Part shown: one piece after another, positions 1 to 33,798 of the stretch
Layout of the letters: each line of letters begins with the position of its first letter
Position numbering within the stretch: the first letter of the stretch is position 1
Source of the DNA: an uncultured Blautia sp.
GTDB taxonomy: Bacteria > Bacillota > Clostridia > Lachnospirales > Lachnospiraceae
NCBI GenBank assembly: GCA_945872375.1
Contig: CAMBYR010000002.1
Span: forward strand, 1-33,798
Direction: 5' to 3'
Length of the DNA stretch: 33,798 nt
The notes under the pieces: generated by a model
Seen by the model: only the letters and a program-made list of their open reading frames with translations
Told to the model about the DNA's origin: nothing
Databases searched by the model: none
Made by a program: the position numbers and the translations under genes

Positions 1-882
1 CCACCGCTGAACCGCCCCTCCCCTCCGCAGGATGTGACGACCGCCGAAGAGACGGAATTTCAGTCTGTGTGCTGCATTTATATAGATGCCAATGGCCGTC
101 ACGAACTGAATAATTATCTGGGACATGAGGCCGGAGACGAGATGCTTCGGGCGGTGGCTTCTGCGCTTCAGGCAAGCTTTTCGGAAAGTGATATTTACCG
201 GATCGGCGGAGACGAGTTTGTGGTGCTTTGCTGGAATCAGACGCAGGAAGCCGTTTATCGCGCTTCCTGGAAAGCGGAAAAATCCATTCGTGCCCAGGGA
301 TATGATGTTTCCATGGGAATTGAGTGGCGGGATAAAAATCTGAATATGAAATCGATTATCCATCAGGCAGAGGAAAACATGCAGAATGCCAAGAAACGGT
401 ATTATCAGGAACATGGGATGGACAGGCGGAAAAGAGATATGAACAGTCAGATGGATCATATTCTGGAGGAAAAAAAGGATATGGAGACCCTCCTTTCCTA
501 TCTGGCGCCTTATTTTCGTGGTGTGTTGTTTGTAAATCTGAAAAAGGATACGTTCCGCCATCTGTATCTGCCTCAGATTTTTGAGGGAATCGTTTCGGAA
601 AGCGAAGAATCCTTCCGCGCCCTGGCGAAATCCTATACAGAGAAATGGATTCGGGAAGAAGACAGGGGGATTCTTTCGGAAATCAGCGATTTCCAGAAGC
701 TTGCCGTGGCTCTGAAAGAGGGGGAACATCCGGAATTTACTTACCAGACGATCCATGGAGAGCAGATCCGGCTCAGAATCCTGAAGCACCAGGGGTATGC
801 GCGGAAAGATCGGGAGACTGTCTGGATCTTTTCCGGGGAAGATCAGATGCTGGATATCCATGAACGGGATGATAAAATATAA
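1..882 (+). CDS. GGDEF-domain diguanylate cyclase-like protein, 5' truncated by the window edge
   Basis: The reading frame is open to the first base, so this is the C-terminal 293 residues of a larger protein; the GTG at 34 is probably internal. The visible part has the second half of a GGDEF domain: YIDANG, then GHEAGDEML, then an intact IGGDEF signature, followed by the usual tail of the domain. GGDEF domains make cyclic di-GMP from two GTP; the intact signature suggests activity, but the N-terminal half (DxLTGLxNR region) is not visible. A proline-rich stretch precedes the core strand. From about residue 150 a second domain of about 110 residues follows, with an LKKDTFRHLYLP motif; a similar module occurs near the C-terminus of the giant GGDEF/EAL protein at 2769-7145. 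It ends 18 bp before the rRNA methyltransferase gene, so the two may be cotranscribed. Domain call confident; signal sensed unknown. Confidence 0.85.
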   Translation, partial: PPLNRPSPPQDVTTAEETEFQSVCCIYIDANGRHELNNYLGHEAGDEMLRAVASALQASFSESDIYRIGGDEFVVLCWNQTQEAVYRASWKAEKSIRAQGYDVSMGIEWRDKNLNMKSIIHQAEENMQNAKKRYYQEHGMDRRKRDMNSQMDHILEEKKDMETLLSYLAPYFRGVLFVNLKKDTFRHLYLPQIFEGIVSESEESFRALAKSYTEKWIREEDRGILSEISDFQKLAVALKEGEHPEFTYQTIHGEQIRLRILKHQGYARKDRETVWIFSGEDQMLDIHERDDKI

Positions 883-900
883 AAAAAGAGAGAAGAATCA

Positions 901-2064
901 ATGGAACAGGATCATACGAACAGTAAAAAATGCAGCGCTGCAGGCAAATGCGGCGGATGCCAGTTTCAGGAAATTCCATATGCACGTCAGCTGAAAAAAA
1001 AGCAGAAGCAGGAGGAGCAGCTTCTGGGAAAATTCGGGCATGTGCAGCCGATCATCGGCATGGAACAGCCATATTTTTACAGGAACAAAGTGCATAGTGC
1101 CTTTGGAAGAGACCGTAAGGGAAATATTATTTCCGGACCATATCAGGCAGGAACTCACAAAATCGTACCTGTGGAGGAGTGCCTGATCGAAGACCGGAAG
1201 TGTCAGGAAATTATCAGAACGATCCGCGGGATGCTCAGGTCGTTCAAGATTAAAACCTATGATGAGGATACGGATTATGGGCTTCTTCGCCATGTGATGG
1301 TGCGGCGTGGATTTCGAAGCGGAGAGATTATGGTAATTCTGGTGCTTCGCTCTCCGATCCTTCCGTCAAAAAATAATTTCGTCAAAGCACTCAGGGAGAA
1401 GCATCCCGAAATCACCACGGTGGTGCTGAATGTCAATGACAGGAGAACCAGTATGGTTCTTGGGGAACAGGAAAAAACGCTGTATGGACCGGGGTTCATC
1501 CGGGATACTCTCTGCGGATGCAGCTTCCGGATCTCAGCCAGATCGTTTTATCAGGTGAATCCGGTTCAGACGGAGATCTTATATGATACAGCCATCCGGC
1601 TTGCCGGACTTACCGGAAAAGAGACGGTTGTTGATGCATACTGCGGAATTGGAACGATCAGTCTGATCGCAGCAAAGCAGGCAAAAAAGGTGATTGGCGT
1701 GGAGCTGAACCGGGATGCGGTCCGGGACGCCAGGATCAATGCCAGAGAAAATAAGATCGGGAATGTGGAATTCCGGCAGGGGGATGCAGGGGAATTTATG
1801 AACGCCTGTGCAGCTGCCGGCGAAAAGGCCGATGTGGTGTTTATGGATCCGCCCAGAACAGGCAGTGACGAAAGATTTCTTTCTTCACTGGTGGCCCTTT
1901 CTCCGGAAACGATCGTGTATATTTCCTGTGGTCCTGAATCTCTGGCCAGAGATCTTCAGTATCTCACAAAGAAATCTTATGCAGTAAAAACAATCCAGCC
2001 GGTGGAGATGTTTCCTTTTACGGAGCACACGGAAACGATCGTGCTTTTAAAACACCGGAAATAA
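901..2064 (+). CDS. rlmD: 23S rRNA (uracil-5)-methyltransferase, RlmD/RlmCD (RumA) family
   Basis: 387 residues. SAM-dependent C5 methylation of uracil in 23S rRNA is the family reaction. The N-terminus has cysteines in the pattern CSAAGKCGGCQ plus a later CLIEDRKC, the expected ligands of the family's [4Fe-4S] cluster. The central part has QVNPVQTEILYDTA. The Rossmann part shows VVDAYCGIGTISL (SAM-binding motif I), the DPPRTG motif, and VYISCGPESLARDL, whose Cys is the catalytic nucleophile, followed by HTETIVLL with the general-base Glu near the end. No N-terminal TRAM domain is present; the protein begins directly with the FeS region, as in shorter clostridial members. A purine-rich AAAAAAGAGAGAAG precedes the ATG. 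Which uracil is methylated (U747, U1939 or both) cannot be told from sequence. Confidence 0.93.
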   Translation: MEQDHTNSKKCSAAGKCGGCQFQEIPYARQLKKKQKQEEQLLGKFGHVQPIIGMEQPYFYRNKVHSAFGRDRKGNIISGPYQAGTHKIVPVEECLIEDRKCQEIIRTIRGMLRSFKIKTYDEDTDYGLLRHVMVRRGFRSGEIMVILVLRSPILPSKNNFVKALREKHPEITTVVLNVNDRRTSMVLGEQEKTLYGPGFIRDTLCGCSFRISARSFYQVNPVQTEILYDTAIRLAGLTGKETVVDAYCGIGTISLIAAKQAKKVIGVELNRDAVRDARINARENKIGNVEFRQGDAGEFMNACAAAGEKADVVFMDPPRTGSDERFLSSLVALSPETIVYISCGPESLARDLQYLTKKSYAVKTIQPVEMFPFTEHTETIVLLKHRK

Positions 2065-2114
2065 AGGAAACGATGTTTTTTTCAGGAGAATCATTCTATG
2101 AGGAAAGAACGTGT

Positions 2115-2762
2115 ATGGCAAAGAAAAAAGTGTATGCGGTAAGAAAGGGAAGATCCACGGGGATTTTTGACACCTGGGCAGCATGTCAGGATGCGGTCAG
2201 CGGATATCCGGGGGCCGAGTTTCAGGGATTTTCCTCAAAAGAAGAAGCAGAGCGTTATCTGAATGGAAACAAAGAACAGGAGCCTGCAGCCTGTCCTGTA
2301 CTTACGGCCTATGTGGATGGAAGCTTTGACAAATCTGTGGGACGCTATTCTTTCGGATGTGTGCTGATCACTCCGGAGGGGGATATTTTTCGAAAATCAG
2401 GAAATGGGAATCAGCCGGAATCCCTTGCCATCCGGAATGTGGCCGGAGAAATGCTGGGAGCCATGTTTGCGGTAAAGTGGGCATGGAAAAACGGCTTTAC
2501 GGAAATGGAACTCTGTTATGATTATGAGGGAATTGAAAAATGGGCAACGGGAGCCTGGAAAGCAAAAAATCCGCTGACCATAAAATATGCAGAATTTATG
2601 CAGCGCCATGCTTCGGTGATAAAAATTCATTTCCATAAGATTGCTGCACATACAGGGGTAATGTATAACGAGGAAGCAGATAGACTTGCGAAAGAAGCAC
2701 TTGCAGAGGCTGACGGCATTCCGGAAATTAAAACGGAAGTAAGGATTACAAAAGAAAGATAA
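2115..2762 (+). CDS. rnhA: Ribonuclease H with N-terminal viroplasmin-like RNA/DNA-hybrid-binding domain
   Basis: 215 residues. It cleaves the RNA strand of RNA/DNA hybrids. Residues 1-50 (MAKKKVYAVRKGRSTGIF, then TWAACQDAVSGYPGAEFQGF) are the caulimovirus-viroplasmin-type hybrid-binding domain found in eukaryotic RNase H1 and many Firmicutes. The catalytic domain starts at LTAYVDGSF and carries the acidic residues in order: Asp of YVDGS, Glu of VAGEML, Asp of CYDYEG and Asp of EEADRLAKEA. An in-frame ATG 42 bp upstream exists, but the ATG at 2115 directly follows AGGAAAG with good spacing and starts the conserved domain, so it is preferred. It is followed 6 bp later by the giant GGDEF/EAL gene, so the two are probably cotranscribed. 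Confidence 0.93.
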   Translation: MAKKKVYAVRKGRSTGIFDTWAACQDAVSGYPGAEFQGFSSKEEAERYLNGNKEQEPAACPVLTAYVDGSFDKSVGRYSFGCVLITPEGDIFRKSGNGNQPESLAIRNVAGEMLGAMFAVKWAWKNGFTEMELCYDYEGIEKWATGAWKAKNPLTIKYAEFMQRHASVIKIHFHKIAAHTGVMYNEEADRLAKEALAEADGIPEIKTEVRITKER

Positions 2763-2768
2763 GATGGT

Positions 2769-5700
2769 ATGAGAAGAACAGAGCAGGATCAATATAAAAA
2801 ATATATTGCGATTGTTTCCATTTTTCTGCTGGCAATTCTGTGTTCTGTACTGTTGTTTTTCTATGGGATGCAGAAGAGAGTGGAGCAAAATGTGGCGGAT
2901 ACGCTGGAGGAGGATCTGAAACGGCAGAGTCATCATTTCAGTACGATGATCGAGGCAAAATATCAGTATCTGGAATCGACGGCAGACTTTATCGGGCAGG
3001 CAGAAGACCTGTTTTCGGAAAAAAATATGGAATTGATTCAGTCTGTGAGAGTGAAGAGTGACTTTGAATATGTGTCTATCATAGATCAGCAGGGAAATGC
3101 GGTTTATGATGACGGAAGTGAAAAAAATCTGTCCTCCCGCCGGTATTTTAAGGAGGGAATCTCAGGACAAAGAACACTCAGTGATCCGCTGGAAAGCTGG
3201 GTGGATGGAAAGATCCGGGTAGTGCTTGGTGTGCCCATTTTTCAGGACGGAACAGTGATTGGTGTCCTGGGGGGATCTTATGATGTAAGTGCTCTCAGTG
3301 AAATCCTCTTTGAAGATATCTATGACGGAGAAGGCTTTTACGGTATTTTTATGAAAGACGGAACTCTTGTTTCCTGCAGCATCGGGATGGAAGATTCCCT
3401 GTTTGCATACCATGCAGAGCTTGAGAATGATTCAGAGGATGTCTTTGGACAGGAGATGATCAGGCAGGCAAAGGACGATTTTACAAACCAGAGAAGTGGT
3501 TTCCTGAAACTGGACAGAGCTGGAGAGAGCTATCATATGGCCTACAGGCCTCTGGGATATAACGAATGGATGATCGGTTATGCCGTTCCGACGAAAAAAG
3601 CAGAAGAGGCCTACAGCTTTATTGGGAATTATGAGCTGATCCTCAGTATTGCCATAGGGCTGATCGGTGCGCTGATGTTCTGGGCAACGACCTACATAAA
3701 CAGCCGCAGGCAGAAGGAACTGATCCGGTATGCGGAGACAGATGCTCTCACAGGGCTATGCAATAAGAACAATACAGAAGAGCGCATTCAGAAATATCTT
3801 TCCGAAGACGAAGAAATGAGGACAGAAATTCAGGCCTTTCTGATTATGGATATTGATTTCTTTAAGAAGATCAATGACCGGTATGGTCATGCGGCAGGGG
3901 ATGAGGTCCTTCGCCGGATGGGTGAATGTCTTGGCAGCTTTTTCCGACAGGATGATATTATCGGAAGAATTGGCGGAGATGAATTTGTTGTATTCATGAA
4001 AAATCTGAAGACGCCGGAGGATGCGGAAGGGAAGGCAAGAAGTCTGACGGAAAAAATCCGCAGCATTCGTGTGCCGGAGCTTCAGGGATATGGAATTACC
4101 TGCAGTATCGGAATGGCCTTTTATCCTATGCATGGAACCAGCTATCTGGAGCTTTACAAGCATGCGGACATGGCGCTTTATACGACAAAGAAAAAAGGGC
4201 GCAACGGATATTCCATCTATCGGGACAATCTTCAGGATGTGCTTCAGGGGTCCTATGTACACCGCGCCTATACGGAAATCAATCCCCTCACCGGTCTGTT
4301 TTACAACCGGGCATTCTTTCAGAAGGCGGATGAATATCTGAGAACCGTGACGGAGACACCGCATGTGCTGATTGCGATAGATATTGAGCATTTCCGTCTG
4401 TTTAACAGGCACTACGGACGAGAGGAGGGTGACCGGCTCCTGGTCCGTATTTCCGGATGCCTGAAGGGGCTTCGCCAGGATTATGGAGGAATTGCCGGTT
4501 ATCTTGGCGGTGATAATTTCTGTATCGTGATGCCAAAACAGGAGACTGCTGTGGAAAAACTGCAGTCTGAGGTCAGTGAAATCATAAGCGAATGGGACAG
4601 CTCCGTGGGATTTCTGCCTGCATTTGGTATTTACGAGGTGAAGAAAGCTTCCATACCTGCGGTGGTGATGTATGACCGTGCTACGATTGCACTTACCCAG
4701 ATTTACGGGAATTATGTAAACAGAGCACAGGTGTATGATTTTGGCATGGAAAAGAAAATGGAAGAGGAGATTGCGCTTGTTTCTGACATTCAGACAGGAC
4801 TGGCAAATCAGGAATTTCTATTCTATGTACAGCCTCAGTGCAACATATCTGATGGAAAAATGAGAATTGTGGGCGGGGAGTGCCTTGCCCGCTGGGAACA
4901 CCGCGGACAGATGATCAGTCCGAAAGTATTTGTGCCTGTTCTGGAGAAGAACGGCTTCATGGCGGAGCTGGACCGCTATATCTGGAAATGTGCGTGCAAA
5001 TGGCTGGGAAGCTGGATCGAACGGGGACATATTCCGGTTCCGATATCTGTGAATGTCTCCAGAATTGATATCTTTTCGATGGATGTGCCGGAATACCTGA
5101 AAAAACTGATCGCGGACTACCGTCTGAGTCCACGGCTTTTGAAGGTGGAGATTCTGGAAAGCGCATATGCGGAAGAGGATGAGCGGATACGGAAGACCGT
5201 AAAGGAACTCCGGGAAGCCGGATTCAGCGTAATGATGGACGATTTCGGAAGCGGATACTCTTCGCTGAATATGCTGAAAAATGTGTCCGTGGATGTATTG
5301 AAGCTGGATACCCGTTTCCTGGATTTCAGCCAGATGGAAAAAAAGAAAGGAATGGAAATCCTGGAGTCGGTGTTCAGCATGTCGCGGCAGATGGGACTCC
5401 CGATCGTGGTGGAAGGCGTGGAAACAGAGAATCAGGAGAAGTTCCTGGTCAATATGGGCTGCCGCTATGCACAGGGATTTTATTATTACAGTCCCATGCC
5501 GGTATCGGAATTTGAAAAATTGATTGCAGATCAGGAAAATCTTGACCTGAATGGAATTATGGCCAGTCAGGTAAATAATCCGCGTATCCGGGATTTTCTG
5601 GACAGAGATGTTGTTTCGGATTCCATGCTGAATCATTTTCTGGGAGCGTCTGCGTTTTATGATGTATACGGCAGTAAAGTGGAAATTATCAGCGTAAATG

Positions 5701-7145
5701 AACAATACTGTAAACTTACCGGAAGCAGAATCCGCGGAGAAAAGCATCAGGTGGAACGGATCTGGAATCATATTCTGGACAGTGAACGGCAGAAGTTTCT
5801 TCTACTGTTTGAAAGAGCATATGAACACAGGGATGAGGGAGCTGAGGATATTCTGCATTATCTCTGTCCGGATGGCAGAGTACTTCTGATTCATTTCAGA
5901 GTGTACTTTTTCAGAGAGCGTGATGACCACAGAAGCTTTTACGGTGTGCTTACCGATGTGACGGCCATGGAGGGAATGAGCCGGAAAAAGAATATTTTAT
6001 CGGAAAAAAGCATGTCCGCAGAGGAACTGGGGATGCTGGGATGGTATTATGACTGCCTGCCCTGTGCCATGGGAATCGGAAAGCTGGAAACAGATGCAGA
6101 TGGAAATCCCTGCGGCTGGACAACGATTTACATCAATGAGGAGGCCGGAAAAAACTATAACGATAATATCAGAACACTGGAAGACAGAGTGTTTGAATTG
6201 TTTTTCGGAGGAAAGGAGAATTTCCTTCAGGAATGTTCTCTGGTGCTTTCGAGGCAGGAATCCAGGAATTATTACGGATACAGCTCTGTAAGCTGCCGCT
6301 ATCTGCATCTGTCCATGTTTCCATGCAGCGATGCTTATGCCGGTGTGCTGGTTCAGGACGGCACACAGATTGCCATCAGCCAGCAGGCGGTTCGAAGCAT
6401 GCTGTGTGCTTTTGGCGAAATATATTTTATCCACCTGGAAGACAATCATTTCCGGATGCTCTATCCGGATCCCAATAATATGCTGGAACGCGGAAATTAT
6501 GAGGAGGCCGTCAACCGGCATTTCCGCACGGGAAAAATCGTTGCCGATGAAAAAAGCAGGGTAAGGAAGGAACTTTCCATTGAATATATCAGGGAAAGCC
6601 TGATGAAGAGCCCGAGCAAGGAAATTATCTATCGAAGAAATACGGGAGAGAACAGGATAGAATGGTGTCGGTCCATCATTACTCCCGGAGAGTGGAAGAA
6701 TGGTGTTCCCGTCACGGCTGTCATGGCGATCAGCAGTGCAGAGCAGTTTGTAAACAGACAGGAAATCATCCGTGTGGGAGATGTGATGCAGCAGCTTTCG
6801 AAGGGCTTCTTTGTATATGAGGCCGCAGCCGGAGAAAAAATACTGTATGCCAACTCCAGTGTGCTGGAACTGTTTGGATGCAGCTCATCAGAAGAATTTC
6901 AGAAGCATGTGAAGGGATCTTTTGCCGGAATGGTTCATCCGGATGATCTGGAACGGGTGGAGAAGGAGATTGAAGAGCAGATTCAGCATTCTGCACAGAA
7001 AATGGATTATATTGAATACCGGATCGTGAGGAAGGATGGAAGCTGTATCTGGGTGGAGGATTACGGACATCGTCATCAGGCTTCGGGATATCGTGACGTA
7101 TTTTATGTGTTCATAGCCAAAGCAGAAGATCAGCACAGAATTTAA
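2769..7145 (+). CDS. Membrane-anchored GGDEF-GGDEF-EAL cyclic di-GMP protein with extracytoplasmic sensor and four C-terminal PAS-like modules
   Basis: 1458 residues. Transmembrane helix at about 12-33, then a roughly 250-residue extracytoplasmic region of Cache type (VSIIDQQGNAVYDDGS, GVPIFQDGTVIGVLGG, MAYRPLGYNEWMIGYAVP), and a second helix at about 287-310. The first GGDEF domain (about 325-485) has DALTGL and intact GGDEF at 402-406. A second domain (about 505-670) has NPLTGL but GGDNF at 580, so it may bind GTP or c-di-GMP without synthesis. The EAL domain (about 690-925) has ECLARW at 704, NVSRIDI, EILES, MDDFGSGYSS, KLD, EGVET and AQGF; the usual phosphodiesterase ligands look present. 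The last 530 residues contain PAS-like modules near 950, 1082, 1211 and 1338; the last is a clear PAS_3 fold with MVHPDDL. Most GGDEF/EAL proteins put sensors upstream of the enzymes, so this trailing array is unusual. Net direction of c-di-GMP turnover is not predictable. Confidence 0.93.
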   Translation: MRRTEQDQYKKYIAIVSIFLLAILCSVLLFFYGMQKRVEQNVADTLEEDLKRQSHHFSTMIEAKYQYLESTADFIGQAEDLFSEKNMELIQSVRVKSDFEYVSIIDQQGNAVYDDGSEKNLSSRRYFKEGISGQRTLSDPLESWVDGKIRVVLGVPIFQDGTVIGVLGGSYDVSALSEILFEDIYDGEGFYGIFMKDGTLVSCSIGMEDSLFAYHAELENDSEDVFGQEMIRQAKDDFTNQRSGFLKLDRAGESYHMAYRPLGYNEWMIGYAVPTKKAEEAYSFIGNYELILSIAIGLIGALMFWATTYINSRRQKELIRYAETDALTGLCNKNNTEERIQKYLSEDEEMRTEIQAFLIMDIDFFKKINDRYGHAAGDEVLRRMGECLGSFFRQDDIIGRIGGDEFVVFMKNLKTPEDAEGKARSLTEKIRSIRVPELQGYGITCSIGMAFYPMHGTSYLELYKHADMALYTTKKKGRNGYSIYRDNLQDVLQGSYVHRAYTEINPLTGLFYNRAFFQKADEYLRTVTETPHVLIAIDIEHFRLFNRHYGREEGDRLLVRISGCLKGLRQDYGGIAGYLGGDNFCIVMPKQETAVEKLQSEVSEIISEWDSSVGFLPAFGIYEVKKASIPAVVMYDRATIALTQIYGNYVNRAQVYDFGMEKKMEEEIALVSDIQTGLANQEFLFYVQPQCNISDGKMRIVGGECLARWEHRGQMISPKVFVPVLEKNGFMAELDRYIWKCACKWLGSWIERGHIPVPISVNVSRIDIFSMDVPEYLKKLIADYRLSPRLLKVEILESAYAEEDERIRKTVKELREAGFSVMMDDFGSGYSSLNMLKNVSVDVLKLDTRFLDFSQMEKKKGMEILESVFSMSRQMGLPIVVEGVETENQEKFLVNMGCRYAQGFYYYSPMPVSEFEKLIADQENLDLNGIMASQVNNPRIRDFLDRDVVSDSMLNHFLGASAFYDVYGSKVEIISVNEQYCKLTGSRIRGEKHQVERIWNHILDSERQKFLLLFERAYEHRDEGAEDILHYLCPDGRVLLIHFRVYFFRERDDHRSFYGVLTDVTAMEGMSRKKNILSEKSMSAEELGMLGWYYDCLPCAMGIGKLETDADGNPCGWTTIYINEEAGKNYNDNIRTLEDRVFELFFGGKENFLQECSLVLSRQESRNYYGYSSVSCRYLHLSMFPCSDAYAGVLVQDGTQIAISQQAVRSMLCAFGEIYFIHLEDNHFRMLYPDPNNMLERGNYEEAVNRHFRTGKIVADEKSRVRKELSIEYIRESLMKSPSKEIIYRRNTGENRIEWCRSIITPGEWKNGVPVTAVMAISSAEQFVNRQEIIRVGDVMQQLSKGFFVYEAAAGEKILYANSSVLELFGCSSSEEFQKHVKGSFAGMVHPDDLERVEKEIEEQIQHSAQKMDYIEYRIVRKDGSCIWVEDYGHRHQASGYRDVFYVFIAKAEDQHRI

Positions 7146-7148
7146 TAT

Positions 7149-7225
7149 AAAAGTCCCGGACAGCAGCCATGTGATGCAGCATGCTTGCATGCGGAGGCAC
7201 ATGGATATTGGACGGGCTAACCTGT
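7149..7225 (+). repeat. 77-bp structured direct repeat, copy 1
   Basis: Matches 7307-7383 at 75 of 77 positions. The unit can fold: CCATGTG pairs with CACATGG, and nested inside GCATG-CTTG-CATGC forms a tight hairpin; AGTCCCG near the start can pair with CGGGCT near the end with one bulged base. Its 3' end (AACCTGTAT, 7219-7227) pairs perfectly with ATACAGGTT at 7258-7266, making a second stem, and GATTGC (7269-7274) pairs with GCAATC (7293-7298). Strand and transcription are unknown. It may be a dispersed repeat or a structured RNA in the tail of the preceding transcript. Confidence 0.85.
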
Positions 7226-7306
7226 ATGAGCAAGCAGGCCAACAGGCCGGATTGCGAATACAGGTTGTGATTGCGGGAGCATGAAATGCGGAGCAATCAA
7301 CTTTTA

Positions 7307-7383
7307 AAAAGTCCCGGATAGCAGCCATGTGATGCAGCATGCTTGCATGCGGAGACACATGGATATTGGACGGGCTAACCTGT
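7307..7383 (+). repeat. 77-bp structured direct repeat, copy 2
   Basis: Second copy, 158 bp after the first, with two substitutions (C to T at 7319, G to A in the GGAGACACATGG segment). Both nested stems are unaffected by the changes. Its end AACCTGT can again pair with a downstream segment (ACGGGTT, 7389-7395, with one G-T pair), so both copies have the same two-hairpin layout although the downstream sequences differ. It lies 29 bp before the -35 box of the SOS-type promoter. Confidence 0.85.
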
Positions 7384-7412
7384 TAGAGACGGGTTCATCC
7401 CTGTTTATGGCC

Positions 7413-7441
7413 TTGACAAATAAGAACATATGTTCTATATT
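7413..7441 (+). promoter_or_regulatory. Sigma-A-type promoter of the radical SAM operon
   Basis: TTGACA (7413-7418), exactly 17 bp, then TATATT (7436-7441). The spacer contains the LexA-type palindrome, so repressor binding would directly block RNA polymerase. The predicted start point is near 7448, giving a leader of about 50 nt. Confidence 0.85.
7424..7435. promoter_or_regulatory. LexA/DinR (SOS) box, perfect palindrome between -35 and -10
   Basis: GAACATATGTTC is a perfect 12-bp palindrome fitting the Gram-positive LexA core GAAC-N4-GTTC. It fills the last 12 bp of the promoter spacer, an ideal repression position. Confidence 0.85.
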
Positions 7442-7455
7442 AGTGTAACCAACAA

Positions 7456-7467
7456 GAACATATGATC
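7456..7467. promoter_or_regulatory. Second, near-match LexA box in the leader
   Basis: GAACATATGATC matches the upstream box at 11 of 12 positions and starts 32 bp after it, about three helical turns, so two LexA dimers could sit on one DNA face. The core is imperfect (GATC in place of GTTC), so it would be the weaker site. Confidence 0.6.
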
Positions 7468-7498
7468 GGATTTGAGCAAGATAAACAGGGAGGGTGCC

Positions 7499-8818
7499 AT
7501 GATCGTACAGGAATCCATGAGTCTCATGCAAAAACTGGAAATATTGTCAGACGCGGCAAAATATGATGTTGCCTGTACCTCAAGTGGAACAGAGCGGAAA
7601 GGTGACGGCACTGGTATCGGAAACAGCATTCAGGCCGGAATTTGTCATAGCTTTGCCGGGGACGGACGTTGTATCAGTCTTTTGAAGGTCCTTTACACCA
7701 ATGAATGTGTCTATGACTGCAAATATTGTATCAACAGGGCGTCGAATGACGTCGTCCGAACAAGCTTTACGCCGGAGGAAATCAGCAGACTCACCATAGA
7801 ATTTTACAGAAGGAATTATATCGAGGGACTGTTTCTGAGTTCCGGCGTAAAAGGCAGCCCGGATGCCACAATGGAAGAAATGATCCGCGCAGTGGAGCTG
7901 CTAAGGACAAAATACCGCTTTCAGGGCTATATTCACATGAAAGCCATCCCGGGAGCGTCGCCGGAGCTGATCGAGCGTGCCGGCTTTCTGGCAGACAGGA
8001 TGAGTATCAATCTGGAGCTTCCCACGGCCGAAGGGCTTCGCAGACTTGCACCGAACAAAACCAGGAAGACGATTCTGAAACCCATGAAGCAGATTCAGGT
8101 TCGTCATATGGAAAACAAACAGGAACTGGTGCTGTACCGCCATGCGCCCAGATTTGTTCCGGCAGGGCAGAGCACCCAGATGATCATTGGAGCAACGGGA
8201 GAAAGCGACTATCAGATCGTTTCCGCGGCGGAGGCCATGTACCAGCAGTATTCTCTGAAACGGGTGTTTTATTCGGCCTTTGTGGCGGTCAATCAGGACA
8301 ATACGCTGCCTGTGCTGCCTCAGGGGCCGCCTCTTCTTCGGGAGCACAGGCTGTACCAGGCAGACTGGCTTCTTCGCTTTTATGGATTCCAGGCATCGGA
8401 GCTTTTGTCCGATGCGCATCCAAATTTTAACCTGCTCCTGGATCCGAAATGTGACTGGGCCGTGAGCCACCTGGAAAATTTTCCTGTGGAGATCAATACG
8501 GCAGATTACCGGACACTTCTTCGGGTTCCCGGTATCGGGGAAAAATCGGCATCCAGGATCCTGGGGGCAAGAAGATACCATTCTCTGGATTTTGAGGATC
8601 TGAAAAAAATAGGTGTGGTTCTGAAGCGGGCACTGTATTTTATTACCTGTCGTGGAAAGATGATGTATCCCATCCGTCTGGAAGAGGACTATATTGTGAG
8701 AAATCTTCTGGATCCTTCCGTTCGGATGCCTGTGCCGGCGTCTGAGGTGACGTACCGGCAGCTCTCTCTGTTTGAAGATCTGGCTCTGGCCGGTCAGAAG
8801 GGAGGGATGGGCGTATGA
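7499..8818 (+). CDS. Putative DNA modification/repair radical SAM protein with C-terminal helix-hairpin-helix (rSAM_link_UDG type)
   Basis: 439 residues. The radical SAM cluster motif CxxxCxxC is at Cys70, Cys74 and Cys77 (ECVYDCKYCINR), so it should bind a [4Fe-4S] cluster and cleave SAM to a radical. A helix-hairpin-helix near residue 331 (VEINTADYRTLLRVPGIGEK) suggests DNA binding. Members of this family are known to occur next to the family represented by the following gene, which in other genomes is often fused to a uracil-DNA-glycosylase-like domain; the reaction is unknown. The ATG at 7499 sits 5 bp after GGGAGG; a TTG at 7472 and an ATG at 7517 are less likely starts. It overlaps the next gene by 4 bp (ATGA), indicating translational coupling. 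The promoter carries LexA boxes, pointing to induction by DNA damage. Confidence 0.88.
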   Translation: MIVQESMSLMQKLEILSDAAKYDVACTSSGTERKGDGTGIGNSIQAGICHSFAGDGRCISLLKVLYTNECVYDCKYCINRASNDVVRTSFTPEEISRLTIEFYRRNYIEGLFLSSGVKGSPDATMEEMIRAVELLRTKYRFQGYIHMKAIPGASPELIERAGFLADRMSINLELPTAEGLRRLAPNKTRKTILKPMKQIQVRHMENKQELVLYRHAPRFVPAGQSTQMIIGATGESDYQIVSAAEAMYQQYSLKRVFYSAFVAVNQDNTLPVLPQGPPLLREHRLYQADWLLRFYGFQASELLSDAHPNFNLLLDPKCDWAVSHLENFPVEINTADYRTLLRVPGIGEKSASRILGARRYHSLDFEDLKKIGVVLKRALYFITCRGKMMYPIRLEEDYIVRNLLDPSVRMPVPASEVTYRQLSLFEDLALAGQKGGMGV

Positions 8819-9606
8819 ATACGGAATGTGAAATGACCGCAAGGAAAGCCATACTGGTATGTGAAGACAGCCTGGAGGGGATTTTTACTTCTGTGTATGA
8901 AGGCTGGACGCTGGAAAATCATGGAGAAAAGGTACAGATCTCCGTCAGAGAGCCTGATTATCCGGATTTTTTCACCAGAGTCTGTCCGGTGACGTCAGAT
9001 ACACAGAAGGCAGAAAAAGTGTTGAGAACCATTCGCGACAAACTGGGGCAGCGGACCTATGAAGCACTTTGCTTTACAGCGGTGTCCTGTCATCCGGAAA
9101 AGGGAACGCTGGTATTTCGGGTACTCCGTCAGGCTATTTCCGGCAGGCGGTTTGACAGGCGGATCATGGACAATATGGCGGATCCTTCGGTAAATCTTAC
9201 TGCAAAACTGAGGATCCGTGTATGGCATGAGATTCATCGGTTTTATGGATTTGTCCGTTTTCGGGAGATCAGCGGAAAGGTTCTGCTGGCGAAAATCCGT
9301 CCGGAAAACGATATTCTGGAGATGCTGGCGCCCCACTTTTCCGATCGTTGTCCAAATGAAAACTGGATGATCCTGGACTCCGGACGCCAAAAGGTGCTTC
9401 TGCATCCGCAGGGAGGTGTCTGTTCGGTCTACAAGGATACAGGAACTCTGTCTCAGATCAATGCGTCCCTGTGTGAAAAGGATCTGTATGAGGACCTGTG
9501 GAAAGGATTCTGCAGAAGCATTACCATACAGGAACGGAAAAATCCGCACCTTCAGCAGCAGCTTCTTCCGTTAAAATTTCGTTTAAATATGCATGAATTT
9601 TCATGA
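8815..9606 (+). CDS. Partner protein of the radical SAM DNA-repair pair (DUF4130 / SAM_7_link_chp type)
   Basis: 263 residues. It begins KAILVCEDSLEGIFTSVYEGW, the typical start of the uncharacterised DUF4130 family known as the constant neighbour of the preceding radical SAM type. It then shows LRTIRDKL, LTAKLRIRVWHEIHRFYGFVRF and a C-terminal part with WMILDSGRQKVLLH and LWKGFCRSITIQERKNP. No catalytic motif is evident, and there is no signal peptide or membrane segment. In many genomes this protein is fused at its C-terminus to a uracil-DNA-glycosylase-like domain; here it ends after RLNMHEFS without one, so it is the stand-alone form. It starts within the last codons of the radical SAM gene, which implies stoichiometric production and probably a complex. 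Function unknown; a role in DNA damage repair is inferred from the partner and the SOS-type promoter. Confidence 0.85.
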   Translation: MNTECEMTARKAILVCEDSLEGIFTSVYEGWTLENHGEKVQISVREPDYPDFFTRVCPVTSDTQKAEKVLRTIRDKLGQRTYEALCFTAVSCHPEKGTLVFRVLRQAISGRRFDRRIMDNMADPSVNLTAKLRIRVWHEIHRFYGFVRFREISGKVLLAKIRPENDILEMLAPHFSDRCPNENWMILDSGRQKVLLHPQGGVCSVYKDTGTLSQINASLCEKDLYEDLWKGFCRSITIQERKNPHLQQQLLPLKFRLNMHEFS

Positions 9607-9696
9607 TATACATTGTGTGATGTAATAAAGATAAACGGTCGAAACCTCTCGAATTTGTGAAATGTGTTGAAAAAATTGAATAATTTTTTAACACTA

Positions 9697-9725
9697 TTGA
9701 CAATGAATTCTATCGGTGGCAAAAT
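9697..9725 (+). promoter_or_regulatory. Predicted promoter of the HPr-like pseudogene
   Basis: TTGACA (9697-9702), 17 bp, CAAAAT (9720-9725). The -35 box is perfect and the -10 matches at four of six positions. It reads toward the decayed HPr-like gene 125 bp downstream. Confidence 0.55.
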
Positions 9726-9735
9726 ACGCATAAGA

Positions 9736-9749
9736 TGTAATCGATTACA
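9736..9749. promoter_or_regulatory. cre-like (CcpA/LacI family) operator
   Basis: TGTAATCGATTACA is a perfect 14-bp palindrome and fits the catabolite-response consensus TGWAANCGNTNWCA at every defined position. It lies just downstream of the predicted start point, where a bound repressor would act as a roadblock. Any LacI-family regulator could use it; CcpA is the leading guess because the gene behind it is HPr-like. Confidence 0.6.
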
Positions 9750-9849
9750 GAAAATGCATCGATTATCTCTGGAATGCATATTTATGTAATAAACCTGTCA
9801 GGCAGTCAGGCTGTAATACCGGCCTGCATGTATAAGGAGGATGATGACC

Positions 9850-10076
9850 ATGACAGAGCATCACATTAAATTTCGGGAAGCGGAAGATGTAAGGGAGTTT
9901 GTCAATGCTGCAAGCAAATGCGATTTTGATATCGATAATTTTTATAATCGAATAAATATCGATCCAAAATAATTTCTTGAATCCTCAGTATGGATCTTAC
10001 AAGAGTTATGACCGTAAAATGTTATGGTGAGGATCCGAAATTTAATAAGACAATCTCAAAGTTTGCTGTTGTGTAA
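9850..10076 (+). pseudogene. HPr-family (PTS phosphocarrier-like) protein gene, disrupted by a nonsense codon and a frameshift
   Basis: The first 40 codons from ATG 9850 (RBS AGGAGG at 9835-9840; ATGs at 9841 and 9844 are also in frame) read HIKFREAEDVREFVNAASKC, then DFDIDNFYNR, and stop at TAA 9970. Another frame, shifted by one base, continues from 9981 with ILSMDLTRVMTVKCYGEDPK, then FNKTISKFAVV, ending at TAA 10074. Changing TAA to a sense codon and restoring one base around 9977-9980 gives a 75-residue product of HPr-like size and order (a K-S/x-x-x-G-I-L-S-M segment in the middle). The usual HPr active-site His is not evident in the N-terminal part, as in divergent HPr-like proteins of Lachnospiraceae. 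Either a real pseudogene or two sequencing errors; the strong RBS and operator suggest the loss is recent. Confidence 0.6.
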
Positions 10077-10146
10077 AGAAATCAAAAATCTCCGGATGGA
10101 GAGGGATATGTGAATTCAATACTGTGAACCTGCTGATAAAGATGCC

Positions 10147-10190
10147 AAAGAAGGTATGTCTGACGAAAACCTGACTGCCTTCTTTTTTAT
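10147..10190 (+). terminator. Rho-independent terminator after the HPr-like pseudogene
   Basis: AAAGAAGG (10147-10154) pairs with CCTTCTTT (10178-10185) and runs into a T-tract. The loop is long (23 nt), so the hairpin is moderate. Downstream, ATATCAT-AAAAC-ATGATAT (10197 onward) is a further short inverted repeat. Confidence 0.6.
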
Positions 10191-10293
10191 TTTCAAATAT
10201 CATAAAACATGATATCATGAAAAAAGAGATTCGATGAATGATGCGGCGGCAGGCGGTCAGGCCTGCAAAAAACGACAAAGGCAGGAAGTTAGT

Positions 10294-12696
10294 ATGGAAA
10301 AGCCGGTAACAGGTATTTCCGTGAGAAATCTGGTGGAATTCATTCTGCGAAGCGGAGACCTTGACAGCAGACGGGGCTCCATGGATAAAGAGGCCATGCA
10401 GAAGGGAAGCAGGATTCACAGAAAAATACAGAAACAGATGGGGAGTGCCTACCGTGCGGAGGTGTCTCTGAAAAAAGATACAGAATATCCGGATCTGATT
10501 CTCCGGGTGGAAGGACGGGCAGACGGAATCTTTTCGGAAGACGGGAAAGTTTTTATCGATGAAATCAAAGGAATGTACGCCAGACTGGAGCTGATGGAGG
10601 CCCCGGTGGGAGTCCATCGTGCGCAGGCGATGTGCTATGCTCATATCTATGCGGAGCTGGAAGGACTTACGGAAATCGGTGTTCAGATGACGTATGCAAA
10701 TCTGGAAACAGAAGAGATCCGCCGTTTTCGGGAAACATTTTCGGCAGAAGAACTGAAAATCTGGTACAGAGATCTGACAGACGCCTACCATCAATGGGTA
10801 TCCTATCGCCAGGAATGGAGAAAGATCCGCAGAGAATCCATGGAACATCTGGAATTTCCGTTTCCGTACCGGGATGGCCAGAGGAAAATGGTGAGCAGCG
10901 TGTATCATACCATATCGGAAGGAAAGCAGATCTTTATTCAGGCACCTACCGGAGTTGGAAAAACGATGTCCACAGTGTTTCCAGCAGTACGGGCCATCGG
11001 AGAAGGAAAGGGGGAAATGCTGTTTTATCTGACTGCAAAAACGATCACCAGAACGGTGGCTGAAGAAGCATTTTCCATTCTTGCCGGGAATGGACTGAAG
11101 TTTCAGGTGATCACCATTACGGCAAAGGAAAAGCTCTGCTGTCTGGAAAAACCGGAGTGCAGTCCGGAAGCATGCCCACGGGCAGCCGGACATTATGACA
11201 GAGTAAATCAGGCAGTTTATGAATTGTGGACGTCATGTCAGACATTTAACAGAAATGTGATTCTGGAGCATGCGGAGAAATGGCAGGTATGTCCCTTCGA
11301 GATGTGTCTGGACCTTGCCCTGTGGGTGGATGGCGTCATATGCGACTACAATTATGTGTTTGATCCCAATGTTCATCTGAAACGTTTTTTCGGCGACAGT
11401 GTATCAGGAGACTACCTGTTTCTCATCGACGAGGCGCATAATCTGGTGGAACGGGGACGGGAAATGTTCAGTGCATCTCTTTGCCGGGAGGATGTTCTGA
11501 CAGTAAAAAAGAAAGTAAAGGATGCTGCGCCCAGGCTTGCCAGGGTTCTTGGAAAAGTGAACCGGCAGCTTCTGGAGCTTGAGAAGGAATGTGATACCGT
11601 GCAGGTTCTGGAAAATCCCGGGATGCTTCCTTTGAGTCTTTTGACGGTGCAGGGAGAGATGGATGCGTTTTTCGAGGAGCAGACAGGCAGGGAAGTCCCG
11701 GAAGAGGTAATGGACTTTTATTTTTCCGTCAGAGATTTTCTGAATATTGCAGAGCTTCTGGATGAACATTATGTGGTGTATACGGAAAAAGAACCGGGCA
11801 AAAAAATCCGCATGCGTTTATTCTGTGTGAATCCGGCTGCCAATCTGGGAGAAGCTCTGAAAAAGGGAAGGAGTACTGTGTTTTTTTCTGCGACGCTCCT
11901 TCCCATGGAATATTACCGGAAACTGTTAAGCAGCAGAGATGATGACTTTGGAATCTATGTCCTCTCGCCCTTTTCCCGGAAAAAAAGATGCATTCTGACG
12001 GCTGTGGATGTGAGCAGCCGGTATACACGGAGAACTTATGAGGAATATCGGAAAATTGCCAGATATATTGCGGAAATGGCATGGCAGAAAAAGGGAAATT
12101 ACATGGTATTCTTTCCATCTTATAGGCTTATGGAGGATGTCTGGCAGGTCTATGAACAGGAGTTTTCTGTGGACTGGGTCAGATGTATCCGGCAGACTGC
12201 ATCCATGAATGAACAGGAGCGGGAAAGCTTTCTCCGGGAGTTCCGGGAGCAGAAAGAAACACTGTTGGGGTTTTGCGTGCTGGGAGGGATTTTTTCGGAA
12301 GGAATCGATCTGATCGGGGATCGTCTGATCGGTGCGGTGATCGTTGGCACCGGACTGCCTCAGGTGGGCACAGAACGTGAAATCCTGAAAAATTATTATG
12401 ATTCCAGGGGAGAAGATGGATTTGCCTATGCTTACCGGTATCCCGGGATGAACAAGGTCCTTCAGGCGGCCGGACGTGTCATCCGCACAAAAGAGGACGT
12501 GGGGACGATCCTGCTGCTGGATGACCGGTTTGGAAATCCGGAGTACAGAGAGCTGTTTCCTGTGGAATGGCAGGATATGAAAAGATGCCGTCTCAACAGT
12601 GTGAAAGGGCTTCTGGAAGAGTTCTGGGCAGGCATCCCGGAGATCGGAAAACAGAAAAACCCGGAGACCGGAAAACAGAAAAATCTTGACAGATAA
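10294..12696 (+). CDS. Cas4-like nuclease fused to XPD/DinG-type iron-sulfur DNA helicase
   Basis: 800 residues. The N-terminal 190 residues are a PD-(D/E)XK/Cas4-like module: GSRIHRKIQ, VEGRADGIF and VFIDEIKG supply the His, Asp and E-x-K residues, then a Q-containing helix (HRAQAMCYAHIY). The helicase part follows: QAPTGVGKT (Walker A), LTAKTITR, four cysteines around CCLEKPECSPEACP and CPFEMC that would hold the XPD-type [4Fe-4S] cluster, IDEAHN (DEAH box), FFSATLLP, and the motif VI region QAAGRVIRTKED. Such enzymes unwind DNA 5' to 3'; here the fused nuclease could trim the product. ATG 10294 follows AGGAAG; an in-frame ATG at 10234 has no RBS and adds 20 non-conserved residues. The C-terminus carries a 24-bp tandem duplication (12640-12687). 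The substrate in the cell is unknown. Confidence 0.9.
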   Translation: MEKPVTGISVRNLVEFILRSGDLDSRRGSMDKEAMQKGSRIHRKIQKQMGSAYRAEVSLKKDTEYPDLILRVEGRADGIFSEDGKVFIDEIKGMYARLELMEAPVGVHRAQAMCYAHIYAELEGLTEIGVQMTYANLETEEIRRFRETFSAEELKIWYRDLTDAYHQWVSYRQEWRKIRRESMEHLEFPFPYRDGQRKMVSSVYHTISEGKQIFIQAPTGVGKTMSTVFPAVRAIGEGKGEMLFYLTAKTITRTVAEEAFSILAGNGLKFQVITITAKEKLCCLEKPECSPEACPRAAGHYDRVNQAVYELWTSCQTFNRNVILEHAEKWQVCPFEMCLDLALWVDGVICDYNYVFDPNVHLKRFFGDSVSGDYLFLIDEAHNLVERGREMFSASLCREDVLTVKKKVKDAAPRLARVLGKVNRQLLELEKECDTVQVLENPGMLPLSLLTVQGEMDAFFEEQTGREVPEEVMDFYFSVRDFLNIAELLDEHYVVYTEKEPGKKIRMRLFCVNPAANLGEALKKGRSTVFFSATLLPMEYYRKLLSSRDDDFGIYVLSPFSRKKRCILTAVDVSSRYTRRTYEEYRKIARYIAEMAWQKKGNYMVFFPSYRLMEDVWQVYEQEFSVDWVRCIRQTASMNEQERESFLREFREQKETLLGFCVLGGIFSEGIDLIGDRLIGAVIVGTGLPQVGTEREILKNYYDSRGEDGFAYAYRYPGMNKVLQAAGRVIRTKEDVGTILLLDDRFGNPEYRELFPVEWQDMKRCRLNSVKGLLEEFWAGIPEIGKQKNPETGKQKNLDR
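12640..12687 (+). repeat. 24-bp in-frame tandem duplication at the helicase C-terminus
   Basis: Two adjacent 24-bp units encode EIGKQKNP and ETGKQKNL, differing at four bases. The second unit runs directly into the TTGACA of the glmS promoter. Confidence 0.75.
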
Positions 12697-12713
12697 GAAT
12701 ATTTCGATATACT
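12686..12713 (+). promoter_or_regulatory. glmS promoter overlapping the helicase stop codon
   Basis: TTGACA (12686-12691), 16 bp, TATACT (12708-12713). The TAA stop of the upstream gene lies in the spacer. The start point would be near 12720, leaving only about 25 nt of leader before the glmS ATG. Confidence 0.75.
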
Positions 12714-12744
12714 TTTATCTGTAAAATCAGAGGAGGAAAAACTT

Positions 12745-14571
12745 ATGTGTGGAATTGTTGGCTATATCGGAGAACAGCAGGCTGCACCGATTCTTCTGGA
12801 CGGACTTTCCAAGCTGGAGTACCGCGGATATGATTCTGCCGGCATTGCAGTTTATGATGGACAGAAGATTGAAATGCAGAAGGTAATGGGGCGCCTGAAG
12901 GTCCTGGAAGAGCTTACTCACGGCGGGGAAACCATGCCGGGTACGGTGGGAATCGGTCATACACGCTGGGCAACTCATGGCTGTCCTTCTGATACGAATG
13001 CACATCCCCATTTTAATAAAGATCATTCGATTGTGGTGGTTCACAACGGGATCATTGAAAACTATTCAAAGCTGAAAAAGAAACTGGAGGCAAAGGGCTA
13101 CCAGTTTTTATCCGAGACAGATACAGAAGTTCTGGTGCATCTTCTGACAGAATACTATGACGGAGATCCGGTTTCTGCCATTGAGAAGGTTATGCAGAGG
13201 GTAGAAGGCTCCTATGCGCTGGGCATTATGTTCCTGGATCATCCGAATCATATCTATGCGGCACGTAAGGACAGCCCGCTGATCGTTGGCTCAAGCAGTG
13301 TGGGAAATCTGATCGCTTCCGATGTGCCTGCAGTTTTGAAATATACCAGAAATGTATATTATATGGAAAATGAGGAGATCGTCTGCCTCTCCAGAGAGCA
13401 TATCCGTTTTTATAATATTGACGGAGAAAGTCTGGAAAAGACTCCGACTGCCATTGAGTGGGATATTGATGCGGCAGAAAAAGGCGGCTATGAGCATTTC
13501 ATGCTGAAGGAAATATATGAGCAGCCGAAAGCTGTCCGTGATACCTTAAACCCCCGTCTGAAGGAAAACGATGTTGTCATTGATGAGCTGGGCATGACGG
13601 ATGAGGAGATCCGGAATATCAGAAAGGTTACGATCGTGGCCTGCGGATCCGCTTATCATGCAGGAATGACGGCAAAATATGTGATGGAAGGGATGGCAAG
13701 AATTCCTGTGGAAGTGGATCTTGCCAGTGAGTTCCGCTATCGGAATCCCATTTACGGGGAGGGAACCCTGGTAATCATCATCAGCCAGTCGGGAGAAACA
13801 GCCGATTCTCTGGCTGCGCTCCGGGAAGCAAAAAAGAATGGTGTCCGTGTTCTGGGAATCGTGAATGTTGTGGGAAGTTCCATTGCCAGAGAAGCAGATA
13901 ATGTAATGTATACCTGGGCGGGTCCGGAAATCTCTGTGGCTACGACCAAGGCATACAGTGCGCAGATCGCTGCCCTGTATCTCCTTTCTTTGAAATTTGC
14001 AAAGGTACGTGGTACAATTTCCACAGAGGAATTTCTCCGGCTGAAATCCGATCTGGAGCAGCTTCCGGAGCAGATCGAAACACTTCTTGGCATGAAGGAA
14101 AAGATTCAGAGATTTGCCAATCGTTATCTGGCCGCAGACCACATGTTCTTTATCGGGCGCGGCGTGGATTATGCCATTGCCCTGGAAGGGTCTCTGAAGC
14201 TGAAAGAGATTTCCTATGTGCATTCGGAAGCTTATGCAGCAGGAGAATTAAAGCATGGAACGATTTCTCTGATCGAGGATGGTACCCTGGTGGTTGCAGT
14301 TGCCACACAGGAACAGCTTTATCCAAAGACCATCAGTAATATTGTGGAGGTAAAGACCAGAGGGGCATTTGTTATGGCTGTGACCAATTTCGGACATAAG
14401 GAAATTGAAAAAACGGCGGATTATGTCATTTATATCCCGAAAACAAGCAGTTACTTTACAAATTCCCTTGCGATTATTCCGCTTCAGCTTTTTGGATATT
14501 ATGTATCCCTGGGAAGAGGTCTGGATGTGGACAAGCCGAGGAATCTTGCAAAATCAGTAACCGTGGAATAA
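12745..14571 (+). CDS. glmS: Glutamine--fructose-6-phosphate aminotransferase (isomerizing)
   Basis: 608 residues, the family's normal length. It makes glucosamine-6-phosphate from fructose-6-phosphate and glutamine, the entry step to UDP-GlcNAc and peptidoglycan. The N-terminal glutaminase domain begins MCGIVGYIGE; Cys2, exposed after Met removal, is the nucleophile, and HTRWATHG plus HNGIIENY follow. Two SIS (isomerase) domains show ACGSAYHAGMTAKYV and SQSGETADSLAAL. The C-terminus LAKSVTVE is the classic ending. AGAGGAGG precedes the ATG. No glmS ribozyme fits between the predicted start point and the ATG, so the feedback loop known in Bacillus seems absent here. Confidence 0.97.
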   Translation: MCGIVGYIGEQQAAPILLDGLSKLEYRGYDSAGIAVYDGQKIEMQKVMGRLKVLEELTHGGETMPGTVGIGHTRWATHGCPSDTNAHPHFNKDHSIVVVHNGIIENYSKLKKKLEAKGYQFLSETDTEVLVHLLTEYYDGDPVSAIEKVMQRVEGSYALGIMFLDHPNHIYAARKDSPLIVGSSSVGNLIASDVPAVLKYTRNVYYMENEEIVCLSREHIRFYNIDGESLEKTPTAIEWDIDAAEKGGYEHFMLKEIYEQPKAVRDTLNPRLKENDVVIDELGMTDEEIRNIRKVTIVACGSAYHAGMTAKYVMEGMARIPVEVDLASEFRYRNPIYGEGTLVIIISQSGETADSLAALREAKKNGVRVLGIVNVVGSSIAREADNVMYTWAGPEISVATTKAYSAQIAALYLLSLKFAKVRGTISTEEFLRLKSDLEQLPEQIETLLGMKEKIQRFANRYLAADHMFFIGRGVDYAIALEGSLKLKEISYVHSEAYAAGELKHGTISLIEDGTLVVAVATQEQLYPKTISNIVEVKTRGAFVMAVTNFGHKEIEKTADYVIYIPKTSSYFTNSLAIIPLQLFGYYVSLGRGLDVDKPRNLAKSVTVE

Positions 14572-14663
14572 AGAAAACAGACGGTGGATTCTGCCAAAAG
14601 TCTCTTATGCACGGCAGATGCAGGAAGTGATTCGGCAGCGATGGCTGTGCAAAGGAGAAAAAA

Positions 14664-16103
14664 ATGAACATACACAAAAAATGTGGGAGTGCCGGGATCC
14701 TGCTTGGAATAGTTCTGATGTGGATCATGTGCTCCCGGACGGTTTTTGGCGCAGAGAGCAGCGGCAATGTGCTTTTTTCCCTGACAGAAGAATCTCAGGT
14801 AACGCCGATTTCTGATCAGAGCGGAACATATCTGCTGAAAGGGGAAGGATTTTACTGCCTGAATGAGGATGGCAGCAGACATGCTCAGGAGGCGGTACAT
14901 TACTTTGATCATGTCACGATAGACGGAACCGTTTTTCACGGATATTATTACCATGATGCCGAAGGAAAGTACAGGGCAGGGAATGGGCATATTGTTGTGA
15001 TGAAGCAGATTGCCTGCCGGGAGGAGATTTTTGACGGCATTTATATGGTCCAGAATCTGGGAAAAATGTCTGCAGCTCCTCAGGTACATTACCTGAATAA
15101 TCTGACGGTAGAAAAAAATGTGTTTCATGGCTATTACTTTTTTGATGAAAAAGGACGCCTTGTGACGGAAAATGGAATTCATCAGGTGGAAATGGTCTGC
15201 AATGGACTGAGCTTTTCCGGGAGTTACTATTTCGGAGGGCCGAATGGAGCTCTTTTGCAGGAAGCAGGTACGACCCCGGAAGGATTTCCTGTGGAAAGCG
15301 ACGGAAAGGTGACCGGTCTGGATGAACTGGGAATGAGCCATCTTCAGCCGCGGCTGGAAACTATGCTTGCAGGCTATGAGGGAACGTGGAGTGTTTATAT
15401 CCAGAATCTTGGTACGGGAGAGGAAATTCTCCTGAATGACCAGCCCCTGTATTCGGCCAGTCTGATTAAGGCATTTACTCTGGCTGCTTCTTATCAGAAC
15501 ATGGAACAGGTTCTTGCAGATGAAGCAGCTCAAAAACAGCTTCCTGCCGGCAGTGAGGCTGCCCGGGAAAAGCTTCATGGTCTGCTTTGGAATATGATTG
15601 CAGTCAGTGATAACGAATCCTACAATGAAGTTGTCCGCCTGCAGACACCCTCCAATGATTTTCTGGAGGGAGCAGCGCTGATCAATCAATTTCTGGCAGA
15701 GCAGGGATACAGCCAGACAACGGTACAGAGCACCCTGCAGCCATCTTCTAGTGAGACGGTCAGTCTTGGCGGAAAGAATACCACCAGTGTCAGGGACTGC
15801 GGTCTGCTTTTGGAACGCATTTTTAAGGGAACCTGTGTCAGCCCGGAGGCATCACTGGAAATGCTGAACTTCTTTCTGGAACAGGAATGTGACTGGAAGA
15901 TTCCGGAGGGAGTTCCGGAAGAAATCCGCGTGGCAAATAAAACCGGAGAAACAGACACCAGCCAGCATGATATTGCCATTGTCTACGGGCCGAAAATCAC
16001 TTATATCCTGTGCGTAATGTCACAGGACTGCCCTAATGGAGATGTGGCCGTGGATCATATCCGGGAAATATCCAGAGTGGTTTATAATTATCTGAATCTG
16101 TAA
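14664..16103 (+). CDS. Secreted class A beta-lactamase-fold serine hydrolase with N-terminal repeats
   Basis: 479 residues. A signal peptide is visible (Lys at 5-6, hydrophobic core GILLGIVLMWIMC, cleavage near VFGAES). Residues 75-200 contain two related units of about 62 residues, each with a VHY-x(8)-VFHGYYxxD core, resembling extracellular wall- or glycan-associated repeats. The C-terminal 250 residues have the serine-hydrolase triad of motifs: SLIK at 266-269 (SxxK), SDN at 315-317 and KTG at 426-428. The omega-loop Glu of true class A beta-lactamases (ExxLN) is not recognisable; the stretch after the SDN helix reads TLQPSSSETVSL. It is therefore more likely a peptidoglycan-related or other serine hydrolase than a drug-hydrolysing enzyme. 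AAAGGAGA precedes the ATG. It stands between glmS and ridA without clear operon ties. Confidence 0.82.
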   Translation: MNIHKKCGSAGILLGIVLMWIMCSRTVFGAESSGNVLFSLTEESQVTPISDQSGTYLLKGEGFYCLNEDGSRHAQEAVHYFDHVTIDGTVFHGYYYHDAEGKYRAGNGHIVVMKQIACREEIFDGIYMVQNLGKMSAAPQVHYLNNLTVEKNVFHGYYFFDEKGRLVTENGIHQVEMVCNGLSFSGSYYFGGPNGALLQEAGTTPEGFPVESDGKVTGLDELGMSHLQPRLETMLAGYEGTWSVYIQNLGTGEEILLNDQPLYSASLIKAFTLAASYQNMEQVLADEAAQKQLPAGSEAAREKLHGLLWNMIAVSDNESYNEVVRLQTPSNDFLEGAALINQFLAEQGYSQTTVQSTLQPSSSETVSLGGKNTTSVRDCGLLLERIFKGTCVSPEASLEMLNFFLEQECDWKIPEGVPEEIRVANKTGETDTSQHDIAIVYGPKITYILCVMSQDCPNGDVAVDHIREISRVVYNYLNL

Positions 16104-16138
16104 AAAGCAGATGGGGTGTAGCAATACAAAAAAATTGC

Positions 16139-16167
16139 TTGACCCTTACAAATATTTAATATAGAAT
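16139..16167 (+). promoter_or_regulatory. ridA promoter
   Basis: TTGACC (16139-16144), 17 bp, TAGAAT (16162-16167). It lies 90 bp before the ridA ATG, in the gap after the serine hydrolase gene. Confidence 0.7.
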
Positions 16168-16257
16168 AGTAGCATCACAAGGTCAGGGGAGCGTTCCTGA
16201 TTTCTGTTCAGGCGGATGTCCGGGGGAATGCTTCAGGCGAGAAGGGAGATTATTTTC

Positions 16258-16629
16258 ATGAAAACAGTATATACAGATAAGGCTCCGGCAGCGATCGGAC
16301 CATACAGCCAGGCAATGATTATGAACGGTGTTCTTTTCACTTCCGGTCAGATTCCGGTGGATCCGGCTACAGGAGAAATCGCCGGTGATACGATCCTTCA
16401 GCAGGCAGAACAGGTTATGAAAAATCTGGGTGCCGTTCTGGAAGAAGCCGGAACTTCTTTTGAAAATGTGGTAAAAACCACCTGCTTCCTTGCAGATATG
16501 GGTGATTTTGCAGCATTTAATGAAGTTTATGCAAAATATTTTGTAAACAAACCGGCTCGTTCCTGCGTGGCAGTAAAAACACTTCCAAAGAATGTACTCT
16601 GCGAAGTGGAAGTTATTGCAGAAATTTAA
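16258..16629 (+). CDS. ridA: RidA family reactive enamine/imine deaminase
   Basis: 123 residues. RidA proteins hydrolyse reactive 2-aminoacrylate-type enamines released by PLP enzymes, protecting metabolism. The conserved start [14 protein letters not shown], then [15 protein letters not shown], and the C-terminal [20 protein letters not shown] are all present; the Arg of PARS is the substrate-carboxylate binder. An upstream in-frame ATG at 16216 would add 14 unrelated residues; ATG 16258 follows AGGGAG and begins the conserved domain. It has its own promoter and terminator, so it is a single-gene unit. Confidence 0.95.
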
Positions 16630-16643
16630 TAAATGCCATATTC

Positions 16644-16680
16644 AAATGCCTTTCGGATAAATTTTTCGGGAGGCATTTTT
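16644..16680 (+). terminator. Rho-independent terminator of ridA
   Basis: AAATGCCT pairs with AGGCATTT around a 20-nt interval and ends in TTTTT, 15 bp after the ridA stop codon. Confidence 0.8.
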
Positions 16681-16756
16681 CATATCATGAGAAATTACTC
16701 CGTAATGTTCCTATGATTCTTGTATCAGATTTCCCGTTTTCCCTTGCCGGGAGTCA

Positions 16757-16785
16757 TTGCTTTTTTGAGAAAAATCATGTATAAT
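16757..16785 (+). promoter_or_regulatory. Promoter of the egsA-ispF-cysS-mrnC-rlmB-sigH run
   Basis: TTGCTT (16757-16762), 17 bp, perfect TATAAT (16780-16785). It gives a leader of almost 200 nt before the first ATG. Between the ridA terminator and this promoter (16681-16756) I see nothing notable. Confidence 0.7.
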
Positions 16786-16827
16786 ATCAGACTGTATTAT
16801 TGTATCATATAGGGAAACTATTCAGAG

Positions 16828-16956
16828 GGGATATCCCGCGAGGCGTTTTCATGCATTTATGCATGAAAATCCCGAGACATACAAGCAAAAATCCCATCGC
16901 CGCAGGTGATTTTACATGGATTTTTGCTCGTAACTGTGAAGAAACTGAACAGTTAC
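16828..16956 (+). repeat. Three-hairpin leader element upstream of the G1P dehydrogenase gene
   Basis: This 129-bp stretch is nearly all inverted repeats: GGGATATCCC (16828-16837); TTTTCATGCAT / ATGCATGAAAA (16846-16869); AGCAAAAATCC / GGATTTTTGCT (16884-16894 with 16918-16928, 11 perfect pairs); and GTAACTGT / ACAGTTAC (16930-16956). The last hairpin is a member of a 27-nt family also found at 25399 and 25817. It fits no riboswitch class that I recognise. Either a dispersed composite repeat inserted in the leader or a regulatory RNA structure. Confidence 0.7.
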
Positions 16957-16987
16957 CATATAGAAAAGTCAGGAGGAGAAAAGAAAC

Positions 16988-18268
16988 ATGCGAGTCGATA
17001 CGGATGATTTTGGCCGACCTTGCAGGTGCGGTAGGGAGCACCACGTAGACGTTAAGGAAATTGTAATTGAGGCAGGAGCAGCAGATGCTCTGGAAGAAGC
17101 CATGGCAGAGGGATATCTCAAGGAGTACATCTCTCCGCTTCTGATCTGTGACACCAATACCTATCAGGCCACAGAGGAACTTCTGGAAGAAATATATGAC
17201 CGATGTCAGGTTCTTGTTCTGGATGCAGAAGGGCTTCATGCTGATAACTATGCAGTGGAAATTGTGGAAAATAACATGGAGGACGATATTGATCTGATTC
17301 TTGCCGTAGGGGGAGGAACCATTCATGATATCAGCCGTTATGTGGCTTCACAATACCGGATTCCCTTTGTTTCCGTGCCGACCGCAGCAAGTGTGGATGG
17401 GTTCGTATCTACGGTAGCGGCAATGACATGGGACGGACTGAAGAAAACCGTTCCGGCGGCGGCGCCTTTGGCCGTATTTGCTGATACCAGAATTTTCGCA
17501 AAGGCACCCGGGCGTTTAAATGCTTCGGGAGTATCTGATTTATTTGGAAAATACATTTGCCTGGCAGACTGGAAGATTTCCAGACTTCTGACGGGAGAAT
17601 ATTATTGTGAATATGTCACGGAGCTTGAAGAAAAAGCGCTCCGTACTGTAAAATCCTGTCTGCGTGATATCGCGCAGGGAGACGAGGACAGCTGCGAAAA
17701 CCTGATGTATGCACTGATCCTTTCAGGACTGGCCATGCAGATGGTGGGTAACTCCCGCCCGGCCTCCTGTGCGGAACATCACCTTTCGCATCTCTGGGAG
17801 ATGGAGGTAATCAACCCGCATCTGGATGCGCTTCATGGAGAAAAGGTTTCCGTGGGGACCATGGTGGTGCTGGAAGAGTACAAGAAAATTGCACATGCCA
17901 TCCGAAAAGGACGGTGCCATGTGGTGCCCTGGCAGGGACTGGAGACGGAGCTTCTTGAGGAAACCTTTGGCAAAAAGGGAATTCTTGAGGGGATTCTGAA
18001 AGAAAATGAACCGGAGCTTCTGGAAAAAGTGGATCCCTCCAGGCTGGAGGAGGCACTTGAGGACATTGCAGATATCATTGATGATCTTCCGGAAGAACGG
18101 GAGATGGAACATATGCTGGAAAAGGCCGGATGCTGCAGGACTCTTGGCGATATCGGCCTGAAAGAGGAGATCCGGGAAAAAAGCCTGGCACTGGCTCCTT
18201 ATGTGCGCAGAAGGCTGAGCCTGCTCCGGATAAGGAAAATGCTGAAAATTGAGGGAGAAAGCGTATGA
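16988..18268 (+). CDS. egsA: sn-glycerol-1-phosphate dehydrogenase (EgsA/AraM type)
   Basis: 426 residues. The family reduces dihydroxyacetone phosphate to sn-glycerol-1-phosphate with NAD(P)H; in Bacillus the product feeds heptaprenylglyceryl phosphate. Motifs: [19 protein letters not shown] (nucleotide-binding glycine loop), [15 protein letters not shown], then the metal-ligand region [12 protein letters not shown] and [10 protein letters not shown]. The N-terminus has a Cys/His-containing [17 protein letters not shown] segment typical of clostridial members. AGGAGGAG precedes the ATG at good spacing. It overlaps ispF by 4 bp, so an operon with an isoprenoid gene is clear; a G1P dehydrogenase beside isoprenoid synthesis fits prenyl-glyceryl lipid chemistry, but no G1P prenyltransferase is in the window. 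Confidence 0.9.
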
Positions 18269-18738
18269 GAATCGGAATGGGATATGATGTGCACAGGCTG
18301 ACAGAAGGAAGGGATCTGATCCTGGGCGGTGTGAAGATCGAATGGGAAAAGGGGCTGTTGGGACATTCGGATGCGGATGTTCTGATTCATGCCGTGATGG
18401 ATGCACTCCTGGGAGCAGCTGCTCTGGGAGATATCGGAAAACACTTTCCGGATACGGATCCTGCATATAAGGGAATCTCAAGCATTCTTCTTTTGAAGCA
18501 TGTGGCAAATCTCCTGAAAGAAAACGGATATACGGTAGGGAACATCGATGCCACGATCATTGCCCAGAAACCGAAGATGGCGCCGCATATTCCAAAGATG
18601 CGGGAGAATATGGCGGATGCCATGGGAATCCCGGCGGACAGGCTGAATATCAAGGCAACAACGGAAGAAGGACTGGGCTTTACCGGACGGGGCGAGGGTA
18701 TCGCTTCTCAGGCAGTCTGCCTTCTGGAAGAAATATAA
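18265..18738 (+). CDS. ispF: 2-C-methyl-D-erythritol 2,4-cyclodiphosphate synthase
   Basis: 157 residues, the usual length. It converts CDP-ME 2-phosphate to the cyclodiphosphate in the MEP isoprenoid pathway as a homotrimer. The metal ligands are visible: GYDVHRL near the start and the His of [21 protein letters not shown] and [17 protein letters not shown] are family signatures. The ATG lies inside the end of egsA (ATGA overlap), and cysS follows after 18 bp. Confidence 0.96.
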
Positions 18739-18756
18739 AACTGGAGGAAATGAAAG

Positions 18757-20166
18757 ATGAAACTGTTTAATACTCTTACCCGGAGAAAAGAGGAATTTGT
18801 ACCTCTGGAAGAGGGAAAAGTCCGGATGTATGTATGCGGACCAACCGTATATAATCTGATTCACATCGGAAACGCACGCCCCATGATCATATTTGATACG
18901 GTGCGCCGCTATATGGAATATAAAGGTTATGAAGTAAATTACGTTTCCAATTTTACCGACGTGGATGACAAGATCATTAAAAAAGCCATCGAAGAAGGCG
19001 TCAGCGCAGAGGAAATTTCCACCCGTTATATTGCAGAATGCAAAAAGGATATGGAAGGCATGAATGTAAAACCTGCCACAACCCATCCTCTGGCAACCCA
19101 GGAGATCGATGGAATGATCGAGATGATCCGGACACTGATCGATAAGGGCTATGCTTATCCGGCAGCAGACGGTACGGTTTATTTCCGCGTCAAGAATTTT
19201 AAAGAGTATGGAAAGCTTTCTCATAAAAATCTGGATGATCTTCAGTCCGGTTTCCGTGCTTTGCAGGTATCCGGTGAGGAACAGAAAGAGGATCCCATGG
19301 ATTTTGTACTCTGGAAGCCAAAGAAAGAGGGAGAGCCTTTCTGGACGTCTCCATGGTGTGACGGACGTCCGGGATGGCATATTGAGTGCTCTGTAATGTC
19401 AAAGAAATATCTTGGAGAAGAAATTGATATCCATGCAGGAGGGGAGGATCTGATCTTCCCGCACCACGAAAATGAAATCGCTCAGAGCGAATGCTGTAAT
19501 GGAAAAATCTTTGCAAAGTACTGGATGCACAATGCATTTTTAAATATCGACAACAAAAAAATGTCCAAATCTCTGGGCAATTTCCGCACTGTCCGCGAGA
19601 TCAGCCAGCAGTATGATCTTCAGGTGCTTCGTTTCTTCATGCTGAATGCCCATTACAGAAGTCCGCTGAATTTCAGCGCAGATCTGATGGAGGCATCCAA
19701 GAATGCGCTTGAGCGTATTGTGGAAGCCGGTGCGCGCCTGAAAGACCGCATCGCTGCTGCATCCGTGGAAGCTGCTTCGGAAAGTGAAAAGGAACTTCTG
19801 AAAACAGCAGAATCCTTCACGGCAAAATTTGAAGAGGCCATGGATGATGACTTTAATACGGCTGATGCGCTTGCTGCCGTATTTGAACTGGTCAAATTCG
19901 CCAACACCAATGTGACGGAAGGGGCATCCCGTGAGATGGCATCCGCTGTCTATGAACAGCTTATCAGGCTTTGTGACATCCTGGGCCTGATTGTAGAGCG
20001 TAAAGAAGAAATTCTCGACCAGGAAATCGAAGACCTGATTGCAGAGCGTCAGGCTGCAAGAAAAGAGAAGAACTTCGCAAGAGCAGATGAAATTCGTGAC
20101 CTGCTTCTGGAAAAGGGAATTATTCTCAAGGATACCCGAGAAGGAGTAAAATGGACACGAGCATAA
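18757..20166 (+). CDS. cysS: Cysteine--tRNA ligase
   Basis: 469 residues. Class I synthetase charging tRNA-Cys. It has VCGPTVYNLIHIGNARP (the zinc Cys and HIGH-type motif), the further zinc ligands in WHIECSVMS and FPHHENEIAQ, and KMSKSLGN. The C-terminal helical tRNA-binding part ends with RAARKEKNFARADEIRD, typical of the family. GGAGG lies 8 bp upstream of ATG. There is no T-box leader directly before it, which fits its internal place in the operon. Its last 16 bp overlap mrnC. Confidence 0.97.
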   Translation: MKLFNTLTRRKEEFVPLEEGKVRMYVCGPTVYNLIHIGNARPMIIFDTVRRYMEYKGYEVNYVSNFTDVDDKIIKKAIEEGVSAEEISTRYIAECKKDMEGMNVKPATTHPLATQEIDGMIEMIRTLIDKGYAYPAADGTVYFRVKNFKEYGKLSHKNLDDLQSGFRALQVSGEEQKEDPMDFVLWKPKKEGEPFWTSPWCDGRPGWHIECSVMSKKYLGEEIDIHAGGEDLIFPHHENEIAQSECCNGKIFAKYWMHNAFLNIDNKKMSKSLGNFRTVREISQQYDLQVLRFFMLNAHYRSPLNFSADLMEASKNALERIVEAGARLKDRIAAASVEAASESEKELLKTAESFTAKFEEAMDDDFNTADALAAVFELVKFANTNVTEGASREMASAVYEQLIRLCDILGLIVERKEEILDQEIEDLIAERQAARKEKNFARADEIRDLLLEKGIILKDTREGVKWTRA

Positions 20167-20576
20167 ATTTTTTGAAAGAGATGTTTCAGCTGGAGGATAG
20201 GGACTTACGGACCTATTCTCCTTTAACGCTTGCTTATATCGGAGACGGGATCTATGATCTGGTGATCCGGACCATTCTGGTAAAAAAGGGAAACTGTCCG
20301 GTGAATCAGCTTCACAGACGTGCCAGCAGTCTGGTAAAGGCTTCGGCACAGTCGGCCATGATGGAGATCCTGGAGCCTGTGCTTACCGAGGAAGAGCATA
20401 GCGTATACCGAAGGGGCAGAAATGCTCATTCTGCAACCATGGCAAAAAATGCGACCATGGCGGATTATCGAAGAGCGACAGGCTTTGAGGCACTTATGGG
20501 CTATCTGTATTTAAAAGAAGACTATCAGAGAATGCTGGAGCTGATCCGGCTTGGATTGGGAGAGGAGAAATTATGA
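20151..20576 (+). CDS. mrnC: Mini-ribonuclease III (23S rRNA maturation)
   Basis: 141 residues. An RNase III catalytic domain without a double-stranded-RNA-binding domain; in Bacillus it trims both ends of 23S rRNA precursors. It shows SPLTLAYIGDGIYDLVIR, holding the catalytic Asp, and a C-terminal ATGFEALMGYLYL with the catalytic Glu. The ATG sits in the 3' end of cysS, and its own end overlaps rlmB by 4 bp, so translation is coupled. Neighbour order cysS-mrnC-rlmB is conserved in Firmicutes. Confidence 0.95.
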   Translation: MDTSINFLKEMFQLEDRDLRTYSPLTLAYIGDGIYDLVIRTILVKKGNCPVNQLHRRASSLVKASAQSAMMEILEPVLTEEEHSVYRRGRNAHSATMAKNATMADYRRATGFEALMGYLYLKEDYQRMLELIRLGLGEEKL

Positions 20577-21307
20577 GTGAACAGATTGAAGGACGCAATG
20601 CGGTTCTGGAAGCATTTCGTTCCGGAAAAAGTGTGGATAAACTGTTCCTTCTGGACGGCTGCCAGGATGGCCCTGTGCGTACGATCGCCAGGGAAGCACG
20701 GAAAAAAGATACCATTGTCACCTATGTTTCCAGGGAACGTCTGGATCAGTTAAGCCAGACCGGTGCCCATCAGGGAGTGATCGCCCAAGTAGCTGCTTAT
20801 GAGTATGCTTCCGTGGAGGATATTCTTGCAAAGGCAGCGGAAAAAGGAGAACCTCCGTTTATTTTTATTCTGGATAATATTGAGGATCCCCATAATCTTG
20901 GCGCAATCATTCGTACAGCAAACCTGGCCGGGGCACATGGAGTGATCATTCCCAAACGCCATGCGGCAGGCCTTACTTCCACTGTGGCAAAAACATCTGC
21001 AGGAGCTCTGATGTATACACCTGTTGCAAAGGTGACAAATCTTGGGAGAACCATTGATGAACTGAAAAAAGAGGGAATCTGGTTTGTATGCGCGGATATG
21101 GGAGGAGAAACCATGTATCGCGTAAACCTTACCGGGCCGATCGGTCTTGTGGTTGGAAACGAAGGGGAGGGCGTCAGCCGTCTGATCCGTGAAAAATGTG
21201 ATTTTACAGCATCCATTCCTATGAAGGGAGATATTGACTCGCTGAATGCATCTGTGGCGGCAGGTGTTCTCGCCTATGAAATTGTGAGACAGCGTCTGAA
21301 TGCCTGA
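20573..21307 (+). CDS. rlmB: 23S rRNA 2'-O-ribose methyltransferase, RlmB/TrmH (SpoU) family
   Basis: 244 residues. SPOUT-fold, SAM-dependent methylation of the 2'-OH of G2251 in 23S rRNA is the usual RlmB role. The N-terminal substrate-binding domain begins EQIEGRNAVLEAFRSG. The knotted catalytic part shows LDNIEDPHNLGAIIRTANLAGA (motif 1 with Asn and Arg), then VGNEGEGVSRLIREKCD (motif 2) and IPMKGDIDSLNASVAAGVL (motif 3). It overlaps mrnC by 4 bp; in Bacillus yacP separates the equivalent gene from sigH, but here only 53 bp lie between them. Confidence 0.95.
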   Translation: MSEQIEGRNAVLEAFRSGKSVDKLFLLDGCQDGPVRTIAREARKKDTIVTYVSRERLDQLSQTGAHQGVIAQVAAYEYASVEDILAKAAEKGEPPFIFILDNIEDPHNLGAIIRTANLAGAHGVIIPKRHAAGLTSTVAKTSAGALMYTPVAKVTNLGRTIDELKKEGIWFVCADMGGETMYRVNLTGPIGLVVGNEGEGVSRLIREKCDFTASIPMKGDIDSLNASVAAGVLAYEIVRQRLNA

Positions 21308-21360
21308 GGACACCTTCCTTCATATCCGCCTGTGAGAAAGAAAAGGGGAAAAGCGTCAGA

Positions 21361-22074
21361 ATGGAAACAGAAGCGATCCGTTATGAGGAATGCTCAGACG
21401 AAGAGCTGATTCTTCGGGAACGTCAGGGTGAGCGGGAAATCACCGATTATCTGGTGGAAAAATATAAAGAGCTTGTGCGTATCCGGGCACATACCATGTA
21501 TCTTATGGGCGGAGAAAAGGACGATCTGATCCAGGAGGGGATGATTGGCCTTTTTAAAGCTGTCCGGGATTACCAGCCGAACCGTGATACGTCCTTCCGG
21601 ACCTTTGCCGCTCTTTGTATTGACAGGCAGCTTTATACTGCAATCCAGGGCTGCCACCGTCAGAAGCACCTTCCTCTGAATACGTATGTTCCTCTTGATG
21701 CCGGGGAGGACTCTGTTCTGCAGGATCACTGGTCGGAAAATCCTGAGACGATTATGATCGACCGGGAAAATGCGGAAACTCTGATGCAGGGAATTCGAAA
21801 AATGCTGAGTCCCATGGAAAATCAGGTGCTTACGTATTATCTGGACGGATACACTTATATGCAGATGGGTGAATTTCTGAATAAATCACCAAAATCCATG
21901 TACAATGCTCTTCAGAGAATTCGTGAAAAGATCAGAAATTATCTGGAACATCTGAAAAGCGCAGAACAGAATCAAAGAGGAACAGAAACAGAACCTCAGA
22001 GAAAACGTGCAGAAAAAGAGAAAGAAGAAAAAGAGAAAAAAGAGAAAATACAAAAAAATGAAAATAAGGGTTGA
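21361..22074 (+). CDS. sigH: RNA polymerase sigma factor SigH-like (sporulation/stationary phase)
   Basis: 237 residues. Region 2 is present (ELVRIRAHTMYLMGGEKDDL, QEGMIGLFKAVRDYQPNRDT, SFRTFAALCIDRQL) and region 4 (LSPMENQVLTYYLDGYTYMQ, then an HTH with SPKSMYNALQRIREKI). Position after rlmB matches sigH in Bacillus and Clostridia, where it directs early sporulation genes including spo0A. After the HTH helix there is an extra tail of about 38 residues very rich in Lys, Glu and Gln, which SigH proteins usually lack. GGGGAAAAG serves as RBS. Its stop codon lies within the -35 box of the tRNA promoter. Confidence 0.9.
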   Translation: METEAIRYEECSDEELILRERQGEREITDYLVEKYKELVRIRAHTMYLMGGEKDDLIQEGMIGLFKAVRDYQPNRDTSFRTFAALCIDRQLYTAIQGCHRQKHLPLNTYVPLDAGEDSVLQDHWSENPETIMIDRENAETLMQGIRKMLSPMENQVLTYYLDGYTYMQMGEFLNKSPKSMYNALQRIREKIRNYLEHLKSAEQNQRGTETEPQRKRAEKEKEEKEKKEKIQKNENKG

Positions 22075-22099
22075 CATTTTCTTTTTCATCTGGTAATAT
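22071..22099 (+). promoter_or_regulatory. tRNA-Thr promoter overlapping the sigH stop codon
   Basis: TTGACA (22071-22076), 17 bp, TAATAT (22094-22099). The sigH TGA is part of the -35 box. The leader contains a small hairpin AGCGGT-AAAT-ACCGCT before the tRNA. Confidence 0.8.
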
Positions 22100-22139
22100 A
22101 ATCAACTGTGAGCGGTAAATACCGCTTCAAAAGAAAGTT

Positions 22140-22212
22140 GCTGCTGTGGCTCAGTCGGTAGAGCGTCGCCTTGGTAAGGCGGAGGTCACGGGTTCAATTC
22201 CCGTCAGCAGCT
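22140..22212 (+). tRNA. tRNA-Thr (anticodon GGT)
   Basis: 73 nt cloverleaf. Acceptor GCTGCTG pairs with CAGCAGC; D-arm GCTCAGTCGGTAGAGC; anticodon arm TCGCC-TTGGTAA-GGCGG with anticodon GGT; T-arm ACGGG-TTCAATT-CCCGT. The discriminator base is T and CCA is not encoded. A T-tract follows at once and may help termination. Confidence 0.95.
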
Positions 22213-22230
22213 TTTTTCATGCCCAAAATT

Positions 22231-22396
22231 CCTAGTACATCGTATCTTAAATAACTAGACCGAATACTTGCCCGTTTTTCCGATAGCACCATTCAAAAAG
22301 CCTCGTCGTAGCCCACTACGCCTGCGTTTTTTGAATAGCACTCTCAAAAAAACGTTCTGCGTATTAGTCCAGTTATTTTGCGAACGATGTACTAGG
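22231..22396. mobile_element. 166-bp palindromic, gene-free inverted-repeat element (MITE-like)
   Basis: The ends CCTAGTACATCG and CGATGTACTAGG are perfect 12-bp inverted repeats. Complementarity continues inward almost the whole length: AATAACTAGAC with GTCCAGTTATT, CGAATACTTGCCCGTTTTT with AAAAACGTTCTGCGTATTA, and a central ATTCAAAAA...TTTTTTGAAT arm containing CGTAG-CCCA-CTACG. No ORF lies inside. No clear target-site duplication is visible. It sits 18 bp after tRNA-Thr. Most likely a dispersed small non-autonomous element or a large hairpin RNA repeat. Confidence 0.65.
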
Positions 22397-22439
22397 TTTT
22401 ATGCGGCTTTCCAGACTTGAGAAAATTTTGGAAGTTCAA

Positions 22440-22463
22440 AAGGTAATCAAAAAGGTAATCAAA
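22440..22463. repeat. Tandem 12-bp repeat near the tRNA
   Basis: AAGGTAATCAAA occurs twice head to tail. Such short repeats are seen at integrase arm or att regions near tRNA genes, but no integrase is in the window. The rest of 22397-22570 shows nothing else that I can support. Confidence 0.6.
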
Positions 22464-22573
22464 CATGTGTTTGGGCTATTTTTAGAAGGGAGAAGTGGCA
22501 TAGCTTCCGCAAAAAAACGAATAGTTATGGATAAAACAACACAAAACTGTTTAAAACCTCGGGAAAGATTTTA

Positions 22574-22602
22574 TTGTGATTTTTGAAGAGATATGATATA
22601 TT
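22574..22602 (+). promoter_or_regulatory. Promoter of the antisense antitoxin RNA
   Basis: TTGTGA (22574-22579), 17 bp, TATATT (22597-22602), reading toward the toxin gene's 3' end. Confidence 0.6.
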
Positions 22603-22608
22603 ATAGAT

Positions 22609-22707
22609 AAAGGGAGAGCCATAGAAGCGGCTACCCTCTCAAAAAACAACTAACTACAACATTTTATGCATAGCCGTCACTAGTGCGAGTAGTGGCGGCT
22701 ATTTTCT
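22609..22707 (+). ncRNA. Putative type I antitoxin RNA
   Basis: About 100 nt between a promoter and a strong terminator with no ORF. It starts with a GAGAG...CTCTC hairpin (22614-22640) and has an unstructured AAAAAACAACTAACTACAAC middle. Its end overlaps the toxin stop codon on the other strand, so it would pair with the 3' part of the toxin mRNA, as in RatA/TxpA-type and Fst-type systems. Boundaries are inferred, not measured. Confidence 0.6.
22671..22707 (+). terminator. Terminator of the antitoxin RNA
   Basis: TAGCCGTCACTA pairs with TAGTGGCGGCTA (12 pairs including one G-U) around GTGCGAG, followed by TTTTCT. Confidence 0.8.
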
Positions 22708-22788
22708 ACCCTTGAAGATTGTGTAACACAATCCAACAAGAGCAACAATGAAGATACAAAACTGAATCAAATCAGAATATGTAACCAT
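22699..22788 (-). CDS. Small hydrophobic type I toxin (holin-like/Fst-like peptide)
   Basis: 29 residues: MVTYSDLIQ, one membrane helix (FCIFIVALVGLCYTIF), and a basic end KGRK. This is the layout of holin-like type I toxins of Firmicutes that depolarise the membrane. On the minus strand AAGGAGGG lies 7 bp before the ATG; CCCTCC upstream can pair with the GGAGGG and hide the RBS, another feature of these loci. A longer in-frame start at 22887 is less likely because the RBS fits only the short form. A promoter and a convergent antisense RNA complete the module. Confidence 0.72.
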   Translation of the reverse strand: MVTYSDLIQFCIFIVALVGLCYTIFKGRK

Positions 22789-22877
22789 TGGCAAGCCCTC
22801 CTTCCTATAGTCTGGAGGGTTAGCCCCTCCGGTGAAAGAGGGTAAGCCGCCTTGTTTCCATGGTCTCCCATGGAGAT

Positions 22878-22906
22878 AGTATATCATAGAACAAAATGTA
22901 CATCAA
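22878..22906 (-). promoter_or_regulatory. Toxin promoter
   Basis: On the minus strand TTGATG (22906-22901), 17 bp, TATACT (22883-22878). The start near 22871 gives a leader of about 80 nt that begins with a CCATGG-GAGA-CCATGG-type hairpin. Confidence 0.7.
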
Positions 22907-23055
22907 TAATATTCTGGAAGTGTTGTACAGATCACCGGGAAATCAGGAACAGATCAGAAATATCATAACGGCAGCAGGCTGCCGGAGCGTGTTACTGAAC
23001 GAAGTGAACAATTTTTTCAATGATCCGGAAAAAAATCATATAGTCTCTTTAAAAA

Positions 23056-23084
23056 TAGGACAGTTTATGATAAAATAACACTTT
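23056..23084 (+). promoter_or_regulatory. Possible glnS promoter and leader hairpin
   Basis: TTTAAA, about 17 bp, TAAAAT just upstream of the leader; the -35 is weak. The leader holds ATTGCGC-AGAAGAAA-GCGCAAT (about 23103-23124). No T-box features (specifier loop, TGGNACC bulge) are visible. The rest of 22907-23050 has no feature I can defend apart from a doubtful 60-codon ORF. Confidence 0.4.
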
Positions 23085-23145
23085 AACAGAGCTTATTACA
23101 GAATTGCGCAGAAGAAAGCGCAATAGAGACTCAGGAGGGCGAGAA

Positions 23146-24813
23146 ATGGAGAATGAAACTGTTTCCAAGAATTTTATAGAAAATATTATCGATAAGGATC
23201 TGGCAGAGGGCGTTTATGACACCGTGCATACGCGTTTTCCGCCGGAACCAAATGGTTATCTTCATATCGGCCATGCAAAATCTATTTTGCTGAATTATGG
23301 ACTTGCAAAAGAATACAACGGCAAATTCAATATGCGTTTTGACGATACCAACCCGACGAAAGAAAAAACGGAGTTCGTAGAATCAATCAAGGAAGATATC
23401 AAATGGTTGGGAGCAGACTGGGAAGACAGACTGTTCTTTGCTTCGGATTATTTTGACCAGATGTATGAGGCAGCGGTAAAGCTGATCAAAAAAGGCAAAG
23501 CATATGTTTGTGATCTGACAGCGGATGAGATCCGTGAATATCGCGGTACCCTGAAAGAACCAGGCAAAGAAAGTCCCTGGAGAAACCGCAGCATAGAAGA
23601 AAATCTGAAGCTTTTTGAAGAAATGAAAAACGGTGTTTATGAGGATGGAACCAAGGTACTTCGTGCAAAAATCGATATGGCTTCTCCGAATATGAATATG
23701 CGTGATCCTGTTATTTATCGTGTAGCGCATATGGCACACCACAATACAGGTGATAAATGGTGCATCTATCCGATGTATGATTTTGCGCATCCCATCGAGG
23801 ATGCCATCGAAGGCATCACACATTCCATCTGTACTCTGGAGTTTGAGGATCACAGACCGCTTTACAACTGGGTTGTTCAGGAACTGGAGTATCCGCATCC
23901 GCCAAAACAGATTGAGTTTGCAAAGCTTTATCTGACCAACGTGGTAACTGGCAAGCGTTATATTAAAAAACTGGTGGAGGAAGGCATTGTAGATGGCTGG
24001 GATGATCCGCGCCTTGTTTCCATCGCTGCACTTCGCCGCCGCGGATACACACCGGAATCCATTCAGAAATTTGTGGATCTCTGTGGTGTGGCAAAGGCAA
24101 ACAGCTCCGTGGATTATGCAATGCTGGAGTACTGTATCCGTGAGGATCTTAAGCTGAAACGTGCCCGTATGATGGCAGTCCTGGATCCGGTTCGTCTTGT
24201 AATTGACAATTATCCGGAAGGCCAGGTGGAATATCTGGAAGCTCCAAACAATATGGAAAACGAAGAGCTGGGAACCAGGAAGATTCCTTTCGGAAGAGAG
24301 CTCTTTATTGAAAGAGACGACTTTATGGTGGATCCGCCGAAAAAATATAAACGTATGTTTGTAGGAACGGAAGTACGTCTGATGAACGCATATTTTGTTA
24401 CCTGTACCGGTTTTGAAGCAGATGATGACGGTACGGTTCATACGGTTCACTGCACCTACGATCCGGATACCAAAGGAGGAAACGCTCCGGATGGCCGCAA
24501 GGTAAAAGGAACAATTCACTGGGTAGAAGCAACCCAGGCCGGAAAAGCAGAAGTGCGTCTTTATGAGAATATTGTAGATGAGGAAAAAGGAGTATATAAT
24601 AAAGAGGACGGAAGCCTCAATGTAAATCCTAATTCCCTGACAAAGGTAACTGCTTATGTGGAGCCTGCTCTGATGGAAGCAAAAGGATATGACAGTTTCC
24701 AGTTTGTACGAAACGGATTTTTCTGTGCCGATATCCGCGATTCCAGAGATGGTGCGCCTGTGTTTAACAGAATTGTATCACTGAAAAGCTCCTTCAAGCT
24801 TCCAAAGGCCTGA
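23146..24813 (+). CDS. glnS: Glutamine--tRNA ligase
   Basis: 555 residues. Class I enzyme that charges tRNA-Gln directly with glutamine. [17 protein letters not shown] is the HIGH region; [30 protein letters not shown] and GWDDPRL are GlnRS signatures that separate it from GluRS. The KMSKS-like loop is divergent ([16 protein letters not shown]), keeping the Lys-Arg. The C-terminal beta-barrel anticodon-binding part ends with [20 protein letters not shown] lies 7 bp before ATG 23146, which is preferred to an upstream start adding 14 basic residues. Many Gram-positive bacteria use the GatCAB transamidation route instead, so a direct GlnRS marks this lineage. Confidence 0.95.
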
Positions 24814-24844
24814 AAATTCCCGGACGGGAAAATAAATGGTATAT

Positions 24845-24882
24845 CAAAGAGAAACGGCGGTGCTCCGCCTTCTCTTTGTTTA
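24845..24882 (+). terminator. Terminator of glnS
   Basis: CAAAGAGAA pairs with TTCTCTTTG, with an inner GGCGG-TGCT-CCGCC stem, followed by TTTAT. Confidence 0.85.
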
Positions 24883-24941
24883 TAAAAGCCGGTAAAAGCA
24901 GCCGGACGTAAAACTCATGAACCAATGTGGAGGGTAAAAAC

Positions 24942-25334
24942 ATGAAGAAACTTAATGTGGCAAAAAAAGATGCGTGCATGGCATGCAAAGCCTGTGAAAT
25001 TGCCTGTTCAGAGGCATTTTACAAGGAGTTTAATGAAGAGTACTCCTGTATCCGTATCGGTGTTGCAAAGGATGGAGAAACTCCGAAGCCAACTGTATGT
25101 GTACAGTGCGGAAAATGCGCTAAGGCCTGTCCGGAAGGTGCGATCACCCAGAATGCAAAGGGCGTTTACATGATCAACAAGAAGAAATGTGTAGGCTGTG
25201 GAAAATGTGCGGAAGCCTGTCCGTTCCATGTTCTGGTAAAATCAGAAAAAGCAGAATATGCAAGCAAATGTATTGCGTGCGGAATTTGTGTAAAAGCCTG
25301 TCCTATGGAAGTGCTGGAGATCAAAGAAGCATAA
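24942..25334 (+). CDS. Ferredoxin-like protein with four predicted [4Fe-4S] clusters
   Basis: 130 residues. Sixteen cysteines fall into four sets: CMACKACEIAC, CVQCGKCAKACP, CVGCGKCAEACP and CIACGICVKACP. This resembles the electron-transfer subunits (HycB/CooF/DmsB-like) that serve large redox enzymes. No partner oxidoreductase is next to it; glnS and an opposite-strand gene flank it, so it is an orphan electron carrier whose partners are encoded elsewhere. The ATG at 24942 follows GGAGGG; an upstream ATG at 24927 overlaps that RBS and is unlikely. Confidence 0.88.
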   Translation: MKKLNVAKKDACMACKACEIACSEAFYKEFNEEYSCIRIGVAKDGETPKPTVCVQCGKCAKACPEGAITQNAKGVYMINKKKCVGCGKCAEACPFHVLVKSEKAEYASKCIACGICVKACPMEVLEIKEA

Positions 25335-25353
25335 GAGTATACATATCTGCAAT

Positions 25354-25393
25354 ATTATAAAAGAGCTGCCTTTGCTGGCAGCTCTTTTATAAT
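25354..25393. terminator. Bidirectional terminator between the ferredoxin and acidic-protein genes
   Basis: A perfect 17-bp stem: ATTATAAAAGAGCTGCC with GGCAGCTCTTTTATAAT, loop TTTGCT. T-tracts occur on both strands, serving the converging genes. Confidence 0.88.
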
Positions 25394-25398
25394 TATTC

Positions 25399-25425
25399 GT
25401 AACTGTTCGGTACCTTCACAGTTAC
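25399..25425. repeat. 27-nt hairpin repeat, copy at 25399
   Basis: GTAACTGT and ACAGTTAC are 8-bp arms around TCGGTACCTTC. Its reverse complement matches 16930-16956 at all arm positions and part of the loop (GTGAAG, GAACAG shared). It lies just after the stop codon of the acidic-protein gene. Confidence 0.75.
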
Positions 25426-25427
25426 AA

Positions 25428-25754
25428 TTATTCTTCTTCCGGACTTTCTTCAGCAGGAGCTTCTTCAGCAGAAGCCTCTTCAGAAGGAGTTTCTTCCTCA
25501 GGAGTGTCTTCAGCAGGGGATTCATCCAGGTCGTCTTCCTCTGTGGCTTCCTCCCATTCTTCGAAATCTTCCTGTTCTTTGTCTTCTTCAGCTTCTTCAG
25601 GAGTATCGAGATCATCGTCGAAATCGTCTTTGAAATCGTCATCAAAGTCATCGCTGGGTTTTTTCTTCATCACAACAGCGGCGATCGCCCCTGCTGCTGC
25701 AGCAGTAACTGCTCCCAATGCTAAAAGTCCCCAATATTTATTTGATTTTGCCAT
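25428..25754 (-). CDS. Small membrane-anchored, highly acidic protein
   Basis: 108 residues. A short basic start (MAKSNKYWG) precedes one membrane helix (LLALGAVTAAAAGAIAAVVM, about 10-29), then KKK, suggesting a cytoplasmic C-terminal tail or an uncleaved anchor. The tail of about 75 residues is almost only Asp, Glu, Pro, Ser, Thr and Ala, including DDFDDDFKDDFDDDLDTPEE and repeated ASAEEAPAEESPEEE-like units, so it is probably disordered. AAAGGAGA precedes the ATG. I recognise no family. The acidic repeats could bind cations or a basic partner, but that is a guess. Confidence 0.75.
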   Translation of the reverse strand: MAKSNKYWGLLALGAVTAAAAGAIAAVVMKKKPSDDFDDDFKDDFDDDLDTPEEAEEDKEQEDFEEWEEATEEDDLDESPAEDTPEEETPSEEASAEEAPAEESPEEE

Positions 25755-25816
25755 AATACCGTTCTCCTTTCAATTTATTGGCTGAGGTGCCGTAGGTATT
25801 TCATGGTTACGTTTGA

Positions 25817-25843
25817 GTTACTGTTCACTTTGCTCTCAGTAAC
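25817..25843. repeat. 27-nt hairpin repeat, copy at 25817
   Basis: GTTACTG and CAGTAAC arms around a 13-nt loop. Same length as, and same GTWACTGTTC start as, the 25399 copy, in the same orientation. It lies in the leader side of the acidic-protein gene, so that gene is flanked by two copies. Confidence 0.65.
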
Positions 25844-25931
25844 GAGTTTGATTCATTTTGCAATGAGTTTCTATTATTTTACTACTTTTCAGTGAAAAAG
25901 AAAAGGGGAAGATGTGCGGAAATAAAAAAGG

Positions 25932-25960
25932 TTGCGACTTTTTTTGCACCTTGCTATACT
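25932..25960 (+). promoter_or_regulatory. maf promoter
   Basis: TTGCGA (25932-25937), 17 bp, TATACT (25955-25960), about 22 bp before the maf start codon. Confidence 0.75.
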
Positions 25961-25982
25961 ATAACAGAAAAGAGGCGAAATT

Positions 25983-26573
25983 ATGAATATGAAAAAAATT
26001 ATACTGGCATCTGCTTCTCCGCGGCGTAAAGAGCTGCTGGAAAAAGCAGGTGTCATCTTTCAGGTGCTTCCCGGGAACGGAGAAGAACAGATTACGTCTT
26101 CGGATCCGGAAGACATTGTAAAAGAGCTTTCCCTTGGAAAGGCGCAGGCAGTGGAACCATTGGTAACGGAGGATGCGCTGATCATCGGCGCCGACACCAT
26201 TGTGGTTTTCCGGGGAAGGATTCTGGGAAAGCCTGCAGATGCGGAGGATGCAGTACAGACACTGACCATGCTTCAGGGAAATACTCATCAGGTGTATACC
26301 GGAGTGACAGTGATTCAGAAGGAAGAAGGCAGGTGCCGGACATACTCTTTTGCAGAGTGTACGGATGTAACGTTTTATCCGGTGTCTCATGAAGAGATCC
26401 TGAAATACGTGGCAGGAGGAGAACCTTTTGATAAAGCGGGGAGCTACGGCATTCAGGGAGGTTTTGGCAAGTATGTAAAGGGAATCAGAGGAGACTATTC
26501 AAATGTGGTCGGACTGCCGGTAGCCCGTCTGCTGTATGAAATGAAACAGCAGGGAATTCAGCTTGCAGATTAA
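25983..26573 (+). CDS. maf: Maf family nucleoside triphosphate pyrophosphatase
   Basis: 196 residues. Maf proteins hydrolyse non-canonical or modified nucleotides (dTTP/UTP-type in YhdE-like members) and influence septum formation. ILASASPRRKELL is the family signature, followed by IIGADTIVVFRGRILGKP with the catalytic Asp, then GNTHQVYTGV and EPFDKAGSYGIQGGFGKYVK. The ATG at 25983 has GAGGCG upstream; ATG two codons later is also possible. Followed after 20 bp by the HAD phosphatase gene, both probably on one transcript. Confidence 0.95.
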   Translation: MNMKKIILASASPRRKELLEKAGVIFQVLPGNGEEQITSSDPEDIVKELSLGKAQAVEPLVTEDALIIGADTIVVFRGRILGKPADAEDAVQTLTMLQGNTHQVYTGVTVIQKEEGRCRTYSFAECTDVTFYPVSHEEILKYVAGGEPFDKAGSYGIQGGFGKYVKGIRGDYSNVVGLPVARLLYEMKQQGIQLAD

Positions 26574-26593
26574 AATTTTACGAGGAAGAGAAA

Positions 26594-27295
26594 ATGATAA
26601 AAGCATGTATTTTTGATCTTGACGGAACGCTGGCAGATACGCTGGAGTCCATGGCATATGTGGCAAATGTTATTATGAAAAAATTTGGTCTGAAAGAGCT
26701 CCCGGTAGACAATTTCCGGTATTACTCCGGAGAAGGCGCCAATATGCTTATGCGCCGCTGCCTGAAGGATGCGGGGGATCCGGAGCTTACCAGGTTTGAC
26801 GAGGGACAGAGGCTTTACCGGGAAATGTTTGCGGCAGATCCCATGTATCGTGTGAAACATTATCCGGGGATGCCGGAAACTCTGCGGAGTCTGAAAGAGC
26901 AGGGCGTACGTCTTGCAGTCTGCTCGAACAAACCGCATCCGGCGGCAGTCAAGGTGATCGCCCAGATGTTTGACGGATTGTTTGATCTGGTGATCGGGCA
27001 GAGTGATGCGGTAAAAAGAAAACCCGCTCCCGACGGACCGCTTCTTGCAGCAAGGGAATTGGGGGTAACACCGGAAGAGTGTATGTACGTGGGAGATACA
27101 AGAACCGATATGCTTACCGGAAAGGCAGCAGAAATGTTTACTGTCGGAGCACTCTGGGGCTTTCGCGATCTGAAAGAACTTACAGAGAGCGGAGCAGATG
27201 CCGTTGCGGAGCAGCCGGCAGATCTTCTGAAACTGTTTGAGGAAAAAAACATTCATGATAAAGGAGAAAAAAGATGTATAAAAAAGAAAGCATAG
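26594..27295 (+). CDS. HAD-superfamily hydrolase, phosphoglycolate phosphatase-like
   Basis: 233 residues. Motif I FDLDGTLADT holds the nucleophile Asp and the acid/base Asp; motif II is VCSNKP; motif III Lys lies in VKRKPAP; motif IV is YVGDTRTDM. A helical cap follows motif I, so it is of the Gph/PgmB group acting on small phosphate esters. Substrate cannot be assigned. It begins 20 bp after maf with AGGAAGAG as RBS, and its last 22 bp overlap the next small gene. Confidence 0.9.
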   Translation: MIKACIFDLDGTLADTLESMAYVANVIMKKFGLKELPVDNFRYYSGEGANMLMRRCLKDAGDPELTRFDEGQRLYREMFAADPMYRVKHYPGMPETLRSLKEQGVRLAVCSNKPHPAAVKVIAQMFDGLFDLVIGQSDAVKRKPAPDGPLLAARELGVTPEECMYVGDTRTDMLTGKAAEMFTVGALWGFRDLKELTESGADAVAEQPADLLKLFEEKNIHDKGEKRCIKKKA

Positions 27296-27531
27296 ATACC
27301 TTTTTGAAGAATCAGAGTCAGCTTTTTGATGAAAATGTTGCGGAAACGCCGGAAGAAGCAGAGGAGTTTCTGGAGGAATGTATGGCAGTGGAGGCAGATA
27401 CCATTCAGGATGTGAGAAAATATCTGGATGGAGCAGGTGCTGATGTGGAAGGAATGTCAGATGACGAATTGAGAGATGCCTGTGAAGTGTTTGAACTTCC
27501 TTCCGGAAAATACCTGATCGTAGAAGGCTGA
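27274..27531 (+). CDS. Small acidic protein of unknown function downstream of the HAD gene
   Basis: 85 residues, no signal peptide or helix. Composition is acidic with VAETPEEAEEFLEECMAVEA and a C-terminal DDELRDACEVFELPSGKYLI segment. AAAGGAG lies 7 bp before the ATG and the start overlaps the HAD gene, so it is translationally coupled. I do not recognise the family. The consistent coding pattern and good RBS support it as a real gene. Confidence 0.7.
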   Translation: MYKKESIDTFLKNQSQLFDENVAETPEEAEEFLEECMAVEADTIQDVRKYLDGAGADVEGMSDDELRDACEVFELPSGKYLIVEG

Positions 27532-27578
27532 CCGACAGGCGAAAATTCTATATAGTTCAGAAGATGGGAAAATGCAGA

Positions 27579-27608
27579 TTACACTGACAGCGCTTACTAT
27601 GATAAAAT
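27579..27608 (+). promoter_or_regulatory. Possible promoter of the surface-protein gene
   Basis: TTACAC, 18 bp, TAAAAT. The -10 is good, the -35 weak. It overlaps a 40-codon open stretch that may be a gene remnant. Confidence 0.4.
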
Positions 27609-27677
27609 AGGCGTACCAAAAGATTATGATTACAGAATCACGGCAATCAATTTTGGAAAGATAAAGGAGGATGACTT

Positions 27678-30365
27678 ATGAAGAAAACCAGAATTCTGGC
27701 AGTTGTGATGTCTGTGCTGATGATGATTTCCATGCTTCCTGCAATGGTATTTGCAGCAGCAGTTCCGGCAGGAGCATTGGGCGGCGAACTGAAAATCAAA
27801 GGTATTGCCGCTTTTGAACAGGAATTAAGTGCAGATTATAAAAAAGTTACACCGGAAGGAATAACAGATGATTATGTCACATTTCTCTGGCAGAGAAAAA
27901 TTTCCGATAATGCCGAAGACCCGCTTGTGGAGCTGGGCAAGGAAAAAACATACAAAGTGACAGCCGAGGATGTGGGATATAAAATTGTCCTGACCATCAC
28001 GGGACGCGAAGACATGGGCGTTACGGGATCACTGACAGTAACCAGCGATCCGGTACTTGCAGAGGTTCCGGCAGAGCTTCTGGCTCAGCTTCAGCAGGAA
28101 GAGGCAGCAGCACTTTCCGAAGAAGTTCAGACGGAAGGCGATTCCGTGAACCAGATTCCGGAAGGAGAAGTATACGAGGAACTGCCTGCAGAGAACACAG
28201 CATCCGAAGAACTGGCGATAGACGAAGAAATACTTTCTGAAGAAACGTCTTCTGAAGAAACATATTCCGAAGAAAACAACTCTGAGGAAGTGAATACGGA
28301 TGCAGATGTGCAGGAAGAAACTTACGAAGATGAAGAACTGTTTCCTATCACGGAAATGAATGAAGAACTGTATCCTGTAGAAGAAATCTCCGAGGGGGAT
28401 GAAGCAGAGCTGCGGGAGGAAGCACCTGTTTATTCTGCAGAGGCTGTCACGGGAGACGGTACGGGCGTCATTGATTTTGGAACGATCACCGCAGGAAAAG
28501 AATCTGAGATTGTTCCGGTGGAATTTTATGTGCAGAATACGGGTACCGGCACACTGAACTTCCCGGAGATCACTCCGGAGCGTTTTATGGTTCAGGACAT
28601 TCAGGAACCTCTGGAACCGGGCGAAAAAGCGGTGCTTTGGATTGTTCCAAGAGAGGGCATCACGCCAGGTACTTATGAAGATGAGATCGTATATCAGGCC
28701 AATGAGGATGAAAATGCAAAAGCGTCTGTTGTTGCGAAGATCACAGTGACAGAGGCAGCACCGGAGGAACCGGCAGACGATCCGAATGAAACACTGGAAC
28801 CGGCAGAAAATCCGGGACAGATCCAGGAGCCGGCAGACGATCCGGAACAGACACCGGAACCGACAGAAGAACCTGCAGCGACACCGGAACCGACAGAGGA
28901 ACCTGCAGCAACACCTGAGCCGACAGTGATTTCAGTGGAAGCAGATCCTTCGGCAGTTGCATTTGACGGAATCACAGAGGGAGATCCGGTTCCGGAAGCA
29001 AAAACCATTACATTGAAAAACAGCGGAAATACGGAAGTCACTCTGGCAATCGAGGAAGCAGAGCAGTTCACGGCAGAAGGGACAAAGGATTTCCTGGTAA
29101 GCAGTCTGACAGCATCTGTTCTGCAGCCGGGCGAGACAGCATCCTTTACTGTACAGCCTAAGGGTGGCCTTAAGGCAGAGCATTATGTAAACGTGATCAA
29201 GATCGTCAGCGCTGTTGACGGTACGGAACTTGCGTCCGTAGAAGCATCTGTGGAAGTGGGCAAAAAGATGGTTCATAAATTAACGATAAGTCCGGATACG
29301 CTGGATTTCGGCAGCGCAATTCAGGGATATACAGAGGCTCCTAAGGCACAGAAGGTTACTGTTACCAACGATGGAAATGTCACAGAGGTTCTGGGACAGC
29401 CGGCAGGAACAAGCTTCACCGTAGGAGCACTGAGTGCTGTGGAACTGGCTCCCGGCAGCTCCACTACCTTTATGGTTCAGCCTGCGACAGGACTGGCAGC
29501 GGGGGAATATTACGAGACAATCATAGTTCCGTCAGAATCCGGCACGGAATGTAAATTTGTTGCTCTTCTGGATGTGGAACAGCAGGATACCTCCGTAAAG
29601 CTTACCGGTATTACCAGACCGCAGGATATTACAGGTCTGGAAAACGGAACAGAAAAGAAGGCAGAAGCAATGAAGCTTCCGTCAACGGTTGTTATTCAGA
29701 CTTCCAATGGAGAAATGAAAGCTGCAGTTGCATGGGATGTAAACGGATGCGCATATGATCCGGCCGGCACGACCCAGCAGAGCTTCCGGGTAAACGGAAC
29801 TGTGACTCTTCCGGCTGGTGTGACGAATCCATCCGGAATCAGCCTGGTAATTTCCGTCAATGTATCCGTAAATGGATATACAGCAAACATTGCATCTCCG
29901 GATAACAATCAGATTACCGGAATTACTCCAAACGGTGAATATCAGACAAAAGCAACCATTTCCTTTACAGCAGTAGGTGCAGGTATGGATAATGCAAGAC
30001 CTCGTAAAGGTGATGTCAGATATCTTCCTCTGAACTGGACGGTTGTAAATACCAATACCTGGACAGGTGCTCCGTATGCAGCAAGTTTCGGAATGGGAAG
30101 AAGCGGTGAGTATACACTGAGTGTCGTATTCTCCCGTCAGGAATATGATGGAAGCAATTGGGTAACCAGCGGAGAACAGGATACGAAAAAAGTTTCCTTC
30201 CGTGTAGTAGACGGCTCTGGTGTTACACCTACCCCGACGCTGACTGCAGAACAGAAAGCAGCGGTTCAGACGGGAGATAATTCTCCGATCATTCCGCTGG
30301 TGATTGCGCTTGTTGTAGCAGTGCTCTGCATCGTAGGCGTAGTGGTATTCCGAAAAAAGAAATAA
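27678..30365 (+). CDS. Large cell-surface protein with Ig-like repeats and sortase-type tail
   Basis: 895 residues. Signal peptide (KKTRILAVVMSVLMMISM, cleavage near VFAAAVP). A Glu/Ser-rich spacer covers about 130-250. Three related beta-domains follow, near 262-360, 417-530 and 532-635, each with a DFG-type strand and a repeated GEYxxxI/TYEDEI-like end (VIDFGTITAG, VAFDGITEGD, LDFGSAIQG). Between the first two lies a PEPTEEPAAT tandem linker (about 390-415). A bacterial Ig-like (Big_4-type) domain follows near 640-735 (LTGITRPQDI to TVTLPAGVTNP), then a last beta-domain to about 850. The C-terminus is AVQTGDNSP, a membrane helix and RKKK: a sortase-signal layout without LPXTG, like the xTGD variants in Lachnospiraceae. 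AAAGGAGG precedes the ATG. Probably a wall-linked adhesin or stalk; ligand unknown. Confidence 0.85.
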   Translation: MKKTRILAVVMSVLMMISMLPAMVFAAAVPAGALGGELKIKGIAAFEQELSADYKKVTPEGITDDYVTFLWQRKISDNAEDPLVELGKEKTYKVTAEDVGYKIVLTITGREDMGVTGSLTVTSDPVLAEVPAELLAQLQQEEAAALSEEVQTEGDSVNQIPEGEVYEELPAENTASEELAIDEEILSEETSSEETYSEENNSEEVNTDADVQEETYEDEELFPITEMNEELYPVEEISEGDEAELREEAPVYSAEAVTGDGTGVIDFGTITAGKESEIVPVEFYVQNTGTGTLNFPEITPERFMVQDIQEPLEPGEKAVLWIVPREGITPGTYEDEIVYQANEDENAKASVVAKITVTEAAPEEPADDPNETLEPAENPGQIQEPADDPEQTPEPTEEPAATPEPTEEPAATPEPTVISVEADPSAVAFDGITEGDPVPEAKTITLKNSGNTEVTLAIEEAEQFTAEGTKDFLVSSLTASVLQPGETASFTVQPKGGLKAEHYVNVIKIVSAVDGTELASVEASVEVGKKMVHKLTISPDTLDFGSAIQGYTEAPKAQKVTVTNDGNVTEVLGQPAGTSFTVGALSAVELAPGSSTTFMVQPATGLAAGEYYETIIVPSESGTECKFVALLDVEQQDTSVKLTGITRPQDITGLENGTEKKAEAMKLPSTVVIQTSNGEMKAAVAWDVNGCAYDPAGTTQQSFRVNGTVTLPAGVTNPSGISLVISVNVSVNGYTANIASPDNNQITGITPNGEYQTKATISFTAVGAGMDNARPRKGDVRYLPLNWTVVNTNTWTGAPYAASFGMGRSGEYTLSVVFSRQEYDGSNWVTSGEQDTKKVSFRVVDGSGVTPTPTLTAEQKAAVQTGDNSPIIPLVIALVVAVLCIVGVVVFRKKK

Positions 30366-30412
30366 TGTAAAAGAAGGACCATCTCTGTGAGACAGAGACA
30401 GTCAGTTTTCAG

Positions 30413-30450
30413 AAAAAGAAGGTACCAGGACCCGGTACCTTCTTTTTACT
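30413..30450 (+). terminator. Terminator of the surface-protein gene
   Basis: A perfect 14-bp stem, AAAAAGAAGGTACC with GGTACCTTCTTTTT, loop AGGACCC, ending in T's. A smaller TCTCTGT-GAG-ACAGAGA hairpin precedes it (30382-30398). Confidence 0.9.
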
Positions 30451-30479
30451 TCAGCAGAAAACCATAATCAATGCAATTA

Positions 30480-30506
30480 CTAGCACTCAACGAAAATGAG
30501 TGCTAA
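30480..30506. promoter_or_regulatory. CIRCE operator (HrcA binding site) upstream of htpG
   Basis: CTAGCACTC, nine bases, GAGTGCTAA: the CIRCE inverted repeat TTAGCACTC-N9-GAGTGCTAA with a single deviation (C for the first T). It ends 8 bp before the -35 box of the htpG promoter, so HrcA should repress htpG and release it on heat or protein-folding stress. Confidence 0.92.
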
Positions 30507-30513
30507 ATTTCTC

Positions 30514-30542
30514 TTGACATTTCTTCCAAGGAGTATTACTAT
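30514..30542 (+). promoter_or_regulatory. htpG promoter
   Basis: TTGACA (30514-30519), 17 bp, TACTAT (30537-30542); TATACT three bases on (30540-30545) is an alternative -10 with longer spacing. Leader of about 65 nt. Confidence 0.7.
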
Positions 30543-30615
30543 ACTATTTAACGAATCAGAAACAGCAGAAATACAAAACAGATTATAATAAAAAACCTAA
30601 AGGAGTGTGGATAAC

Positions 30616-32679
30616 ATGGCTGAAAAGCATGGTAATTTGTCAATTAACAGTGAAAATATTTTCCCGATTATTAAAAAGTGGTTGTATTCAGATCACGATA
30701 TTTTTGTAAGGGAACTGATTTCCAATGGCTGCGATGCGATTACAAAACTTCGCAAGCTGGAAGTGATGGGAGAGTATTCTTTTCCGGAAAAGTATAAAGC
30801 CAGTATTCAGGTAATTGTGAATCCGGAAGAAAAGACACTGAAATTTATTGATACCGGTATTGGTATGACAGCCGATGAAGTAGAAGAATATATTACACAG
30901 ATTGCTTTTTCAGGTGCAACAGAATTCCTGGAAAAATACAAGGACAAAACCTCGGATGATCAGATCATCGGACACTTCGGACTTGGATTTTATTCTGCGT
31001 TTATGGTTGCAGATGAAGTGCATATCGATACCCTTTCTTATAAAGAAGGAGCAGAACCGGTACACTGGAGCTGCGATGGCGGTACAGAATATGAGATGCA
31101 GACGGGAAATAAGGCAACGGTGGGAACAGAGATTACGTTGTTCCTGAATGAAGAAAGTGTGGAATTTGCCAACGAATACCGTATGCGTGAGGTAATTGAG
31201 AGATATTGTTCCTTTATGCCGGTGGAAATTTTCCTTTCCAAAGAAAATGCAGAGCAGCAGTATGAGACCATTGATGAAGCAGATCTGAGAGAAGATGACG
31301 TGATCGTTGAGCATATTCACGAGGATGCCAAAACAGAAGAAAAAGAGAATGAAAACGGCGAAAAAGAAATTGTTGAAATCTCTCCTGCGAAAGAACGTGT
31401 AAAGATCAATAAACGTCCCGTATCCTTAAGTGATACACATCCGCTTTGGATGAAGCATCCAAACGAGTGTACAGACGAGGAATATCGGGAATTTTACCGC
31501 AAGGTATTTATGGATTACAAAGAGCCGCTGTTCTGGATTCATCTGAATATGGACTATCCATTTAACCTGAAGGGAATCCTTTATTTCCCGAAAATCAATA
31601 CCGAATATGATTCTGTAGAGGGAACCATTAAACTTTACAATAACCAGGTGTTTATCGCAGATAATATTAAAGAAGTCATTCCGGAATTCCTTCTTCTTCT
31701 GAAAGGTGTGATCGACTGTCCGGATCTTCCTCTGAATGTTTCCAGAAGTGCCCTTCAGAATGATGGCTTTGTAAAGAAAATTTCCGAATACATTGCCAAG
31801 AAAGTGGCCGATAAGCTTACCGGAATGTGTAAGACCGACAGAGAATCCTATGAGAGATACTGGGATGACATCAGCCCGTTTATCAAGTATGGATGCATCA
31901 AGGATACGAAGTTTGCCGATAAGATGAACGAATATCTTCTTTTTAAGAATCTGGATGGCAAATATCTTACTCTGAAGGACTGCATTGAAGAGAATAAAAA
32001 AGAAGCGCCGGCAACGGAAGAGGCTCAGACTGAGACTGCAGAAACCGAAGAGGCAGACAGCAAGGATTCCGAGCAGAAGGAACCGGAAAAAACCACGATT
32101 TTCTATGTGACAGATGAAGTACAGCAGAGCCAGTATATTAATATGTTTAAAGAGGCCGGCAAGGATGCGGTCGTTCTGAAACATAATATTGACAGTCCGT
32201 TTATCTCCCACCTGGAACAGCGTGATCAGACGATCCAGTTCAAACGAATCGATGCAGACCTTACAGAGGAGCTGCGGGAAGAGGGAGCAGCGGATGAAGA
32301 AATGGTAAAAACGCTTACCGATCTTTTCCGTAAGAGCCTGAATAAGGATAAGCTGGAAGTAAAGGTGGAGAAATTAAAGAATGCAAATACAGCTGCGATG
32401 ATGACTCTTTCCGAAGAAAGCCGCCGTATGCAGGATATGATGAAGATGTACAACATGTACGGAATGGATCCGGGTATGTTCGGAGGCAGCGAAACACTTG
32501 TACTGAATGCGAACCATCCGCTGGTTCAGTATGTGGCTGGAAATACAGAAGGTGAGCACACCAAAGTGATCTGTGAACAGCTGTATGATCTGGCAATGCT
32601 CAGCCACAAACAGCTTTCGCCGGAAGAAATGACAAAATTTGTTAAGAGAAGCAATGATATTATGATGCTTCTTGTATAA
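30616..32679 (+). CDS. htpG: Molecular chaperone HtpG (bacterial Hsp90)
   Basis: 687 residues. ATP-dependent dimeric chaperone. N-terminal GHKL ATPase signatures: RELISNGCDAITKLR, DTGIGMTADEV and GHFGLGFYSAFMVADEV; the middle domain has LYFPKIN and LNVSRSALQND with the catalytic-loop Arg. Between the middle and C-terminal parts (about 460-490) is an acidic insertion rich in Glu, Ala and Thr. The ATG at 30616 is 11 bp after AAAGGAG; a GTG 9 bp earlier is too close to the RBS. CIRCE control is visible upstream, unlike Bacillus htpG, which is outside the HrcA regulon. Confidence 0.96.
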   Translation: MAEKHGNLSINSENIFPIIKKWLYSDHDIFVRELISNGCDAITKLRKLEVMGEYSFPEKYKASIQVIVNPEEKTLKFIDTGIGMTADEVEEYITQIAFSGATEFLEKYKDKTSDDQIIGHFGLGFYSAFMVADEVHIDTLSYKEGAEPVHWSCDGGTEYEMQTGNKATVGTEITLFLNEESVEFANEYRMREVIERYCSFMPVEIFLSKENAEQQYETIDEADLREDDVIVEHIHEDAKTEEKENENGEKEIVEISPAKERVKINKRPVSLSDTHPLWMKHPNECTDEEYREFYRKVFMDYKEPLFWIHLNMDYPFNLKGILYFPKINTEYDSVEGTIKLYNNQVFIADNIKEVIPEFLLLLKGVIDCPDLPLNVSRSALQNDGFVKKISEYIAKKVADKLTGMCKTDRESYERYWDDISPFIKYGCIKDTKFADKMNEYLLFKNLDGKYLTLKDCIEENKKEAPATEEAQTETAETEEADSKDSEQKEPEKTTIFYVTDEVQQSQYINMFKEAGKDAVVLKHNIDSPFISHLEQRDQTIQFKRIDADLTEELREEGAADEEMVKTLTDLFRKSLNKDKLEVKVEKLKNANTAAMMTLSEESRRMQDMMKMYNMYGMDPGMFGGSETLVLNANHPLVQYVAGNTEGEHTKVICEQLYDLAMLSHKQLSPEEMTKFVKRSNDIMMLLV

Positions 32680-32693
32680 GAAAAAAATGATTA

Positions 32694-32740
32694 CCCCCGA
32701 AGAAGGTGCTAAAGACAGGACTTTTCTTCGGGGGTTCTAT
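32694..32740 (+). terminator. Terminator of htpG
   Basis: CCCCCGAAGAA (32694-32704) pairs with TTCTTCGGGGG (32724-32734), 11 perfect pairs, followed by a weak T-tract (TTCTATGTT). Confidence 0.75.
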
Positions 32741-32819
32741 GTTAAAATAACAGATGAACCTGAAACAAAACTCGAAAAAGAACTCTTTTTGTCTGAATTC
32801 CTCGAGTTTTTTAAGAAAA

Positions 32820-32848
32820 TCGAAAGCATTTTAATTTTGTCGTATAAT
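32820..32848 (+). promoter_or_regulatory. Promoter of the Spo0A_C-domain gene
   Basis: TCGAAA (32820-32825), 17 bp, perfect TATAAT (32843-32848). The -35 matches at four of six positions. Confidence 0.55.
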
Positions 32849-32876
32849 GGAGAAAAACGTAAAAGAGGAGAGCAGT

Positions 32877-33224
32877 ATGAAGGAAGTGTATCATCTGATT
32901 AGGAAGCTTGGGGCGACATCAAAGTACAAGGGCTATTACTATGTTGCAGAAGCCGTAAGAATTTGCATGGAACTTCAGGAGGAACCTGTCAGAATCACAA
33001 AGGATATTTATCCGCTGTTGGCTAAGAAATTTAAGTCTACCCCTATGAATATTGAGCACGACATTCGCACAGTAGTGAATGTCTGTTGGAATGGAAATAA
33101 AGGGTTCCTGGATTGCATTGCAGGATACCCGTTGATTTATAAACCGACAAATAGTGAATTTATTGATATGTTGGCATATTATCTTCTGGAAAAAGAAGAC
33201 CATCAGGAAAAAATGTCTTCATGA
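32877..33224 (+). CDS. Free-standing Spo0A C-terminal (DNA-binding) domain protein
   Basis: 115 residues. It resembles the Spo0A effector domain: LIRKLGATSKYKGYYYVAEA, RITKDIYPLLAKKFKSTPMN, IEHDIRTVVNVCW and KPTNSEFIDMLAYYL correspond to the domain's helices and to the conserved KPTNSEFIA motif. No receiver domain is present, so activity cannot depend on phosphorelay. It may bind 0A-box-like sites and compete with or assist Spo0A. ATG 32877 follows AGAGGAGAG; an in-frame ATG at 32847 lies inside the -10 box and is rejected. It has its own promoter and is followed by a convergent gene 4 bp away. Confidence 0.85.
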   Translation: MKEVYHLIRKLGATSKYKGYYYVAEAVRICMELQEEPVRITKDIYPLLAKKFKSTPMNIEHDIRTVVNVCWNGNKGFLDCIAGYPLIYKPTNSEFIDMLAYYLLEKEDHQEKMSS

Positions 33225-33228
33225 ACGC

Positions 33229-33720
33229 CTACAGCATTTCAAAAGCAATGGAGCAGCGGCGGAAAAAATCAATGACAATCTGATCCCATTGCTGTTCCGG
33301 AGCTTTATCGGGAATAAATGTTTTCAGAGAAAGCCCTGTGGTACAAATGAGTTCTTTGTTTCGATATTGAAAATTCAGATACATTCCGCCTATTTCCGGC
33401 GTATGGTATTTCTGTGAAAATTCCTGCTGTCTGGAAACGGGAGGCTGGAAAATGATTTTAAAGGAAACCGGTGTTTTTTTTCCGCGTATAATAGAATAGC
33501 AGTAAGGTTTGATGTCTTTCCATAAGGAATACTGCTGATTGGATTGATCGAGAAGGGCGCATTCATCCGTATCATAAAAAGCACGCTTTATTTTTCCGTC
33601 AATGGAAAAGGTGTTAAATGTGGTGATGACAGCCTCTGTCAGTTCCAGGGAATCAAATACCGTACCGATTAACAGCTGATTCATCATCTCTTTTATATCC
33701 AGAATTTTTAATGCGATCAT
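33229..33720 (-). CDS. DUF5721-like conserved protein of Lachnospiraceae, function unknown
   Basis: 163 residues, no signal peptide or membrane helix. It begins MIALKILDIKEMMNQLLIGT, with ITTFNTFSIDGKIKRAFYD, a central LWKDIKPYCYSIIRGKKTP and C-terminal SFKIIFQPP and GMYLNFQYRNKELICTTG segments. This fits my memory of the DUF5721 family, common in Lachnospiraceae, with no known activity. GAAGGAG lies 8 bp before the ATG; a longer in-frame start at 33765 has no RBS. It converges on the Spo0A_C gene with only 4 bp between the stops. Confidence 0.7.
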   Translation of the reverse strand: MIALKILDIKEMMNQLLIGTVFDSLELTEAVITTFNTFSIDGKIKRAFYDTDECALLDQSNQQYSLWKDIKPYCYSIIRGKKTPVSFKIIFQPPVSRQQEFSQKYHTPEIGGMYLNFQYRNKELICTTGLSLKTFIPDKAPEQQWDQIVIDFFRRCSIAFEML

Positions 33721-33751
33721 GTTCGATACTCCTTCAATCATATTTAATGCT

Positions 33752-33757
33752 ATTATA
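33752..33757 (-). promoter_or_regulatory. Possible -10 box of the DUF5721-like gene
   Basis: TATAAT on the minus strand, about 32 bp before the start codon; no good -35 is visible 17 bp upstream. Confidence 0.4.
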
Positions 33758-33798
33758 AAGCACATCTGAAAAAAAGAACAGAGTTTTTCGAAAAAGAC

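Follow-up and report, generated by a model that had tools for sequence, protein, structure and literature searches.

Described systems and the Clostridiales-1 RNA at the locus

The short non-coding mobile units ERIC, Correia/NEMIS, CIR and YPAL mostly carry terminal inverted repeats (TIRs) and target-site duplications (TSDs), and their transcripts adopt stable folds and sometimes affect the mRNAs of adjacent genes (review PMC2229807). In the Bacillus cereus group bcr1 forms dispersed short MITE-like repeats, tens per genome and linked to TTTAT, some of which are transcribed within UTRs (PMC6542083, PMC3446304). Clostridiales-1 (RF01699) has been known since 2010, when Weinberg et al. described it from Clostridiales and the human gut as a probable biological RNA that is not cis-regulatory, and what the main text of that paper gives on Clostridiales-1 includes no mention of mobility, of TIRs and TSDs or of deleted derivatives (PMC2864571). 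Rfam lists the family as 'Gene; sRNA', its function being unknown, and a literature search on Lachnospiraceae MITEs and on RNA-structured MITEs in Rfam revealed nothing on this family as MITE-like.

The window, i.e. the whole stretch of 33,798 nucleotides analysed here from an uncultured Blautia sp., contains the two 77-bp direct repeats claimed in the earlier note, at 7149-7225 and 7307-7383, with 75 of 77 positions identical and a start-to-start spacing of 158 bp. Lengthening the alignment to 82 nt gives 95% identity, and this similarity has not arisen by chance. When the region was run against Rfam with cmscan a single match was found there, to RF01699, at 7148-7306 (120.2 bits, E 4.2e-27, with a gathering score of 48 bits), spanning positions 1-166 of the 166 in the model. 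The two repeats represent a complete and a truncated copy of the Clostridiales-1 RNA, placed head to tail; the spacing equals the length of one complete unit and the second copy begins where the first ends. The features are as follows.

7142-7148, + strand: left flank TTAATAT, in agreement with the insertion-site consensus (A/T)TNNTAT preceding family members and overlapping the stop codon of the c-di-GMP gene
7148-7306, + strand: complete Clostridiales-1 RNA (RF01699), B-subtype core (cmscan and fold)
7148-7154 with 7300-7306, + strand: closing stem TAAAAGT/ACTTTTA (Rfam match, fold)
7155-7216, + strand: arm 1, a long hairpin whose GCUUGC loop is conserved (Rfam alignment, minimum-energy fold)
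7218-7267, + strand: arm 2, the internal-loop sides AUGAGCA and GCGAAU conserved (Rfam alignment, fold, covariation)
7269-7298, + strand: arm 3, GAUUGCGGGAG...CGGAGCAAUC (Rfam alignment, fold, covariation)
7307-7388, + strand: second tandem copy, 3'-truncated; it holds just arm 1 and the 5' strand of the closing stem and stops at AACCTGT (7377-7383)
7389-7395, + strand: ACGGGTT, partner for the AACCTGT of the half copy, at the junction with native promoter-proximal sequence (sequence and comparison with relatives)

The minimum-energy fold of 7148-7306 (-72.3 kcal/mol, z -7.1) consists of the closing stem and three arms, and the window copy shares with the described family the whole 166-position model, the closing stem, the three arms and the conserved loops. 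Beyond what has been described, the window adds a truncated tandem copy, while other copies extend past the 3' end of the RNA. Compared by description only, bcr1 is likewise dispersed, short, MITE-like and present in tens of copies per genome, but it belongs to another bacterial group and has a fixed TTTAT where the A-type copies described below have variable 7-8-mer ATNNTAT duplications. ERIC, Correia/NEMIS, CIR and YPAL mostly form one long hairpin, whereas the Clostridiales-1 element has a multi-arm junction with loops conserved across divergent subfamilies, a conservation that was enough for its discovery as a non-coding RNA by comparative genomics.

The second copy lacks arms 2 and 3 and the closing strand, and as it is a 5' fragment no Rfam match was found for it even at E<=1 when 7100-7560 was scanned, nor did the minimum-energy fold of this copy with its flank contain the family structure. 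Both differences between the repeats are compatible with the stems of the predicted fold, as had been claimed; one is C/T in the stem of arm 1, where the C of the first copy pairs with G and the change yields U-G, and the other is G/A in an unpaired internal loop. It had also been noted that each AACCTGT end is followed by a different partner. Pairing can indeed occur at both copies, in the first (7219-7225) with the arm-2 segment 7260-7266 of the Rfam structure and in the second (7377-7383) with 7389-7395, across a 5-nt loop with 7 pairs of which one is G-U. The latter partner nevertheless looks fortuitous, since it spans the junction with the native promoter-proximal motif of the relatives (aligned by eye, TTCGTCCCGTTTTATNNCCTTGAC in relatives and TTCATCCCTGTTTATGGCCTTGAC in the window) and has no counterpart at the equivalent half copy of another array in the host genome (L004). 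The hint of selection on structure that the earlier note drew from the two copies does not hold, because two changes between recent near-identical duplicates, one truncated and with a seemingly fortuitous partner, carry almost no information.

Gene neighbourhood and folding of the family as RNA

The element lies 2 nt past the stop codon of the c-di-GMP gene (7143-7145), and any RNA from it would therefore be a read-through 3' tail of the c-di-GMP mRNA; no promoter was found before the element and no terminator in the region. The SOS promoter (TTGACA at 7413, TATATT at 7436-7441) is situated downstream of both copies. When 20 orthologous loci of the SOS-regulated radical-SAM gene of the window were analysed the element was absent from all 20, and for this reason the c-di-GMP gene and the SOS promoter are, judging from these scans, not part of the element. 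In the relatives the SOS gene has a different upstream neighbour, so that no clean pair of filled and empty sites is available here.

The promoter region itself contains further conserved sequences. The motif TTCATCCCTGTTTATGGCCTTGACA at 7394-7418, immediately upstream of and reaching into the -35 box of the radical-SAM operon, is conserved in many congeners with the consensus TTCGTCCCGTTTTATNNCCTTGAC (L046, L048, L050, L052, L061, L062, L065) and is a candidate regulator or UP-element site. Two LexA-like boxes, GAACATATGTTC at 7424-7435 and GAACATATGATC at 7456-7467, precede the TIGR03916/TIGR03915 DNA-repair genes and a DinG/Rad3-like helicase, the first box being located inside the 17-nt spacer of the near-consensus promoter.

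At the level of the family, covariation supports stems for arms 2 and 3 only. Among 31 diverse copies 94.5% of the cells in these two arms are paired, changes on both sides occur in 22 of 26 pairs, and the covariation score for the same arms and copies is 0.543, compared with 0.08-0.14 for slid controls. The counts were made on an RNAalifold model (R1, from a MAFFT alignment) that missed the closing stem and arm 1 and was used solely for arms 2-3. Folding of the + strand gives a structure more stable than that of the complement in 73 of 81 copies, by a mean of 8.8 kcal/mol, and G-U appositions outnumber A-C appositions in arms 2-3 by 20 to 10, both sets being related sequences. Where the flanking ORFs, which were called mechanically, are co-directional, the element points with both in 31 of 41 cases and against them in 10. 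The strand-biased conserved fold together with the co-directional excess suggests that the fold works, or is at least tolerated, as RNA inside host transcripts.

Ends, target duplications and dispersal

In the host genome (a 2.0 Mb draft, 73% complete) seven RF01699 copies above the cutoff and several partial ones were found, falling into two subtypes, A and B. The core of the copies of type A, the common subtype, is TGATACC...GGTATCA with a 3' hairpin, and these copies run beyond the RNA to outer ends that form inverted repeats of ~20 bp, GATRCCAGGGTCAAAAGGTC at the 5' end and a ACCTTTTGACCCCAACATC-like sequence at the 3' end. When the TIR pattern was searched in two copy-rich congeners it gave 27+17 and 19+20 matches and none in the reversed control. 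The A-type TIRs are flanked by target duplications of 7-8 bp with the consensus ATNNTAT, the initial estimate of 5 bp being superseded when the start of the element was set at GAT. Comparing the 7 bases before GAT with the 7 after ATC, with partners permuted 10,000 times, perfect duplications were found in 11 of 24 congeneric copies (permuted mean 0.63, max 5) and in 10 of the 18 loci taken from the scan of the whole collection, almost all in other Lachnospiraceae (permuted mean 0.66, max 5); altogether this is 21 of 42 against ~1.3 expected, in two sets that may share a few loci, because the collection includes the congeners as species. By eye, several of the remaining A loci show 8-bp duplications (L221, L224, L318, L112, L083).

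Mini elements of 38-48 bp, with little beyond the two ends and still with a TSD, were identified at L139, L141 and L150. These can be explained by deletion between short GGGTCAAAA direct repeats and are for that reason no proof that the core is dispensable for movement; a gapped mini-element pattern gave a single match among 64 congeners. Two elements in one congener (L323 and L324 in G075) carry the same terminal repeats (GATGTCGGGGTCAAAAGG...) around GC-rich cores of other kinds, with AATCAAT duplicated over 7 bp at one of them, and their ends may define a MITE superfamily wider than the RNA family; considered as the two ends of one transposon, they proved to be separate short elements as far as examined. 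At L140 (G013:C120) an A-type 5' end is joined to a B-type 3' hairpin, a chimera that suggests recombination between the subtypes.

The copy in the window is of the B subtype, which has the form TAAAAGTCC...ACTTTTA followed by a 3' hairpin unlike that of A. B copies share the RNA core with A, and their left flank (A/T)TNNTAT resembles the A target, while the right end consists of CCG and then TTTAG and the TIR is weak and gapped. The 5' end of B gave 14+15 matches (~25-29) in the host genome compared with 0+1 in the reversed control, most of them deleted derivatives, and the B minis resemble deletions between GCAGNCATGT repeats. Among 21 B copies no excess of TSDs was found (2.81 observed, 2.95 permuted), and as no target duplication is detectable in this subtype the mobility of the window copy is put forward by analogy with A. 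In one B mini (L175) the two flanks agree over 7 bp, TTACTAT.

Arrays of full and truncated copies recur, among others at L004, where the unit is 193 bp and the second copy likewise ends at AACCTGT, and in the congener G013 at L086, with a second copy truncated just past arm 1, and L090, with two full 171-bp units and a truncated third. In these B arrays the final copy lacks its 3' part, the point of truncation differing from array to array.

RF01699 matches range from 0 to 31 per genome among 24 congeners, many of them at contig ends, as expected because repeats break assemblies. With arm 3 as probe, the core pattern was found in at least 119 stretches over 84,980 species genomes, and among the matches listed these are mainly from Lachnospiraceae; a few are assigned no further than to Clostridiaceae, Clostridiales or Eubacteriales or lack a family name. 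The viral contigs searched gave one match only, L318 (IMGVR_UViG_2876002861_000004, ~12305-12334), an A-type copy on a viral-collection contig with an apparent 8-bp duplication ATTTATAT. Short, non-coding, dispersed and variable in copy number, and in the A subtype bounded by TIRs and target duplications, the Clostridiales-1 family is, on this evidence from sequence comparison, a non-autonomous mobile element, dispersed in gut Lachnospiraceae and built around a structured-RNA core. The earlier note had left the choice between a dispersed element and a tandem structured RNA, and each proved right in part, with many copies in the genome and its congeners on one side and an Rfam family with strong covariation on the other; the two outcomes that it had named as speaking against it, no other copies and no covariation, were checked, and copies as well as covariation were found.

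Mode of movement and significance

It is highly probable that 7148-7306 and 7307-7388 are a complete and a truncated copy of a short non-coding MITE-like element with a Clostridiales-1 core. Such elements would be mobilised in trans, by a transposase that acts on their ends, and the B subtype, with its A-like left target and different right end, would probably depend on that enzyme or a relative of it. For the second copy, tandem duplication or a further insertion into the same site, with a subsequent deletion, is the proposed origin. The fold would act in cis within the recipient transcript, here the 3' end of the c-di-GMP mRNA, for example as a stability or insulation element in the manner of ERIC, NEMIS or bcr repeats. 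A search with the TIR pattern in 38 congeners, the drafts being incomplete, revealed no autonomous parent or transposase with these ends; a 2.4-kb TIR pair resembling an autonomous element (L133 in G013) consisted of a mini element and a separate end. Neither IS256-type (PF00872) nor Y1 (PF01797) transposases turned up in the host genome, which is incomplete (73%), and both were rejected as mobilising enzymes on account of their inconsistent presence in copy-rich genomes.

That the RNA is a stand-alone sRNA gene, tandemly duplicated and with a host function such as regulating the neighbouring c-di-GMP or SOS genes, would agree with the Rfam type, with the rating by Weinberg et al. 2010 as probably a biological RNA and not cis-regulatory (PMC2864571) and with the strong covariation. 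A variation from 0 to 31 copies between congeners, the lack of conservation at the locus and of any fixed neighbour, the TIRs and TSDs and the failure to find a promoter or terminator for the element nevertheless make such a gene improbable. Its position upstream of the SOS-regulated radical-SAM/DNA-repair operon, and the fact that some riboswitches are known in tandem (PMC2864571), could instead suggest a cis-acting tandem riboswitch-like leader controlling that operon, but the SOS promoter downstream of both copies places them outside such a leader, the second copy is a truncated half and the element is missing at all 20 orthologous loci scanned, leaving this proposal extremely improbable.

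For the MITE-like element itself two further mechanisms were considered. The fixed TTTA left of the element, the TTTA(G) at its right end and the hairpins near both ends might indicate a single-strand (HUH, IS200/IS605-like) mode of movement for the B subtype, one that leaves no target duplication, and it fits this that A and B have only the RNA core in common and that B copies show the left flank TTTAYYAT, the right end CCG-TTTAG and no TSD. It is still unlikely, as the host genome, 73% complete, yielded no Y1 transposase, B copies have a left-flank consensus (TTAYTAT) that agrees with the target ATNNTAT of the A type, which does make TSDs, and the B mini L175 carries its 7-bp match on both sides. 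HEARO RNAs proved to be cofactor or guide-like RNAs for IscB. A comparable role here, in which the RNA of the element is needed for or controls the mobility of itself or of a partner transposon, for instance as a cofactor or guide-like RNA of a trans-acting transposase or nuclease, is considered very improbable; under that reading the 5' end of the element could pair either with the closing stem of the RNA or with the 3' terminal repeat.

Read as a MITE-like element, Clostridiales-1 belongs with RNA-structured bacterial MITEs such as ERIC, Correia/NEMIS and bcr1. On this evidence an orphan sRNA of Rfam, unknown in function, forms the core of a mobile repeat, one that also breaks assemblies, and the many annotated Clostridiales-1 'genes' in gut Lachnospiraceae would be read as insertions and not as conserved regulators. 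A complex fold that appears to have been kept through rounds of transposition would then offer a directly testable case.
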